Source: a marine actinobacterium PHSC20C1 (lineage in GTDB: Bacteria; Actinomycetota; Actinomycetes; Actinomycetales; Microbacteriaceae). Taken from it: a stretch of 64,000 bases of DNA. The notes below the pieces were generated by a model. The model worked only from the letters and a program-made list of their open reading frames with translations, did not search any database and had not been told where the DNA came from. The stretch lies in the NCBI GenBank assembly GCA_000153145.1, contig CH672415.1, positions 889,208 to 953,207 of the forward strand. Direction: 5' to 3'. Below are positions 1 through 64,000 of this stretch, piece after piece; within the stretch, counting starts at the first letter, position 1; every line of letters starts with the position of its first letter. The translations under genes and the position numbers were made by a program.

Positions 1-783
1 TCCAGCATCGATCCCCGCCTTAAACGGCAGCGCGTGGCTGGTGCGCCACTCCTTCAACGACAGGCTGGTGGAAGGGATGCTCGAGTGCGAATCGCCAGGC
101 GCTGCGCCGTGCCCTGGAAAGTGTTTGAGCGTGGAAAGCACTTGCGACTCACCAGCGACCGCTTGCGCTACCCGGGCCGCCGCATCAGCCCCCGTTGCGC
201 CAAATGATCGGCTGAAAATAAAGCTTGATTGATCACTCGCGATGTCAGCCACCACACCAAAATTCACGGTGACACCGACTGATTCCAACAGTGCTCCGCG
301 CTGAGCAAAAGCATCAAACGCTGCCTCAGGTTTGAGGGACCGCAATTCGGATGCCGATCTAGCGTTGTCAGTGGGCACGCGCCGAACGATGCCACCTTCT
401 TGATCGGTCGCAACGAGCACGGGGAGCTCCGATTCGCTACTGAGCGCCGCAGTTTCAATGCTTAGTTGTGCAAGGCTTCCCGGAATATTGTCGCCCATAA
501 GAATGAAGCCGCCGACGCCCTCGAACACGGCAGGCAGGTCCGCGGCGGGTTGAGTGCCAGCAACATGCACCATCAGCATGCTCATCACTTTTTGTTTGAG
601 CGTCATGGTGCCGAGCCGGTCTCGCGCGTACTGATCGACCGGGTCAACCAGCACCGGTTCGGCCCGCGGCGCAAAGGTAGGGGACGGCACAATCGTGCGC
701 TGTGGTTCCGCGCTACACCCGCCAAGGCTAGCGAGGAGGGCAACAGTCAAGACGACCGTTAGGTACCGCCGTGCGCTCGCCAT
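1..783 (-). CDS. Glycoside hydrolase family 3 lipoprotein, NagZ-like (3' end beyond window)
   Basis: The first 261 codons of a minus-strand gene whose end lies left of the window. The N-terminus is a lipoprotein signal peptide with lipobox LAGC, so the enzyme is probably membrane-anchored outside the cell. Downstream are the family 3 signatures: a TDQEGG strand-loop and a KHFPGHG motif followed by DSH, the Asp-x-His pair that serves as the acid/base loop in NagZ-type beta-N-acetylhexosaminidases. The expected substrate is GlcNAc-containing wall fragments, for turnover or recycling. The start is ATG 783, placed six bases after a TAACAT -10 box (790-795), so the mRNA is probably leaderless. The nucleophile Asp region lies outside the window, so catalytic completeness cannot be judged. 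Confidence 0.88.
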   Translation of the reverse strand, partial: MASARRYLTVVLTVALLASLGGCSAEPQRTIVPSPTFAPRAEPVLVDPVDQYARDRLGTMTLKQKVMSMLMVHVAGTQPAADLPAVFEGVGGFILMGDNIPGSLAQLSIETAALSSESELPVLVATDQEGGIVRRVPTDNARSASELRSLKPEAAFDAFAQRGALLESVGVTVNFGVVADIASDQSSFIFSRSFGATGADAAARVAQAVAGESQVLSTLKHFPGHGAAPGDSHSSIPSTSLSLKEWRTSHALPFKAGIDAG

Positions 784-817
784 CCTGCGATGTTACCGGG
801 CCTGTGCGAGCACGAGC

Positions 818-1288
818 TCACTTGAGCCACGTGAGCGAGGCAAATTCCTCGGCGCTGAGCCCAAACTGTTCGGCGGCATGCGCAACGGTGGATCGCGCTG
901 CCGGTACTGCCGCGCTCTTGCGCACAAGGACGTCGATTCCTGCTGGCGACAGTCGAGAGCGTGAGAAGCGGATCACGACAATGTCAAAGGCATCGTTCGC
1001 TCCAACTACCTGCCAACGGCTCGTGAGAACCTTAAGCCACCCTTTACCGCGCCAAACGAATTCACCGTCTCTTAAGCGGTCAGTGCCGACGATGGTCTTA
1101 GGCTCGCCCGCAGTGTTTGTGTAGCTCACTGTGTCAGAAAGCGTCAGCTCTGCGGCGTCGACCGTTTCATACGTAAATTCTGGATTGTGGCGCGTGCCAT
1201 CGAGCCACATCGGAAAATTGGTCGCCTCAACACTCCACGTGCCGGGCAGCTTGGCGGCAAGCACCGAAGCATCAAATACATCACTCAC
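818..1288 (-). CDS. Conserved hypothetical protein, 156 aa, small beta-rich fold
   Basis: I do not recognise a named family. The protein is soluble, with no signal peptide or membrane segment. An early PGTWSVEATNF stretch and alternating hydrophobic strands suggest a small lipocalin or nitrobindin-like beta-barrel, but that is a guess from pattern only. The GTG at 1288 is preferred over the GTG at 1306, because a TATGTT -10 box lies exactly six bases upstream of it (1295-1300), the spacing seen at many starts in this window. It sits between the NagZ-like lipoprotein (same strand) and the divergent UbiA gene. Confidence 0.6.
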   Translation of the reverse strand: MSDVFDASVLAAKLPGTWSVEATNFPMWLDGTRHNPEFTYETVDAAELTLSDTVSYTNTAGEPKTIVGTDRLRDGEFVWRGKGWLKVLTSRWQVVGANDAFDIVVIRFSRSRLSPAGIDVLVRKSAAVPAARSTVAHAAEQFGLSAEEFASLTWLK

Positions 1289-1356
1289 GAGATCAACATA
1301 GGTCACTGTTGCTGTGAGTCAGTAATGAGCCCGCCGAACACCGCTACTCTTGCCGC

Positions 1357-2178
1357 ATGCTTCGCTCTCTCATCGGCTCATCCCATCCGGGGCCGAGTGT
1401 TGCAGTCACGTTGATTTCATTCGCGCTCGCTGTTGGCGTTGGTCTTGAACCGTGGCAAATTGCTGCCGTTACGGTCATGATTCTGTTCAACCAATTTTCG
1501 GTTGGCCTCTCGAACGATTGGCTCGATGCGACACGAGATCGTCGCAGCGGCCGAACCGATAAACCCATCGCTGTTGGCGAGATTTCATCGCGTGCAGTTG
1601 CTGTAGCGGCGCTCGCTTTCGCTTTGGCCGCCGTCCTGCTTTCGCTCACCTTAGGTCCGCTCGCGGCGATCGCGCACGCCGTGTTTCTTGCGAGCGGCTG
1701 GGTGTACAACCTCGGAGTAAAATCGACCCCAGCCTCAGTGATCCCCTACATCGTTGGATTCGGATCGCTACCGGCCATCGTGACTCTCGCTGCCTCGCCA
1801 CCCCAGCTCGCGCATTCATGGGCGCTTGCTGCCGGCGCATTATTGGGAGTTGCCGCGCACTTCAGCAATGTACTGCCCGATCTCGGTGACGATCGCGCCA
1901 CTGGTGTTCGCGGACTCCCCCACATCATCGGGGCGCGATCGTCCGGAATTGTTATCGCCGTGAGTCTGGTCGCCGCATCACTGGCTGTTGTGTTTGGCCC
2001 TCCAGGAACCATCGGCGCGATACCAATCATCGGCTTCGCGCTCACTCTCACCGTGGCAGTGACGAGTGTCGTACTCGTCGTGAAGAACACAATGAAACGC
2101 ATGCTCTTTCAACTGACCATTGCCGCAGCAATGATCAACGTTGCACTCCTGCTGCTGTCGTCTCCGCAGTTGAGTTGA
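1357..2178 (+). CDS. UbiA-family prenyltransferase
   Basis: A 273-aa integral membrane protein with about eight to nine hydrophobic segments. The two Asp-rich motifs of the UbiA superfamily are present: NDWLDATRDRRSGRTDKP near residue 50 and DLGDDRATGVRG near residue 170, which bind Mg2+ and the prenyl diphosphate. The reaction is prenyl transfer to an aromatic or similar acceptor in the membrane; the acceptor cannot be read from the sequence. No menaquinone genes are adjacent, so it need not be MenA. ATG 1357 lies six bases after TACTCT (1345-1350), so it is likely leaderless. It converges on the MFS gene with a gap of only six bases. Confidence 0.85.
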   Translation: MLRSLIGSSHPGPSVAVTLISFALAVGVGLEPWQIAAVTVMILFNQFSVGLSNDWLDATRDRRSGRTDKPIAVGEISSRAVAVAALAFALAAVLLSLTLGPLAAIAHAVFLASGWVYNLGVKSTPASVIPYIVGFGSLPAIVTLAASPPQLAHSWALAAGALLGVAAHFSNVLPDLGDDRATGVRGLPHIIGARSSGIVIAVSLVAASLAVVFGPPGTIGAIPIIGFALTLTVAVTSVVLVVKNTMKRMLFQLTIAAAMINVALLLLSSPQLS

Positions 2179-2184
2179 GCAGAT

Positions 2185-3591
2185 TTAGCCGAGAGGCGAA
2201 GCAACATCTGCTGGATCGGGGTCAACCTGTGCAGGATTACGGATGCCCACGAACGACACAATCGCTCCCGCAAACAGCAGCGCCGCCGTAACGATAATTA
2301 CACGGTGGAAATTATCGGCGTCAAGCGGCCCGACAACGATCACCCCAAGAAGCGCAACAGTAATGAGTCCGGCAATTCGGGACACGGCATTGTTTACAGC
2401 CGACCCCACCCCTGCCTGTTGCGCACTGATCGCACCGAGAATTGCGGAGGTGAGGGGTGCAACCGTCATCGATAGGCCGATCGAGAACAATACGACGCCC
2501 GGTAAAACCTGCGTGAAGTAGTTGACGCTCTCCTGCATCGCAAGAAACGTCACATAGCCGACACCCGCGATTGTCGGGCCGAGAGTCATGAATAGTCGAG
2601 GGCCGTACTTTCCACTCAGTCGACCGAAATATGACGACAGCGTGATGATGCCTATCGACGACGGCAAGAATGCCAGGGCCGCGAGCGTCGCCGGATAGCC
2701 CGCGACCTCCTGGAGATAGACAACAAGGATGAAGCCACCGAGCGCCAACGCACCATAAATGAATATGGTGGCGATATTTCCCATACTGAAGTTTCGTTGA
2801 CGGAAAAGCACAAGTGGCAACATGGGCTGTGGGGCACGCCTCTGCCACAACACGAAGGCAATCAAGCTGACAACTCCCACGACCATCGGCACAAACACTG
2901 CTGGACTACTCCAGCCGTAGTTTCCTTGTTCGATGAGCGCGAAGACAGGCCCGCCGAGACCTACGATTCCGAGTACAGCGCCGAGGTAATCGATGCGGGT
3001 GTCTGGGCTGCGTTGGTCTTTGTGGCCGAGAACAACGAGCATCCATAACGTCACTGCGATGGGCAAAACGTTGATCGCAAACACGAGTCGCCAACTGAGA
3101 AAATCAACGAAGATGCCGCCAAGAACCGGGCCTACGATGAACGCTGCGCTGGTCCACGCGGTCCACTGACCGATGGCATGGGCCTGCGCCGATCCCCTGA
3201 ATGTCGACATGATGAGCGCGAGCGAACTGGGAACCAGTAGCGCTCCCGCCACACCCTGGACGCCGCGCAAGACAATGACCAGTTCCGCGGTTGGCGCGAC
3301 TGCGATGAGTAGCGAAGCGATGCCGAACCCCACAAGTCCGATTCGCAAAATGACGATGCGACCGAAAACATCGGAGAGCGAGCCCGCAAGCAAAATGAGC
3401 GACCCCAGCGTAATGAGGTAGGCATCGACTACCCACTGCTGCGTGCTGAGGCCGCCTCCAAGCTCGTTGCGAATTGCAGGCAGCGCAACGTTGATTACCG
3501 AACCGTCTAAGAACGCCACAAACGACGCCAGGATTGCGATGATCAGAATGAGTCGTTGGTCGCGTGTCACACTGCTATTCAACACCCGCAC
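2185..3591 (-). CDS. MFS transporter, DHA2 (14-TMS) drug-exporter type
   Basis: A 468-aa polytopic protein of the major facilitator superfamily. The N-terminal half carries FVAFLDGSVINVALPAI, a DHA2-type first helix, and the loop-2/3 motif A variant GSLSDVFGRIVILR. Length and the number of hydrophobic segments (about 14) fit proton-coupled drug or metabolite efflux of the EmrB/QacA type. The substrate is unknown. GTG 3591 is chosen over GTG 3594 because a TAATTT -10 box (3598-3603) is six bases upstream. No neighbouring TetR or MarR regulator is present. Confidence 0.88.
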   Translation of the reverse strand: MRVLNSSVTRDQRLILIIAILASFVAFLDGSVINVALPAIRNELGGGLSTQQWVVDAYLITLGSLILLAGSLSDVFGRIVILRIGLVGFGIASLLIAVAPTAELVIVLRGVQGVAGALLVPSSLALIMSTFRGSAQAHAIGQWTAWTSAAFIVGPVLGGIFVDFLSWRLVFAINVLPIAVTLWMLVVLGHKDQRSPDTRIDYLGAVLGIVGLGGPVFALIEQGNYGWSSPAVFVPMVVGVVSLIAFVLWQRRAPQPMLPLVLFRQRNFSMGNIATIFIYGALALGGFILVVYLQEVAGYPATLAALAFLPSSIGIITLSSYFGRLSGKYGPRLFMTLGPTIAGVGYVTFLAMQESVNYFTQVLPGVVLFSIGLSMTVAPLTSAILGAISAQQAGVGSAVNNAVSRIAGLITVALLGVIVVGPLDADNFHRVIIVTAALLFAGAIVSFVGIRNPAQVDPDPADVASPLG

Positions 3592-3617
3592 CACACAAAA
3601 TTATGCCCGCTCAGACG

Positions 3618-6167
3618 CTAATCGAGGCGATTGAAGCCAGATACCCGGACGACTGCAACACCCTCCGCGGCAGATTCCACCAGATCCACCGTTGCCGCGA
3701 TCGACCAGTCGTGGTTTCCTTCCGGGTCGGCGATAATCTGTCTAACCTGCCATTGACCCGGCAGTTCCGTGATCGCGATCATCGCTGGTCCCCGCGCATC
3801 CCCAGCGGCAGACATGCTGCTGTGCTCATCGAAATAGCGGTCAAGTGCTTCGCCCCAGGCCTGCTCATCGAAGCCTGCCGCAGCATCCAACTCGCCGAGT
3901 GCGACGGCGTCGTCTCTGGCCGCCAGTTGCACGCGGCGGAACATTTCATTGCGCACGAGAACTCTGAATGCTCGCGCATTCGTGACAACGGATGCCGGCG
4001 TTGGCGGAAGCACGGGCTCAGAGCTGGTCGCACTGTCAGCCCCGTTCGTCATGGCCTCCCACTCATCGATGAGGCTCGAGTCGACCTGGCGTACGAGTTC
4101 TCCGAGCCACTCGATCAGATCGAGCAGCTCATCAGTTTTGGCATCATCCGGAATCGTCTGCCGTGTAGCTCGATAGGCGTCAGAAAGGTAGCGAAGCACG
4201 AGCCCTTCACTGCGCGCAAGCCCATAGAACCCGACGAAATCAGCGAATGTCATGGCGCGTTCATAAAGGTCGCGCACTACGGTCTTGGGGCTGAGCTCAA
4301 AGTCTCCAATCCACGGCTGGCTCGCCCGGTACATGTCAAATGCAGCGCTGAGAAGCTCGTCGAGCGGTTTTGGCCACGTGACCTCTTCCAACAATTCCAT
4401 GCGTTGGTCGTACTCGATGCCTTCGGCCTTCATCGCAGCGACCGCTTCACCACGGGCCATGAACTGCTGTTGAGAGAGCACCGGTCGCGGGTTGTCGAGC
4501 GTCGCCTCGAGTACAGAAATCATGTCGAGTGCATAGTTGGGCGATTCGCGATCGAGCAGATCGAATGAGGCGACGGCAAACGGCGACAATGGCTGGTTGA
4601 GAGCAAAATTAGCCTGCAGATCTACCGTGAGCCTGATCTCAACGCGCTCGTCAAAGCTCTCGATTTCTTCGCCATCGACAACAACGGTGTCAGAAACTCG
4701 ATGCTCTTCCACAATTTCGGCGGTGCGTAACGTGCGATAAATCGAGAGTGCTTGACGAGCAAGTTCGCGCTGCCGGTGGCGGGGCTCGTGGTTGTTTTCG
4801 ACCAGGTGCCGCACGTTCGAGAAGACGTCTCCGCCACGTGCGATTACATTGAGAATCATGGCGTGATTCATGCGCATGTTGCTCGTGAGCTGCTCCGGCT
4901 CGGCAGCGATCATCCGTTCGAAGCTAGATTCGCTCCACGTGACGAAGCCCTCCGGGGGCTTCTTGCGCACAAGCTTTCGCAACTTCTTGGGATCGTCACC
5001 AGCTTTGGAAACCATCTTCGCGTTCTCTGACTCGTGGTCCGGCGCTTGAGCGACGACAGTGCCCGCGGTGTCGAATCCTGCCCGGCCGGCACGACCAGCG
5101 ATCTGATGAAACTCCCGGGCGGTGAGCTGCCGCATCCGGATGCCATCGTATTTAGTAAGTTGCGTAAGCAACACAGTGCGGATCGGTACGTTGATACCGA
5201 CGCCGAGGGTGTCTGTTCCACAGATGACGCGAAGCAAGCCGCGCTGGGCAAGTTGCTCGACAAGTCGGCGATACTTCGGCAACATCCCCGCGTGATGAAC
5301 TCCGATGCCAGACCGAATCAGTCGAGACAATGTCTTTCCGAAGACAGTTGTGAACCGGAAATCGCCAATCGCGGCCGCAATTTCGTCGCGCTGCTCTCGA
5401 GAGACGACCTTGATGCTTGTCATGGCCTGCGCCCGTTCAAGCGCGGCAGCCTGCGAGAAATGCACAATGTAAATCGGGGATTGACCGGTCGAGAGCAAGT
5501 CCTCCACGGTCTCGTGGATCGGAGTGAGCGCCCACGAATAGTGCAAGGGCACTGGGCGTTCGACTCCCGTGATGAGGCTTGTTTCGCGGCCAGTACGACG
5601 GCTCAGGTCATCCGCAAGCGGCTGCATCTCGCCGAGCGTCGCCGACATCAGCACAAACTGCACGTGAGGCAGGATGAGTAGCGGTACCTGCCAGGCCCAG
5701 CCGCGCTCAGGGTCAGCGTAGAAGTGGAACTCGTCCATAACGACTTGGTCGACGCGAGCATCCGCTCCTTCACGCAACGCAAGGTTCGCAAGGATCTCCG
5801 CCGTACAGCAAATGATGGGGGCGTCAGCGTTGACCGAAGAATCGCCTGTAACCATCCCGACATTCTCGGCACCAAAAATCTCGACCAGCGCAAAAAACTT
5901 CTCGCTCACGAGCGCTTTAATCGGCGCCGTATAGAAAGTGCGCTGGCCTTGGGCGAGCGCGATGGCGTGGGCCGCGATGGCCACGAGCGACTTTCCCGTT
6001 CCCGTCGGTGTCGACAAGATCACATTCGCGCCAGAGACTAACTCGATTACAGCCTCGTCTTGGGCCGGATACAGGCTCAACCCGCGATCGGATGCCCATC
6101 CAACGAAAGCGTCATAGGTTGCGTCTGCGTCATAGGGCGTAGGAAGCGCATCCAAGAGTGAGGCCAT
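3618..6167 (-). CDS. Ski2-like DEAD/DEAH-box RNA helicase with DUF3516 C-terminus
   Basis: 849 aa. Motif I is STPTGTGKS (near residue 55) and motif II is DEFH (near 145, in VMDEFHFYADP). Motif III is SAT in VLMSATLGEM, and motif VI is HQIAGRAGRAG (near 355). The GTDTLGVGINVP stretch is typical of Ski2-like enzymes. The C-terminal half lacks other known catalytic motifs and corresponds to the DUF3516 region of actinobacterial Ski2-like helicases. The expected role is ATP-driven RNA unwinding in RNA turnover or ribosome maturation. The start is ATG 6167, six bases after TACGGT (6174-6179), and it is probably leaderless. It appears to be monocistronic. Confidence 0.88.
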   Translation of the reverse strand: MASLLDALPTPYDADATYDAFVGWASDRGLSLYPAQDEAVIELVSGANVILSTPTGTGKSLVAIAAHAIALAQGQRTFYTAPIKALVSEKFFALVEIFGAENVGMVTGDSSVNADAPIICCTAEILANLALREGADARVDQVVMDEFHFYADPERGWAWQVPLLILPHVQFVLMSATLGEMQPLADDLSRRTGRETSLITGVERPVPLHYSWALTPIHETVEDLLSTGQSPIYIVHFSQAAALERAQAMTSIKVVSREQRDEIAAAIGDFRFTTVFGKTLSRLIRSGIGVHHAGMLPKYRRLVEQLAQRGLLRVICGTDTLGVGINVPIRTVLLTQLTKYDGIRMRQLTAREFHQIAGRAGRAGFDTAGTVVAQAPDHESENAKMVSKAGDDPKKLRKLVRKKPPEGFVTWSESSFERMIAAEPEQLTSNMRMNHAMILNVIARGGDVFSNVRHLVENNHEPRHRQRELARQALSIYRTLRTAEIVEEHRVSDTVVVDGEEIESFDERVEIRLTVDLQANFALNQPLSPFAVASFDLLDRESPNYALDMISVLEATLDNPRPVLSQQQFMARGEAVAAMKAEGIEYDQRMELLEEVTWPKPLDELLSAAFDMYRASQPWIGDFELSPKTVVRDLYERAMTFADFVGFYGLARSEGLVLRYLSDAYRATRQTIPDDAKTDELLDLIEWLGELVRQVDSSLIDEWEAMTNGADSATSSEPVLPPTPASVVTNARAFRVLVRNEMFRRVQLAARDDAVALGELDAAAGFDEQAWGEALDRYFDEHSSMSAAGDARGPAMIAITELPGQWQVRQIIADPEGNHDWSIAATVDLVESAAEGVAVVRVSGFNRLD

Positions 6168-6207
6168 TGTTCAACCGTAGCCGGAGCGCGGCCTCGGTAG
6201 CGCCGCC

Positions 6208-7101
6208 CTAGCTGAGTGCGAGCATGACCACAGCGATAAGCGCGAGCACCATTCCCACAAGCTGTACCCTGCTCACTCGTTCGTTCAGCGTAAAACGGGC
6301 CAACACGATGGTGGCCAGCGGGTAGAGGCTGACTAATACGGAAACAACCGCCAGGCTCCCCGCTTGAAGCGCGAAAAGGACAAACGCGTTTGACGCGCCA
6401 ACCAGTACGCCACCGGCCGCAGCGAGAAATCGCGCGCGCGAAACGCTCACGACAGGACCACCCTCTGGCTGGTGATCGAACTGAGCAAGAAATCGTCGAA
6501 GCGGCGAACTCAGCCGGGTGAGTGCGAGCAAGATCAGCATGACACCGAGGCCCACAAGAATCTCGACAACTGCCGTTGCGAGCCCAGCAGATTCAGGCGC
6601 GCGGTGAAGAGCAATAAGTGCGGTGCCTAGGCCAACTCCCGAAACCAAACCGACCACGACGGTTCGTGGCCGCACACGAGCGGCGGCATCCGAACGCGTC
6701 ACAGAAACCAGAAGGGCGCTGACCAGGGCGAGCACAATTGCTACCCACGCCAGTACTGGCAACTGCTCCCCGGTGATGACGGCGAATGCGACTGGAACAA
6801 CAGCACCAACCACCGCAATGAGGGGTGCCACGAGACTCATTGGTCCGTCGGCGAGGGCAGCATAGAAGGCGAGCAACCCGATGATCGCGCTTACTCCTGC
6901 CACCGCGCCCCACACAATGGCACCGGATTCCCAGCGCACAGTCACGAAGGGCATCGCCGCGAGCAAAGCAAGTGTTGCGAACACGTGGATGATCGTCGTC
7001 GCCGGAACAACGCGGATCCGACGAGTGCTCACGCCCCCGAAAAAGTCAGAGACGCCGTAAAAGAGGGAGCCAGCAAGCGCGAGCACGACACTGACAATCA
7101 T
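6208..7101 (-). CDS. EamA/DMT-family transporter
   Basis: 297 aa, almost entirely hydrophobic, with about ten membrane helices in two repeats of five, as expected for the drug/metabolite transporter superfamily. The short N-terminal ALAGSLFYGVSDFFGG segment is typical of EamA proteins. The substrate is not predictable. ATG 7101 lies six bases after TAAGCT (7108-7113). It is divergent from the zinc-ribbon SDR gene, with 63 bases between the two starts. Confidence 0.82.
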   Translation of the reverse strand: MIVSVVLALAGSLFYGVSDFFGGVSTRRIRVVPATTIIHVFATLALLAAMPFVTVRWESGAIVWGAVAGVSAIIGLLAFYAALADGPMSLVAPLIAVVGAVVPVAFAVITGEQLPVLAWVAIVLALVSALLVSVTRSDAAARVRPRTVVVGLVSGVGLGTALIALHRAPESAGLATAVVEILVGLGVMLILLALTRLSSPLRRFLAQFDHQPEGGPVVSVSRARFLAAAGGVLVGASNAFVLFALQAGSLAVVSVLVSLYPLATIVLARFTLNERVSRVQLVGMVLALIAVVMLALS

Positions 7102-7164
7102 TCCGCTAGCTTAGAGCCCCTGACCCCGATCACGAGTCGCCAGTGCTCGCGGGTAGAATCTGGT

Positions 7165-8643
7165 GTGCTCAATTCAAGTGAATCCTCCACCGCCGGCCCC
7201 AGTGGTCTCGATCCGACGGAACTTGAAACGACCCTCAAAGTGTTGAAGCAGATGGCCGAGATCGACGACGAACACCCCGACTTTGTGACCGTTCGGAGAG
7301 CCACGGCAGCGATGTTCAAGGCGGTCAAGAAAGAGCGCCGGCTCGAAAAACGCGCCACAATTGCCGATGCCGACCGTCAAGTAATCGCGGCTACCGCCAC
7401 CGGTGCCTCAGATCGCATTGACGACGAGACCCGCGGCATCCCCATCTCTACAAGCACTACGACGCCGTCGGCTGGCGAACTGATCAAAGCGCGGCCGTGC
7501 TACATCTGCAAGCAGCCGTACACGACCGTTGATTCCTTCTACCATCAGCTGTGCCCAAGCTGCGCAGCCTTCAACCATGCCAAGCGTGACGCGCGCACTG
7601 ACCTCACTGGCAAGCGCGCTCTACTGACCGGCGGCCGTGCAAAGATCGGCATGTATATTGCGCTTCGATTACTGCGGGATGGCGCGCACACGACCATCAC
7701 AACGCGGTTTCCCAGGGATGCCGTTCGTCGGTTCTCGAGCCTGCCCGATTCTGCCGATTGGTTGCACAGACTGCGCGTCGTCGGAATCGACCTCCGCGAT
7801 CCCGCTCAGGTTATCGGTCTAGCCGAGTCTGTTGCCGCTCAGGGCCCACTCGACATCCTGATCAACAATGCGACCCAGACTGTACGCCGCTCTCCTGGTG
7901 CGTATCAGCCGCTCGTCGATGGCGAAACGGCACCATTGCCTGACGGTCCCCTGCCCGAACTCGTGACGTTTGGCCACACCAACGATCCGCATCCGCAGGC
8001 TCTCGCCCAGTCGGTGTCAGCACACCCCATTCTCGCGGCGGCCGCAACACGCGCAGAAGAACTAACCGAGCAGGCAATGACGGCGGGCTCGAGTTCGCTT
8101 GAGCGTCTCGCCGCTGGCACCGCGATCGACGCGGGCGGTCTTGTTCCCGACCTCGACTCGATCAACTCGTGGACTCAGCACGTGGATCAGGTCGATCCCC
8201 TCGAAATGCTCGAAGTTCAACTCGCCAACACCACGGCACCGTTCGTGCTCATCTCGATGTTGCGCCCCTCGATGGCCGCCTCCACCGCCCGTCGCAAATA
8301 CATCGTGAACGTATCGGCGATGGAAGGGGTATTCGGTCGCGGCTACAAGGGCCCAGGGCATCCGCACACCAACATGGCCAAGGCCGCCGTGAACATGCTG
8401 ACGCGCACGAGTTCTCGGGAGATGTTTGAGAGCGACGGCATTCTCATGACGAGCGTCGACACCGGCTGGATTACGGACGAGCGCCCCCACCCCACAAAGG
8501 TGCGGTTGGCCGAAGAAGGTTTTCATGCGCCTCTCGACCTCGTCGATGGAGCAGCGAGGGTCTATGACCCAATCGTGCGCGGCGAGGACGGTGAAGATCT
8601 GTTCGGCATCTTCTTGAAGGACTACGACAAGAGCTCATGGTGA
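7165..8643 (+). CDS. Atypical short-chain dehydrogenase with N-terminal zinc ribbon
   Basis: 492 aa from GTG 7165, five bases after TAGAAT (7154-7159); an in-frame upstream ATG at 6985 lies inside the EamA gene and is rejected. Residues 1-105 are polar and helical. Residues 112-133 form CYIC...CPSC (two CxxC pairs 14 residues apart), a probable zinc ribbon. A Rossmann domain follows, with LLTGGRAKIG for the cofactor and a NNATQTV strand. The usual Ser is present (NVSAMEG), but the catalytic Tyr-x-x-x-Lys is replaced by TNMAK (Thr402, Lys406), and a nearby GYKGP tyrosine (394) is the only obvious substitute. An insertion of roughly 100 residues separates NNAT from the Ser motif. Redox substrate unknown. 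It overlaps the next small gene by 7 bases (ATGGTGA). Confidence 0.8.
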   Translation: MLNSSESSTAGPSGLDPTELETTLKVLKQMAEIDDEHPDFVTVRRATAAMFKAVKKERRLEKRATIADADRQVIAATATGASDRIDDETRGIPISTSTTTPSAGELIKARPCYICKQPYTTVDSFYHQLCPSCAAFNHAKRDARTDLTGKRALLTGGRAKIGMYIALRLLRDGAHTTITTRFPRDAVRRFSSLPDSADWLHRLRVVGIDLRDPAQVIGLAESVAAQGPLDILINNATQTVRRSPGAYQPLVDGETAPLPDGPLPELVTFGHTNDPHPQALAQSVSAHPILAAAATRAEELTEQAMTAGSSSLERLAAGTAIDAGGLVPDLDSINSWTQHVDQVDPLEMLEVQLANTTAPFVLISMLRPSMAASTARRKYIVNVSAMEGVFGRGYKGPGHPHTNMAKAAVNMLTRTSSREMFESDGILMTSVDTGWITDERPHPTKVRLAEEGFHAPLDLVDGAARVYDPIVRGEDGEDLFGIFLKDYDKSSW

Positions 8644-8876
8644 CCCCGGCAGAATTTCTCACGGCGACTACGAGTGGAACAAGGGTCGTCGTACGTCACC
8701 TCATTGACGACGGTCGCGCGACCGATTCACTCGGCTACTTTCACCTCTCCGATGAGACCCACTGTGTTGTCGCGACCAAGCGCGGGCTCGAAACTATCGA
8801 GCTTTCGCGGGTGATCGCAGCGAAGGAAGTGCCACCACCTCCAGCGCCGCGCCCTCGCACTACTTCTTCGGAGTAG
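8637..8876 (+). CDS. Small SH3-like protein (Rv0428c-type N-terminal domain), 79 aa
   Basis: The core GTRVVVRHLIDDG...TDSLGYF...CVVATKRGLETI and the ending AAKEVPPPP resemble the SH3-like domain found at the N-terminus of actinobacterial Rv0428c-type GNAT acetyltransferases. Here it stands alone: no acetyltransferase domain follows. Its start overlaps the stop of the upstream SDR gene, so the two are translationally coupled. Its 3' end overlaps the convergent agpS gene by 17 bases. Function unknown. The family resemblance is from memory of the conserved pattern and should be treated as moderate. Confidence 0.65.
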   Translation: MVTPAEFLTATTSGTRVVVRHLIDDGRATDSLGYFHLSDETHCVVATKRGLETIELSRVIAAKEVPPPPAPRPRTTSSE

Positions 8877-10719
8877 CTTTCGCCTGTGCTTTCTTGACCG
8901 GGGTTTTCGTAGCCGCAGCCTTCTTTACGGGAGCTTTTTTAGCAGGCGTCTTCTTTACTGGCGCTTTTTTAGCAGGCGTCGCAGTTGCTTTCTTGGCCGG
9001 AGCAGTTTTCGCCGCCGGAGCCTTCTTTGCCAGCAGAGCATCCACGCCTTCGGCTGGAGTGATCTTGCCGGGGTTGAAGTTGCTCTGGGGATCAGCCGCA
9101 CCAAGGAGGCCGCGCACGAGCTTGAGGCCCTCGGACGAGATGTCTTGTTCAAGCCAGGGCGAATGCTCAACGCCAACACCGTGGTGGTGCGAGATCGTTC
9201 CGTCGTTGTCAACGAATGACTGTTGGATGGCGCGCTTCACGGTGTCGTATTCGCCAAGCGGGTCGTCGCCGAAGGTGAACGCGAACGTGAAGTAGAGGCA
9301 GGCTCCCGAATGGTATGAGTGCGACATGTGCGACATGATCCAGCCCTTGGTGCCGAGCGAATCGTAGGCGTCTTGGGCTGCCTTATGCGCGGCAGAGTGA
9401 AGCTTCACCACTGATGACCATGGTGTTGCTGTTTCTGAAACGTCACCCGCTGCCCCCATGTCGAGGAGGAAGTCGCGCAGATAGGGAGTGTCGAATTTCT
9501 TCTGGTCGTAGAGGATGCCCGGTCCCTTACCAACGCCCATTCCGCCGTGCTTGGCGACAATCTTGTCGACCAGTGCTTTCTGGCGCTTGGCGTGCGAAAC
9601 GCTGCCCTCAAAGCCGATGAACGAGAGGCAAATGTCGTCGAGATTCCAGCCTTTCGACTTCATGATCTTCGGCAGGGCCGTCTCGGCGCTGAACTTGCTG
9701 ATGCCCGTACGAGTTTTGCTCGTCGCGAGCGAAAAACCTGTCTCTTTGGCGTCAGAGATGCGGGTGATAGATGGCGCAGCATCCGATTCAGCAATCGCCT
9801 GCATTGCAGCAATTCCTGACTTCCAGTTGCGGAAGAAGTAGGCGTAGACGTCTCGCTTGGCCGGAATACGGTGAACTTGCACCGTGACCTCAGTGATTAC
9901 GCCAAGGCGGCCCTCGCTGCCAAGAATCATTTCGCGAACGCTTGGCCCACTCGAAGTACTCGGAAGCGGGCGAAGTACGAGAACGCCGCCGGGGCGAACC
10001 ATTCGCAATCCGCGAGTGATATCCGCAATGTCGCCGTACTTGTCTGACTGCATTCCAGAGGACCGTGTCGCTACCCAACCGCCAACAGTGGAGTGCGTGA
10101 AGCTGTCAGGAAAGTGTCCAATCGTCCAGCCCTGAGCGTTGAGCTGCTCTTCAAGGTCGGGGCCCTGCGCTCCCGCCTGAATGCGCGCGAGACCGGCGTC
10201 CTTGTCTATAGCGACTACCTTGCGCAAGCGTCCAAGATCGAGGGAGATAACGACGCGTTTCTCGGCGGGCATCGGCTCAAGGCTTCCCGCGATGTTGCTG
10301 CCGCCACCAAAAGGAATGATGACTGAATTCGCTGCGACCGCGGCATCCACAATCGCTTGCACTTCGGCTTCATCCGCCGGATACACGACAACATCTGGGC
10401 TTCGCTTGATTGCATTACTGCGGATTCGTACGAGGTCGCGCAACCCCTTGCCGTAGGTATGGATGACCCGAACCATGTCGTCGCGAGTGACATTATCTGC
10501 ACCGACGATCGCCGCAAGCTGTTTGGTGAATGCCGCCGTTGCTTTGCTCTTGGGAACGTCAAGCTCGTCGAACGACGGCTCTCCAGCACGAGTGGCAGAG
10601 CCAAGGTCGAGACCAACCGCATACTCCACAAAGGGAGCAAAACCAGGCTTGTCTTCGTGGTGGAAACCCACGCCCTCGTTGCCCCAACCCCACCACTTCA
10701 TGTGCTTGACAGAGGTCAT
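8860..10719 (-). CDS. agpS: Alkyldihydroxyacetonephosphate synthase-like FAD enzyme with lysine-rich tail
   Basis: 619 aa. The predicted reaction is exchange of the acyl chain of acyl-DHAP for a fatty alcohol, making the ether bond. Residues 8-17 (KWWGWGNEGV) match the opening of eukaryotic AGPS. The FAD-binding PCMH domain spans roughly 105-290, with PFGGGSNIAG (136-145), PDSFTHSTVGGW (204-215) and LGSEGRLGVITE (266-277). The C-terminal half has SYHSGACLYF (Tyr469, equivalent to the catalytic AGPS Tyr) and the triple His 511-513 (SHHHGVG). Residues 565-619 form a histone H1-like tail of KKAP/AKK repeats, absent from classical AGPS. It is last in a three-gene operon, its ATG overlapping the plsC stop (ATGA). 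A simple glycolate-oxidase-type FAD enzyme is less likely given the Tyr/HHH motifs. Confidence 0.88.
   Translation of the reverse strand: MTSVKHMKWWGWGNEGVGFHHEDKPGFAPFVEYAVGLDLGSATRAGEPSFDELDVPKSKATAAFTKQLAAIVGADNVTRDDMVRVIHTYGKGLRDLVRIRSNAIKRSPDVVVYPADEAEVQAIVDAAVAANSVIIPFGGGSNIAGSLEPMPAEKRVVISLDLGRLRKVVAIDKDAGLARIQAGAQGPDLEEQLNAQGWTIGHFPDSFTHSTVGGWVATRSSGMQSDKYGDIADITRGLRMVRPGGVLVLRPLPSTSSGPSVREMILGSEGRLGVITEVTVQVHRIPAKRDVYAYFFRNWKSGIAAMQAIAESDAAPSITRISDAKETGFSLATSKTRTGISKFSAETALPKIMKSKGWNLDDICLSFIGFEGSVSHAKRQKALVDKIVAKHGGMGVGKGPGILYDQKKFDTPYLRDFLLDMGAAGDVSETATPWSSVVKLHSAAHKAAQDAYDSLGTKGWIMSHMSHSYHSGACLYFTFAFTFGDDPLGEYDTVKRAIQQSFVDNDGTISHHHGVGVEHSPWLEQDISSEGLKLVRGLLGAADPQSNFNPGKITPAEGVDALLAKKAPAAKTAPAKKATATPAKKAPVKKTPAKKAPVKKAAATKTPVKKAQAKATPKK
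8921..8980 (-). repeat. Two 30-bp direct repeats coding the KKAPVKK-type tail of AgpS
   Basis: Units 8921-8950 and 8951-8980 differ at only two positions and encode repeated lysine/alanine/proline decapeptides. Flanking sequence (8881-9030) is further degenerate copies. Such a tract can expand or contract by slippage. Confidence 0.85.
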
Positions 10720-11411
10720 TTCGTTCCCTTCGGAGTTGCTCTTGGCATCGGGTGAATTGTCTCGTGCAATTGGCGCACGGTTTCAGATAGTCGAGTTGAG
10801 AAGGCTTCGGGAGTCTCAGAATCACGGCGGTACTGCAATTCGCCAAAGACTACCGTGACGGGGAGTCGACCGCGTTTGGGCCAGTTATAACCGCGCGGCA
10901 TTGCTACAGAAGCTCCAACCAACGCGATCGGCAAACAGGGCACGGAGGTGTTTATCGAGAGTGCCGCAGCGCCAGGCTTAAACCGCGAAAGAACTCCAAG
11001 GCGAGTCCGGCCGCCTTCGGGAAAAATGAGCAATGGCACACCGCGATCCAACAATCTGCGCGATGCTCCCGCTCGCTTGCCTTCGGCATTTCGCTCGATT
11101 GCAAAGGCGTTGAAGAACAGTGTCGTGAGCCACTTGCGCCACCACACTTCAAAGAAGTAGTCGGCAGCCGCACCCGCAGCCAGATAGCGAGAACGCTTAC
11201 GTGGGAGTGCCCCAATGATGAGCGGAGCATCGAGATGGCTCGAATGATTCGCGACCGCGATGAATGGACCCTCGTGGGCATCGATGTTTTCGCGCCCCTT
11301 AACATCGACTTGAACGAGTGACCACACGAGTGGTTTCAACAGCCCGCGCTGCGCCACAAATCTGAAGCACGCCATCGTCGGCGAGGTGAATCGGTCGAAG
11401 GGCTGCGTCAT
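10716..11411 (-). CDS. PlsC-type lysophospholipid/glycerophosphate acyltransferase
   Basis: 231 aa. It has the acyltransferase motif H-x4-D (NHSSHLD, His56/Asp61) and block III FPEGGRT near residue 130. Upstream are N-terminal hydrophobic segments for membrane association. It transfers an acyl chain to a glycerol-phosphate backbone: either DHAP, to make the AgpS substrate, or the sn-2 position of an alkyl-glycerol phosphate. The gene lies between an SDR and agpS, with 4-base overlaps (ATGA) on both sides, so the three are co-translated. That placement is the main reason for assigning it to ether-lipid rather than general phospholipid synthesis. Confidence 0.85.
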   Translation of the reverse strand: MTQPFDRFTSPTMACFRFVAQRGLLKPLVWSLVQVDVKGRENIDAHEGPFIAVANHSSHLDAPLIIGALPRKRSRYLAAGAAADYFFEVWWRKWLTTLFFNAFAIERNAEGKRAGASRRLLDRGVPLLIFPEGGRTRLGVLSRFKPGAAALSINTSVPCLPIALVGASVAMPRGYNWPKRGRLPVTVVFGELQYRRDSETPEAFSTRLSETVRQLHETIHPMPRATPKGTK

Positions 11412-12223
11412 GTCGTCGTCGTGTCTCTCACGCCATGAGGTTCGGAGCCCTCGTCACTTCGGCTTGAAGAAATTTTGGCCGAGATCCAACGAATTGTGCG
11501 CCGCGGTAAATGTCGAGCAAACCATCCGATGGCTCGGTACCGAACAGTAGGTATGGATATGACTTTGCCGCGTGCTGAATCGCGCAGTGCGCCCAAGACA
11601 AGGGTCGGTGCGTCAATCCACAGGAACGAAGGAATAGAACCGGTGCGGATGCCCGCCCGCTCGTGGAATTCGGTGATGACCCATCCCGGCATCAGCGCCG
11701 TCACAGTAACTCCTGTATTGCGCAGTTCTACCGAGAGTCCTTGGCTGTATGAGGCCACCCACGCTTTGATCGCGGAATATGACCCCATGGTGACGAGACC
11801 TGCAATGCTCGACACGTTGATGATGCGGCCGCTGCCGCGTTCGCGCATGGCTCGGCCTGCTGTGCCCGCCAGGATCAGTACGGCCCGACACATAACGTCA
11901 AAGGCATGTTCATGCACCGATGCTGAGTCAACATCGGTCAATCGGGCGTGTACGCCGAAACCTGCGTTGTTGACGAACAGGTCAATGGGCTTGGCGCGAT
12001 CTGCCAGCCGGTGTGCGACTCTCAGTACGTCGTCGCGATCAGCGAGGTCGGCGCTAATCGTCTCTACGGTGACACCAAACTCGGTGCTCAAACGCGAAGC
12101 GGTGGCGTCGAGCCGAGTTTCGTTACGCGCTACCAAAACAAGGTCGCTGCCATCCCGGGCAAGTTGTCGCGCAAACTCTGCACCGATTCCAGAAGTGCCA
12201 CCGGTTATTAGCGCAATTGCCAT
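11408..12223 (-). CDS. Short-chain dehydrogenase/reductase, candidate acyl/alkyl-DHAP reductase
   Basis: 271 aa from ATG 12223. A classical SDR: cofactor motif TGGTSGIG (8-15), NNAG (NNAGFGV), catalytic Ser in INVSSIAG and YSAIK (Tyr-x-x-x-Lys). The start is taken where the Rossmann fold begins; the longer reading to 12409 runs through the divergent promoter region. TAGTCT (12231-12236) sits seven bases upstream of ATG. First gene of the SDR-plsC-agpS operon. In ether-lipid synthesis a ketoreductase is needed to turn alkyl-DHAP into alkyl-glycerol 3-phosphate. This SDR is the only candidate in the cluster, but the assignment is inference. Confidence 0.82.
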   Translation of the reverse strand: MAIALITGGTSGIGAEFARQLARDGSDLVLVARNETRLDATASRLSTEFGVTVETISADLADRDDVLRVAHRLADRAKPIDLFVNNAGFGVHARLTDVDSASVHEHAFDVMCRAVLILAGTAGRAMRERGSGRIINVSSIAGLVTMGSYSAIKAWVASYSQGLSVELRNTGVTVTALMPGWVITEFHERAGIRTGSIPSFLWIDAPTLVLGALRDSARGKVISIPTVRYRAIGWFARHLPRRTIRWISAKISSSRSDEGSEPHGVRDTTTT

Positions 12224-12333
12224 GACGCCAAGACTACGGCAAGCACCCGGCGTCGATTGGGTTTTTGCGGCAGGGTCGCAACTAGAATCGAAGCAAGTTG
12301 CTGTCACCACACTGCGTCGAGCGGAGGAAAACA
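12224..12333. promoter_or_regulatory. Divergent promoter region between the two lipid operons
   Basis: 110 bases between the SDR-plsC-agpS operon (minus) and the ferritin-like/reductase operon (plus). For the minus side, TAGTCT at 12231-12236 is a -10 box seven bases from the start. For the plus side, TAGAAT at 12283-12288 is a good -10, giving a leader of roughly 40 bases that ends in the ribosome site GGAGG (12323-12327) before ATG 12334. Sharing one short control region suggests co-expression of both operons. No clear operator palindrome is visible. Confidence 0.55.
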
Positions 12334-13134
12334 ATGCCGAGAAGTCATGAAGTTGCCCTCGACGATATGTCGATTCCCGCACCAGACTTTGATGTGCGAG
12401 CGTATGCAAACGATGCGCAGGCCAGCTACCGCGATTACCTCAATTTGGAGGCGTACCGGGCGCATCCTCTGAGTGCAGATACTCTCCGCATTCTGCGCTA
12501 CCTACAGGTTGTCGAGCGCGGCACAATGACGCACTTGCGCAGTGTGCTTGTCACCGCAACCCATAAAGATGCGCGAGTTACGGCGTTCCTCATCTCATGG
12601 GCATTCGAAAAGTATTGGATTGCGGACGCCTTGGATCAGATCATCCGCGCACATGAGGGTGGCGAAGCTGACCGCGCACCGTTTCGTACGCCAGTGGAGC
12701 GTACGATTCGCGAATCCATTGTCGCCAATATCATTGGGCTCCCCATGATCGCGGTTCACATGACTTTAGGCGCCGTCGATGAGTGGCTCATGCAGGCCGC
12801 CTACCGTCGCCTCGTTGAGTTGGATCCCAACCCGCAACTCATCGATACGGTAACTCGATTCCTCGCCACCAAGGGCCGGCAGCTTGAGTTCTTCGAGGGC
12901 CAAGCTCGCAACCGCCTCTCGACATCGACTCGCGCGCAAAAAGTTACCCGCCGGCGGCTAGCCAAAACTCCCTGGCCCATCGGAGCACGCGCTGAGCCCC
13001 GCGAGAACACCGAGTTCTTTTTCGGACACCTCTTTAGCAGTCACCCTTCCACCATCGTTGAGATCGACGCCCTCGTTGACTCTCTCGCTGGCCAAAAAAA
13101 TCTCAACCTGATGAAACGGGCCGCCGCCTTATGA
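12334..13134 (+). CDS. Ferritin-like protein with degenerate diiron site (pseudo-enzyme paralogue)
   Basis: 266 aa, all-helical, clearly paralogous to the protein at 15448-16242. Matching segments include LRYLQVVE versus LRYMADVE, VTATHKD versus VTPSHKE, and GAVDEW versus GAANEW. Of the six carboxylate/His iron ligands inferred in the paralogue, only Glu61 and Glu150 remain. The first ExxH becomes Lys93/Ile96, and the second ExxH becomes Gly181/Leu184. It therefore probably cannot bind two irons and may act as a structural or regulatory subunit. The start is ATG 12334 with a GGAGG site at optimal distance; the in-frame ATG at 12298 has no such site. Its stop overlaps the acyl-CoA reductase start (ATGA), so the two are translationally coupled. 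Confidence 0.82.
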   Translation: MPRSHEVALDDMSIPAPDFDVRAYANDAQASYRDYLNLEAYRAHPLSADTLRILRYLQVVERGTMTHLRSVLVTATHKDARVTAFLISWAFEKYWIADALDQIIRAHEGGEADRAPFRTPVERTIRESIVANIIGLPMIAVHMTLGAVDEWLMQAAYRRLVELDPNPQLIDTVTRFLATKGRQLEFFEGQARNRLSTSTRAQKVTRRRLAKTPWPIGARAEPRENTEFFFGHLFSSHPSTIVEIDALVDSLAGQKNLNLMKRAAAL

Positions 13135-15440
13135 CGACCATTAGAGCCCTCACTACCGAACACGTCTTTCTTACGGGAGCGACGGGGTTTGTCGGCCAAG
13201 CGATCCTCGAGCGACTGCTTTCCAGCCATCCAGAGACCCGAATTTCTATTCTGGTGCGAGGAAAGGGTGCAACCACGGGCGAGGGGCGACTGACTAACCT
13301 CATGCGCAAACCGGTGTTCGCACAGTGGATGGAGTCACTCGGCAAGGAGCAGGCTCTTGCCGAAGTCGCGCGGCGAGTCACCGTCATTGAGGGCAGCCTC
13401 ACGGATGTCGGCACGCTGCCGGACGACATCGATATTGTCATCCACGGAGCATCTACCGTCTCGTTTGATCCGCCGATCGATGAAGCCTTCGACACCAATG
13501 TCGGCGGAGCAACAGGTATTTACACCGCGCTGCTCGCGAGCAAGTCTCGCCCGCACGTTGTACATATTTCCACTGCCTATGTCGGCGGCATACGAAAGGG
13601 CATCGTCCCCGAGGCATCGCTTGTTCACAACGTCGACTGGCGAGCCGAATATGAGGCTGCGCGCACTGCCCGCACTCGTGTTGAGTTCGAATCGCGCCAG
13701 CCAGAAGCCCTCCGTGCACAGTTGACGGCGGCGAAAGCACGACATGGCAAGGCTGGCCCGCAAGCAGTCGCACAGTTCACTGAGGCGGCACGAGCGGAGT
13801 GGGTGCACGATCGACTTGTCGATTATGGGCGGATGCGCGCCGAAAGTCTGGGGTGGACCGATGTCTACACCCTCACGAAGGCGTTCGCCGAGCGGGTAGC
13901 CGAAGAGATGTGGGCCCAGGCCGGGCATCGCTTGTCCGTAGTGCGACCGTCAATTATTGAGAGCGCACTCCATCACCCCTTCCCGGGCTGGATTGACGGT
14001 TTCAAGGTCGCTGATCCGTTGATCCTTGCGTATGGTCGCGGTCAGTTACCTGACTTTCCCGGCCTGCCTGACTCGATCCTTGACGTCATCCCGGTTGACT
14101 TTGTCGTCAACGCAACGCTGGCCGCGGCAGCAGCTAAGGCTGATCCGAAGGCGCCCAGGTATTACCACGTGAGTTCTGGCGCTAGCAATCCGCTGCCGTT
14201 TCATCGCATGTACGAGAACGTCAACGCGTACTTTACTGCGAATCCGTTGCCTGCCGAAGATGGAGAAATTAGCGTTCCGCTGTGGCGCTTTCCCGGCGGT
14301 CAACGGGTCGAACGGGCACTCGTTAAGCGCGAACGTCAGGCAGCCCGTGCTGAACGAGTAATTACGCGCATGCCGACGACTCCGCGAACTCGCCGCTGGC
14401 TAGACGAGGTGAAGAGCGGCCAACATCAGCTCGAGGTTTTGCGCGCCTTTACCAATCTCTACCGCGCCTATGTGCAAACCGAGATCATCTTCGACGATGC
14501 CAACACGCGCGAACTATTGGCCTCGTTGCCTAAGAAAACTGCCCACAGCGCCCGATTCGATGTCACCGAAATTGACTGGGAAAACTACTTTCAGCAGGTA
14601 CATTTTCCGGCAATCACGACGCTTACTCGCGCCTTCGCAAATCGCCCGGCAGCAAAGACGCGCACCGCAAAGAAGCTGCCCGAGAGAACCGATGTCGTCG
14701 CGGTTTTTGATCTCGAAGGTACCGTCGTCGACTCGAATCTTGTAAAGCAGTACCTTTTGCTGTGGGGCGGCACCGTGCCTCGTGCCAAGGTCCTGCACGA
14801 TCTCGCCAACTTCACGTTCTCGCTGCGCAAGTACATGCGCGCTGAGCGCCGGGACCGTGGCGAGTTCATCCGAACCTTCATGCGTCGCTACGAAGGCTTC
14901 AAAATTGCTGAGATCGAGCGGATGGTACGCGGCAGTTTTGGCCGAGCCATGATGCGTCGTGTGATGCCGGATGCGCTGCGTCGAGTTCAGGAGCATCGTG
15001 ACGCTGGCCACCGCACCATCCTGGTGACGGGCACGATCGATCTCATGGTGACGCCGTTTTTGCCGTACTTTGACGAGGTCGTTGCCGGGCGGATGCACGA
15101 ACGCGACGGGATTCTCACAGGCTTCCTGGCTGATCCACCTTTGGTCGATGAGGCACGAGCGGCTTGGTTGCGTCACTACGCCGACCAGAATGGCTTCAAT
15201 CTCACACAGTCGTACGGGTATGGCGATAGCCACGCTGACCTGATGTGGTTGCAGCTTGTTGGCAACCCGAGTGCGGTCAACCCCGACGTGAACTTGTACA
15301 AGCACGCTCAAGAGAAGCGCTGGAATGTGCTCGATTGGAAGCGTCGCTCGCCCAACTCCCGCATCCCGCGCCCTCGAGACGCGGCCGCTGCGACACAGGA
15401 AGGAGATGGACACAGCTCGACGCCGTCGAGCCAGTCCTGA
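13131..15440 (+). CDS. Fatty acyl-CoA reductase (NAD-binding 4) fused to HAD-IB phosphatase
   Basis: 769 aa. Residues 1-370: extended SDR of the male-sterility/FAR type, with GATGFVG (16-22), HISTAYVGG (145-153) and YTLTK (246-250, catalytic Tyr/Lys). It should reduce acyl-CoA to aldehyde or alcohol with NADPH. Residues 371-515: helical linker similar to the FAR C-terminal region. Residues 520-750: HAD-IB phosphatase with motif I FDLEGT (Asp527; second acidic residue Glu, as in ThrH-type phosphatases), motif II LVTGT and motif III GDSHAD. The HAD substrate is unknown; a glycerol-phosphate lipid is plausible. The gene starts by overlapping the ferritin-like gene and ends 7 bases before the next ferritin-like gene. 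An antisense open reading frame inside it is a shadow. Confidence 0.87.
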   Translation: MTTIRALTTEHVFLTGATGFVGQAILERLLSSHPETRISILVRGKGATTGEGRLTNLMRKPVFAQWMESLGKEQALAEVARRVTVIEGSLTDVGTLPDDIDIVIHGASTVSFDPPIDEAFDTNVGGATGIYTALLASKSRPHVVHISTAYVGGIRKGIVPEASLVHNVDWRAEYEAARTARTRVEFESRQPEALRAQLTAAKARHGKAGPQAVAQFTEAARAEWVHDRLVDYGRMRAESLGWTDVYTLTKAFAERVAEEMWAQAGHRLSVVRPSIIESALHHPFPGWIDGFKVADPLILAYGRGQLPDFPGLPDSILDVIPVDFVVNATLAAAAAKADPKAPRYYHVSSGASNPLPFHRMYENVNAYFTANPLPAEDGEISVPLWRFPGGQRVERALVKRERQAARAERVITRMPTTPRTRRWLDEVKSGQHQLEVLRAFTNLYRAYVQTEIIFDDANTRELLASLPKKTAHSARFDVTEIDWENYFQQVHFPAITTLTRAFANRPAAKTRTAKKLPERTDVVAVFDLEGTVVDSNLVKQYLLLWGGTVPRAKVLHDLANFTFSLRKYMRAERRDRGEFIRTFMRRYEGFKIAEIERMVRGSFGRAMMRRVMPDALRRVQEHRDAGHRTILVTGTIDLMVTPFLPYFDEVVAGRMHERDGILTGFLADPPLVDEARAAWLRHYADQNGFNLTQSYGYGDSHADLMWLQLVGNPSAVNPDVNLYKHAQEKRWNVLDWKRRSPNSRIPRPRDAAAATQEGDGHSSTPSSQS

Positions 15441-15447
15441 TTACCTC

Positions 15448-16242
15448 ATGGCATTTGATATTGATCGATACACCTCCACCTCGAAAAAGGTTCAGTGGGG
15501 TGACCTAGACTTCACCGAGTTCGAGCGCAACCCCCTGCCAGACGCTACGCTGCGCAGCCTTCGCTACATGGCAGACGTCGAATACCACACCGTCTGTTAT
15601 CTACGGGATTTGCTGGTAACGCCCTCCCACAAGGAGGTCGACGTGAGTGCATTCATGACCATGTGGAATCGCGAAGAGTTTTGGCACGGTGAAGCCCTCT
15701 CCAAGGTGCTGGGTGCACATGACGTGACGCTTGACTATGACGAACTCAAGGCAACCCGATTGAAGCTCGGTTGGAAGGACCGCCTCGATCCCATCAAGCA
15801 GTCGGTACTCGGAAACGTAATCGGTAAAGACTTCATCGCCGTGCACATGATTTGGGGTGCCGCAAACGAGTGGTCTGCGGTTGCCGCCTACAACCGCCTT
15901 GCGGACATGGAAAAACATCCGGTTCTCTCTGAATTGCTTCGAAGGATTGCGAAGCAAGAGGCCCGCCATGTCGCGTTCTATGCCACGCAGGCTCGAGAGC
16001 GACTTGCGAAGAGCAAGAAGGCTCAAGTTCTCGCTCGCCTCGCGTTGAAAGGCGCGTGGGGGCCGGTTGGCTCGAGCATTATGCCGGCAGAAGAGGTCAC
16101 TCATGTCATGGGTCATCTCTTCTCGGGACCGGAGGGTTTGCGCGAGATTCGCAAGCTTGATGAGCACATTTCTCGCATGCCTGGCCTTGAAGGCCTCACC
16201 ATTGTGGAGACCTCCATGAAAAAGTATGGGGTTGCTGCGTAA
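15448..16242 (+). CDS. Ferritin-like diiron protein, candidate lipid oxidase/desaturase
   Basis: 264 aa helical bundle with a complete set of diiron ligands at the expected spacing: Glu45, Glu77-x-x-His80 (EEFWH), Glu141, and Glu171-x-x-His174 (QEARH). This pattern is shared by acyl-ACP desaturases, aldehyde-deformylating oxygenases and other ferritin-like oxidases; overall length fits the smaller members. Start ATG 15448 lies seven bases after the upstream stop and has no strong ribosome site, so translation is probably by reinitiation; the ATG at 15406 has its AGGAG directly abutting and is unlikely. Context (acyl-CoA reductase, AgpS) suggests an O2-dependent step on an acyl, aldehyde or alkyl-ether lipid. 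The exact reaction cannot be read from sequence. Confidence 0.82.
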   Translation: MAFDIDRYTSTSKKVQWGDLDFTEFERNPLPDATLRSLRYMADVEYHTVCYLRDLLVTPSHKEVDVSAFMTMWNREEFWHGEALSKVLGAHDVTLDYDELKATRLKLGWKDRLDPIKQSVLGNVIGKDFIAVHMIWGAANEWSAVAAYNRLADMEKHPVLSELLRRIAKQEARHVAFYATQARERLAKSKKAQVLARLALKGAWGPVGSSIMPAEEVTHVMGHLFSGPEGLREIRKLDEHISRMPGLEGLTIVETSMKKYGVAA

Positions 16243-16298
16243 CAGGCGTAGGCTTCTCGCTGGACTATTGGCCTCAAACGAATTGGTAAGTTGGAACC

Positions 16299-16793
16299 GT
16301 GGGCGTAAGAATCGAACGAATTGACCTTCCTGGGTTTGGTGTTCGCAATGATGTGATCACTGACTCTGGATGCCGTGTCAGCGTAGTTTCGCTGCGCTCT
16401 GGTGAGCGCGATCTTGCATTCTTCAATGCGGACGACCCGGATTCGAATGCAGCATCGATCTCGTTGACTGATGATGAGGCTGCAGCTATTGCCGAGGTGC
16501 TCGGTTCTTCGTTGACGTTGAGTCGTTTGTCAGTGCTTGGCGAGAAGGCTGAGGGGCTCTACACCGAGGAGATTTCACTTCCCAGCGGTTCCGGATTCAT
16601 CGGCCACCCGATGGGCAATATGAAGGCTCGCACACTCACAAGTGCGTCAATTGTTGCGATCGCACGCGGCAACGATGTTGTTCCCTCTCCAGGGCCTGAG
16701 GTCAAGTTCGAGTCGGGCGATGTCATTGTTGCGGTGGGAACCCGCAAGGGCCTCGACGCACTTGGCAAGCTCATCAACCGCGGCCCCAGCTAA
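16299..16793 (+). CDS. RCK_C (TrkA-C) regulatory subunit of K+/H+ antiporter, KhtT-like
   Basis: 164 aa, soluble. The N-terminal half is an uncharacterised beta-rich region; residues about 80-160 form an RCK_C/TrkA-C domain ending in FESGDVIVAVGTRKGLDALGK. In Bacillus-type KhtTU systems the small RCK_C protein gates the membrane antiporter in response to nucleotide and pH. GTG 16299 follows a TAAGTT -10 box (16287-16292) by six bases, suggesting a leaderless start. It is followed after 9 bases by the transporter gene. Confidence 0.82.
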   Translation: MGVRIERIDLPGFGVRNDVITDSGCRVSVVSLRSGERDLAFFNADDPDSNAASISLTDDEAAAIAEVLGSSLTLSRLSVLGEKAEGLYTEEISLPSGSGFIGHPMGNMKARTLTSASIVAIARGNDVVPSPGPEVKFESGDVIVAVGTRKGLDALGKLINRGPS

Positions 16794-16802
16794 GGCTCGC
16801 GT

Positions 16803-18005
16803 ATGCACGAGACGACGCAGCTCCTCATCGAGGTTGGCGCTCTCCTGCTGGTACTCAGCGTGTTGGGCAGAATTGCTGCGCGTTTTGGTTTTTCCGCGAT
16901 CCCTCTTTACCTACTTGCGGGACTCGCTGTCGGCGAGGGTGGGCTGTTGCCATTTCAGGCCAGCGAAGAGTTCTTCGAGGTGGGCTCACAAATAGGTGTG
17001 ATTCTGCTTTTGGCAATGCTCGGGCTTGAGTATTCGGCTGAAGAGCTCGTCTCTAACCTGAAGACGTCCCGGGTTTCGGGAATTCTTGATGGGGTTTTCA
17101 ACGCTCTGCCCGGTGCCCTCTTCGCAATCCTGTTGGGTTGGGAACCGGCCGCGATTGTTGCTCTTGCAGGGGTGACTTGGGTTTCGTCGTCTGGCGTTAT
17201 TGCCAAAGTTGTTCGCGATCTGGGTCGACTCGGTAACCGCGAGACACCGACGGTGCTTTCCATACTTGTGTTGGAAGACCTAGCGATGGCGTTCTACCTG
17301 CCTGTGCTCTCAGCGCTCGTGATCGGTGCGGGGCTCTTGCAGGGCGCATTCACGGTCGCTATCGCCGTCGCTGTTGTGATGCTCATTTTGTATCTTGCGC
17401 TGCGCCACGGCCGTTTCTTGTCTCGGCTACTTCCCGACAAGAACGCCGAGGCACTGCTTCTTGGCGTTGTCGGACTCACCATGCTGGTTGCTGGTTTGGC
17501 GGAGCAGGTCAACGTTTCTGCCGCTGTTGGCGCGTTCCTCGTCGGTATCGCTATCTCCGGCCCGGTCGCCCATCAATCTGCTCAGCTCATCACTCCCCTG
17601 CGAGACCTTTTTGCGGCTGTTTTCTTCGTTTTCTTCGGGATCTCCACGGCGCCAGCAGACATCGTGCCCGTTCTTATCCCTGCAGCCGCACTCGCGGTCG
17701 TCACAATCGCCACGAAGACCTTCTCGGGCTACCTAGCGGCAAAACGTGCCGGAATCGCAGTCGCGGGTCGTTGGCGCGCTGGTCTCATCCTGACTCCACG
17801 AGGCGAGTTCTCGATCGTTATCGCGGGGCTTGCGGTCGGTGCAGGCATCGAGCCAACGCTCGCGCCGCTGGCAACTGCCTATGTGCTTATTACGATCATT
17901 GCTGGGCCGATTCTGGCGCGCATCCCCGACACGAAGTGGTTCAAGTCGAAGGTGCGAAAGACGAACGGGTCTGCACCGCCGACAGCACCTTTCGCTGCGG
18001 TGTAG
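16803..18005 (+). CDS. CPA2-family K+(Na+)/H+ antiporter, KhtU/KefB-like
   Basis: 400 aa with about 12 to 13 membrane helices of the sodium/proton exchanger fold (VLSVLGRIAARFGFSAIPLY at the N-terminus, LTPRGEFSIVIAGLA near the C-terminus). It lacks the C-terminal RCK_N domain of KefB/C; regulation would come from the separate RCK_C protein encoded just upstream. The expected role is K+ efflux coupled to H+ entry in pH or electrophile stress. It is the last gene of a two-gene unit. Confidence 0.87.
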   Translation: MHETTQLLIEVGALLLVLSVLGRIAARFGFSAIPLYLLAGLAVGEGGLLPFQASEEFFEVGSQIGVILLLAMLGLEYSAEELVSNLKTSRVSGILDGVFNALPGALFAILLGWEPAAIVALAGVTWVSSSGVIAKVVRDLGRLGNRETPTVLSILVLEDLAMAFYLPVLSALVIGAGLLQGAFTVAIAVAVVMLILYLALRHGRFLSRLLPDKNAEALLLGVVGLTMLVAGLAEQVNVSAAVGAFLVGIAISGPVAHQSAQLITPLRDLFAAVFFVFFGISTAPADIVPVLIPAAALAVVTIATKTFSGYLAAKRAGIAVAGRWRAGLILTPRGEFSIVIAGLAVGAGIEPTLAPLATAYVLITIIAGPILARIPDTKWFKSKVRKTNGSAPPTAPFAAV

Positions 18006-18100
18006 CCATCAGGGAACATGCTGCCAATGTTTGAGGCGAGGAGCCGCGAACAGACATGAAGCGCTCCGTCGCCCTGAACTAACGCGCCGTGATACTAAAA

Positions 18101-18129
18101 AGCCCCGCAATCTTTACGATTGCGGGGCT
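18101..18129 (-). terminator. Rho-independent terminator of tRNA-Ala
   Basis: A perfect 12-bp stem (18101-18112 with 18118-18129) and 5-base loop, followed on the minus strand by TTTTAG. It lies three bases past the tRNA CCA end. It may also stop khtU-side plus-strand transcription weakly. Confidence 0.88.
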
Positions 18130-18132
18130 AAA

Positions 18133-18209
18133 TGGTGGATCCAAGGGGATTCGAACCCCTGACCCCCTGCATGCCATGCAGGTGCGCTACCGGGCTGCGC
18201 CATGGACCC
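18133..18209 (-). tRNA. tRNA-Ala(GGC), CCA encoded
   Basis: 77 nt cloverleaf on the minus strand. The acceptor stem GGGTCCA/TGGATCC includes the G3:U70 wobble that identifies alanine tRNAs. The D stem is GCGC/GCGC, the anticodon loop is ATGGCAT with anticodon GGC, the T arm is AGGGG-TTCGAAT-CCCCT, and the CCA end is genomically encoded. It decodes GCC/GCU. Confidence 0.97.
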
Positions 18210-18306
18210 ATTTGATTGATCTTCGTCACCGAAAATGCAACTTCTCAAGATTACTACACACGCGGCCCATCCAGAACCATTCGGAGCTGTTGCGGGGAAA
18301 ACTTAT

Positions 18307-18342
18307 GGGGCGGTCGACATCCACTTGGATGCCGCCCGCCCC
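18307..18342 (-). terminator. Terminator-like hairpin after metQ
   Basis: A 16-bp stem with two mismatches (18307-18322 with 18327-18342) and the 4-base loop ACTT, 42 bases past the metQ stop. The downstream minus-strand sequence is only moderately T-rich (AAGTTTTCC). Confidence 0.65.
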
Positions 18343-18383
18343 ATCGCGAGCAGAAACGCGCGTAAGTCAGCTAACCGATGTGA

Positions 18384-19211
18384 TTAGGAAACGGGGATAA
18401 CGAGGCCCGCGTAGAACTCGTTGATGTACGCCTTTGTCTCGTCCGAGGTCAACAGCTCGTACAGCTTCAGTACGCGAGGGTCGCTCTTGAGTTCATCGCG
18501 AGTGACGAGCGTGTTGTAGTACGAGCTCGTTGTCGGCTCGGTGACCAGCTGAAGGTCGCCGGTCAGGCCGGCTGCACCCGCGTAGTTGAAGTTAACGATT
18601 GCCGCATCCTGGTCATCGAGAGCGGACGGCAAGCTGGCCGCGTCAATCTCGATGAAGTTGTAGTCGTGCGGGTTTGCGGTGATGTCGGCGACAGTCGACG
18701 GCGTATCCGTGGTCTCGATGATTCCGGCATCCGCGAGCAGCAAGAGCGCACGGCCCTCGTTGCTGGCGTCGTTCGGCAACGCAATGTTCGCGCCATCCTT
18801 GAGATCAGCGAGCTCGTCAACAGTCTTGGAGTAGAGAGCCAGCGGCGGAAGGTACACCTGGCCGACAACGAAGAGGTTGTCTCCCGTGTTCTCGTTGTAG
18901 AGATCAAGGAAAGGCTCGTGCTGGAACAGGTTCACATCGAGGCTGCCCTCGCTGAGCGCCGGGTTCGGCGTCGTGTAGTCGGTGAACTCAACGATGTCGA
19001 GCTCGAGGCCAGCGTCAGCAGCCTGACCACTGTCGATCACGAATTGCACAATTTCGCCAGCCGGCGTTGCCGTAGCGCCAACGGTGAGCGAACCGAGAGT
19101 GCCGTCCGCAGGGGCGGCGTCCTCGGCTGGAGCCGAGCATCCGGCGAGAGTAATAGCGAGCACGCCAGCGGCGGCCACGGTCGAGAGGGAGAAGAACTTG
19201 GAGCGAGACAT
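18384..19211 (-). CDS. metQ: MetQ-type (NLPA) methionine-binding lipoprotein
   Basis: 275 aa. Signal peptide with lipobox LAGC, then the NLPA fold: GSLTVGATATPAGEIV, LDIVEFTDYTTPNPALSEGSLD and NLFQHEPFLD (the last two shared by MetQ proteins). It captures L- or D-methionine (possibly another amino acid) outside the membrane and delivers it to MetI/MetN. Start ATG 19211 has an AAGGA site. It is third in metN-metI-metQ order, 75 bases after metI. Confidence 0.92.
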   Translation of the reverse strand: MSRSKFFSLSTVAAAGVLAITLAGCSAPAEDAAPADGTLGSLTVGATATPAGEIVQFVIDSGQAADAGLELDIVEFTDYTTPNPALSEGSLDVNLFQHEPFLDLYNENTGDNLFVVGQVYLPPLALYSKTVDELADLKDGANIALPNDASNEGRALLLLADAGIIETTDTPSTVADITANPHDYNFIEIDAASLPSALDDQDAAIVNFNYAGAAGLTGDLQLVTEPTTSSYYNTLVTRDELKSDPRVLKLYELLTSDETKAYINEFYAGLVIPVS

Positions 19212-19286
19212 GACATTCCTTAATCGAGAAAACGAACAGTGGTGAGTGAAAACAGAAAACTACTCAGGGGTAAGCCGCCGACGACG

Positions 19287-19988
19287 TCAGCGGTGAGACA
19301 TTCGGTTGGCCAGGCGAGCGCCGACCACCTGAACAATCTGCACAATCGCAACCAACACGATGATTACCGTGACAATGTGAATCACGCTGTAACGCTGGTG
19401 GCCATAGCGAATAGCAACATCACCAAGACCTCCACCACCAATCGCGCCCACAATTGCCGAGTAGTTCACAATCGACACCACTGTCGTTGTAAAGCCACGG
19501 ATGAGGCCAGGAACCGCCTCAGGAACTATCACTTTCGACACCAGTTGCCACCGCGTCGCACCCAAGGAATGCCCCGCCTCGACGAGCCCCTCGTTGACCT
19601 CACGCAGCGAGATCTCAACGATTCGGGCGTAGAACGGAATCGCGGCCACTGTCAGCGGAACAATTGCCGCCGTGACCCCAAAAGCCGAACCAAGCAGCAA
19701 GCGCGTGAACGGGATTAGGGCGATCATCAAAATGATGAACGGGATCGACCGGCCCAGGTTCACAACGGCCTGCAGCACCGCATTCACGATCCGGCCAGCG
19801 ATAAGACTGCCAAAGGGGCGCTCAAGAATGCCACCACGATCGGTCACCACGAGCAGGGTGCCCGCTGCGAGGCCGACTACCAAGGTGATGACCATCGTGA
19901 TAGCCACCTGGAAGAGAGTCTCCCCCGTAGCTTTCAGGAGTGTCTCAAACAACTGCGGCCAGAAGCCGGGAGCATTGGAATCGATCAT
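19287..19988 (-). CDS. metI: MetI-type ABC permease
   Basis: 233 aa, five membrane helices. The EAA loop (EAGHSLGATRWQLVSKVIVP near residue 145) is the docking site for the ATPase MetN. The region FIILMIALIPFTRLLLGS is typical of MetI. The start overlaps the metN stop by 4 bases. Forms the membrane channel of the methionine importer. Confidence 0.93.
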   Translation of the reverse strand: MIDSNAPGFWPQLFETLLKATGETLFQVAITMVITLVVGLAAGTLLVVTDRGGILERPFGSLIAGRIVNAVLQAVVNLGRSIPFIILMIALIPFTRLLLGSAFGVTAAIVPLTVAAIPFYARIVEISLREVNEGLVEAGHSLGATRWQLVSKVIVPEAVPGLIRGFTTTVVSIVNYSAIVGAIGGGGLGDVAIRYGHQRYSVIHIVTVIIVLVAIVQIVQVVGARLANRMSHR

Positions 19989-20974
19989 CGTCCGCTCCTC
20001 ACGATCTCAACAACTAGTCCCTGCGCGCGCAGATCGTTGATTGCGGCCGCGTGTTCGTCGATACGCCCCGGCAGTTCGAGTCGGGTTCGTCCTGACTGCG
20101 CTCCCCCAATGGTCTCCATCGCGGCGCCAATAAGGCCAACATCGAGCTGATGCGTGCGAGCAAGCTGAGCGACCACCGGTCGTTCAGAGGAGAGGCCAAC
20201 GAAAGTCACATCAATGACGGTGGAGTTTCCCTCGGGCAATTCGCCAAGCGGGAACAATCCTCGCGCCAGCTGTGACCCAGACGTGGCGAGTAAGTCGACC
20301 AAGCGGCCCTGTTCGAGAATGCGGCCGCCACTCATGAGCGCCGCAGAATCGCAGATGCTCTTGACGACATCCATTTCGTGCGTAATCAACAAGATTGTGA
20401 GGCCGAGTTCACGGTTGAGCCGACGCAACAGCTGAAGAATCGAATCAGTCGTTTCAGGATCGAGCGCGCTGGTCGCTTCATCACTGAGTAGCACTCGAGG
20501 TCGCGATGCTAGAGCACGAGCAATACCGACACGCTGTTTCTGCCCACCGGAAAGCTGCGCCGGATACTGCTGAGCTTTGTGCTCAAGACCAACAAGTTCA
20601 AGAATTTCGTTCGTGCGAGTAGCGCGCTCACGCCGATTGACGCCGAGCACTTCAAGCGCCAGTTCGACATTGCCGCGAACTGTGCGGCTATCGAGCAAGT
20701 TGAACTGCTGAAAGACCATTCCGATTTCACGGCGGGCGTGAAGAAGTTCGCGATCGTTGAGGGCGGTCAGTTCACGGTCCGCAACGGTAACAGTGCCGGC
20801 GTCTGGCCGTTCGAGCAGATTCACGGTGCGGATGAGCGTGCTCTTTCCCGCACCACTCTGACCGATCACACCAAAGATCTCGCCGCGGTCAACGTTGAGG
20901 CTTACATCGTCGAGCGCGCGAACAGAGTTCGCGGCGGCACCAAAAGTCTTGGTGACGGAAGAGAGCGTAATCAT
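19985..20974 (-). CDS. metN: MetN-type ABC ATPase with C-terminal NIL domain
   Basis: 329 aa. Walker A GQSGAGKST (38-46), signature LSGGQKQR, Walker B LLSDEATSALDPE, and a C-terminal ligand-sensing NIL/ACT-like domain (residues about 250-329; VDVTFVGLSSERPVV). In E. coli MetN the equivalent domain binds methionine and inhibits transport. It powers import through MetI. ATG 20974 is preceded by a hairpin-rich leader (see 20983-21031), and TACTGG lies six bases upstream of ATG, a poor -10 match. Confidence 0.94.
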   Translation of the reverse strand: MITLSSVTKTFGAAANSVRALDDVSLNVDRGEIFGVIGQSGAGKSTLIRTVNLLERPDAGTVTVADRELTALNDRELLHARREIGMVFQQFNLLDSRTVRGNVELALEVLGVNRRERATRTNEILELVGLEHKAQQYPAQLSGGQKQRVGIARALASRPRVLLSDEATSALDPETTDSILQLLRRLNRELGLTILLITHEMDVVKSICDSAALMSGGRILEQGRLVDLLATSGSQLARGLFPLGELPEGNSTVIDVTFVGLSSERPVVAQLARTHQLDVGLIGAAMETIGGAQSGRTRLELPGRIDEHAAAINDLRAQGLVVEIVRSGR

Positions 20975-20982
20975 GAAACCCC

Positions 20983-21031
20983 AGTAAAAGAAGGCGACTC
21001 TAGAGAGCCGCCCCGGGGTAGAACTGCCCGG
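20983..21031 (-). promoter_or_regulatory. Structured metN leader: two hairpins, the second terminator-like
   Basis: On the minus strand, a CCGGG...CCCGG hairpin (21013-21031) is followed by an 8-bp GC-rich stem with TCTA loop (20993-21012). A T-rich run, TTCTTTTACT (20983-20992), ends eight bases before the metN start. This is either the terminator of the upstream nadD-rsfS operon or a transcription attenuator for metNIQ. I do not recognise an S-box, SAM-II or SAM-IV consensus. Confidence 0.6.
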
Positions 21032-21105
21032 CTACGTCAAGACAACCAGCGCATCCGAGCGCGGACAAATTGAGTTACGAAGTGTGAAGCAATCTAACGG
21101 GAAAT

Positions 21106-21495
21106 TTAGAGAGAATCGGCTTCGGGGTCCGCAGGTGCTGCGATGTCGATCGGAATGACTGGGCAGTCTCCCCACAAACGCTCGAGCGAGTAGTAGAGGC
21201 GGTCCTCTTCGTGGAAGATGTGCGCAACAACATGGCCAAAGTCGAGGAGAATCCAGCGGCCCTCGGCCCGGCCCTCGCGACGCATCGGTTTAGCGCCGGC
21301 CGCGATCATTTTCTCTTCAATTTCAGACGCAATTGATTGAACGTTGCGCTCATTGCGACCAGTCGCAAGGAAGAAAATGTCGGTGTAGGGCGTGGGACCT
21401 GTGACATCTAATGCGACCATATCGGTCGCCTGCTTGGCGTCGGCGGCGTGCGCGACAATGGAAAGTAGCTCGTTAGCACGAGGAGAAGCAGTCAC
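21106..21495 (-). CDS. rsfS: Ribosomal silencing factor RsfS
   Basis: 129 aa of the RsfS/Iojap family, with KQATDMVALDV near residue 20, the strand TDIFFLATGRNERNVQSIA and GRAEGRWILLDFGHVVAHIF. It binds ribosomal protein uL14 and blocks subunit joining when nutrients are low. The C-terminal acidic tail (ADPEADSL) is short. GTG 21495 has an AAGGA site. It lies downstream of nadD and the 525-aa protein on the same strand. Confidence 0.95.
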   Translation of the reverse strand: MTASPRANELLSIVAHAADAKQATDMVALDVTGPTPYTDIFFLATGRNERNVQSIASEIEEKMIAAGAKPMRREGRAEGRWILLDFGHVVAHIFHEEDRLYYSLERLWGDCPVIPIDIAAPADPEADSL

Positions 21496-21531
21496 AGGAT
21501 CCTTAATCGGAAATAAAGCAAAGAGTTAAAT

Positions 21532-23109
21532 CTACAACATATTGAAGGCGAACGCCGCCACAAGCAGGCCAGCGACGACTACGGCCATCGACGATGCCGA
21601 GATAAGCAACACAGTGAGTGCACGCGTACCCTTCGGCTTTTGAGTTTGCGTTACCGACTGATTAGAGAAAGTGCTGACCGCTTTGACGGCTCGAACGGGT
21701 GCTGAATCGGTTGACACCATGTCGCTGTCATTGAGGTCAAGAAGCGAATCGATGTCAGCGTGATCGAATCGATCGGATACGCCACTGGCCGAAAGCGTGT
21801 TTGGCAGGTCGATTGAACCCGTCAGCATCGCTTCACCGCTTGAATTCAGCGGTCCGCGGATGTCGGTAGCGAATGGGATTGCCGGCAAGACCAGAGCGCT
21901 CGTAGTGCTGCTGCCACTGCCGATTGTGCGGGTGACAACCGCATTGCTTGTGTCGTCGTCCTCTGCAGTTGCCTGTCGGGTCCAGTGACCCGCCGGAGCA
22001 ATCGAAACCGCTGCTGGCGACACATCAAACGGTGGCGAGGGCGCCTCTGTTGGCGCAGCCTGCACGTTAGCGACATTAGAGACATCGCTCGGCAGTGGTG
22101 TGACGGCCGGGAGATCAGCGTCAAGGCGCTTTCGTGCAAGTTCATCAAATTCTGCACGCGCGTTGCTGAGGTTGGTGGCCACAGGAGGAATAGCCGATAC
22201 GACATCTTCACGAGCTGGCTCAGGTGCAAGCCCTAAGAGACCCTGAAGAGTGGTACGAGTACTCGACTGCGGTTGTTCGTCCGCGGGCTGTACTGGCGCC
22301 GTGGAGTCTGTAGGAGCATCTACGCTGTCGCCCGTGAGGTCGACGAGCGGTGATCGAGGTGCGTCGCTGAGGCTTGAGTCTTTACTCGAACCGTCAGCGT
22401 TGGCCAGTAATGACTCAAAAGCGCTCAGGGCATCTTCCGGTGCCGCCTGCGACGATGCGGCTTCAGGAACGACTGCGAGCGGGTCAACAAGCGCTGGCGG
22501 CTCGATGTAGGCCAAAACATCTGGATCGAGCGCAAGTGGCTGGGGTGCTGCAGGTTCGGTTCGTCCAGCGAAATCCGAGTATGGGTATGGAGGCACAGCT
22601 TCTGCGTCTGCACGAGGCGCAGGCATCGCAGAGAGGTCTGTGACTGCATCCGGAGTCTCTGGCTGCGTTGTGACGGATTGGTCGGCTGCCGCTGTGGCGT
22701 TTGACTCCGCATCTTGGCGAGCACGGAGCTCGCGAAGTTCTCGGCGAGTCAGTGTGCGGTCAGGAGTGGTGGCGTCGCGCGGCGAAGCTGACGTCGCCGG
22801 AGGGAGAGGCGAAAAGGCCGAGTCCTGAGCTTGAACCACAGGAGGCGGCGCAGCACGGTAGGCGGCATCTGTCGAAGGTTGCGAAGTCGCGGGCGCAGGT
22901 GGCACGGCAGAAGCTGCAGGAGGCGTAGCGGCGCGAGCCGACTCCGCGTCGGGAGTTGCCCGAGAGTCTTCGACGGGATTTTCCGAAACTTCTTGCGAAG
23001 GGAACGTCGTGAAGCCCTCTTCAGTGGGCTGCTCCTCGGGAGCTCGATTGCGCTCACTCTGACGCGCCGCGCGACGCGACTGCGGCGGCGGATCGTGAAA
23101 AGTGGTCAT
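21532..23109 (-). CDS. Large Pro/Ala/Ser-rich acidic protein with one C-terminal membrane helix
   Basis: 525 aa, no recognised domain. The first about 490 residues are low-complexity, rich in P, A, S, D and E, and predicted disordered. A basic [11 protein letters not shown] patch lies near residue 12. The last about 30 residues are one hydrophobic helix ([20 protein letters not shown]) at the very C-terminus, so it may be tail-anchored with its bulk in the cytoplasm. The start overlaps the nadD stop (ATGA). In many actinobacteria a LytR-CpsA-Psr gene lies between nadD and rsfS; here this protein takes that place. Function unknown. Confidence 0.78.
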
Positions 23110-23711
23110 GGGATACTCCGATACAAATGGTGCTTAGCGATGTACTGAACGACACCATCCGGAACCAAATACCAGACCGGGAAACCCCGACTGACCCTGG
23201 TTCGGCAATCAGTGGATGAGATCGCAAGCGCCGGCACTTCTAGCGAGCTTACGCCTTGCTCAGGCAATCCGCTAATGGTTAAGGCGTGTCCTGGCCGTGA
23301 AACTGCTATGAAATGGGCAAGAGTCCAGACCTCGGAAACGTCTTTCCACTCCATAATTTGAGCAACAGCATCCGCACCCGTAATGAAGAAAAGGTCAGCA
23401 TCAGGATAGGCCTGGCGCATATCGCGCAGAGTGTCAATTGTGTAGGTTGCACCCTCGCGTTCCAAGTCAACGCGGCTGACATTAAAGCCGGGGTTGGCCG
23501 CCGTCGCGATTACTGTCATTAGATAGCGATGTTCCCCTGAAGTGACCGTCGATTTCATCCACGGCTTGCCAGTAGGAACGAACACGACCTCATCGAGCCC
23601 AAACTGTTGCTGCGCCTCGCTTGCGGCAACGAGGTGGCCGTTGTGAATGGGATCGAACGTTCCGCCCATGATGCCGACGCGCCTACGTCGCGGCGTCGTC
23701 TCGGCAGACAC
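23106..23711 (-). CDS. nadD: Nicotinate-nucleotide adenylyltransferase
   Basis: 201 aa. Nucleotidyltransferase motif [11 protein letters not shown] (16-26) and C-terminal ISSTDCR, a variant of the ISSTxIR motif that contacts the ATP phosphates. It converts nicotinate mononucleotide and ATP to deamido-NAD in NAD synthesis. GTG 23711 is nine bases after the preceding small gene, and the stop overlaps the next gene by four bases, so it is part of one operon with rsfS. Confidence 0.95.
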
Positions 23712-23720
23712 TAATAGGCC

Positions 23721-23915
23721 CTAGTGAGCTGCGCCGTGAGCGTCGCCAGCCTGTGACGGCTTGGCAACGTGCCTGTTGGCAATATCGCGGAAGCTCCACG
23801 CCACAAAGCCAAGAGTCGTAAAGACGACCGCGGCAATAATCGGAAAGGCGGTCGCCGGCATGATCAACGGGGCCAGCTCTTCGCTCTCCGCGAGAACGTT
23901 AAGAAAAATCGACAT
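23721..23915 (-). CDS. Small single-pass membrane protein, 64 aa
   Basis: One membrane helix (AFPIIAAVVFTTLGFVAWSF, residues about 23-42) after a short acidic N-terminus and before a His/Ala-rich tail (SQAGDAHGAAH). ATG 23915 is chosen over ATG 23930 because GGAG is correctly placed before it. It lies between proA and nadD on the same strand, with short gaps of 30 and 9 bases, so is probably co-transcribed. Function unknown. Confidence 0.72.
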   Translation of the reverse strand: MSIFLNVLAESEELAPLIMPATAFPIIAAVVFTTLGFVAWSFRDIANRHVAKPSQAGDAHGAAH

Positions 23916-23945
23916 CAAATCTCCATTCACAAAACCAAGAACAGT

Positions 23946-25214
23946 CTAGCTGCGCACCTGGCCGCTGCCGCGCACAACCCACTTGGTGCTGGTAAGTTCC
24001 GGCAAACCCATAGGTCCGCGAGCATGCAGTTTTTGTGTGGAGATTCCCACTTCGGCGCCAAAGCCGAACTCCGCACCATCCGTGAATCGCGTCGACGCAT
24101 TCACCATAACTACCGCTGAGTCGACCTCCGCTAGAAAACGGTCTGCGTTCGCAAGGTCGTTCGTGATGATCGATTCAGTGTGCTTAGTGGAGTACTTCGT
24201 GATGTGGTCGATCGCAGCATCCAGACCGGCGACAACCCGCACCGCGATGTCGAGGCTCAAATGCTCAACCGACCATGCGTCATCTTCAGCCGCAAGGGCG
24301 TCGGGAAATAGCTGCCGCGCGCGCTCATCGGCGTGTATCGTGACGCCCGATTCTGCGAGGCGAGCTAGCACTGCAGGGATTAGCCGCTCTGCCGCTGCCT
24401 CATGAACCAGGAGCGTCTCTAAAGAGTTGCACACGCTTGGCCGTTGCACTTTTGCATTGTGCACAATCTCGATGGCCGTTGACGTGTCCGCGGATTCGTC
24501 GAGGAACACGTGCACGATGCCCGCGCCTGTCTCGATAACGGGCACTGTCGACTCCTGGACAACGGTCTGGATAAGCTGGGCACTCCCCCGAGGAATGAGC
24601 ACGTCAACATAACCACGAGCTTGCATTAGCGCTTTCGCCCCATCGCGACCGAACTCATCTATTGTCTGCACCGCAGCGGGTTCGACGCCAACGCTATGAA
24701 GCGCGGACTGAATGATCTCTACGAGTATGCGGTTGGAATTCTCGGCCGCTGACCCTCCACGCAGCACGACAGCGTTACCACTCTTCAAAGCCAGCGCAGC
24801 GATGTCGATAGTGACGTTGGGGCGTGCCTCATAGATGGCACCGATTACCCCGAAAGGCACTCGAACTTGAGAGACAGAAAGACCGTTGGGAAGCACGGAT
24901 CCGCGGACAACTGTTCCGACAGGATCTGCCAAGTCAATAATGTCGCGGACCGCTGCTGAGAGTTGTTCAATGCGAGCCGTGGAAAGTCGCAGGCGGTCTT
25001 GCAGCCCCTCGGCCATTCCGCTGTCGCGGCCACGCTGAAGATCACGTTCATTGGCCTCGACAATGCGGGAGGCATGAGCAGAAACATCTCGGGCGATTGC
25101 CTCGAGAGCTGCATTCTTCTGAAAGGTAGTGAGGGTCGAAAGCGTGCGCGAAGCCGACCGTGCGGCCTCCAACTTGTCAGCAATCGTGTGCGCGGCTAGA
25201 ACGGAATCAACCAT
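23946..25214 (-). CDS. proA: Gamma-glutamyl phosphate reductase
   Basis: 422 aa, normal length. Aldehyde dehydrogenase-type fold with the catalytic cysteine in PSVCNSLETLLVH and the NADPH region AVVLRGGSAAENSN. It reduces gamma-glutamyl phosphate to glutamate semialdehyde in proline synthesis. It is 39 bases downstream of proB. ATG 25214 also has TAAGCT (25221-25226) exactly six bases before it, so an extra leaderless promoter may exist. Confidence 0.95.
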   Translation of the reverse strand: MVDSVLAAHTIADKLEAARSASRTLSTLTTFQKNAALEAIARDVSAHASRIVEANERDLQRGRDSGMAEGLQDRLRLSTARIEQLSAAVRDIIDLADPVGTVVRGSVLPNGLSVSQVRVPFGVIGAIYEARPNVTIDIAALALKSGNAVVLRGGSAAENSNRILVEIIQSALHSVGVEPAAVQTIDEFGRDGAKALMQARGYVDVLIPRGSAQLIQTVVQESTVPVIETGAGIVHVFLDESADTSTAIEIVHNAKVQRPSVCNSLETLLVHEAAAERLIPAVLARLAESGVTIHADERARQLFPDALAAEDDAWSVEHLSLDIAVRVVAGLDAAIDHITKYSTKHTESIITNDLANADRFLAEVDSAVVMVNASTRFTDGAEFGFGAEVGISTQKLHARGPMGLPELTSTKWVVRGSGQVRS

Positions 25215-25253
25215 GCTCAGAGCTTAGCGGCGGTGACGGACTAGTTCCGCCTG

Positions 25254-26057
25254 CTACGAAGCGGTGTTGTCTGCTTCGAACCAGGTACCAATTGACTCAC
25301 CGGCGAGAGCGGCAGCGACGCTTTCTGTTCCGGCAAGAAGCACGGGAATGCCCGCGGCAGCAGCATGCTTGGCAGCCGCGACCTTCGTGCCTGCACCTCC
25401 TGTGCCAACGCCCGCTGCCCCGACGTCGCCGAAAGTCACATCGCTGAGGTCGTTATCGAAGGCGACGAAGTCAATGCGTTTGGCACCGGGATCAGCGGGA
25501 GGCTTCGTGTACAAAGCATCGATGTCTGAAAGCAACACGAGCACGTCTGCGCGCACCAGAACTGAGACGAGAGCCGCCAAGCGATCGTTGTCTCCGAAGC
25601 GGATTTCGTGCGTCGCAACAGTGTCGTTCTCGTTGACGATGGGTAAGATTTTGAGCCCCAAGAGTCGTTCCATCGCACGCTGGGCGTTGCTGTGGTGAGT
25701 TGGGTTATCCATGTCACCCGCGGTCAACAGGATCTGTGCGGCAACAACGCCGTAGCGATCGAAGCTCTCTTGGTACCGGTAGATGAGCACGTTCTGACCA
25801 ACAGCGGCCGCAGCTTGTTGCGTTGCCAAGTCGGTCGGGCGTCCGTCGAGCTTCAAGAACGGGATGCCGGTGGCGATCGCACCCGACGATACGAGGATCA
25901 TTTCAGAACCGGCCGCATGCGCGGCTGAGAGAGCATCGACGAGAGCGCCGATTTGGCCCACGTTGGCACCGCTGACCGATGACGATCCAACTTTGACAAC
26001 GATTCGGCGCGCCCGAGGAATATCGGCGCGCCCGGCGGGCTTGCTAGTCACGGTCAT
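25254..26057 (-). CDS. proB: Glutamate 5-kinase, PUA-less short form
   Basis: 267 aa from ATG 26057; the in-frame start at 26096 lies further inside obg. Amino-acid kinase fold: [12 protein letters not shown] (substrate/phosphate loop), [18 protein letters not shown] and [16 protein letters not shown]. It lacks the C-terminal PUA domain present in E. coli ProB, making it about 100 residues shorter. It phosphorylates glutamate as the first and usually feedback-inhibited step to proline. Its start overlaps the end of obg by 14 bases. Confidence 0.92.
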
Positions 26058-27594
26058 CCGAGTCTTCGTCTTTCTCAACGGCGAAACCCTCATCATCTAC
26101 CCAAACACCAGCCTCGCGCTCAGACTGCAATTCAGCACGAGCTGCTGCCTTTGCATCCATGCGCTCGAGGTAGCCACGACGACGGTTGCGGTTGGTTTCA
26201 CGCGGATTATCGTCAAGTCGAGGGTCGGTTCCTCGCGGAGCCACAATCAACTCTGCTGCAGACGAGAGAGTGGGCTCCCAATCGAAGACGACACCGCCGC
26301 CGCCACCGCCACCGATAACTACGGTAGAGCCGGGAACAGCGCCAGCCTTGAAGAGGTCGTCCTCTACCCCAAGCCGAGCAAGTCGGTCAGCCAAATAGCC
26401 AACCGCTTCTTCGTTCGTAAAGTCAGTCTGAGCAACCCACCGCTCGGGCTTGTCGCCTACGACGCGATACAGGTTTCCATAGGTGCCACCTTCGACCTTG
26501 ACAACGAAGTCTTTCTCGTTGACAGCGCGAGGACGCAAAACGATCCGCTCCTTGACCGGAGCATCGTTTCGAGCTTCACGGTCAGCGATAACAATTGCCG
26601 CTAGAGCAAAAGAAAGTTCGCGCAATCCTTTATGAGAAACTGCAGACACTTCGAAGACACGGTATCCGCGTTCTTCGAGTTCTTTTCTCACGAGGTTCGC
26701 TAGGTCGCTGCCGTCAGGTACATCGATCTTGTTGAGCGCGATGAGCTGCTCTCGTTCGAGCAGAGGCTTTTGCCCCTCAGGAACCGGGTACGCCGCGAGT
26801 TCACCAAGAATTACGTCTAGATCGCTGATCGGGTCGCGGCCAGGCTCGAGCGTTGCACAGTCCAGAACGTGGAGCAACGCGGTACACCGCTCAACGTGAC
26901 GCAGGAACTCGAGTCCCAAGCCCTTGCCCTCGCTTGCTCCCTCGATCAGACCGGGAACATCAGCAATCGTGTAGCGGATGTCGCCGGACTCTACGACGCC
27001 GAGGTTCGGGTGAAGAGTAGTGAAGGGGTAGTCCGCGATCTTTGGCTTCGCAGCGCTCATCGCGGCAATCAAACTCGACTTGCCTGCGGACGGGTACCCG
27101 ACCAATGCCACGTCAGCAACGGTCTTAAGTTCAAGGAAAATGTCGCCCTGGTAACCGGGCGTTCCGAGAAGAGCAAAGCCGGGAGCCTTGCGCTTCGTTG
27201 AAGAAAGCGCAGCGTTTCCGAGTCCACCCTGTCCTCCTGGGCCAACGATGAGGCGAAGGCCAGGGACATCCATGTCTAGGAGTACTTCGCCATCAGCATC
27301 ACGTACGACGGTACCGACGGGAACCGGAAGCAAGAGTTCTGCTCCTGCGGTGCCCGCTTTATGGTCACCCTGACCGGGCTGACCGTGCTGCGACTTGCGG
27401 TGCGGTGAGCGGTGGTAGTTCAGCAGCGTAGTGACCTGAGTGTCGCTAACAAGCACGATGTCGCCACCGTCGCCACCCTTACCGCCGTCGGGGCCGGCAA
27501 GTGGCTTAAACTTTTCGCGCTTGACCGAAACACAACCGTTTCCGCCGTGCCCCGCCACGAGATGGAGAGTTACCTGGTCGACGAACGATGCCAT
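26044..27594 (-). CDS. obg: Obg/CgtA GTPase
   Basis: 516 aa. N-terminal glycine-rich Obg fold ([17 protein letters not shown] onward), GTPase domain from about residue 160 with G1 [10 protein letters not shown]3 DVPGLI and G4 NKID, then the C-terminal OCT domain (residues about 340-420) and a charged actinobacterial extension ending [10 protein letters not shown]. It acts in 50S assembly and stress response. ATG 27594 has a perfect AAGGAGG site. Follows rplU-rpmA, the usual order. Confidence 0.96.
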
Positions 27595-27650
27595 GATGGT
27601 TCCTCCTTTTTTCTCGTGAATTACGGGTTAAGCGATTGCTGTGTTAAATG

Positions 27651-27679
27651 GCGAGAGCGAGCCGAAGCTCGCTCTTCGC
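27651..27679 (-). terminator. Hairpin between rpmA and obg (attenuating terminator)
   Basis: An 8-bp GC-rich stem (27655-27662 with 27667-27674) extended by four pairs around a one-base bulge, tetraloop TTCG on the minus strand, then ATTT. It probably reduces read-through from the abundant ribosomal protein message into obg. Confidence 0.65.
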
Positions 27680-27713
27680 TGTAACGTTCGCCTGCGAGCA
27701 GGCAACGCGGAAA

Positions 27714-27965
27714 CTAGACGTTGACGATGTTGACGACCTTGCGGCCGCCCTTTGCACCGAACTGTACCGAGCCCGCTGCGAGAGCGAACAGAGTGTCGTC
27801 GCCGCCACGGCCGACATTGACGCCGGGGTGGAAGTGAGTGCCGCGCTGACGGACGATGATCTCGCCGGCGAGAACAACTTGGCCGCCGAAACGCTTCACG
27901 CCGAGGCGCTGAGCATTGGAGTCACGACCGTTGCGGGTGGAGCTTGCGCCCTTTTTGTGTGCCAT
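27714..27965 (-). CDS. rpmA: 50S ribosomal protein L27
   Basis: 83 aa. Canonical N-terminus [15 protein letters not shown] reaching the peptidyl-transferase centre, then [10 protein letters not shown] and [13 protein letters not shown]. No N-terminal extension of the type cleaved by Prp proteases in Firmicutes. Located 28 bases after rplU. Confidence 0.97.
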
Positions 27966-27993
27966 TTTTCTGGAAGTCCTTTACGCTCGTCAG

Positions 27994-28302
27994 CTACTTG
28001 ATGCTGGTGATCTTGATGCGGGTCAGTTCTTGACGGTGACCCTGGCGAACCTTGTAACCGGTCTTGTTCTTGAACTTCTGAATCACGATCTTTGGACCGC
28101 GCTCGTCGTTCAGAACCTCGGCAACGACCTTGATCTTCTCAAGCGCCTTGGCGTCGTGAGTGATCTTGTCGCCATCAACGAACAGAACTGGAGCGAGCTC
28201 AACATTGCCGTTCTTATCGGCTGCGATACGGTCGAGAACGACGATCGTGCCGACCTCTACCTTCTCCTGCCGCCCACCGGCGCGCACAACTGCGTAAACC
28301 AC
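27994..28302 (-). CDS. rplU: 50S ribosomal protein L21
   Basis: 102 aa, normal length. N-terminal [14 protein letters not shown] and C-terminal [18 protein letters not shown] are diagnostic. The start is GTG 28302 preceded by AAGGG. First gene of rplU-rpmA-obg-proB. Confidence 0.97.
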
Positions 28303-28618
28303 TTTTGACCCTTACTTAACGATTAATAGCTAGAACTACTGAAGCTTGTGGCGAATTCTGCGGGCAAGGCCCAGCACACACCAAGGATCAACGATACTCG
28401 ACGTGGGCACTCCCGGTCAAACGACACGCTTCAGCTACTTCCGACTGAATCAATCATGATTGACGATCCGGCGAAAATGAGAACGTGTACACCGGACATT
28501 GATCGCGATCTTGATGATCGAAACCACAGTTCAAGTGCAGCGAGAACAATAGTACGCCGCCGACCCTCACCCGGTCAAAACCACCACGTCACGATCTGTC
28601 CTCAATTAGGCTCGCAGC
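28303..28618. promoter_or_regulatory. 316-base region: rplU promoter and leader; leaderless promoter of the plus gene
   Basis: For rplU, a minus-strand -35 TTGACC (28415-28420) and -10 TATCGT (28391-28396) are 18 bases apart and give a leader of about 85 bases. For the plus gene, TAGGCT (28607-28612) lies six bases before ATG 28619. The remaining 28430-28600 holds no convincing reading frame; I see no other element in it. Confidence 0.55.
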
Positions 28619-28885
28619 ATGACCGTGTTGATCGACCAGCCCATCTGGCCAGCTCACGACACCGTGTGGGCGCACATCGTGAGCGACACATCTCTCGACG
28701 AATTACACGCTTTCGCACAGCGTGCCGGTATCCCTCGGCGAGGCTTTGACCTGGACCACTACGACGTCCCGGCGCGCATGTGGACCGAACTCGTCGCACT
28801 CGGTGCAGAACCCGTAAGCGTCCGAGAATTTGTGCGCAGACTCGAGGGCAGCGGACTTCGCGTGCCACAACGAGATCGGTCCTGA
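28619..28885 (+). CDS. DUF4031 domain protein
   Basis: 88 aa. VLIDQPIWPAHDTVWAHIVSD followed by ELHAFAQRAGIPRRGFDLDHYDVP is the DUF4031 signature; the family is small, soluble and of unknown biochemical function. The conserved Trp/His/Asp residues hint at a binding site. It has a leaderless start (see 28303-28618). It is single, between divergent rplU and a convergent ACT-domain gene. Confidence 0.82.
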   Translation: MTVLIDQPIWPAHDTVWAHIVSDTSLDELHAFAQRAGIPRRGFDLDHYDVPARMWTELVALGAEPVSVREFVRRLEGSGLRVPQRDRS

Positions 28886-28912
28886 ACCCGAGCTACCCCG
28901 AGCCCGATCGCG

Positions 28913-29314
28913 CTAGCTGGACGCCAACTGCAATGAACGCAGGGCGGCTAGTGCGGCATCCGCGGCATCAATAGGCACAAAAATGTGATCGTGATAGTTA
29001 CCCGCAATCACATTGCAACTAATCTGCACATCGCCGAGCGCCCGCGCGAACGCTGCTGTCAGGCCGACGGCCTCGAGGGCTGAGTTCACCTTCAGTGTGA
29101 TCCACGCCGAACGGAAGTCGTACGGAATCGCCTGACGCAGAGCATCCGTCTCGCTCATGACGACGGAAATGCCCTCTGCCTCAACCACCAACGCAACGAC
29201 GGAATCCAACTCGACTTCACTCAGCGCTAACACCGTGGTAAACACGAAGATGCCGGGATTTAGCTCGGGCTGCATCGTGGCCAGGAGCGAATCCAGATCA
29301 GAGATCGCGGTCAT
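28913..29314 (-). CDS. ACT-domain protein, 133 aa
   Basis: Two tandem ACT-like halves without a catalytic domain: FVFTTVLALSEVELDS...GISVVMS in the first and WITLKVNSALEAVGLTAAFARAL...ISCNVIAGNYHDHIFVP in the second, the latter typical of the DUF3388/ACT_7 type. Such proteins bind amino acids, but the ligand and partner are unknown. ATG 29314 follows TAGATT (29321-29326) by six bases. Confidence 0.82.
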   Translation of the reverse strand: MTAISDLDSLLATMQPELNPGIFVFTTVLALSEVELDSVVALVVEAEGISVVMSETDALRQAIPYDFRSAWITLKVNSALEAVGLTAAFARALGDVQISCNVIAGNYHDHIFVPIDAADAALAALRSLQLASS

Positions 29315-29323
29315 CGAACAAAT

Positions 29324-30727
29324 CTAGCGCCAAACGGCACCAAACCCCTCGACGCTGCGGGAGACTGCTCCCGTAGCGATATCAACGAGATACGTCGTGA
29401 CGCTCTGAGGACGCGCAGTCATTACATACTCATCAGAGTCAAGCACTGACACATTTGGTTGAACCTCAATGGCGACGAGTTGTCCATTCGGAGACACCGT
29501 GAAATCAAGGATCGCTCCCTTGTTGCCGACCGTTTGATACAGGATGCGCGACACATCGCCATCGTCATACGCAAGCACGCTACTGAAGGTTTTGCCTGAC
29601 TCTCCCACCAAGACCATCTTGGCAACGAGTGCCCCCTCTGAATTGGCATCAGTCTGACCCAGAAATGGCTGTTGGCCGTCAATAGGAGACGGACTCAACC
29701 GGCGCTCTGCGCCGTCAACCAGCGACACTGCAGCACTGCCACGGGGGTCCCCCGCTACAACGTGCGAACCATCAGCTGAAACCCGATCGAACTCAAAGTA
29801 CTGCCCGAGTGGCACTACGGCGCCGGTCGTTGAATCTACGCGCACAATGGTGCTCTCGGTTGTGAGCGCCACAATATTGGATGACCCCGGAATGAACTGC
29901 CACCCTGAGACTCGCATCGGCTCGCCATCGATATCCAGCACGGCAACAACGTCTCGACCTCGATCGACATCGATCGTGTAGAGAGTGTGCGAAATCGTCG
30001 GAATCGGACCAGGGTCATCACTTGAAATAGTAAAACCAAGGAGTGACCCCGTGCTCGAGGAATCGAGATCGGCCACCTCCCCAACTTCGGGCAACAGCAG
30101 TTGTTCGGCAACCCCACTCTGAGGATTGACCAGGTGAAGAGTGCCCGTGCGATCTGCGGCGGCCGTCGCCACCGCCAACACCTCACCCACCGGCACAAAC
30201 TCTTGGATACCCTCGCCCTCAAACAAGACAACTCGCTCAGAGCCACCAAGACCCGTGCGCACAATCGCGTCAGCAGGTACGCCCCTGTCGAGATAGTAGA
30301 GCCCAGGCTCGCCCGTGGTGAAGGTGTGGGTAATCGTCGCCGCAGAGCCCCCAGAAGGGCTCACAACGTCACGTACCGTCACGGTGTACTCCGTGTTGTA
30401 ACCCAGCGGCTCTGCAAACTTAACCGCCACCACATCCGCTTCGCTTGTCACGCTTACACCCGCAGCGGGTTCAACAGACACTGCACCAGACCCGACGGTC
30501 GAGATTGACTGGTTGAAAAAGAGTCGAAGAGTTTGATCAGATGACGCGATGACAGCATCCGTATCGAGTTGCGCACTCGACAGCTTTGGCCCCTGCAGGC
30601 TTCCCAGCGCGAGAAACAATCCACAGAGCACCACGAGAACACCGACCGTCCCGGCGAAGACGAAACGAAACGAGCGCATGCCGGAGCGTGGGCCGCCCGG
30701 GCGATCGCTAATAGAGATATGGCTCAC
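29324..30727 (-). CDS. Membrane-anchored protein with Ig-like domain and beta-propeller
   Basis: 467 aa. Start GTG 30727 with GGAG seven bases upstream. One N-terminal membrane helix (residues about 22-45), so the rest is extracytoplasmic. Residues about 60-140 are a bacterial Ig-like (Big_5-type) domain: LRLFFNQSIS... to YTVTVRDVVSPSGG. The remainder consists of repeated beta-strand blades (GEVLAVATAAAD, GSLLGFTISSDDP, GQLVAIEVQPN), a likely six- or seven-bladed propeller. Its start overlaps the end of the TIGR03943-type gene by 20 bases, so it is the third gene of a permease operon. It could be a binding or assembly partner of that permease. Function unknown. Confidence 0.75.
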   Translation of the reverse strand: MSHISISDRPGGPRSGMRSFRFVFAGTVGVLVVLCGLFLALGSLQGPKLSSAQLDTDAVIASSDQTLRLFFNQSISTVGSGAVSVEPAAGVSVTSEADVVAVKFAEPLGYNTEYTVTVRDVVSPSGGSAATITHTFTTGEPGLYYLDRGVPADAIVRTGLGGSERVVLFEGEGIQEFVPVGEVLAVATAAADRTGTLHLVNPQSGVAEQLLLPEVGEVADLDSSSTGSLLGFTISSDDPGPIPTISHTLYTIDVDRGRDVVAVLDIDGEPMRVSGWQFIPGSSNIVALTTESTIVRVDSTTGAVVPLGQYFEFDRVSADGSHVVAGDPRGSAAVSLVDGAERRLSPSPIDGQQPFLGQTDANSEGALVAKMVLVGESGKTFSSVLAYDDGDVSRILYQTVGNKGAILDFTVSPNGQLVAIEVQPNVSVLDSDEYVMTARPQSVTTYLVDIATGAVSRSVEGFGAVWR

Positions 30728-31457
30728 TTGGCCGCTCCACAACGCTCATCTGCTGAGGGACAAGCACGAGAGGCATGTCGCTTCGTGCGCTCGGGTTGGT
30801 CTCAAAGGTTCCCGTAATTTCCACCCACGAATCGACCTCTAGATCGTCGGCCCACCGTGGCGCGTAAACAGCGACCCCTGTCGGCTGCGCATCTACAGCA
30901 CAACACGTCACCGTAAACCGTGAGAGGTAGAAGATATTGTCGGGATCATCATCGCTTGCGGTAATGAAACCCACAACGTTTGCTGTCTTATCCGCATAAA
31001 AACTCGGATCGCTCGTTTGGCGCAAAAGCGACGCCCAGTCAACGACTGTGAAACTGGAAATTAGTGACTGATCGGCACTCGCAACCTCGTCTGCATTTTG
31101 GCTGTCACTGCCGACAGTTGACCCTACGATGTCGCGTTGGCTGGCTGTCGCGCTCGACAGAGTCGCTGGAGGGACAACCACCAAGGAAATCGCTACAACG
31201 CCAGAGAGCACGAGCGCTGCGCCACCAACTGCCTTCGACCACACCCTCTTCGGTGCGGCTTCGTCAGAGCTGCGAGGACGAACAGCAACACTCAGCACTC
31301 CAAGCACGAGCGCAATCACCGCCATAACGACGGTAAAAACGACGTAGCGCGGATGAATGTAGAGCACGAGTTGCTGAGTGGCTGCGAGCCAAATTGTGGC
31401 GCTCACGGCGACCACAATGAGGATGACTCCCCACCAGCGTTGAAGACTAGGCAACAT
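30708..31457 (-). CDS. TIGR03943/DUF1980 family membrane protein (permease partner)
   Basis: 249 aa. Two to three N-terminal helices, then a soluble domain with VNVVGFITASDDDP, FYLSRFTVTCCAVDAQPTGV and DSWVEITGTF, the OB-like conserved part of the family. The Cys-Cys pair in TCCAVDA is conserved. Members pair with DUF318/YraQ permeases, often under metal (Zur) control in Firmicutes. Here the partner precedes it with an 11-base overlap. Substrate unknown. Confidence 0.87.
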   Translation of the reverse strand: MLPSLQRWWGVILIVVAVSATIWLAATQQLVLYIHPRYVVFTVVMAVIALVLGVLSVAVRPRSSDEAAPKRVWSKAVGGAALVLSGVVAISLVVVPPATLSSATASQRDIVGSTVGSDSQNADEVASADQSLISSFTVVDWASLLRQTSDPSFYADKTANVVGFITASDDDPDNIFYLSRFTVTCCAVDAQPTGVAVYAPRWADDLEVDSWVEITGTFETNPSARSDMPLVLVPQQMSVVERPSEPYLY

Positions 31458-32493
31458 AGTTGATCACCAACCCAATAAACGCACTCATGAGCGCAACGAT
31501 AAGAGAGAGCTGCACCAAGACTTTGGCAGTGAAAGTAGTGCGCATGATGGCAAGCATTTTGATATCAATAATGGGACCGAACACGAGAAAAGTGACGATC
31601 GAACCGGGCATGAACGTGCTGGCAAACGGCAGGATAAAGAACGCGTCAACGCTCGAGCAGACCGATATGACAAAAGCCAGCAGCATCATGGCGAGAATCG
31701 ACCAGAGCGGATTGCTGCCAAGCGAAACAAGAACGTCACGGGGAACCGCAACCTGAATTGCACCAGCAATGAGCGAACCAATAAAGACGGCCGGCATGAG
31801 AACACTCGACTCGCGCATAAAGATGTCGAGGCTCTTTTCAGAACGCGACTGACGATGGTGATCTGCGGTCGCCGAGCACTGTGCTGCGAAACGCTCAGTG
31901 AGCATCGCCTGCGGTTGCGAGTGAACACTGAACAGCCAGCCAACAATGTTGGCAATTGCAAGACCGCCAAGAATCCGACCGACCAAGATTCCGTCATCGA
32001 ACCCAAACGCTTGGTAGGTAGTGAGGATAGTGATGGGGTTGATGATCGGCGCCGCCAACAGAAACGTCATCGCCTCAGGCACCGAGAAACCTTTAAGGAT
32101 GAGCCCACGTGCGAGAGGCACATTGCCGCACTCGCACACCGGTAGCGCGATCCCAAAGAGCGAAATGGCTGCACGACGAAACACCGGCCTGTGCGGCAAA
32201 TAGCGCATCAAAAAATTATCAGGCAACCACGTTTGCACCACGATCGAGAGCACGATTCCGAGCACCACAAACGGGAGCGACTCGATGATCACGCTCGTGG
32301 CTAAGGTCAATAGATCCTGGCCTAGTCCGGGAACGCCAAGGATGCCCAACTCGCCGGTGAAGGCGCGCAAACTGAGCAACCCCACGACCCCGAGCGTGCC
32401 AATCGCCAGCCACAGCCAGCGACGGCGCGAGCGGCGAGGTCGAAGATCATGCCGATGATGATCATCGACGCTCGCAGGCACAGTGAGACTCAC
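31447..32493 (-). CDS. YraQ/DUF318 family permease
   Basis: 348 aa, about eight membrane helices. The signature CECGNVPLARGLI (cysteine pair in a membrane re-entrant region) and CSSVDAFFILPFAS define the family, which is linked to metal or metalloid/thiol efflux in several bacteria. The N-terminus is His/Arg-rich (DDHHRHDLRPRRSRRR). GTG 32493 is preferred over an in-frame TTG at 32499, because TAGGGT (32500-32505) is six bases upstream. First gene of a three-gene unit. Confidence 0.87.
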   Translation of the reverse strand: MSLTVPASVDDHHRHDLRPRRSRRRWLWLAIGTLGVVGLLSLRAFTGELGILGVPGLGQDLLTLATSVIIESLPFVVLGIVLSIVVQTWLPDNFLMRYLPHRPVFRRAAISLFGIALPVCECGNVPLARGLILKGFSVPEAMTFLLAAPIINPITILTTYQAFGFDDGILVGRILGGLAIANIVGWLFSVHSQPQAMLTERFAAQCSATADHHRQSRSEKSLDIFMRESSVLMPAVFIGSLIAGAIQVAVPRDVLVSLGSNPLWSILAMMLLAFVISVCSSVDAFFILPFASTFMPGSIVTFLVFGPIIDIKMLAIMRTTFTAKVLVQLSLIVALMSAFIGLVINYVA

Positions 32494-32547
32494 ACGCAAA
32501 CCCTACAAAGTCATAGCTCTGAAATAGCCGAGGCTCCCCACAAGTTT

Positions 32548-35382
32548 TTAGTCCTCGCTCGGCGCTGCCGTTACAGTTTTGCCCTGGCTGCTCGCACGGC
32601 GTGAACCGCGCGCTTTGCCGTGACCTGGCTGCTTTGGCTCAGGAAGCGCTTCGAGCACCGAACCCAAGATCTGCTCAGCATCCTGCGTGCTGATCTTCGG
32701 TGCAGCCTGTGACGTCTTCGAAATCGGGATATCAAAAATTGCTACTGCAGTTTCTGCAGCACCCTCAACAACGTCGGCGGTCTGAGTAGCAGACGTGTTT
32801 GCCTTCTTCTCAGCCTTGGCCGTATTCGACTTCGAGCCTGAACTGGATTTCTGGGGCGCCGCTGTCTTTTGAGGAGCATCCGACTTTTGAGGAGCATCCG
32901 ACTTTGCGGACTTGCCCGACTTCTGGGTAGTCTCTGGCGCCTCGGCCGCTGGCACGCGCTCTTCAGCGGGGTGCTCCGTGGCAGAGAGAACAGTGCTCGC
33001 TGCTACACGTGCAAGGGCGTTACGCACATCTTCGGTAATGGCATGAGTGCCGTTACCTGCGCCATTGCTCGAAGCACCATTGCTCGACTTCGATGGGCTG
33101 TTGGATTGCTGGTTCTGGGAACCACCGTTTGCGCCCGAGCCCGAATTTCCTCCGCCGGAATTGCCACCGTTACCGCTGCCATTACCGCTGCCATTGCCAT
33201 TGCCGCCACGATTGCGTCCACGACGCCCGCTACCAGCTTGCTCATTCTGAGTCGGCTGCTGACGGTGCTTTGTAACGGGATCGTGGTGCACGACCACACC
33301 ACGGCCAGCACAGACTTCGCAGTTTTCGCTGAAAGTCTCGAGCAAGCCGAGACCCAACTTCTTGCGAGTCATCTGTACGAGGCCAAGTGAGGTCACTTCT
33401 GCAACCTGGTGCTTGGTCCGGTCTCGACTCAAGCACTCAACGAGTCGACGCAGTACGAGGTCGCGGTTCGACTCGAGAACCATGTCAATGAAGTCAACGA
33501 CGATGATTCCACCGATGTCGCGAAGACGCAGCTGGCGAACAATCTCTTCAGCGGCTTCAACGTTGTTTTTAGTGACAGTCTCTTCGAGGTTTCCCCCGGA
33601 GCCAACGAATTTTCCGGTGTTGACATCAACAACCGTCATGGCCTCGGTACGGTCGATAACAAGCGAACCACCCGACGGCAGCCAAACCTTGCGGTCGAGA
33701 GCCTTCTCAATTTGCTCGGAAACGCGGAACTCTTCAAACGAATCGACCGTGCTCTCGTGAGGCTGCAGTCGATCGAGCAAATCAGGCGCTACAGATCGAA
33801 CGTAGTTCTCAATTGTCTTTCGAGCGTCGTCACCCTCGATGACAAGTTTGTGGAAGTCCTCGTTGAAGACGTCACGAATAATCTTGATCAGCAAGTCGGG
33901 CTCGGAGTGCAACAGCGCCGGGGCCTGAACCTTGTCGACCTGTGCGCTGATATCAGCCCACTGGTTAGTAAGGCGGCTAACGTCGAGAGTCAGTTGTTCT
34001 TCCGTAGCACCCTCGGCGGCCGTGCGGACGATAACGCCGACGTTTTCCGGCAGAACACCCTTGAGGATCTTCTTGAGGCGTGAACGTTCGGTGTCAGGAA
34101 GCTTTCGGCTGATGCCACTCATCGAACCATTGGGAACGTAAACAAGGTAACGACCCGGGAGCGAAACCTGGCTCGTAAGTCGGGCACCCTTGTGCCCGAC
34201 CGGGTCTTTTGTGACCTGAACAAGCACGCGATCGCCTGGCTTGAGAGCGAGCTCAATGCGGCGTGCCTGCGGCTTGCCGTCAGCAGAGTTTTCTGCAGCG
34301 GCATCCCAATCGACCTCGCCAGAATAGAGCACGGCATTACGCCCACGCCCGATGTCAACGAAGGCTGCTTCCATGCTCGGAAGTACGTTCTGTACGCGAC
34401 CAAGGTAGACGTTGCCGATCAGGCTTGCGTCTTGAGCCTTGGCGACATAGTGCTCTACCAGCACGCCGTCTTCGAGAACAGCAATCTGGATGCGGTCAAA
34501 CTTTGAGCGGACCACCATGACGCGGTCGACGCTCTCGCGGCGCGCAAGGAATTCGCTTTCAGTTACGACTGGACGGCGACGACCAGCATCGCGGCCATCG
34601 CGGCGACGCTGCTTCTTGGCCTCGAGGCGCGTCGAGCCCTTTACCTTGGTCGGTTCGTTGCTTGGCTCAACCTGCTTTCGCGGCTGGCGTACACGAACCA
34701 CCGTGTTGGGAGATTCATCACCGGGGCGAGCATCTTCACCTGAACGACGACGCGATCGGCGGCGGACATTGCCCGCTTCGTCCTGAACACTGTTGTCGTC
34801 GCTCCGCGTGTCAACGTTCGACTTGCTGTCGTTGCGCGAGCGAGGTGCGCGTGCAGGAAGATCAGGCAGGTTCGGCGCTTGGAAGAGCAACGAGGTTGTC
34901 GACGGAGGGCTAGCCTTTGCGGTCGCCTTGCTTGTCGCCGCCTTGGTTCCTGAGGCAGCGCCATCCGACTTTTTGGCAGCAGTCGCCGAGGTTCGGCGCG
35001 AACGAGTTCGGGCTGGGGCTGCGGACTTCTCACCGTTGCTCGCGCCGTCATCATTCGAGTCCTTGTCGGGACTCGCAGCGAGCTCAGTTACTGCGGTCGG
35101 CACATCAAGACCGAGGTGCTGGTTCGCAGTTTTTGCTGCAGGACGCTTCGTGGACTTCGACTCGTGCGGGGCGTTGTCCACTGCCGATGCCGCGTCTTTT
35201 GCCGTGGTTTCCGCCGACGCCGAAGCGCTAGCAGCCGAGTGAGCTGTTTCCGCAGCCGGCGTCACCGCCGGCGGCGTCTGTGCCACAGGCTTCTCCACCG
35301 GTGCTTTGGAAGCAGGAAGAATACGGCCAAACAGTCGCTTCTTCTTCGGAACTTCTTTCGACTTATCGCTTTCATTCACCAT
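32548..35382 (-). CDS. rne: Ribonuclease E/G
   Basis: 944 aa. Residues about 1-285: disordered Lys/Ala/Ser-rich extension. From about 290 the catalytic core: S1 domain (VLVEHYVAKAQDASLIGNVYLGRV split over strands), the two Mg2+ Asp motifs VVDVNTGKF and VVDFIDM, and the zinc-link CEVC. After about 730: Gly/Asn/Ser-rich repeats (GNGSGNGSG), then acidic and lysine-rich tracts, the probable degradosome scaffold. It cleaves AU-rich single-stranded RNA in mRNA decay and rRNA/tRNA processing. Start ATG 35382 with AAGGAG ten bases upstream. Long leader (see next feature). Confidence 0.95.
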   Translation of the reverse strand: MVNESDKSKEVPKKKRLFGRILPASKAPVEKPVAQTPPAVTPAAETAHSAASASASAETTAKDAASAVDNAPHESKSTKRPAAKTANQHLGLDVPTAVTELAASPDKDSNDDGASNGEKSAAPARTRSRRTSATAAKKSDGAASGTKAATSKATAKASPPSTTSLLFQAPNLPDLPARAPRSRNDSKSNVDTRSDDNSVQDEAGNVRRRSRRRSGEDARPGDESPNTVVRVRQPRKQVEPSNEPTKVKGSTRLEAKKQRRRDGRDAGRRRPVVTESEFLARRESVDRVMVVRSKFDRIQIAVLEDGVLVEHYVAKAQDASLIGNVYLGRVQNVLPSMEAAFVDIGRGRNAVLYSGEVDWDAAAENSADGKPQARRIELALKPGDRVLVQVTKDPVGHKGARLTSQVSLPGRYLVYVPNGSMSGISRKLPDTERSRLKKILKGVLPENVGVIVRTAAEGATEEQLTLDVSRLTNQWADISAQVDKVQAPALLHSEPDLLIKIIRDVFNEDFHKLVIEGDDARKTIENYVRSVAPDLLDRLQPHESTVDSFEEFRVSEQIEKALDRKVWLPSGGSLVIDRTEAMTVVDVNTGKFVGSGGNLEETVTKNNVEAAEEIVRQLRLRDIGGIIVVDFIDMVLESNRDLVLRRLVECLSRDRTKHQVAEVTSLGLVQMTRKKLGLGLLETFSENCEVCAGRGVVVHHDPVTKHRQQPTQNEQAGSGRRGRNRGGNGNGSGNGSGNGGNSGGGNSGSGANGGSQNQQSNSPSKSSNGASSNGAGNGTHAITEDVRNALARVAASTVLSATEHPAEERVPAAEAPETTQKSGKSAKSDAPQKSDAPQKTAAPQKSSSGSKSNTAKAEKKANTSATQTADVVEGAAETAVAIFDIPISKTSQAAPKISTQDAEQILGSVLEALPEPKQPGHGKARGSRRASSQGKTVTAAPSED

Positions 35383-35711
35383 TGCTGGTGTACTCCTTGC
35401 CCTAATGGGTGACCGCGCCGCCCACCGGGTACTCTCTCGTGCGCTATTCCCCCGCCAAACCTATGGCTGGTGAACCGCTACTAATTCTTCTAGGTCCTGC
35501 AACGGGCCCGTGGCTCGCGTTGCAGTTGTGCTCTGTCACAGCACTTCGGAACTGGCTATCCGACTCGCGCAACTAGCGTTGCGTAACTGGTCCGGTCGCT
35601 ATGCCCGGTAAGCCTTCTTGGTGTTGCTCCGAGCGCGGCCCGGAATAACTACGCTTCATTATCGCACGCATTCTCAGAAAGTGAGCCTGACGCGCATGCG
35701 ATAATCCCAGC
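35383..35711. promoter_or_regulatory. 329-base divergent region: rne leader and mirrored -10 boxes for rne and VKOR
   Basis: An inverted repeat of 12 bp with one mismatch, 35658-35669 and 35694-35705, contains ATTATC and GATAAT, one -10 box facing each way. The right one lies six bases before ATG 35712 (leaderless VKOR). The left one gives rne a leader of about 270 bases, long enough for the autoregulation known for rne in other bacteria. I see no reading frame with a ribosome site in 35383-35650. Confidence 0.6.
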
Positions 35712-36311
35712 ATGACTGCTTCCGGGGTTCGAAACAGGCCCATTGCCCTAGCCATATTTCTTATCCTCGCCGGTCTGATCGGACTCTGGGCGTCATTTCA
35801 GTTGATGGTCGAAAAGATTCACACCTTGGAAAGCCCTGGTGACGCACTGAGTTGCGACTTCAGCATCGTTATTCAATGCGCTGCCAATTTGGACTCCGCA
35901 CAGGGCGCGATCTTCGGCTTCCCTAACCCCATTCTTGGGCTTGTTGGATTCATGGCACCAGTCGTGGTCGGTGCGTCAATCTTGGCCGGTGCGCGATTCA
36001 ATAGCTGGTTCTGGGTGACATTCAACATCGGGATCGCTGGCGCATTCGCCCTCTGCATGTGGTTGGCCTACCAGAGCATCTTCAACCTCGGCACGCTCTG
36101 CGTGTGGTGCATGACCGTCTGGTCCGTCACCATCCCGATGTTCTGGGCCGTCACGCTACGCAACCTCAAAGTCGGCGCGATACCAGCACCGCGCAGCCTA
36201 CGTAAAGCGGCAGGGGCCGCATACGCATGGGTGCCCGTCATCACGATTGTGGGATACATCATCATCGCGATCGTTGCGCAATACCGCCTAGACGCCCTCA
36301 GCTACCTGTAG
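35712..36311 (+). CDS. Vitamin K epoxide reductase family protein (VKOR)
   Basis: 199 aa with five membrane helices. Active-site CVWC (in LGTLCVWCMTVW, near residue 133) and the loop cysteines in SCDFSIVIQC. It lacks a fused thioredoxin-like domain. It reoxidises a DsbA-like partner by passing electrons to menaquinone, supporting disulfide formation outside the membrane. ATG 35712 is leaderless by spacing to GATAAT. Single gene; a bidirectional terminator follows. Confidence 0.93.
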   Translation: MTASGVRNRPIALAIFLILAGLIGLWASFQLMVEKIHTLESPGDALSCDFSIVIQCAANLDSAQGAIFGFPNPILGLVGFMAPVVVGASILAGARFNSWFWVTFNIGIAGAFALCMWLAYQSIFNLGTLCVWCMTVWSVTIPMFWAVTLRNLKVGAIPAPRSLRKAAGAAYAWVPVITIVGYIIIAIVAQYRLDALSYL

Positions 36312-36340
36312 GCACCCGGCCGGCTGCTTGCGGCAGCGAA

Positions 36341-36370
36341 AATGGGGTCCGGCACAAGCCGAACCCCATT
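36341..36370. terminator. Bidirectional terminator between VKOR and ndk
   Basis: Stem AATGGGGT/ACCCCATT (36341-36348 with 36363-36370) extended inward by GGC/GCC, loop ACAA. A short T run follows in each direction. It sits between convergent genes. Confidence 0.75.
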
Positions 36371-36421
36371 TGAATCGTTGCGCTAGGCGCATCCGCTCAC
36401 TCTTCAGTGATCGGGAAAGTT

Positions 36422-36838
36422 TTAGGCGAACCAGAGCGCCAATTCGCGCGCTGCAGATTCCGGTGAATCACTGCCGTGCACAAGATTCTGCTGAACAGCG
36501 AGTCCCCAGTCACGGCCAAGGTCTCCGCGGATCGTTCCCGGTGCGGCGGTAGTCGGGTCAGTAGTGCCCGCGAGGGAACGGAAACCCTCAATCGCGCGGT
36601 TGCCTGCAATACGCAATGCGACCGTTGGACCCGACTGCATGAAGTCGAGGAGAGGCTCGTAGAACGGCTTTCCCTCATGCTCCGCGTAGTGCTGCGACAG
36701 CAAGTCAACGTCTGCTTGGACGAGTCGCACGTCAACGAGCTGGTAGCCCTTTGCTTCGATGCGACGAAGAATTTCGCCGGTCAAGTTTCGAGCAACGCCA
36801 TCCGGCTTAATCAGTACAAGAGTCTCTTCGATGTTCAT
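36422..36838 (-). CDS. ndk: Nucleoside-diphosphate kinase
   Basis: 138 aa. [12 protein letters not shown] at the N-terminus and the phosphohistidine motif [12 protein letters not shown] (His116 or so). It exchanges gamma-phosphate among nucleoside di- and triphosphates. The start overlaps the DUF4233 gene by four bases; last in ileS-folC-DUF4233-ndk. Confidence 0.97.
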
Positions 36839-37245
36839 TGTGTCTCCTCAAAGGGGGTGGTGATGGTCTGTTTACTTAAAATTTCTGCTTTGGCTCTGTC
36901 GATCTGGCGACCCTTGATAAAGCAGTAAGTCCAGATGCCTGCGAACCCTGCGCCGACGAAAAACATGGGAACGAGAATGAAGCCCAGCGCAACAAGGCCA
37001 ACTTGAAGTGCCCAACCGAGCCACAGTGCCCAGGAATACTTGAGCAATCTCGCGAGAGCGATAAAGACGATGATGAGCACGGCGCCACCAATGAACGCGG
37101 GCGCAGGAGCGAGAGCCTTCAGCCCAAATGCCGTGAGCGCGACAAAGAAAATCAACGTTGCATCGAGCACCAACACGATGCTCAACAAAAGTTCAGTGAC
37201 GGAACGCACCGAAGGCGCGGGAGAGACCGCGGTCACGACTTCCAA
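36835..37245 (-). CDS. DUF4233 membrane protein
   Basis: 136 aa with four membrane helices. The pattern [20 protein letters not shown]...LTAFGL and [16 protein letters not shown] is that of actinobacterial DUF4233 proteins found between folC and ndk. Function unknown. Overlaps folC by 13 bases upstream and ndk by 4 bases downstream, so translation is coupled. Confidence 0.88.
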
Positions 37246-38756
37246 CCTTCGATCTCACCTAGCGCGATTGCCTCACCAACGAGAGTGACCGAGCCGGTCA
37301 CAACGACGGCACGGCGCTCGTTCTCCGCGGCCCAACCACGAGCCAACTCCATCGCCTCGGAGAACGAATCGAAGTCGGTGGTCTCATCAGAGAAACTGCG
37401 AACCGTCTCAACGAGCTCGTCTGGCGCAACAGCGCGATCCGATTGCGACGTGGTCACATAGAAGCGATTCGCCACGGGAGCAAGCGCCTCCACGATTCCC
37501 GAGGCATCCTTGTCGTCGAGCACAGCGATCACAAACGCGATCTCGTCGAAAGTGAAGTACTCCTTGAGTGCTGCCGCAAGAGCCTTCGCTCCGTGAGGGT
37601 TGTGCGCAGCATCCACAATTACCGTTGGCTCTGCACCGATGACCTGCAACCGTCCAGGAGAGGACACCGTTGCGAGGCCCTCCTCGAGAACGTCGTGCAC
37701 GAGGGCTTGACTACCCGCGCCCAAGAACGATTCGACCGCGGCAATCGCAAGGGCAGCATTGTGGCCTTGGAATTCGCCGAACAAAGGCATGAACAGATCG
37801 GAATATGTTCCTGCGAGTCCGCGAACGGTAATCAATTGGCCGCCGACAGCAACCGCACTACTGACCAGTTCGAAAGCATCACCCTCGAATCCGAGAGTCG
37901 ACTCTGTGAGGTCAGCGGCGCGCTCCAACTCAATCTGCGCGTCTGCCGACTGAACAGCCGAAACAATCGCAGCAGCAGGCTTGATGATGCCCGCCTTCGT
38001 ACGAGCAATCTCTTGCACGGTCGCGCCAAGACGGTGCATGTGATCCAAAGCGATGGGGCTGAACACAGCGACCTGGCCATCAGCGACGTTGGTGGAGTCC
38101 CACTCTCCTCCCATGCCAACTTCAAGAATTGCGACATCAATGGGAGCATCGGCGAAACTCGCGAACGCGAGAACTGTGAGCGCTTCAAAGTAGGTCAGTG
38201 GCTCTTCGGCCTTCGCCAACAACTCTGCGTCTACCATCAGCAAGAACGGCCGGATGTCAGCCCAGTTGGCAGCGAGAGCCCGATTCGAGATCGCGCGGCC
38301 GTCAATCACAATGCGTTCATTCACGCGGATCAGATGTGGACTCGTCATCAGCCCAGTACGCAGACCATACGCGCGCAAAATGCTCTCAACGATGCGACTC
38401 GTCGACGTCTTGCCGTTGGTGCCGGTGATGTGAATCACCGGGTAGGTGCGCTGGGGATCACCGATGAGCTCTACGGCGCGTCGAGTTGCCTCGAGTCGCG
38501 GTTGGGGCGCCTGCTCCCCTATTCTCGCAAGCAGCTCTTCATAGACAAGGGCGGCATCCTGCGCATATTCGGAGTCTTCTAGCTCAAAGTCAGAGTCTTC
38601 GTCGATGTTGGTGCCCTCAAAGCCATCGGCAAAGGGGCTGAGGTCGGCTAGCGGATGCGCCGCCTCGAGCTCAGCACGCTCCTCGTCGCTGAGAGATTCA
38701 TCGTAAGAATCGTCAGGCTCCGGATTGTTATCGAATTCGTCATCGCGTTCAGACAT
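37233..38756 (-). CDS. folC: Folylpolyglutamate/dihydrofolate synthase with acidic N-terminal extension
   Basis: 507 aa. Mur-ligase-like: P-loop [12 protein letters not shown], then [12 protein letters not shown] and [14 protein letters not shown], then the C-terminal ligase domain with [15 protein letters not shown]. It joins glutamate to dihydropteroate and tetrahydrofolate. Residues 1-70 are an unusual acidic stretch ([22 protein letters not shown]) before the conserved fold. The start overlaps ileS by 8 bases. An internal start near residue 80 would remove the extension, but no better ribosome site is evident. Confidence 0.94.
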
Positions 38757-41700
38757 TGGTTGTTCCTATCTTGGTGATGTCAATCACCAGTCCGCCCGCA
38801 TTGGCATATTTTCCTGCCGGCAGTTCGGTACGGTACGTCTCCAGTGTGCCCTCTGGAAGGTCATTCGCGAAGCTCTGCACAGAGGATTGCGCTGCAAGCG
38901 TTTCGGAAGCAATCATGGCGCCGTGGAAGCCGATCGCTTCGTGGTCGGCTGCATCGAGAGCGCTGATCACCAAAGTGATTCGGTCGCTCACCTCGAACCC
39001 TGCAGCCTTGCGAGCATCCTGAATTACGCGGATTGCATCGCGAGCGAGTCCCTCAGCAGACAGCTCAGGGGTGAGCTGCGTGTCAACGATCACAAAACCA
39101 CCATCAGACAGGAAAGCAATCGCGCTTGCGGCATCCGCGGCTTCCATCTGAAGCTCGTATTCGGTGGGTTCCAATGGCATCCCATCGACGGAAACCCCTT
39201 CGGCAGTCGCCTCCCAGTTGCCTGCCTTTGCTTCCTTGATTACATGCTGCACTTGTTTGCCGATTCGTGGCCCGAGCGCTCGTGCATTGACGGTGAGTTT
39301 CTTGGTGATGCCGAAGCTTTCCAAGGATCCCTCTTCAAGCGCTTCAAACCGCACGCTCTTTACATTGAGTTCGTCGCGCAGAATCTCGCCGAAGGGAACC
39401 AGTGCGTCTGAAGACGCGCTGACGACTGTCAAGGATGCCAAGGGAAGCCGCACGCGCAGGCTGCGCATCTTGCGAAGCGCGAGTCCGCTCGAGGCGATCT
39501 CTCTCACCCGGTCCATCGAAGCAACGAGATCGTGATCGCTCGGGAATGCAGATGCATCCGGCCAATCCGTCAGGTGCACACTGCGGCCGGCTGTAAGCCC
39601 ACGCCACATTTCCTCCGCAACAAGCGGAATGAGCGGCGCGGCAACGCGCGCAACAGTTTCGAGCACGGTGAATAGCGTGTCGAACGCGTCGGTGTCATCA
39701 CCGAGCCAGAAACGATCGCGGCTGCGACGCACGTACCAGTTTGTAAGAACGTCAGCGAAGTCACGCAGTTTTGCTGCCGCTGTCGGGCTGTCAAGTGCGT
39801 CGAGTTCAGCGGTGACGTCTTCGATCAGCTCACGAGTCTTAGCAAGAAGGTAGCGGTCGAGCACGTTGGTAGAGTCTGTGCGCCACTGCGCCTCGTAATT
39901 GTCGGCTGCGTTCGTGTACAGAGTGAAGAAGTAGTAGGTGCTCCACAGCGGGAGCAATAACTGGCGGACGCCGTCACGGATGCCCTCCTCGGTAACCATG
40001 AGGTTGCCGCCACGAATCACTGAACTCGACATCAGGAACCAGCGCATCGCGTCAGCGCCGTCGCGCTCGAAGACCTCAGAGACGTTCGGATAGTTGCGCA
40101 AGCTTTTCGACATCTTCTGACCGTCATTGCCAAGAACGATGCCGTGACTGATGACATTCGAGAATGCTGGCCGGTCGAAGAGGGCCGTCGATAGCGTGTG
40201 GAGAGTGTAGAACCATCCGCGGGTCTGTCCGATGTACTCAACGATGAAGTCGGCAGGACTATGCGTATCGAACCACTCTTGGTTCTCAAAGGGATAGTGC
40301 ACTTGAGCGAACGGCATCGATCCGGAGTCGAACCACACATCCAGCACATCTTCGATACGGCGCATCGTGGATTGACCACTCGGATCATCAGGGTTCGGAC
40401 GAGTCAACTCATCGATGAACGGGCGGTGCAGGTCGGGCTCGCCCTCGTGGTTGAGGGGCAGGCGGCCGAAGTCAGCTTCGATCTCAGCAAGCGAACCGTA
40501 AACATCCATGCGCGGGAAGTCAGGGTTGTCGCTCTTCCAGATCGGGATCGGCGAGCCCCAGTAGCGGTTGCGGCTGATAGACCAGTCGCGGGCGTTGCCA
40601 ACCCACTTGCCGAACTGGCCCTCCTTGACGTTCTCTGGAACCCAGTTGATCTCCTGATTGAGTTCGCCCATTCGGTCACGGAACTCCGGAACCTTGACGA
40701 ACCAGCTCGAGACGGCCTTGTAGATCAAGGGATTGCGGCAGCGCCAGCAGTGCGGGTACGAGTGCTCGTAGCTGGCGACCTTGAGCAGGCGGCCCTCTTC
40801 GCGCAACAACTTAGTGAGCGGCTTGTTAGCGTCAAAAACTTGAAGTCCGGCGACAGGCGGAACAGTAGCCAAGAACTTGCCGCCATCGTCAACCGAGATG
40901 ACCACGGGGATTCCGGCTGCGGCACACACGTTTTGGTCATCTTCGCCGTAGGCGGGCGCCTGGTGCACGATGCCGGTACCTTCGCCGGTCGCAACATAAT
41001 CGGCGACTAGGAACTGCCAGGCGTTTTCGGTGCCGTACGTTTCGACATCCGCATAGAAATCCCACAGGCGGTCGTAGCGCACTCCTGCAAGCTCTGAGCC
41101 CTTGAGCGTTCGCGATACCGCGGCGAGCGCGGATTCTGCAGATTCGTAGCCGAGTTCTTTTGCGTAAGCGGCGACGGTGTCACCCGCGAGCAAGTACTGG
41201 GCCGAGCCCTCTTCAGAGCCATCGCCAGCGCCCAAAGGGCCAGAAGAGAGAACTGCGTAGTCAATGTCTGGACCAACGGCCAGAGCGAAGTTCGTGGGCA
41301 GAGTCCACGGAGTTGTGGTCCAAGCGAGTGCCTTCACACCGGTGAGTCCTAGTGCTTCCGCCTTCACCCCGTCGAGAGGAAACGTTACGGTGACGGTCTG
41401 GTCTTGACGCATCTTGTAAACGTCGTCATCCATGCGAAGTTCGTGGTTCGAGAGGGGGGTCTCGTCATTCCAGCAGTACGGGAGTACCCGGAATCCTTCG
41501 TAGGCAAGGTTCTTCTCGTGCAACTGCTTGAACGCCCAGATGACGCTCTCCATGAAGTTGACGTCGAGCGTCTTGTAGTCGTTCTCGAAGTCAACCCAGC
41601 GGGCCATTCGCGTCACATAGTCTTGCCACTCGCCCGTGTATTTAAGAACCGATTCGCGAGCAGCGGCGTTGAACTTGTCGATGCCCATCTCTTCGATTTG

Positions 41701-42039
41701 GCTCTTCTCGGTGATTCCAAGTTGGCGCATGGCTTCGAGCTCTGCAGGTAACCCGTGCGTATCCCATCCGAAACGACGTTGCACTTGCTTGCCACGCATC
41801 GTCTGGAATCGCGGGAAAAGGTCCTTGGCATAGCCAGTCAGCAGGTGGCCATAGTGCGGCAGTCCGTTAGCAAAGGGAGGGCCGTCGTAGAACACCCACT
41901 CATCCGAGCCTTCACGCTGATTAATGGATGCCTGAAAAGTGTCGTCTGATTTCCAGTAGGAGAGAACTTGCTCTTCGATCGCCGGAAACTTCGGCGATGA
42001 CGCAACGGAATCGTCTGAGCTGTGGCGGGGATACGACAT
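38749..42039 (-). CDS. ileS: Isoleucyl-tRNA synthetase
   Basis: 1096 aa from ATG 42039 (SD GGAG, 42044-42047). HIGH-type motif PHYGH (61-65), KMSKS in [11 protein letters not shown], and the CP1 editing domain between them. The long C-terminus lacks the Cys4 zinc finger of E. coli-type IleS, so it resembles the larger eukaryote-like type common in actinobacteria. That type is often less sensitive to mupirocin; this is family knowledge, not shown here. It is controlled by the T-box directly upstream. Confidence 0.97.
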
Positions 42040-42246
42040 GAGGCTCCAGTGGTACGTGGGTGCGGATAATCTGCACGAGGACGACCTCTCAGCCGCGGTA
42101 CCACCCCGCTTGTGTGCCAAGAGACACACCACTCATATCGCTGTGACGGGCTTGCCCGTTCGGTTCTACCTCTTTCGTGAACTGCCGAGGCTGCTCACGA
42201 TAGTTTCTTCCGAATGCTCCCCGGTGATAGCCGGTTCATCGCGTGT
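42040..42246 (-). promoter_or_regulatory. T-box riboswitch of ileS, ultrashort Stem I, isoleucine specifier
   Basis: On the minus strand: the T-box core GGTGGTACCGCGG (42093-42105) that pairs with uncharged tRNA NCCA, and a short Stem I around ACCGGCTATCACCGGGG with specifier ATC (42226-42228). There is no intrinsic terminator; instead, downstream sequence folds near the Shine-Dalgarno GGAG (42044-42047). This matches the actinobacterial translational class: uncharged tRNA-Ile frees the ribosome site. The promoter -10 TATCAT is at 42253-42258. Confidence 0.92.
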
Positions 42247-42282
42247 TCCTCAATGATACGCGAGTTGGCTGACTGTTGAGCG

Positions 42283-43158
42283 CTATTTCTTTGCGACAGT
42301 AGCAAGCGCTTCGGCACCGAGCTGAGCATCGTGCATTGTGATGATGAACTTCTTGCCGTTCATCCGTGTCACTAGAATCGCATCTCCCTTGGAAAGCACG
42401 ATTCCGCTGCGGCCGTCTGGCGCCCAACGCCAGCCGTAGCCACCAAATTCGCCGATCGGATTCACATCGACGACGGCGACAGAGTCAATTTGATCTGGCG
42501 CGATCGTGGTTCGCGGCCAGCCCAGGGCCGAGCGAACTCGCAAGCCGCGATGATCGATAGTTACGCGCCACGAGAGTGTGCTCACGGCGAGTGCGATCAC
42601 GATGATCCCGATGCTGGCAGGCAAGAGCAGTTCTGCGGGATTTGAGAATGCTTGGATCGCGAGTGCCACGCCGAGAGCAACGAGGGCGACGACGGCGATC
42701 ACCACGACGCCGGGGCCAAGGCGAGTGCTCGTCGAGAAGTGCACGCGCTGAGTATCTGATCCCGTGATCGGTTTTGCGGCAACGGCTGTCGACGTGATGG
42801 TTTCGGCAGCTGGCAGCATGAGCCACGCGAAGACACCAAGCACGGCCGCGATGAGGATCTTGTGCGCCCAAAGGAGCCCACCGTGTGGTGCGCCCTTCCA
42901 ACTCACGACCGCGGTGAATGCTGCGAAGGCGAGTGTAATGAGCAGTGGCAGCGCAATGATCCCCCCGACGGTGCTGTAACCATCGGGACCGTTTGTTCCC
43001 CAGTGCGAAGCGACAGGGCGTGGCAACTCGGGAATCCACAGAGCCATAACGAAGGCCGCAGACAGGGTTATGAGCAGTGGGATCACGACGCCGATCACGA
43101 TGATCAGGCGGCGTGCGCGTGTGCGCTTAGACACAGCGTTCTCGGCGGGAAGGGTCAT
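42283..43158 (-). CDS. DUF1648 membrane protein
   Basis: 291 aa with six or so membrane helices. Near residue 50 is the DUF1648 signature LPRPVASHWGTNGPDGYST; the C-terminal part is a PH-like soluble region (ISWR...DHRGLRVRSALGWP). Function unknown; in Bacillus such proteins accompany YtrA-type GntR regulators and antibiotic stress. The start overlaps the GntR gene by 4 bases. Confidence 0.82.
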   Translation of the reverse strand: MTLPAENAVSKRTRARRLIIVIGVVIPLLITLSAAFVMALWIPELPRPVASHWGTNGPDGYSTVGGIIALPLLITLAFAAFTAVVSWKGAPHGGLLWAHKILIAAVLGVFAWLMLPAAETITSTAVAAKPITGSDTQRVHFSTSTRLGPGVVVIAVVALVALGVALAIQAFSNPAELLLPASIGIIVIALAVSTLSWRVTIDHRGLRVRSALGWPRTTIAPDQIDSVAVVDVNPIGEFGGYGWRWAPDGRSGIVLSKGDAILVTRMNGKKFIITMHDAQLGAEALATVAKK

Positions 43159-43505
43159 TGGTATTCCTCTCGGATGAGGGCAGTCAGGGCGGCGAGCGAC
43201 ACGTTGTTACTGCGAGCATCCGCCACAACGGCGGCAACCCCGGCGGCAAGCGAATCGTAGCTATGAGGTGATGCAGAAACAATCGCGCCTCGTCCACGCC
43301 GAAGCTCGATGAAGCCTTCGTCTCGCAGTTCTTGGTAGGCACGCAAAACGGTGTGCATATTGATGCCGAGCGATTCGGCAAGCGCGCGCGCGGTTGGCAG
43401 TCGCTCCCCTGCCGCAAGGGAACGATCGATTACTGACGATCGGATGCTCGTCGCGAGCTGCTCGAATAGCGGCGTCTCAGACGCTGGGTCTACTCGAATC
43501 AACAT
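43155..43505 (-). CDS. GntR-family regulator, YtrA subfamily
   Basis: 116 aa. Winged helix: TPLFEQLATSIRSSVIDRSL, GERLPTARALAESLGIN, HTVLRAYQELRDEGFIELRRGRG, then a short YtrA-type tail with no effector domain. It presumably represses itself and the DUF1648 gene via the palindrome at 43519-43541. ATG 43505 is six bases after -10 TATGCT (leaderless). Confidence 0.93.
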   Translation of the reverse strand: MLIRVDPASETPLFEQLATSIRSSVIDRSLAAGERLPTARALAESLGINMHTVLRAYQELRDEGFIELRRGRGAIVSASPHSYDSLAAGVAAVVADARSNNVSLAALTALIREEYQ

Positions 43506-43511
43506 TCCTCA

Positions 43512-43541
43512 AGCATAGTTGTTCTAGTTGAACTAGCACAA
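43512..43541 (-). promoter_or_regulatory. GntR promoter with embedded 23-bp operator palindrome
   Basis: -35 TTGTGC (43536-43541) and -10 TATGCT (43512-43517), 18-base spacer. The palindrome 43519-43541 has 11-bp arms TTGTTCTAGTT and AACTAGCACAA around one central base (one mismatch pair) and fills the spacer, an ideal position for repression. Confidence 0.82.
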
Positions 43542-43568
43542 AATTGGTGCGCCAAGAAGCCGTCACCC

Positions 43569-44405
43569 CTACCAGCGGATCTCCGCCGTCGTTGAGAGCG
43601 GACGGCGCCCGCTCGGCCCGACCGACTCAGCTGAAGGCACTCCGGACTCGTGCATCCTCGACGGGAATGCCAACCCGGTTCTCTCCTCCAACTCAACCAA
43701 ATCCACTTGATACACACGGAACTCGTCTAGTGCCGTGACGCTTAAAACCGGAGATAGGGCTTGGCTAAGCAAAAACGCCCTGACAGCTAGATCACCGTCT
43801 CGGCGGTAGGCCAAGACCTTCCAGAACTCGCGTGGCAACGCTACGCCCCGATACAGCTGATCGTTCTCGTGAAAAACCGGTCCGGCCATGACAGAGACTC
43901 GCAAGTTGTCGATCTCCACATCGTCGTACAGGGCATCCTCCAGCCTGCCCCACACGCCCTCTCGGCTCGACTGATTGAAATCGTCCATTTGTGGGGCGAT
44001 GTTCGTATAGGTGAAGGAGTCGCTATTCGCCTGCTGCGCACTCTCTAGGCTCCCCCACGTCACATCGGCCCGCCGTGCCAAATGCCCACGATCGAGTCGA
44101 TTGCTCGCGTAGAGCTCGTTGCCGATCTGAGCGGAATCAGGAATGCGCTTGTCCTTGACGAACGCAAGCTTCGCCCGGCTGAGCTTCTTTAGCGCTCCAC
44201 CGTCGATATTCCACGCCACCCAATAAGCGAAACGACGAGTGGAACTCATCACGAGCGAGAAATGTGTGTAGGGCAAGGTCGTTCCGCCCTCCCACACACG
44301 CACGTCGTCGACGATGCGTTCGCCCAGGGACGGGGCAGCTACTTCAACGCCCAAAAAATCCCGGTCGTAACCGCGGTCGGCTGCGTCCTCTCGTTGCTGA
44401 AACAT
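43569..44405 (-). CDS. DNA/RNA non-specific endonuclease (NUC1 type)
   Basis: 278 aa. Catalytic DRGH (in RLDRGHLARRADVTWG) and the metal-binding Asn region TYTNIAPQMDDFN, both canonical for beta-beta-alpha-metal nucleases of the Serratia type. There is no signal peptide or membrane helix, which is unusual for a secreted nuclease and suggests either a cytoplasmic role, non-classical export or delivery by another system. No immunity-like gene is adjacent. ATG 44405 with GGGAG eight bases upstream. Confidence 0.87.
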   Translation of the reverse strand: MFQQREDAADRGYDRDFLGVEVAAPSLGERIVDDVRVWEGGTTLPYTHFSLVMSSTRRFAYWVAWNIDGGALKKLSRAKLAFVKDKRIPDSAQIGNELYASNRLDRGHLARRADVTWGSLESAQQANSDSFTYTNIAPQMDDFNQSSREGVWGRLEDALYDDVEIDNLRVSVMAGPVFHENDQLYRGVALPREFWKVLAYRRDGDLAVRAFLLSQALSPVLSVTALDEFRVYQVDLVELEERTGLAFPSRMHESGVPSAESVGPSGRRPLSTTAEIRW

Positions 44406-44553
44406 AGGATCATCTCCCGTTCACCCCACCTCGAGTGTGGTTTCCACAGTAAGTCCACTCGACGTCAGGCACCTAGCCGCGGCATTCGCGAGAATCGCGA
44501 TTGTTACGCATCCCACAAATCTTTGCGGCTTTGTTGGTTAAAGGAGCACCGTC

Positions 44554-44661
44554 GTGGCCACGATCTATGACTATGGTTATTCACGCACCCGACTATTCAG
44601 TTGGACTGTCTACAGTTCGCAGACAAAGGAAAGGAGTGTCGCGTGTCGACTCTCACTTTGA
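44554..44661 (+). CDS. Possible leader peptide upstream of bioY, 35 aa
   Basis: GTG 44554 is preceded by AAAGGAG at a workable distance, and the frame runs 35 codons (VATIYDYGYSRTRLF...) to TGA 44659-44661, overlapping the bioY start by 19 bases. Rich in Tyr, Arg and Ser. It could be chance, or a coupling peptide; no family is known. Evidence is only the ribosome site and position. Confidence 0.25.
   Translation: MATIYDYGYSRTRLFSWTVYSSQTKERSVACRLSL
44607..44625. promoter_or_regulatory. Inverted repeat before bioY, possible biotin-regulator site
   Basis: TGTCTAC-N5-GCAGACA (one mismatch) lies 17 bases before the bioY start. It does not match the E. coli BirA or the corynebacterial BioQ consensus as I know them. 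Position suits a repressor, but the protein is unknown. Confidence 0.4.
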
Positions 44662-45248
44662 CCCTCGGCCGGCCGACGCTTGCCGACACAGTCTTTTCTC
44701 GCAGCCTCGGCACTGACCTCGTTCTCGTCAGCGCCGGCGCCGCACTCACGGCTGTAATGGCTCAGCTCGCCGTTCCCCTCTACCCAGTGCCCATCACCGG
44801 TCAGACGCTTGCGGTTCTACTGGTTGGCGCGACGCTCGGCGCAACGCGCGGCGCACTGTCGATGGTGCTCTACGCGCTTCTCGGAGTCGTCGGCATTCCC
44901 GTCTTCAGTGAGGCCTCGTCTGGACTTGGCGTAATCACGGGCACCACCGGCGGTTACGTTATTGGCTTCATCTTCGCTGCCGGTTTCACCGGATGGCTTG
45001 CTCAGCGCGACTGGGACAAGAAGTTCCTCGGCGCCGCGCTTTCGTTCCTCGGAGGCACGGTTGTCACTTTCGCTTTCGGCCTGACGTGGCTGGCGATTGT
45101 CACCGGCGGCACGTTTGAGCAAGTGCTCGCCTGGGGTCTCTACCCGTTCATCATCGGCGGCCTCATCAAGGCGGGAATCGCTGCAGCGATCATCCCATCG
45201 ACGTGGAAGCTTGCTGGCGCGATTTCGCGCAAGCGCAACCAAGAGTAG
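44643..45248 (+). CDS. bioY: BioY biotin transporter (S component)
   Basis: 201 aa, six helices: VPLYPVPITGQTLAVLLVGA (the biotin-binding region) and GTTGGYVIGF are BioY hallmarks. It is the substrate-capture part of an ECF transporter. No BioM/BioN genes follow, so it must use a shared ECF module elsewhere or work alone. GTG 44643 with AAAGGAG seven bases upstream; the earlier in-frame ATG at 44601 has none. Confidence 0.93.
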   Translation: MSTLTLTLGRPTLADTVFSRSLGTDLVLVSAGAALTAVMAQLAVPLYPVPITGQTLAVLLVGATLGATRGALSMVLYALLGVVGIPVFSEASSGLGVITGTTGGYVIGFIFAAGFTGWLAQRDWDKKFLGAALSFLGGTVVTFAFGLTWLAIVTGGTFEQVLAWGLYPFIIGGLIKAGIAAAIIPSTWKLAGAISRKRNQE

Positions 45249-45263
45249 TTCTCTAGCTTCACA

Positions 45264-45304
45264 ACCGGGTCGGTTTCGCTCACGCGGACCGGCCCGGTTT
45301 TTTT
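45264..45304 (+). terminator. Rho-independent terminator of bioY
   Basis: An 11-bp stem (45264-45274 with 45288-45298, one mismatch) followed by seven T. Confidence 0.92.
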
Positions 45305-45388
45305 GTCCTGCTAGACTTTATGGACTGAGTTCAACAATACTTAGTTCGCTTGCACCCGAGCATCATCCCTCCCACACAAAGGACTCCA

Positions 45389-47023
45389 TTGAGCGCGCCC
45401 CGCACTGTTCTGTTCCCCCTCGCCTTTGCTGCCAGCGCGGCACTACTTGCTGGCTGCACCGCCGCACCAGAACCTGCGCTTGAACCCGTGTCAGGTGGCA
45501 CTCTTGTGTACGCCACTGGCGACGCGGAACCCGGATGCCTCGACCCCCACGTTGGCGGCAACTACCCCCAAGCTCTGATCAGCACCCAGTACATCGAGTC
45601 GCTCGTGTCCAAGAACAGCGACGGTGAGATCATTCCGTGGCTCGCAACGGAATGGACAGAAAGCGACGACGGGCTCACGTGGGACTTCACACTGCGCGAT
45701 GACGTCAATTTCACCGATGGCACTCCATTTGATGCCGAAGCCGTCAAGGTGAACGTCGAGCATTTAAAAGACCCCGCAACCGCCTCATCAACTGGATACC
45801 TCGCCGTTGGCAAGATCGACGGAATCGACGCCGTCGAACCTGACCATGTTCGTTTCACACTGTCGGCGCCGGATAGCGCCCTGCTGGAATCCTTCTCCCA
45901 GCCGTGGGTTGGCATCCAATCCCCCACAGCGCTTGAGCGCGAGCAAGCAGTCAACTGCGAAAGCCCCGTCGGCACTGGTCCCTTTGTTATCAGTGACTGG
46001 GTGAAGCAGCAGTCGATCACCCTCGAGCGCAACGAGAACTACAACTCAGCTCCCGACGATGCACAACACACTGGCCCCGCTCTGCTCGACTCTCTCGAGT
46101 GGCGCTTCATTCCGGATGCCGCAACGCGTTACGCTGCCCTGCAATCAGGCGATGTCGACGTGATTGACAATGCTCAGCCGAACAACATCTCTTCGGCAAC
46201 GAGCGACTCCGGTATCGAGGAACTCAACGCTCCCCGACCTGGTGCGTCGAACCGCATCGAGCTGAACTCAGGCAAAGCACCATTCGACGATATCCGCGTT
46301 CGCGAAGCCTTCATCCGTGCAGCGGATGTCACCCCCGGCATTGAGAGCCTCTTCTTTGGCACCGCCGAGCGTTCATTCTCGGTGCTCTCGAGTGTCGAGC
46401 CTGCCGGTGTTTCGTCACCTGACGCTTTTACTACTGACGCCGACGCTGCAAAAACACTGCTCGACGACGCCGGCTGGGACACCATCGATTCCGACGGTTA
46501 CCGCACAAAGGACGGCGAGCGCCTGAGCCTTGTGTTCCCTGTGAGTACCAACCAGTCGATTCCCGCAGAACAGTCGCTCTTCGAGCAGATTCAGGCTTCC
46601 GCGAAGGACGTCGGCTTCGAGGTCACGCTTCAGCCGACCGACCTATCCTCCTGGTACGGCGCACTGTTCACAAACGAGTACAACCTCGTGAGTGCGCCAT
46701 ATACGAAGGTCGGTGCCGATGTGCTGCGCATCCTGTACCACTCGGACTCGATCATCCCGGCTCCCAGCGGTTACTACGCCAACCTGGCGCAACTGAGCGA
46801 CCCAGCCCTCGACCAGATCTTGACTGAGGCAAGCCAGACCTCTAATGAGGCAGAACGCCAGTCGCTGTATGCCGAGGCGCAGTCGATCATTGTCGACGGC
46901 TTCTACGTGCTTCCCTTGTACGATCAACAGAATCACTACCTCTACAGCACGAGCGTGGAGGGATTCCGCGCCCTCCCCACTGTGTCGGCACCGACCTTCT
47001 ACGACGCGTGGCTTAACAAATAG
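45389..47023 (+). CDS. Peptide/nickel-type ABC substrate-binding lipoprotein (family 5)
   Basis: 544 aa. Signal peptide and lipobox LLAGC, then the family 5 binding fold: YATGDAEPGCLDPHVGGN, WTFTLRDDVNFTDGTPFDAEAV-like region (here DFTLRDDVNFTDGTPFDAE), VGTGPFVISDW. It binds oligopeptides or similar solutes. TTG 45389 is chosen as start for its AAAGGA site; an upstream ATG 45350 adds a polar stretch before the signal peptide. First gene of a five-gene operon with permeases, ATPase and TetR regulator. A direct repeat ACTGAGTTC/ACTTAGTTC (45324-45332, 45339-45347) lies in its promoter region. Confidence 0.9.
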   Translation: MSAPRTVLFPLAFAASAALLAGCTAAPEPALEPVSGGTLVYATGDAEPGCLDPHVGGNYPQALISTQYIESLVSKNSDGEIIPWLATEWTESDDGLTWDFTLRDDVNFTDGTPFDAEAVKVNVEHLKDPATASSTGYLAVGKIDGIDAVEPDHVRFTLSAPDSALLESFSQPWVGIQSPTALEREQAVNCESPVGTGPFVISDWVKQQSITLERNENYNSAPDDAQHTGPALLDSLEWRFIPDAATRYAALQSGDVDVIDNAQPNNISSATSDSGIEELNAPRPGASNRIELNSGKAPFDDIRVREAFIRAADVTPGIESLFFGTAERSFSVLSSVEPAGVSSPDAFTTDADAAKTLLDDAGWDTIDSDGYRTKDGERLSLVFPVSTNQSIPAEQSLFEQIQASAKDVGFEVTLQPTDLSSWYGALFTNEYNLVSAPYTKVGADVLRILYHSDSIIPAPSGYYANLAQLSDPALDQILTEASQTSNEAERQSLYAEAQSIIVDGFYVLPLYDQQNHYLYSTSVEGFRALPTVSAPTFYDAWLNK

Positions 47024-47034
47024 GATTCACCGTC

Positions 47035-48033
47035 GTGACGGATACGTCAGTAGCTCCCCTCACGGGGAACTCGTCCAGCCCAGCGGCGCGCATGCGTACG
47101 CTGGGCTGGCTGGCGCGCCGTGTTGGTGGCGGAATCTTCGTGCTCTGGATGGTCGCCACGGTGATCTTCTTCGCACTGCGACTGATTCCCGGCGACCCTA
47201 TTGACGCGATCTTGGGTGGTCCTGGTTCTCAAGCATCCGCCGAAGCTGTCGAACAGATTCGCAGCGACTACGGTCTCGATCAGCCCCTCATCGTTCAATA
47301 CTTTCTTGCGATGGGCAAGCTTGCCGTCGCCGACTTTGGCACGTCGTACGCCCTCAAAGTGCCGGTTGCCCCCTACGTGCTCACCCAGTTGTGGTCAACG
47401 CTCGTGCTCACCATTGCCTCACTGGTCGCCGCATGGGCTTTCGCATTGGGCCTGACCCTCGCAACGAGTGGTCGTGGGCGGGCAGCACGCTCGATCGGTT
47501 CAGGTCTCGAGCTGCTCGCGGCCGCGGTTCCGCACTTTTGGCTCGCATCCCTGCTCATTATCTTGCTGAGCAATACATTGCACTGGCTTCCCCCTATCAG
47601 CGTCCCTGGACCGCTTGGACTCGTCTTGCCTGTGCTGACGCTTGCCCTGCCGCTCACCGGATTTCTCGGGCAGGTCATGCGGGAATCTCTCGCCAACGCG
47701 TACGAGCAACCATTCGTTCTCTCGGCACGAGCCCGCGGCGAGAGTGAATGGGGCGTTCGATTGCGGCACGTGCTTCGTCACGCTGCCCTTCCCGGAATTT
47801 CGCTGTCAGGCTGGGCTTTTGGCTCGCTGCTGAGCGGCGCTGTAGTCGTCGAGACAATCTTTGCGCGCCCCGGGCTCGGACGAACCCTGCTCAGTGCCGT
47901 TACCATCCGCGACATTCCGGTCGTTACCGCTGTCGCGCTACTCTCAGCGCTCACGTTCATCCTCATGACGATCGCTACCGATGCCATTGACCGGATCGTC
48001 GATCCTCGTGTCACAAAGGTGGGTGAGCAGTGA
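47035..48033 (+). CDS. Peptide ABC transporter permease, DppB type
   Basis: 332 aa with six helices. N-terminal LIPGDPIDAILGG and the EAA loop RARGESEWGVRLRHVLRHA. Forms the channel with the next gene. GTG 47035 is 11 bases after the binding-protein gene; the stop overlaps the DppC-type start by four bases. Confidence 0.92.
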   Translation: MTDTSVAPLTGNSSSPAARMRTLGWLARRVGGGIFVLWMVATVIFFALRLIPGDPIDAILGGPGSQASAEAVEQIRSDYGLDQPLIVQYFLAMGKLAVADFGTSYALKVPVAPYVLTQLWSTLVLTIASLVAAWAFALGLTLATSGRGRAARSIGSGLELLAAAVPHFWLASLLIILLSNTLHWLPPISVPGPLGLVLPVLTLALPLTGFLGQVMRESLANAYEQPFVLSARARGESEWGVRLRHVLRHAALPGISLSGWAFGSLLSGAVVVETIFARPGLGRTLLSAVTIRDIPVVTAVALLSALTFILMTIATDAIDRIVDPRVTKVGEQ

Positions 48034-48911
48034 CTGAAATTCTGGCAGGCCGACTCAGCCACTCCTCTGGTGTCGCTCCCGGCATCCGGGGCTGGCAACG
48101 CGTCTTAAGTAATTTCGGTGTGTTTGTCGCACTTGCCGTTCTGCTCGTTATTCTGACCACAGCACTTGCCCCTCAACTCATCACAACAGCCAACCCGAAT
48201 GCGGTGTCGCCTGCAGAGGCCTTCCAGACTCCGTCGCCGTCACACCTTTTCGGCACTGACGAATCCGGACGTGATGTCTACACGCGGGTCGTGTTTGGCG
48301 CAGGTAATTCTCTGCTCATTGGGATCGCCGCGACGGTCGTCGGCCTCAGTCTCGCCCTAGTGCTCGGCCTACTCGGCGGACTCGGCAACCGACTCGGTGA
48401 CTTCGTGAGCACCCGAATCGTAGAAGTCATGTTCGCACTGCCCGGCCTACTGCTCGCACTTGTCTTTATCGCCATTGCTGGCCCCGGCGTCGTGACCTCA
48501 ACAGTCGCGGTCGGCCTATCCACAGCGCCAGGTTATGCCCGCATCATTCGGAGCCAGCTTCGCAGCGTGCGTAATGCTGGCTACGTCGAGGCCGCAACCG
48601 TGCTCGGACATTCGCGACTGCGCATCACGCTGCAACACATCCTGCCCGGTGCCCTCGCGCCCATTTTTGTTCTCGGCACCCTTGGCGTTGGTCAAGCAAT
48701 CGTGTGGGCATCATCACTCGGCTTCCTCGGCCTCGGCGTCGCGCCGCCAGCAGCAGAGTGGGGCGCCATGCTCTCCAGTGGGCGCACCTACATCGATGTC
48801 GCGTGGTGGCTCACTGTGTTCCCCGGCCTTGCCATCGTCGCGACAGCAGCCTCCTTCACTGTGCTCGGTCGTGCCCTCAATGCACGAACACGACAGGAGG
48901 TTGGCGGATGA
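48030..48911 (+). CDS. Peptide ABC transporter permease, DppC type
   Basis: 293 aa with six helices. Conserved HLFGTDESGRDVYTRVVFG (near residue 70) and EAA loop EAATVLGHSRLRITLQHILP. Partner of the DppB-type permease. Overlaps both neighbours by four bases (GTGA/ATGA). Confidence 0.92.
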   Translation: MTEILAGRLSHSSGVAPGIRGWQRVLSNFGVFVALAVLLVILTTALAPQLITTANPNAVSPAEAFQTPSPSHLFGTDESGRDVYTRVVFGAGNSLLIGIAATVVGLSLALVLGLLGGLGNRLGDFVSTRIVEVMFALPGLLLALVFIAIAGPGVVTSTVAVGLSTAPGYARIIRSQLRSVRNAGYVEAATVLGHSRLRITLQHILPGALAPIFVLGTLGVGQAIVWASSLGFLGLGVAPPAAEWGAMLSSGRTYIDVAWWLTVFPGLAIVATAASFTVLGRALNARTRQEVGG

Positions 48912-50605
48912 CCGACTCCCCCCTCCTCGCAGTGCGCGGTCTCAGCGTGCACTTTGCCCACACCGCCGCTCCCGTCGTGGATCACGTGAGCTTCGAGGTG
49001 TACGCCGGCGAATGCCTCGCCATCGTCGGAGAGTCTGGATCGGGCAAGAGCGTCACGGCCCGTTCCCTGCTCGGGCTTGCGCCTGCCGGTGCCCACGTGA
49101 GCTTCGACGAGCTGAGCCTGGCGGGAGAGGTACTTCCGGCGCCAGGGTCTCGTCGGTGGCGCACGATTCGCGGAGCATCCATTGGGCTGGTTCTGCAGGA
49201 TGCCCTAGTGTCGCTGGACCCGCTGCGCCCGGTTGGTCGCGAAATCGACGATGTGCTTCGCCTACACACCAAGCTCAACCAGACCGAACGCCACGAACGA
49301 GTACTTGAACTTCTGGATGCCGTCGGAGTGCCAGACCCGGCACTTCGAGCGAGCCAACGCTCGGGAGAACTCTCGGGTGGGCTGCGCCAACGTGCACTAA
49401 TTGCTGCGGGCATCGCTGCTGGGCCCTCGTTGATCATCGCCGATGAGCCGACGACTGCACTTGATGTGACGGTGCAAGCGCGAGTGCTCGACGTGTTGTC
49501 ATCGCTGAGAGACTCCGGCACGGCCATGATCCTCATTACGCATGACTTGGCCGTTGTTTCCCGCGTTGCCGAACGGGTGGCTGTCATGAGTGGCGGACGA
49601 ATCGTCGAGAGCGGAGCGACGCAATCAGTGCTCAGCGCACCGGCCACGCTGCCGACCCAGGAGTTGCTCGCGTCCATTCCCGTTGATGTGCCTCGCGGCG
49701 TGCCTCTCGAGCTTCCCTCAAGCGAGAGCTCGGCAGCGGTGGCGGTGGCGGCTCGAGATGCTTCGGTGCTGCCTGAGCTATCCATGCTCGACTCCGCTTT
49801 TGCGACACTCAAGCCGACCCTTCCGGGCGGCACTGCTGTTCCCGCGCTTGAGCTTGTGAATATTTCGCGCCGCTATGCAACGCGACACGGTGCCCCCATT
49901 CAGGCTCTCGATAGTGTTTCGCTGACCCTCACCGCCGGCACAACACTGGGCCTCGTTGGGCAATCAGGGTCTGGCAAAACTACGATCGCCCGCATCGCGC
50001 TAGGGCTAGAGCAGGCAGATAGTGGCGAAGTGTTACTCAACGGCGCACCGTGGAATTCACTCAGCGCTGGCGAGCGCCGACCACTTCGCCACACTCTGGG
50101 CGCGATCTACCAGGATGCGCTGAGCTCGTTTGATCCCCGACTGAGCGTTGAACGTATCCTCGTCGATGCTCTCAGCGCTGGAGCCTTGGCTACTCACCGC
50201 CCCCTGTCGACCACGGATGAACTGCTCGATGCCGTTGGGCTGCCTCGCACCGTCAAGAACCGTCGCCCACTGCACCTCTCGGGTGGGCAACGGCAACGCG
50301 TCGCCATAGCCCGGGCGCTTGCTCCGGGGCCGCGCACGATCTTGTGTGACGAACCAGTGTCGTCTCTGGATGTTTCAACTCAAGCCCGCGTGCTCAATTT
50401 GCTTGACGAACTCCAGCGACACTTGGGGCTGAGCTATCTCTTCATTTCCCACGACTTGGGGGTCATCCGGCATATGAGCGACAGCGTTGCCGTGATAAAC
50501 CGTGGGCGCATTGTTGAAACTGGGCTCACGGACAAGATTTTCACGGCGCCCCGGGAGCCGTACACTCTGTCGCTCCTCGCGGCCCTGCCCCGGGTGAGAG
50601 GATGA
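48908..50605 (+). CDS. Fused peptide ABC ATPase (DppD-DppF in one chain)
   Basis: 565 aa from ATG 48908. Two complete ATPase cassettes: first with GESGSGKSVTA, LSGGLRQRALIA and IADEPTTALDVTVQ, second with GQSGSGKTTIAR, LSGGQRQRVAIAR and LCDEPVSSLDVSTQ. In dipeptide transporters these are usually two proteins; here they are joined by a linker around residues 255-300. The C-terminal oligopeptide-transporter extension is short. The frame reads further upstream to 48704, but that part lies over the permease gene and is rejected. Confidence 0.92.
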   Translation: MTDSPLLAVRGLSVHFAHTAAPVVDHVSFEVYAGECLAIVGESGSGKSVTARSLLGLAPAGAHVSFDELSLAGEVLPAPGSRRWRTIRGASIGLVLQDALVSLDPLRPVGREIDDVLRLHTKLNQTERHERVLELLDAVGVPDPALRASQRSGELSGGLRQRALIAAGIAAGPSLIIADEPTTALDVTVQARVLDVLSSLRDSGTAMILITHDLAVVSRVAERVAVMSGGRIVESGATQSVLSAPATLPTQELLASIPVDVPRGVPLELPSSESSAAVAVAARDASVLPELSMLDSAFATLKPTLPGGTAVPALELVNISRRYATRHGAPIQALDSVSLTLTAGTTLGLVGQSGSGKTTIARIALGLEQADSGEVLLNGAPWNSLSAGERRPLRHTLGAIYQDALSSFDPRLSVERILVDALSAGALATHRPLSTTDELLDAVGLPRTVKNRRPLHLSGGQRQRVAIARALAPGPRTILCDEPVSSLDVSTQARVLNLLDELQRHLGLSYLFISHDLGVIRHMSDSVAVINRGRIVETGLTDKIFTAPREPYTLSLLAALPRVRG

Positions 50606-50609
50606 CTCG

Positions 50610-51200
50610 GTGACATCACCCCGTACGCCCGGCCGTGGACGCCCTCCGGCAGCATCCCGAGAGCTTCTTCAGGAGGCTGCCTTCGAGCTGTTCGTCGAGA
50701 ACGGCTACACGGGAACGACAGTGGACCAAATCGCTACGAGAGCCGGCGTGAGTCGAAACACGTTTTTCAACTACTTTGAGGCCAAAGGCGAGGTATTTTG
50801 GGTTGAACTGGATGCCGCGACTGAGCGCTTGAAAATTGCCCTGACTGAGCAGCCTGCCGCGCCGCACCAACCTAGCCTTGCCATTCGGGATGCGATGCTG
50901 CAGTCCTTGGCCCCTGTGGAGTCGCAGCACGTGCCGTTCGTGTTGACGCAATATGACCTCATCGGCAGCGTCACGGAAATTCAGGCATCTGCAATGAGCA
51001 GGTTTGCAACGCAGGCCCGACTCTTGGGTGGCTATTTGCAGCGCTGTGGCGCAGATTCAGCAACTGCTCGAGTACAGGCGTACACACTTATTGCCTGCGT
51101 GGTCGCGGCAGCTCAGGAATGGGCGCAAGCCGGACCCCAGCGCGGTCGCCTTGAACCTTTCGTGCAGAGAGCAATTGCCGCGACCTTGACTGTCGAGTAG
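50610..51200 (+). CDS. TetR-family regulator
   Basis: 196 aa. Helix-turn-helix TTVDQIATRAGVSRNTFFNYF (in pieces; residues about 35-55) after GRPPAASRELLQEAAFELF. The C-terminal ligand domain is divergent. GTG 50610 is four bases after the ATPase stop, so it is co-transcribed with the transporter and may sense its substrate. No clear palindrome is seen upstream of the operon. Confidence 0.92.
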   Translation: MTSPRTPGRGRPPAASRELLQEAAFELFVENGYTGTTVDQIATRAGVSRNTFFNYFEAKGEVFWVELDAATERLKIALTEQPAAPHQPSLAIRDAMLQSLAPVESQHVPFVLTQYDLIGSVTEIQASAMSRFATQARLLGGYLQRCGADSATARVQAYTLIACVVAAAQEWAQAGPQRGRLEPFVQRAIAATLTVE

Positions 51201-51313
51201 AGCCCGCCCATCGTTGGCCGCCCTCGGCAGCTGAGCTCAGATCGACAACAGACTGACTACGGACTTATGCTCGATGAATTGTCAGCAGAATCCCTTTGAC
51301 TTGGAGAAGTGCC

Positions 51314-52141
51314 ATGAGCGAAGACCTCCCCACCGAGCCTTTCGACCCAAGCAATGGCGACGTTCCCACGGAGCCTTTCGACCCCAATAGTGCTGACGTC
51401 CCTACCGAGGCCTTTGAGCCAAGCGGTGCTGACGCTCCGACAGTTCGCTTTACTCCGGCTGCGGACGCTTCCGAGCCACTGGCCGGCGGTCTCGCGAGCG
51501 CTGATGATGCCCCAACGGTCCCCCTCAACCAGCAGCCAGCGGCCACTCAGCCGTTCGCAAGCGGACTTCCCCCTGCTGGCGATCCTCCGTCCACTGATGG
51601 CCCTCCATCCGAGGCGGGCCGCAAACGTCGCACGCCAATCGTCCTCCTGTCAGTTCTTGGCGGATTATTGCTGATCGCGATCATCGTTGTACTGTCGTTG
51701 CTCTTCGCTCGCGGCGGTGACAGTGAGCCTGGAGTCGTCCCCAGCTCTACTCCCTCAGCGAGCCCTAGCGAGAGCGTTGCGCCGCCGAGCGAAGCCCCTG
51801 AAGAGAACCCTCCGCCCGAGGAGGAGCCGACAACAGAACCCGCTCCGCCACCCGCGGCTGGTCCGACATTCGCTACGTTTACTGCGCCGGCCACCGCAAA
51901 TTGCACGAGTGCTAACCCGACGAGTCAGATCACCTTCTCGTGGAGCAGTGCCGATGCCTCGCGGGCCTGGTTCGGAGTGCACACGGAGAACGCAAAGGCG
52001 GCACCGTATGAAGAGGTGCCAACAACCACGACCTACACGTTCGATTATCAGTGCAGCAACGACAGCGAGTTCTACACGGTGACGCTCGAAGACGCGAACG
52101 GCAACCTCGCGCACAAGACCGCGACCATTACAAAGAACTGA
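51314..52141 (+). CDS. Single-pass membrane protein with PTEPFDP repeats and extracytoplasmic domain
   Basis: 275 aa from ATG 51314 (GGAGAA site). N-terminus (residues 5-45): three repeats of D-[LV]-P-T-E-[PA]-F-[DE]-P plus a fourth, PTVRF, cytoplasmic by topology. A basic RKRR then one membrane helix (residues about 113-135), a Pro/Ser/Glu-rich linker, and a C-terminal beta-rich domain of about 80 residues (YATFTAPATANC..., WSSADASRAWFG) with two Cys that could form a disulfide. The threonine-containing repeats could be FHA-ligand or kinase targets; that is speculation. Function unknown. Confidence 0.78.
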   Translation: MSEDLPTEPFDPSNGDVPTEPFDPNSADVPTEAFEPSGADAPTVRFTPAADASEPLAGGLASADDAPTVPLNQQPAATQPFASGLPPAGDPPSTDGPPSEAGRKRRTPIVLLSVLGGLLLIAIIVVLSLLFARGGDSEPGVVPSSTPSASPSESVAPPSEAPEENPPPEEEPTTEPAPPPAAGPTFATFTAPATANCTSANPTSQITFSWSSADASRAWFGVHTENAKAAPYEEVPTTTTYTFDYQCSNDSEFYTVTLEDANGNLAHKTATITKN

Positions 52142-52273
52142 TCTTCGACACGGCCACGTCGCTACCAAGATCGACCGCAACGTGGCTCCAGTTCGTCGGA
52201 TAACATAGAAATACAACCCACACTCAGGCACCTCTTTTTGACTCGGTGCCGTATATATCGAACCGGAGTAATT

Positions 52274-54871
52274 ATGTCGTCGAGCGTTCCCGAAAAACCT
52301 GCCCTAGAAGGCCTCGAAGACAAGTGGGCTCCCGTGTGGGAGAACGAGGGCACCTACCGGTTCGATCGCCAGAAGGCTCTGGCGGATGGTTCTGACTGCG
52401 TATTCTCGGTCGACACTCCCCCACCAACGGCATCCGGAAGCCTGCACATCGGTCACGTGTTCAGCTACACCCACATGGACTTGGTCACTCGCTTCCAGCG
52501 CATGCGCGGCAAAGAGATTTTCTACCCCATGGGCTGGGATGACAATGGTCTCCCCACTGAGCGTCGGGTTCAGAACTACTACGGAGTGCGCTGCGACCCC
52601 ACGCTCCCCTATGACGAGAGCTTCGATCCTCCTCAGCAGGGTGGCGAGGGCAAATCGACAAAGGCTGCTGCGCAGTTGCCGATCTCTCGACGCAACTTCG
52701 TCGAGCTGTGCGAAACCCTGACGGCAGAAGACGAGAAGCAGTTCGAGGACCTGTGGCGTCAGCTCGGCCTGAGCGTTGACTGGAACCTCACCTATCGCAC
52801 TATCGGCGACGACGCTCAACGCGCCGCGCAGCGCGCTTTCTTGCGCAACCTTGATCGCGGCGAGGCCTATCAGGCCTACGCTCCGACGCTGTGGGATGTC
52901 ACGTTCCGCACGGCGGTTGCCCAGGCTGAGCTCGAAGACAAAGAGCAGCCGGCCGCCTACCACCGCCTTGCATTTCACAAGGCCGATGGTGACGACATCC
53001 ACATCGAGACGACGCGCCCTGAACTGTTGCCTGCGTGTGTCGCGCTTGTGGCTCACCCCGAGGATGAGCGCTACAAGCACCTCTTCGGAACTATGGTTTC
53101 GACACCAGTGTTCGGTGTCGAGGTTCCGATTCTGGCCCACCACCTTGCTCAGCAAGATAAGGGCTCCGGAATCGCAATGATTTGTACGTTCGGTGATGTT
53201 ACTGACGTTGTTTGGTGGCGTGAGCTTGATCTACCGAACCGCACGATCATTGGTGCCGACGGTCGCATAATCGCCGACGCTCCTGACGCAATTGTGGGCG
53301 ATTCGGCTCAGGCCGCCTACGCCGAGCTCGCGGGCAAAACGGTCTTCAGCGCAAAAGCCGCCATGGTCGAGATGCTGAAGGCATCCGGCGAGATGATTGG
53401 CGATGCCAAGCCGATTCAACATCAGGTGAAGTTCTTCGAGAAGGGCGACAAGCCTCTCGAGATCATTTCGACGCGCCAGTGGTACATCACGAATGGTGCC
53501 CGCGATGAGAAGCTGCGCGGCCGTCTTCTTGAGGCTGGCAAGCAAATCAACTTCACCCCCGACCACATGCGGGTGCGCTACGACAACTGGGTTGGCGGCC
53601 TCACGGGCGACTGGCTCATTTCGCGCCAACGCTTCTTCGGCGTGCCGATCCCTGTTTGGTACGAGCTCGATGCTGACGGTGAGAAGGGTGCCCCGATCGT
53701 TCCGAGCGAGGCATCGCTGCCGATTGACCCGTCATCAGACACCGCTCCCGGCTACACCGAAGATCAGCGTGGTGTTCCCGGAGGCTTCGAGGGCGAACTC
53801 GACATCATGGACACCTGGGCTACCTCGTCGCTGACCCCACAGATTGCTGGCGGTTGGGAAACCGACCCCGAGCTCTTCGATCTCGTCTTCCCGTACTCTC
53901 TGCGCAGCCAGGGTCAAGACATCATCCGCACGTGGTTGTTCTCGACCGCGCTGCGTTCCGAACTCGAACACGGAACTGTGCCGTGGCGCAACGCCGGCAT
54001 CTCCGGATTCATCGTTGACCCCGACCGCAAGAAGATGTCTAAGTCAAAGGGCAACGTTGTTACGCCCAAGGGAATGCTTGACGACCACGGTTCGGATGCG
54101 GTTCGCTACTGGGCAGCATCCAGCCGCCTCGGTACTGACGCGGCGTTTGACCCGCAGAACCCGAAGCAGATCAAGATCGGGCGCCGCCTTGCGATCAAGG
54201 TGCTGAACGCCTCGAAGTTCGTGTACTCGTTCCCGGCTCCCGCTGCTGCGGCAATGGATTCCGGTGCGGTCGTCACCGAAGCTCTCGACCTCGAGATGCT
54301 TGCTGAACTCGCTTCGGTCGTTGACCAGGCCACCACGGCGCTCGACAATTTCGATCACGCCAAGGCGCTAGAAGTTACGGAGAAGTTCTTCTGGACCTTC
54401 TGCGACGACTACCTCGAACTCGTGAAGGAGCGCGCCTACGGCGCAGGAACCCCCGGAGCCCAGGCTAGCGCCAACCGCGCCCTGCACACCGCCATTGACG
54501 TGTTCTTGCGACTCTTCGCACCGTACCTCCCGTTCGCAACAGAAGAAGTTTGGCGTTGGACGCACGACACATCGGTGCACTCCGCTTCGTGGCCGACCGC
54601 TGACGAGCTCGGCGTGACCGCTGAGCCGAGTGGGCTGTTCCACGCAGTAAGCCAGGCGCTCGTCACGATTCGTCGCGCCAAAACCGATGCGAAAGCATCA
54701 CAAAAGACTGAAGTGACCTCGGCTACCCTCGCGGGACCAGCCCTGATTGCAGCAGCGATTGATGATCTGAAGGCAGTCGGCCGCATCCACGACCTGACGA
54801 TTGTAGAAGCCGACGAGATCGAGGTTCGCGACATCGTTTTGGTCGAAGCCGCACCTGAGGTTTCTGCCTAA
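52274..54871 (+). CDS. valS: Valyl-tRNA synthetase
   Basis: 865 aa from ATG 52274 with GGAG at 52265-52268. HIGH motif GSLHIGHVFSYTHMD and KMSKS in DRKKMSKSKGNV. Class I fold with editing domain. The C-terminal coiled-coil arm is short compared with E. coli ValS. No T-box is present in its leader. Confidence 0.97.
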   Translation: MSSSVPEKPALEGLEDKWAPVWENEGTYRFDRQKALADGSDCVFSVDTPPPTASGSLHIGHVFSYTHMDLVTRFQRMRGKEIFYPMGWDDNGLPTERRVQNYYGVRCDPTLPYDESFDPPQQGGEGKSTKAAAQLPISRRNFVELCETLTAEDEKQFEDLWRQLGLSVDWNLTYRTIGDDAQRAAQRAFLRNLDRGEAYQAYAPTLWDVTFRTAVAQAELEDKEQPAAYHRLAFHKADGDDIHIETTRPELLPACVALVAHPEDERYKHLFGTMVSTPVFGVEVPILAHHLAQQDKGSGIAMICTFGDVTDVVWWRELDLPNRTIIGADGRIIADAPDAIVGDSAQAAYAELAGKTVFSAKAAMVEMLKASGEMIGDAKPIQHQVKFFEKGDKPLEIISTRQWYITNGARDEKLRGRLLEAGKQINFTPDHMRVRYDNWVGGLTGDWLISRQRFFGVPIPVWYELDADGEKGAPIVPSEASLPIDPSSDTAPGYTEDQRGVPGGFEGELDIMDTWATSSLTPQIAGGWETDPELFDLVFPYSLRSQGQDIIRTWLFSTALRSELEHGTVPWRNAGISGFIVDPDRKKMSKSKGNVVTPKGMLDDHGSDAVRYWAASSRLGTDAAFDPQNPKQIKIGRRLAIKVLNASKFVYSFPAPAAAAMDSGAVVTEALDLEMLAELASVVDQATTALDNFDHAKALEVTEKFFWTFCDDYLELVKERAYGAGTPGAQASANRALHTAIDVFLRLFAPYLPFATEEVWRWTHDTSVHSASWPTADELGVTAEPSGLFHAVSQALVTIRRAKTDAKASQKTEVTSATLAGPALIAAAIDDLKAVGRIHDLTIVEADEIEVRDIVLVEAAPEVSA

Positions 54872-54935
54872 AAGTCTGCTTCGGGTTCGACGTCGGGTTC
54901 GGCGTCGAGCCCGAAAACCGCGTATTGTTGAATAA

Positions 54936-55415
54936 ATGACGAACTCAGAGAAGCCTTCGTACACGATCCGTGACATCCAAGAAGATGATTTTGAGCAGTG
55001 GAAAGCGCACTTCGTAAAATACGGGGTGTTCTACGACACTGAGTTCACAGAAGAAATCGTTCAGGGCGTTTGGGAATGGCTCATGGATGACTCGGCACAA
55101 CTGAACGCTGTTGTTGCCGTATCGCCCGAAGGCCGCCCCACCCCCGGTGACATTGCCGCTTTCGGCCTTTACCGCCGCCTTCCCGACACGTTCACCGCCT
55201 CCTGGGGTTGGTTCATGGATGACCTTTACGTCGATCCTGAGCACCGCGGAGCGGGAGTTGCCGGAACGATTATCGACGACATTGCTGCCCGCGCGGCAGA
55301 AGATGGCGGCGGAAAGCTCCGCTGGATCACCAACAAGGAGAACGACAGCGCTAAGCGCCTCTACGACAAGGTTGCCGACCGCACGTCGTGGATCCTGTAC
55401 GAAAAGAACGTGTAA
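54936..55415 (+). CDS. GNAT-family N-acetyltransferase
   Basis: 159 aa. Motif A DDLYVDPEHRGAGVAGTIIDDI binds acetyl-CoA (near residue 95-117), followed by WITNKENDSAKRLYDKV. Substrate unknown. ATG 54936 is seven bases after TATTGT (54923-54928). Its stop TAA shares a base with the ATG of the next gene. Confidence 0.9.
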   Translation: MTNSEKPSYTIRDIQEDDFEQWKAHFVKYGVFYDTEFTEEIVQGVWEWLMDDSAQLNAVVAVSPEGRPTPGDIAAFGLYRRLPDTFTASWGWFMDDLYVDPEHRGAGVAGTIIDDIAARAAEDGGGKLRWITNKENDSAKRLYDKVADRTSWILYEKNV

Positions 55416-55645
55416 TGCAGCTCGGCACACGATGGTCAGTTGGCGAACCGGTTCCTGAGCGCCTCGACGCAGCAATGCGCGAGGCGATCGCGAAAGTCGA
55501 AGCGGATATTGCACACCTCGACACCAGCGCCTGGCGCTGGACGTTGACCTGGCTCGAAGCGCGGCCAGTCGCCGAACTCGACGACGGCACCATCGTGCGC
55601 CAAGCCTCAGACGGAAACGTCACGATAGAAGAACCCACCAGCTAG
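55415..55645 (+). CDS. Small conserved protein coupled to the GNAT gene, 76 aa
   Basis: Starts at ATG 55415 inside TAATG, so it is translated by reinitiation after the GNAT. LGTRWSVGEPVPERL...AIAKVEADIAHL then WRWTLTWLEARPVAEL. No Cys, no membrane helix. Likely a soluble partner of unknown function. Confidence 0.7.
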   Translation: MQLGTRWSVGEPVPERLDAAMREAIAKVEADIAHLDTSAWRWTLTWLEARPVAELDDGTIVRQASDGNVTIEEPTS

Positions 55646-55688
55646 GCACCGCGAACACACAATCGCAGGCGGCAGGCCGCCGGTGAGA

Positions 55689-56480
55689 TTACACTCTCGC
55701 GAGAAGCTCACCGTGCGGCATTGCCAGCCACCCCTCAGGCGAATCGGCCCAGGCTCGCCACGCGCTGCTGATCTGCTGCAGCACCGCTGGCGTTGCGAGC
55801 GACTTGCTCAGTGCGTCCTCGGCAAACGCTGACTCCAGCACTCTCGCTTCCCACATGCTCCCCCACCATTCACGGTCGATCTCAGTGGAAAAATTCCAGA
55901 TGGATGCCGTGACCGTGAGGTCGGTGAGCCCTGCTTGCTGCGCCCACGACTTCATTCGCCTACCCGCGTTCGGCTCTCCCCCATTGCTTCGGTGTACGGC
56001 GTCGTAGAGGTCGGCCCACGCATGCAAGCCAGGAAGCTCGGGGTAGGTGATGATTCCGGCATAGTCCACATCGCGCACCGCAATAAACCCGCCCGGTTTG
56101 GCGACGCGCTTCATCTCAACAAGAGCCGCGACCGGATCACCGAGATGCTGCAGCGTCTGGTGCGCGTGCACGAGATCGAAACTGTTGTCGTCGAACGGCA
56201 GCGCATACGCATCACCAACGATGAAACTCAGGTTGTCGGCGGTGAAAGCTGACGCCTTTTCTATTGCCGCGGGAGCGGCATCCAAACCAATGACTGCGGC
56301 GGGAGCGAGTCGCTCGGCAAACTCAGCGGTAATGGTGCCCGGCCCGCAACCAATATCGAGAAGCGAGAGCCCCGGCTGTAGGTGTGGCTCAAGGTACGCA
56401 GCAGAGTTGGCGATGGTACGCCAAGTGTGCGATTTGAGAACACTTTCGTGATGGCCGTGGGTATAGCGCTCGCTAGTCAT
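55689..56480 (-). CDS. SAM-dependent methyltransferase (class I)
   Basis: 263 aa from ATG 56480. Motif I LLDIGCGPGTITAEF (near residue 40), motif II VIGLDAAP, motif III DLVHAHQTLQHLGDP. The opening (YTHGHHESVLKSH) and overall layout fit the Methyltransf_11/25 small-molecule enzymes. Substrate unknown. TATTCT (56487-56492) lies six bases upstream; the longer frame to 56603 overlaps the divergent M3 gene. Confidence 0.87.
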   Translation of the reverse strand: MTSERYTHGHHESVLKSHTWRTIANSAAYLEPHLQPGLSLLDIGCGPGTITAEFAERLAPAAVIGLDAAPAAIEKASAFTADNLSFIVGDAYALPFDDNSFDLVHAHQTLQHLGDPVAALVEMKRVAKPGGFIAVRDVDYAGIITYPELPGLHAWADLYDAVHRSNGGEPNAGRRMKSWAQQAGLTDLTVTASIWNFSTEIDREWWGSMWEARVLESAFAEDALSKSLATPAVLQQISSAWRAWADSPEGWLAMPHGELLARV

Positions 56481-56486
56481 ACTCCG

Positions 56487-56496
56487 AGAATAGGGT
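56487..56496. promoter_or_regulatory. Overlapping divergent -10 boxes (methyltransferase and M3 peptidase)
   Basis: TATTCT on the minus strand (56487-56492) and TAGGGT on the plus strand (56491-56496) overlap by two bases and each is six bases from its start codon. RNA polymerase should not be able to serve both promoters at once. Confidence 0.7.
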
Positions 56497-56502
56497 GGAT
56501 GC

Positions 56503-58527
56503 ATGACCAACCCTTTCTTTGACCCCAGCACCCTGCCATTCGGCATGCCCCCATTCGCCGATATCGAAGATGAGCACTTTGCTCCCGCTTTCGACAAAGG
56601 CATGGATCAGCAGCTTGCGGAGATCGAAGCGATCACGTCACAGACTGCTGCGCCGACTTTCGAGAACACGATGATTCCGCTGGAGCAGAGCGGTCAGTTG
56701 CTCAACCGGGTAGCGATCGTGTTCTTCAATAAGACCTCAGCAGACAGCAACGAAGCTTCGGATGCTCTCGAAGAGGTGGTCGCGCCTCAGCTCGCAGCCC
56801 ACAGCGACGCAATCAGCCTCAATAATGCCCTCTATGAGCGTATCCGCGGCATCCATGATTCCCTCGATTCGAGTGATTTGGACGCCGAGGCCCGCTATTT
56901 GGTCGAGCGCTACTTCACTGAGTTCACACTGGCGGGCGCCGGGCTCGCGGATGACGCGAAGGCGACGTTGCGCGACTACAACTCGCGCCTGTCGAGTTTG
57001 ACAACAAAATTCGAGAAGAACCTTCTCGCCGACACGAACGATCTTGCGATCGTGGTCGATAGCGTCGACGAGCTTCACGGTTTGGAATCCTCAGAGATTT
57101 CGGCAGCGGCGAGTGCCGCAGCCGATCGTGGTCTTGATGGCAAGTATTTGATCACGCTCATCTTGCCGACCAACCAGCCTCACCTTTCTGTGCTGCGCAA
57201 TGCTGACGTTCGCGGTCGAGTTTTGGCTGCGTCGCGCGCCCGCGGTATTCGTGGTGGGGAGTTCGATAACCGTGCTCTTGTTCTTGAGATTGCGAAGGTG
57301 CGTTCACAGCGTGCCGCCCTCCTCGGCTTTGACAGCCATGCTGCGTGGGTTACGGCCGACGAGACTGCTCAGAATCCGCAGAGGGTCGCTGACATGCTTG
57401 GCAAGCTCGCCCCTGCTGCGGCGCGCAATGCCCGCGAGGAGCATGCAGCGCTGGAAAAGCTCGCCGGTACCGAAGTTTCTGCTGCCGATTGGGCGTTCTA
57501 CTCTGAAAAGGTTCGAGCCGAGCAGTACAACGTCGATACCACTCAGATGCGGCCTTATTTTGAGGCCGAGCGAGTGCTGCGCGATGGAGTCTTCTTTGCC
57601 GCAACGAAACTCTATGGCGTGACCTTCAGCGAACGTTATGACCTTCCCGCTTACCACCCTGATGTTCGAATTTTCGAGGTTACCAACGAGGATGGCTCTG
57701 AGGTTGGGCTCTATACGCTCGACCTGTACACGCGTGACTCGAAGCGTGGCGGGGCGTGGATGAACTCGCTTATTTCGCAATCAGATTTGCTCGGGCATCC
57801 AGTGATCGTCACAAACAACCTCAATGTGCCCAAGCCTTCGGCCGGCGAAGCAACACTGCTGACCTATGACGAGGTCAATACGCTGTTTCACGAGTTCGGG
57901 CATGCCCTGCATGGACTCTTCGCTCGCGTGACGTACCCCAAGTTCTCTGGCACTAACACCTACCGGGACTTTGTTGAGTTCCCCAGTCAGGTCAACGAGA
58001 TGTGGATGCTCTGGCCCGAGGTTCTCGACAACTATGCGCGTCACTATAAGACTGGCGAGCCGATGCCTCAGGAGATCGTGGAGCGCATCCAGGCGAGCGC
58101 CGCGTTCAACGAGGGCTTCCTTACGAGCGAATATCTCGCGGCTGCGCTCATCGACCAGGCTTGGCACCGCATCGGCGCCGACGACGATGTGAGCGACGTC
58201 TCGGCTTTCGAAGCGGAGGCTCTCGCCCAGGTCGGTCTCGACAACGCCGCAGTTCCTCCGCGGTATTCGAGCACCTACTTTCAGCACATTTTCGCGAATT
58301 CTGCGTATGACGCTGGCTACTACTCCTACATCTGGAGTGAAGTTTTGGATGCAGACACCGTTGAGTGGTTTACCGAAAATGGCGGCCTAACGCGGGCTAA
58401 CGGAGATCGTTTCCGCTCGCGCCTACTCGGTGTCGGGGGCTCGAAGAATCCCCTCGAAGCATTCCGAGACTTCCGCGGACGCGATGCCGAGCTTCAGCCC
58501 CTGCTGAACCGTCGCGGACTGAGCTAG
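56503..58527 (+). CDS. M3-family oligopeptidase (Dcp-like)
   Basis: 674 aa. Zinc site HEFGH (LFHEFGHALHGLF, near residue 463) and the downstream Glu in EFPSQVNEMW. Long N-terminal helical part with FENTMIPLEQSG typical of Dcp/thimet enzymes. No signal peptide, so cytoplasmic. It cuts short peptides, fitting with the peptide importer in this window. Converges on the AceE-like gene with a 4-base overlap. Confidence 0.94.
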   Translation: MTNPFFDPSTLPFGMPPFADIEDEHFAPAFDKGMDQQLAEIEAITSQTAAPTFENTMIPLEQSGQLLNRVAIVFFNKTSADSNEASDALEEVVAPQLAAHSDAISLNNALYERIRGIHDSLDSSDLDAEARYLVERYFTEFTLAGAGLADDAKATLRDYNSRLSSLTTKFEKNLLADTNDLAIVVDSVDELHGLESSEISAAASAAADRGLDGKYLITLILPTNQPHLSVLRNADVRGRVLAASRARGIRGGEFDNRALVLEIAKVRSQRAALLGFDSHAAWVTADETAQNPQRVADMLGKLAPAAARNAREEHAALEKLAGTEVSAADWAFYSEKVRAEQYNVDTTQMRPYFEAERVLRDGVFFAATKLYGVTFSERYDLPAYHPDVRIFEVTNEDGSEVGLYTLDLYTRDSKRGGAWMNSLISQSDLLGHPVIVTNNLNVPKPSAGEATLLTYDEVNTLFHEFGHALHGLFARVTYPKFSGTNTYRDFVEFPSQVNEMWMLWPEVLDNYARHYKTGEPMPQEIVERIQASAAFNEGFLTSEYLAAALIDQAWHRIGADDDVSDVSAFEAEALAQVGLDNAAVPPRYSSTYFQHIFANSAYDAGYYSYIWSEVLDADTVEWFTENGGLTRANGDRFRSRLLGVGGSKNPLEAFRDFRGRDAELQPLLNRRGLS

Positions 58528-60959
58528 GCGGAGTAGCCCATTACGTCGCTTGCCGCTCGCACGATCGCGTCGGCGTTGATCCCATGAAGGGCATAGGCGT
58601 CTTCGACACTCGATGACTGACCGAATTCGCTGACACCGAGATTGCGAATGCGATCGCCTCGCACTCCTGCTAAAAACGCAAGAGTGTGAGGGTGGCCGTC
58701 CATGATCGTCACGATTGGTGATCGCGCATGGGCCGGAAACAGTTCGTCCACAATCGAACTGCGATCGGATGCCGCAGCGTCGTAACGCCGATTGAGCGAC
58801 CGGAATACAAGATCGGGGCTCGTCAAGCACACGACGCCAGTGGGCGTGCCGAGCTTGGTGAGCCGCGCGGCGGCCTCAATCACTTCAGGCATAATGGCGC
58901 CAACTCCAACCAGGGTGACGGCATCATCGCTCGGGTCGTGGGTGGTTAGCCGGTAACCGCCGGCGATTGCCTGTGCTCGTCTACGCTCTCGCAGCGCAGG
59001 GTCTTCGGGCACTGGGGCAAGTTGTTGTTCGATGGGTCTCGTCGAAATGCGGAAGTAGGCGGACTGTCCAGTCGGCTGACCGATTTGCTGCATTGTCGCG
59101 AGCAAACACCATTCGAGGTCTTGAGCGAATGCCGGTTCCCAGGCAATACAACCGGGCTGCTCAAGACCGATCGAGGGAGTCGTGATCGATTGGTGCGCTC
59201 CACCTTCTGGCGCAAGCGTTACCCCTGAAGGCGTACCGATCAGAATGGATTGGCCACCGGAATAGATGCCGTAGGACCACGGTTCTAGTGCCCTCGAGAC
59301 GAAGGGGTCATAGAGAGTGGCAATGGGGATCAATGGTTGACCCCAGCGGCTCCACGTCGACCCCAGTTCGGCGGCTAAGCAGACCAGGTTTACTTCGGCG
59401 ATACCCAGTTCGATGTGTTGGCCCTGAGCGCCTTCGCTCCACTTGAGGAGCCTGTTGGTGTCATCAGCGAACCAGTCGTGCCGTTCGCCAACCGACCACA
59501 CACCAGTCTTGTTGATCCATCCGCCTAGGTTTGTCGATGAGGCGACGTCGGGACTCAGGGTCACGACACGACGCGCGACTTCGGGCGCTGCTCGGTTGAG
59601 GTCGAGCAAGAATCGTCCGAGCGCTGCCTGGGTCGAGATGAGTGGCTTGTAGCTCCACGGCAGTTCACTGGGCACCGGATCAATCGCATGGTTTTCGATT
59701 GCCGGGCGTTGAAGCCTCACCGCGGCATCCTGGCACACAGCGGCTTCGGCGCTGGCTGCCTCAAATCGCTGCCACGGGTCGTCGAGAGACATTCCGGAGA
59801 GCTCGGCAAGCTGATTCATTTGTGCTTCGGTCAGCTGGGCGGAGTGGTTATTGGGGTGACCTTCGGTCGCGAGACCGCGACCCTTGACCGTGTACGCGAA
59901 GATCACGGTCGGTCTCGCCGGGTCTATCTCTTTATAGGTCTCCAGGAGCAAGTGGATGTCGTGCCCTCCCAGATCGCGAATACTCGCAGCCAGGTCGTGT
60001 GGACTGAGCGTCGCGACGAGTTGTTGAAGGGTGGTCGACGCATCGTCGCCGAGCAGTCTCGCGTGCACTTCGTCGGGATGACTACGCAGCAGTCGCTGGT
60101 ATTCCTCGTTGGGCATGGCTTCGAGTCTTTCGCGCAACTCGACTCCGCCCGGCTGCGTAAACAGTGATTGGATGCGTCTGCCCCACTTGCAGGTGAGTAC
60201 TTGCCAGTCTGCGGCTGCGAACATTCCTTGCAGCCGCGCGATCTGAACATCGGGGATCACTCGGTCGAGTGATTGACGATTGAGGTCGACGATCCACACG
60301 AGTTCGCCGAGTTGACGCGCTCCCGAGTCGGTAACGGCTTCCCAGACCGCGCCTTCGTCGAGTTCGGCATCACCGAGCAGGCTGATGAACCTTCCCGACT
60401 CTGGAGTTTCAGGAAATTGGTCGCGAACGTACCGGTGAGACATTGCGGCCCAGAGCGGCGCTGTTGCTCCGATTCCGACGCTACCCGTGGAGAAATCAAC
60501 GGTATCGGGGTCTTTGAGCCTGCTGGGATAGCTCTGGAGTCCCCCTAACGCTCGAAGCGTCGGAAGGTACTTTTCCTGAAGTTCCCCCATGAGGTAGTTG
60601 ATCGCGTGCAAGACGGGTGAGGCGTGAGGCTTCACAGAGACTCGGTCGATCGACGTGAGTTCGGCAAACCAGAGCGAGGTCATGATCCCCACCATCGACG
60701 CACTCGAAGATTGGTGGCCGCCTACTTTCACCCCAGAGTCGTTAGGTCGCCCGCGGTTGGCGGAGTCGATGATCGCGGTCGCCGTCCAGAGCACTCGTTG
60801 AGCGATTGAATCAAGCACGTCGTCGCCGAGGCTCGCCGCAGCAGAAAGCGGGCGAGAGTTAACCGCCGGCTCTGCCTGGACGTGGGCGCCGTGTGCGGCG
60901 TTCTCTCCCAGTTCATTTGAGATCTCGGTGTCTGACGGCGATTCGTTTGGCATCTTCAT
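58524..60959 (-). CDS. Transketolase/AceE-type thiamine diphosphate enzyme (E1 paralogue)
   Basis: 811 aa. N-terminal ThDP domain: GGHQSSSASMVGIMTSLWFAE pattern, GDAELDEGAVWEAV with IVDLNRQSLDRVI (metal/ThDP motif, usually GDGE...N), and FAYTVKGRGLATEGHPNNHSAQ. Middle Pyr domain with HIELGIAE (the activating Glu). The layout is that of homodimeric pyruvate dehydrogenase E1, but about 80-90 residues shorter. No lipoyl E2 or E3 genes are near. It may be a 2-oxoacid dehydrogenase E1 with another substrate. ATG 60959 with an AAGGA site. Confidence 0.85.
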   Translation of the reverse strand: MKMPNESPSDTEISNELGENAAHGAHVQAEPAVNSRPLSAAASLGDDVLDSIAQRVLWTATAIIDSANRGRPNDSGVKVGGHQSSSASMVGIMTSLWFAELTSIDRVSVKPHASPVLHAINYLMGELQEKYLPTLRALGGLQSYPSRLKDPDTVDFSTGSVGIGATAPLWAAMSHRYVRDQFPETPESGRFISLLGDAELDEGAVWEAVTDSGARQLGELVWIVDLNRQSLDRVIPDVQIARLQGMFAAADWQVLTCKWGRRIQSLFTQPGGVELRERLEAMPNEEYQRLLRSHPDEVHARLLGDDASTTLQQLVATLSPHDLAASIRDLGGHDIHLLLETYKEIDPARPTVIFAYTVKGRGLATEGHPNNHSAQLTEAQMNQLAELSGMSLDDPWQRFEAASAEAAVCQDAAVRLQRPAIENHAIDPVPSELPWSYKPLISTQAALGRFLLDLNRAAPEVARRVVTLSPDVASSTNLGGWINKTGVWSVGERHDWFADDTNRLLKWSEGAQGQHIELGIAEVNLVCLAAELGSTWSRWGQPLIPIATLYDPFVSRALEPWSYGIYSGGQSILIGTPSGVTLAPEGGAHQSITTPSIGLEQPGCIAWEPAFAQDLEWCLLATMQQIGQPTGQSAYFRISTRPIEQQLAPVPEDPALRERRRAQAIAGGYRLTTHDPSDDAVTLVGVGAIMPEVIEAAARLTKLGTPTGVVCLTSPDLVFRSLNRRYDAAASDRSSIVDELFPAHARSPIVTIMDGHPHTLAFLAGVRGDRIRNLGVSEFGQSSSVEDAYALHGINADAIVRAASDVMGYSA

Positions 60960-61023
60960 TGATCCTTACTGTGCGTGCGTTTGTGCTTTAGTGCGAACGG
61001 CTGGTTTTGGCGGGCGCGTCAGG

Positions 61024-62031
61024 TTAGCGAAATAGTCCGCTGTAGGCGTTGAGCGAGAGTTGGCCACCGAGGTGAGCGTAGAGCACGTTGCTGTCTGCAG
61101 GAATGTCGCGGCTGGAGACTAACTCGATGAGGCCGGCAAGAGACTTTCCCTCGTAGACGGTGTCGGTGATCATTCCTTCAAGCGTTCCGCCCAAGCGGAT
61201 TGCTTCGAGAGTCGAATCGACGGGGATTCCATAGAGGTCGCCAGCCCAGCCTTCGAGAACCGAGATCTCGTCATCCCGCAGTTCACGTTCGAGACCGATC
61301 AATTGCGCTGTGTGACGTGCGATCCTCGCGACTTGATCTCGCGTCTTCTCGAGAGTCGCTGAGGCATCGATTCCGATTACACGGCGTGGGCGATCTTGCC
61401 CGGCAAAGCCTGCAATCATTCCCGCGTGCGTTGATCCGGTGACGGTGCAAACAACGATCGTGTCAAAGAACACTCCAAGTTCACGCTCTTGCACTTCCAC
61501 CTCGTAGGCCCAGTTTGCGAACCCGAGACCGCCCAGGTGGTGTTCGGATGCTCCAGCCGGGATGGCGTACGGCTTGCCGCCAGAGGCTTCCACATCAGCG
61601 ATCGCGTTTTTCCAACTGTCGCGAATGCCGATGTCGAAGCCGGAGTTGTCGAGCCGAACATCCGCCCCCATGATTCGAGAGAGTTGGATGTTGCCGACAC
61701 GGTCGCTGAGCGGGTCGGGCCAGTCGACCCAATTTTCTTGCACAAGCACAGCCTTCATGCCGATCTTTGCGGCGACTGCGGCAACTTGACGTGTGTGGTT
61801 GGACTGGTAGCCGCCGATGGAAACGAGTGTATCTGCGCCCTGGGCGATGGCGTCGGGAACAATGTATTCGAGTTTGCGGGTCTTGTTGCCTCCGAAGGCT
61901 AGGCCGCTATTTACGTCTTCTCGTTTGGCCCACACGGTCGCTCCGCCGAGGTGGGCGCTCAGGCGTTGGAGTGGGTGCACCGGGCTGGGACCGAAGGTGA
62001 GGGGGTAGCGTTCAAAGTCTGCAATGCCCAT
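61024..62031 (-). CDS. acdS: 1-aminocyclopropane-1-carboxylate (ACC) deaminase
   Basis: 335 aa, near the usual 338. PLP lysine in [11 protein letters not shown], Ser in [10 protein letters not shown], and the residues that separate ACC deaminase from D-cysteine desulfhydrase: Tyr-Glu in TDTVYEGKS and Leu in [10 protein letters not shown]. It splits ACC into ammonia and 2-oxobutanoate, lowering plant ethylene or using ACC as nitrogen. The start is ATG 62031. The promoter is -35 TTGACA (62100-62105), -10 CAATAT (62077-62082). Divergent from its likely GntR regulator. One substitution, Ile to Tyr in GGYQSN, is unusual. Confidence 0.9.
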
Positions 62032-62070
62032 GACGGGTCCTCTCTCTGTGGCTTCACCGCAAAGCCGATA

Positions 62071-62150
62071 TGCAATATATTGCAACCTAGAATGGCTCAT
62101 GTCAAGACTCGATGCCGCGCGTGGGTCAGAGCGGCATACAATATTTCGCA
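62071..62150. promoter_or_regulatory. Operator region of acdS and its GntR regulator
   Basis: A perfect palindrome TGCAATATATTGCA (62071-62084) covers the acdS -10 box. A second site matching 11 of 14 bases (62137-62150) covers the -10 TACAAT (62137-62142) of the regulator and touches its ATG. The two sites are 66 bases apart centre to centre, about six helical turns. Confidence 0.85.
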
Positions 62151-62812
62151 TGCCAGTGCCCGAAAAGAACGCCGTTCACAAACGCTCGTTGCTGCGCGAT
62201 GACGCGTATACCTCAATTCGAGACGCCATCGTCAACGGCACATTCGCTCCGGGCGAGCGACTGCGCGACACCGAACTTGAGAAGTGGCTAGGCGTGAGCC
62301 GCACCCCAATTCGCGAAGCTCTTCTGCGCCTCGAACGCGGCGGCCTTGTGGTTTCTCAGCCGGGCAAGGCAACGCTCGTCGCCCCATACGACCCCGCATC
62401 CACTCACGGTGTCCAGCAGGTCACTGCGGCCCTCCACGAACTCGCAGCGCGACTAGCACTCCCCACGGTCACGGAAGAGCAGCTCACAGCCATGGCCGAT
62501 GCGAACAAACGTTTTGCCGACGCGCTCGACGCAGAGGATGTCGACGCCGCGCTCGATGCCGACGACGAATTCCACGACATTTTCATCTCCGCCAGCGGCA
62601 ACGAGACAATTGCGCACGTACTTGGACAACTCACTCCAGTACTGCGACGAGTAGAGCGCATGCGGTTTAGCTCACACTCTGGACGCGAATCCGTACCCCA
62701 GCACGAGTCGATCGTGCGCCACGCCCGCAACGGTGAGATCGATGAAGCTCTGATCGCGGTCCGCGAAAACTGGTTGTCGCTTCCCCACGTAGCCTCGGGC
62801 ACGAACGACTAA
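62150..62812 (+). CDS. GntR-family regulator, FadR/FCD subfamily
   Basis: 220 aa from ATG 62150, seven bases after TACAAT. Winged helix with [21 protein letters not shown] and [20 protein letters not shown] (residues about 20-75), then an FCD ligand domain with D-x3-H (DDEFHDIF) and later His in [10 protein letters not shown], the metal/acid-binding triad. Divergent from acdS, so the probable regulator of ACC use. ACC or 2-oxobutanoate could be the ligand; not shown. Confidence 0.92.
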
Positions 62813-62932
62813 TTGTTGTGGCTGCTCCACAAAATTTGGTGAAACCCTTTCGCAAAGCACGCGCAACAGGGCAGAATGGTGCGGTCACGCTGCGGCGCGA
62901 CTCTCACACTTAGATGCCACCTAGCACGGTGT

Positions 62933-63005
62933 CCTGAGGGCGATTCGATCTCAGCTTTACCCGAATCCGGCTGTAATCGGTCCGCCTAGCGCGATCGCCC
63001 TCAGG
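62933..63005. repeat. 12-bp perfect inverted repeat, 49-base spacer, between convergent genes
   Basis: CCTGAGGGCGAT (62933-62944) and ATCGCCCTCAGG (62994-63005) in the gap after the GntR gene. A smaller hairpin TTGTGG-N5-CCACAA (62816-62832) lies just past the GntR stop and may be its terminator. The 62813-63021 gap (209 bases) shows no gene. Confidence 0.7.
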
Positions 63006-63021
63006 AACATCACTTCTCAAG

Positions 63022-64000
63022 TCAAGCGTTGAAGATCGCTTCCAGCCGATCCCACGCCGCGGCGCGGACGTAAACCGGAACCTGATCCCAGGGAACGGCA
63101 CGAGTGTCGATCGTGCCGCCGGCAACTCGTTCCCCCGTGAAGGCATAAACCCAATCCTCGGCCGGCAACGTCGCTGTGTGCTCCGTGACCCCTTCGTCGG
63201 TGACAGGAGACACGAGAATGTCACGCCCGAGCATCCACTGCAACGGTTGAGCCCAGAGCCGTTCGTCCTCTGGCCAATCGAAGAACAGAGGCCGCATAAC
63301 ATTTGTTCCCTGAGCAACCGCCCACTCGCTCTCTGCCGTGAGGTAAGGAACAAGGCGCTCGCGAAGCTCGACAATATTGCGACTCATAGGTAGCACCGCT
63401 GGCTCGCCAGACTGCTCCGCAATATTCCACGGTGTACGGTCACGACTCGGCGAGCGGTGATGGTTGAACTCCGAGTGGTACTGCATGATCGGCACGAATG
63501 CCGCTGCCGCCAGCGAACGAACGTAAAGCTCGGCCGTCGGCACGTCTCCACTGAAGCCGGCAACATCCCACCCCCAATAAAGGATCCCGCTAGCGCTCGC
63601 GTTCAAACCAGCAAACAGCGACCACCGGAACGCATCCCACGTAGAATTTTCGTCACCGGCCCAGAAAGCACCGTGAGCCTGCGATCCCGTGTACCCGGCA
63701 CGCGAGAACGTCACGGGTGCTTTGCCCGCTCGCCTCAGCAGATCGCCATACGCGCGGGCGTAGTGAACGGGGAAAGTGTTGTTCTTTTCATCTCCCCTGC
63801 GGCCGTCGCGGTAATGCAACTCCGAACCCCAAGCGTGTTCACCGCCATCAGTCTTGAAGCCATCAATGTCCAAATCCTCAACCAAATAGCGGCGCTTTTC
63901 AGTCCACCATTGCGCTGAACGATCATCAGTGAGGTCTGGCATGAGTGAAAGCGGAAACCACCAGCCTCGATTGCGATAGGGCTTGAGCACGCCGCGCGAG
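63022..64000 (-). CDS. Glycoside hydrolase family 31 enzyme (5' end beyond window)
   Basis: C-terminal 325 codons of a minus-strand gene that runs off the right edge. Catalytic nucleophile Asp in DGFKTDGGE, acid/base Asp in WAGDENSTW, and ASGILYWGWDVAGF, all family 31 hallmarks (alpha-glucosidase, alpha-xylosidase or sulfoquinovosidase; specificity cannot be assigned from the part seen). The C-terminal beta-sandwich follows. No signal can be judged because the start is missing. Confidence 0.92.
   Translation of the reverse strand, partial: SRGVLKPYRNRGWWFPLSLMPDLTDDRSAQWWTEKRRYLVEDLDIDGFKTDGGEHAWGSELHYRDGRRGDEKNNTFPVHYARAYGDLLRRAGKAPVTFSRAGYTGSQAHGAFWAGDENSTWDAFRWSLFAGLNASASGILYWGWDVAGFSGDVPTAELYVRSLAAAAFVPIMQYHSEFNHHRSPSRDRTPWNIAEQSGEPAVLPMSRNIVELRERLVPYLTAESEWAVAQGTNVMRPLFFDWPEDERLWAQPLQWMLGRDILVSPVTDEGVTEHTATLPAEDWVYAFTGERVAGGTIDTRAVPWDQVPVYVRAAAWDRLEAIFNA

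Follow-up and report, generated by a model that had tools for sequence, protein, structure and literature searches.

A block of six adjacent genes in the marine actinobacterium PHSC20C1 (Microbacteriaceae) is a real unit, and we lean towards the reading that the six form an aerobic plasmalogen pathway, in which FerA, together with FerB, would be a soluble O2-dependent 1'-desaturase. The window analyzed was a 64,000-nucleotide stretch of contig CH672415.1 (positions 889,208 to 953,207), in which the block occupies positions 8860–16242 as two divergent operons flanking a 110-base gap. The coordinates confirmed all six genes at the positions given by an earlier, sequence-only reading, as well as its two divergent operons around a 110-base region (Table 1). 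Three of the gene junctions are 4-base overlaps, and far and ferA are separated by a 7-base gap when ferA starts at MAFDI, a type of start that is likewise possible in 72 relatives; a ferA start at 15325 is probably too early. The listed open reading frame of sdr also starts too early, at 12409. A promoter scan of the 110-base gap revealed no sigma-70-like site, and the search for phage DNA gave no match.

Table 1. Features of the six-gene block, in window positions
Feature	Position	Strand	Description
agpS	8860-10719	minus	predicted alkyl-DHAP synthase (FAD), 619 aa, tail rich in Lys/Ala/Pro
plsC	10716-11411	minus	acyltransferase; proposed role in acyl-DHAP and/or lyso-lipid acylation
sdr	11408-12223	minus	short-chain dehydrogenase; proposed acyl/alkyl-DHAP reductase; start ATG
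divergent gap	12224-12333	none	110 bases; presumed shared control region
ferB	12334-13134	plus	paralogue of FerA whose metal site is degenerate; proposed as its partner subunit
far	13131-15440	plus	fatty acyl-CoA reductase type with C-terminal HAD domain
ferA	15448-16242	plus	putative ferritin-like diiron enzyme; proposed 1'-desaturase

A homologue search for conservation of the neighborhood, the check named in the sequence-only reading, found all six genes in 65 of 80 loci fetched from relatives. Order and orientation were unchanged in 63 of these 65, extra genes between block members not being treated as breaks; genes in the loci of high-GC relatives were called by a rough codon-position score. 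The carriers belong to Microbacteriaceae, Jiangellaceae, and Streptomyces, and a Streptomyces plasmid also carries the block. Among 299 sampled Microbacteriaceae genomes, the FerA-marked block was present in 94, and cluster-type AgpS was always accompanied by FerA (85/85). Within the genus, 22 of 27 genomes had a FerA match; that of G025 was a fragment only, and in this congeneric genome the whole block is gone and only its two ends remain. Block genes at two other loci (L042 and L082) were rearranged yet still together. Chance clustering is ruled out by the number of full blocks and by the co-occurrence of AgpS and FerA, and shared descent alone is insufficient, considering the patchy distribution within the genus, the plasmid copy, and the two rearranged loci. 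The neighborhood has largely been gained or lost as one unit.

Four of the products are of the types expected for alkyl-ether-lipid synthesis, in agreement with the route that had been proposed from the sequence alone. AgpS has both FAD domains (FAD_binding_4, 1.3e-34; FAD-oxidase_C, 1.9e-34) and the full-length likeness to solved AGPS that marks this enzyme: residues 54–553 matched the Dictyostelium ADPS 2uuu at E = 2.2e-115, and AGPS 4bby was matched at 2.9e-80, the next best being a glycolate oxidase at 1.1e-18. A triple-histidine stretch, whose role we assume from AGPS structures, was kept in the eight commonest variants, which make up 51 of 55 rows. AgpS is a predicted alkyl-DHAP synthase, which would convert acyl-DHAP and a fatty alcohol into alkyl-DHAP. 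FAR contains NAD_binding_4 (PF07993, 4.2e-48) and HAD (3.2e-32) domains; its Sterile domain reached 8.7e-8 yet scored 32.7 bits against a cut-off of 35.4, and the match of residues 11–495 to the solved fatty acyl-CoA reductase 7eoz (8.3e-50) spans this region. The YxxxK motif was present in 66/66 FAR rows and the glycine motif in 65/66. PlsC matched PF01553 (1.2e-20) with H-x4-D in all 67 aligned rows, and SDR matched adh_short (4.1e-41) with the glycine motif in all 66. Beside AgpS at six loci outside the family (identity 36–39% at five, 55% at one), neither FerA nor FerB was matched; the 55% locus has a PlsC-like neighbor.

The remaining two products had been read as a degenerate and a diiron ferritin-like protein and, together, as a diiron pair; a diiron site is kept in FerA only. 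FerA (264 aa) keeps seven candidate ligand residues, and the full ligand set E, ExxH, E, ExxH, in 73/73 rows. This pattern and the four-helix ferritin-like fold of the predicted model (pLDDT 86.7) agree with those expected of acyl-ACP desaturases. Such enzymes were also the nearest solved folds, though remote (best E = 5.4e-4, the only match below 0.001), and the best natural match among solved sequences was DesA2 (E = 0.0014). Against FA_desaturase_2 (PF03405), FerA of the window scored 18.2 bits, below the cut-off of 22.7, while 41 of 43 FerA members matched the profile at E values up to 0.01 (best, 3.8e-6). FerB (predicted model, pLDDT 88.9) is ~34% identical to FerA. Judging from the alignment, it is a paralogue of FerA whose metal site is degenerate, two ligand positions being occupied by lysine: E77 is replaced by K in 14 of 15 rows and by R in one, E171 by K in 15/15, and H80 is lost in 15/15.

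From the observed gene content, domains, ligand conservation, linkage, and joint loss, we infer the following reactions, their order, and a role for FerB. FAR would reduce branched acyl-CoA to a fatty alcohol, and PlsC would acylate DHAP; AgpS would exchange the acyl chain of acyl-DHAP for the fatty alcohol, giving alkyl-DHAP, whose ketone SDR would reduce. Position 2 would then be filled by an acyltransferase. Finally, FerA, as a soluble diiron enzyme folded like the acyl-ACP desaturases, would use O2 and outside electrons to introduce the 1' double bond beside the ether oxygen, producing the vinyl ether. FerB, having no usable metal site, may be a partner that stabilizes FerA or presents the lipid.

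Dimethyl acetals are a marker of vinyl-ether lipids. In the fatty-acid table of Subtercola vilae DB165, they account for ~22% (17.0 + 3.2 + 1.9%), and the acids are saturated save for traces (PMC5945732). Values near 20–30% are reported for DB165 and other Subtercola, and the report of dimethyl acetals in the genus by Mannisto et al. (as cited in PMC5945732 and PMC7472656) dates from 2000. The finding of dimethyl acetals in an aerobic Kineococcus was termed surprising in 2020, and two Frigoribacterium species were reported without the acetal. The MIDI system, by which the DB165 acetals were named, can mix up acetals and hydroxy acids. The DB165 genome itself contains all six genes (locus L041), and this link between the block and the dimethyl acetals is new.

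Neither known bacterial plasmalogen route had been seen in the window, and the wider search for marker domains agrees. The CarF profile PF10520 had no match in the PHSC20C1 genome, in eight block carriers (DB165 included), or in the 299 genomes; its control gave one match below the cut-off or none, so that the absence of CarF is soft. PF09989, which we take to be the marker domain of PlsA, was found in none of the eight carriers, DB165 again included, and its control was detected in 6 of 14. The vinyl-ether step suggested by the sequence-only reading gains independent support from the Subtercola acetals, those of DB165 included, tempered by the poor CarF control.

Up to the alkyl ether, the block has the same enzyme types as the aerobic route known from animals and from Myxococcus (FAR1, GNPAT, AGPS, a reductase, and CarF/PEDS1), as described in a review (PMC9131029), which places true CarF homologues only in one myxobacterial suborder and Leptospira. 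The elb operon of M. xanthus likewise combines AGPS, FAR, and acyltransferase genes with an HAD gene. Unlike that route, all genes here lie in a single divergent block, no PF10520 match was found, and a soluble ferritin-like enzyme would take the place of the membrane desaturase CarF/PEDS1. The anaerobic PlsA/PlsR reductase route, whose marker was missing from the eight carriers, would yield the same lipid class. According to a second review (PMC9702350), it acts on diacyl lipids without O2 and occurs chiefly in anaerobes and some facultative groups. Soluble acyl-ACP desaturases, such as plant stearoyl-ACP desaturase and M. tuberculosis DesA2, share the fold and the E, ExxH, E, ExxH set with FerA; however, identity is only ~12–16%, the window FerA falls below the PF03405 cut-off, and FerA differs in its metal-dead paralogue and its ether-lipid operon setting.

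FerA and FerB also occur away from the block. Eight family genomes had both and no cluster-type AgpS; in a ninth AgpS-less genome (G122), the block sits at a contig end. AgpS and FAR were missing in three named Agromyces, one Agromyces MAG, and Leifsonia Leaf264. In the tree, nine FerA rows of the AgpS-less type formed one clade (99/96) within the AgpS-linked group; FerB and several distant rows were flagged as long branches, these nine not being named, and for one of them (Glaciibacter flavus) the AgpS search was not genome-wide. The nesting rules out the Agromyces FerA as an ancestral unlinked gene and indicates that the other block genes were lost later. As this clade keeps FerA and FerB after the loss of AgpS and FAR, the two proteins can also serve a purpose other than this pathway. 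Outside the family, 18 genomes had a distant FerA, and an AgpS match was present in just 2 of these; in 17 neighborhoods of distant FerA, AgpS, FAR, and PlsC were absent, one weak SDR match was present, and no neighbor family recurred in more than three loci.

These occurrences bear on a different account, in which the core genes lead no further than saturated alkyl-ether lipids, FerA and FerB alter the lipid chain otherwise, by hydroxylation, internal desaturation, or AGMO-like ether cleavage, and the Subtercola acetals come from another route or from aldehydes. It would accommodate FerA alone in distant actinobacteria and the pair in Agromyces-type genomes lacking AgpS and FAR, and the acyl-ACP-desaturase fold suits an internal double bond equally well. 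However, FerA and AgpS are tightly linked within the family, the DB165 acids are almost entirely saturated, and acetals at the Subtercola level require a major vinyl-ether source, of which no known one was found. We consider this account unlikely.

A role for FerA and FerB as rubrerythrin-like proteins against peroxide or oxidative stress, guarding oxidation-prone lipids rather than making them, is quite improbable. The Rubrerythrin profile was matched weakly (22.6 bits against 22.8), and in two Agromyces loci a flavin reductase and MsrA/MsrB are found close to the pair; yet the position of FerA and FerB in the lipid operon is fixed, a desaturase-like fold ranks above any rubrerythrin among the 50 listed matches, and the acetals would be left unexplained. 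Still less probable is an aldehyde-consuming branch made up of FAR and FerA beside the ether-lipid genes, leading to alkanes in the manner of aldehyde deformylating oxygenases. In its favor, a Kitasatospora aldehyde-deformylating oxidase (6d9f) appeared among the fold matches of FerA (rank 47, E = 0.026); against it, FerA ranks nearer to desaturases, and FAR, which matches a solved enzyme of its type, is a complete reductase and belongs with AgpS.

The broader proposal built on the plasmalogen reading, which we regard as evenly balanced, is a third plasmalogen route in aerobic actinobacteria, with a soluble ferritin-like diiron 1'-desaturase and a metal-dead partner, that would explain the unexplained dimethyl acetals, some of them hidden as C14:0 2-OH. 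In people, plasmalogen desaturation is performed by PEDS1, and FerA would, if the proposal is true, represent a structurally unrelated solution to the same reaction. Taxonomic fatty-acid tables may then conceal plasmalogens, and the block could explain plasmalogen markers in some of the aerobic actinobacteria that carry it, where no known plasmalogen gene was found.

Sequence inspection confirmed the sequence-only reading of six genes arranged in two divergent operons that share a gap of 110 bases. The genome containing the window is 2.77 Mb. Its FerA (ferritin-like diiron protein, the proposed 1'-desaturase) shares 97% identity with the Salinibacterium sp. PAMC 21357 protein, which places the genome in Microbacteriaceae. 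By eye, a small ORF starts within the stop of an upstream SDR-like gene and overlaps the agpS end; a similar counterpart occurs in G025, a genome of the same genus.

Positions of the block genes and of related features
Feature	Sequence	Position	Strand	Remark
agpS, plsC, sdr	window		minus	4-base overlaps between neighbours
sdr	window	start taken at 12223	minus	
ferB, far, ferA	window		plus	ferB-far overlap of 4 bases
far	window	13131-15440	plus	
ferA	window	start taken at 15448	plus	begins MAFDI
agpS C-terminal tail	window	8860-9030	minus	
small ORF	window	8640-8876		
far-ferA interval	Subtercola L041	7435-9869		
ferB-ferA and neighbours	Agromyces L064	8679-12872		
ferB-ferA and neighbours	Agromyces L074	10034-12643		
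ferA and neighbouring gene	Jiangella L070, L075	about 8390-10816		
block deletion	G025 (L166)	about 10240-10700		

The GTDB contig scan revealed 189 loci encoding a FerA relative, of which the best 80 were fetched. The homologue search proposed for neighbourhood conservation found the six genes together: 65 of these best 80 loci carried all six (63 in the window order, 2 rearranged), insertions between block members not being scored as breaks. Three of the other 15 are truncated by contig ends (L022, L068, L083). Additional genes sit between far and ferA in Subtercola and Labedella; in Subtercola (L041, L053-L055, L061, L069) these are a lactate-racemase-N-like gene (Lar_N E=2.4e-28 for the L041 copy) and a second PlsC-like gene. 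Among the carriers of the block are Microbacteriaceae, Phytoactinopolyspora and Streptomyces; one copy sits on a 2.35-Mb linear Streptomyces plasmid. Among 299 Microbacteriaceae genomes, 94 encoded strong FerA and 85 cluster-type AgpS, and all 85 of the latter had FerA; nine had FerA without cluster-type AgpS, one of them (G122) with the block at a contig end. The co-occurrence gave a Fisher p of 6e-65 over the 299 family genomes, ignoring shared descent and after exclusion of 16 genome entries with weak matches. G025 carries a natural deletion of the block between conserved flanks, whose proteins are 91-94% identical across most of their length; all that is left of agpS is some 24 bases, and ferA is reduced to 42 codons. 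The six genes form one unit.

Pfam searches revealed both FAD-oxidase domains in AgpS, whose closest solved structure was the alkyl-DHAP synthase of Dictyostelium (E=2.2e-115), followed by peroxisomal AGPS (2.9e-80); the next match, a glycolate oxidase, was far weaker (1.1e-18). The triple-histidine stretch of AgpS is retained in at least 51 of 55 aligned rows. The Lys/Ala/Pro-rich AgpS tail shows a weak likeness to histone H1. FAR contained NAD_binding_4, HAD and, below threshold, Sterile domains (Pfam search), and a solved fatty acyl-CoA reductase aligned to its residues 11-495; its HAD motif (residues 526-531) reads D-x-E rather than D-x-D in 66/66 aligned FAR proteins. PlsC and SDR had the expected Pfam domains and motifs. 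According to PMC9131029, animals synthesize 1-O-alkyl glycerolipids from DHAP with these same four enzyme types, and we infer that AgpS, FAR, PlsC and SDR would run the alkyl-ether-lipid reactions as in animals.

Library matches of FerA were weak (Rubrerythrin 22.6 bits against a cut-off of 22.8; FA_desaturase_2 18.2 against 22.7), and its AcsF profile score was far under the cut-off. The best natural solved match of a 43-row FerA profile was M. tuberculosis DesA2 (E=0.0014), outscored over a short stretch by a designed helix bundle. For an AlphaFold2 model of FerA (pLDDT 86.7), the top fold matches were acyl-ACP desaturases of plants (7t63, E=5.4e-4, TM ~0.5), and R2-like oxidases came next; as just one fold match fell under E=0.001, kinship with acyl-ACP desaturases is remote. 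The candidate ligands E45, H47, E77, H80, E141, E171 and H174 (264-aa form) were kept in 73/73 FerA rows. Another 17 rows, from 14 distant relatives and 3 AgpS-less members of the family, all retained the six residues other than H47, which was present in 16. Its paralogue FerB diverges faster (mean column identity 42% vs 74%) and had weaker fold matches than FerA (best an R2-like oxidase, E=2.0e-2). Across 15 FerB rows, E45 was kept in all, E141 in 13 and H174 in 10, whereas H80 was lost in all, E77 was replaced by lysine in 14 and arginine in one, and E171 by lysine in all 15. Ligand retention in FerA and substitution in FerB point to one predicted diiron enzyme, FerA, and a partner, FerB, that has probably lost its metal.

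Acid methanolysis converts vinyl ethers, but not alkyl ethers, to dimethyl acetals. The table of PMC5945732 gives acetals of i-16:0 (17.0%), a-15:0 (3.2%) and a-17:0 (1.9%) for Subtercola vilae DB165; in S. boreus, S. frigoramans and S. lobariae the acetals total ~20-29%. All six genes are present in DB165's own locus (L041), in two S. boreus strains other than the measured one and in one S. lobariae strain (L053-L055). Agreia, of which one strain (L085) carries the block, is reported with one acetal at ≤4%. Profile searches found neither PF10520 nor PF09989, which we take to be the CarF and PlsA markers, in any of eight block carriers, although PF10520 controls were poor.

PMC7472656 reports that GC-MS showed a-15:0 acetal in Kineococcus where the MIDI system called C14:0 2-OH, reads acetals as a sign of plasmalogens, states that GC-MS had confirmed the acetals described in Subtercola in 2000, and notes the opposite error, hydroxy acids taken for acetals, in another order. 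The S. lobariae values include 10.3% C14:0 2-OH alongside 9.7% a-15:0 acetal. PMC12823222 gives an a-15:0 aldehyde/acetal peak in Frigoribacterium D8 and F. faeni that is missing in two sister species; Frondihabitans is reported without acetals. Given the Kineococcus mismatch, the "C14:0 2-OH" of S. lobariae, Frigoribacterium and Frondihabitans may partly be the a-15:0 acetal peak. More generally, where fatty-acid tables of taxonomic descriptions list C14:0 2-OH, the peak may be a misread a-15:0 dimethyl acetal (PMC7472656, PMC5945732).

Exceptions were checked genome-wide in 13 genomes of named loci, a set outside which L066 falls. In Naasia and four Jiangella, AgpS is located away from FerA; the three such AgpS loci examined had plsC, sdr and far beside AgpS, and neither FerB nor FerA was found at them. 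At the Jiangella loci L070 and L075, a lone FerA adjoins a gene that by eye resembles fumarase. The L044 MAG has a complete block on a separate contig (L045) and a second FerA on its own. Genome searches found no AgpS in three Agromyces and an Agromyces MAG, nothing beyond a 7e-21 AgpS match in Leifsonia Leaf264, and no FAR in any of these five. In Agromyces (L064, L074), ferB-ferA without AgpS or FAR lies near flavin reductase and MsrA, and in L064 also near MsrB. The AgpS-less FerA type forms a single clade (nine rows, support 99/96) and, because this is nested, descends from block carriers. Of 346 genomes sampled across the phylum, 18 from outside the family had a distant FerA; only 2 of these 18 had an AgpS match, vs 63/346 in the whole sample. 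Since distant FerA is mostly without AgpS, FerA is an older family, later recruited by the ether-lipid block. FerA of L059 (an "Acidobacteria" MAG contig) and of L020 and L021 ("Microbacterium" strains) groups in the tree with other Microbacteriaceae genera, probably through mis-binning or misnaming.

The block genes would supply the alkyl ether, and FerA is the sole candidate O2-using enzyme of the block; the simplest account is that FerA would carry out O2-dependent 1',2' desaturation, with electrons delivered by a presumed carrier. FerB may tune FerA or hold lipid; that it was not found near FerA or AgpS at the Jiangella loci examined suggests that it is not always required. Among the titles and abstracts listed, covering few subscription papers and no preprints, we found no description of the cluster or of a ferritin-like vinyl-ether enzyme. 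We rate the aerobic ether-lipid logic as already known and the candidate enzyme for its defining step as new.
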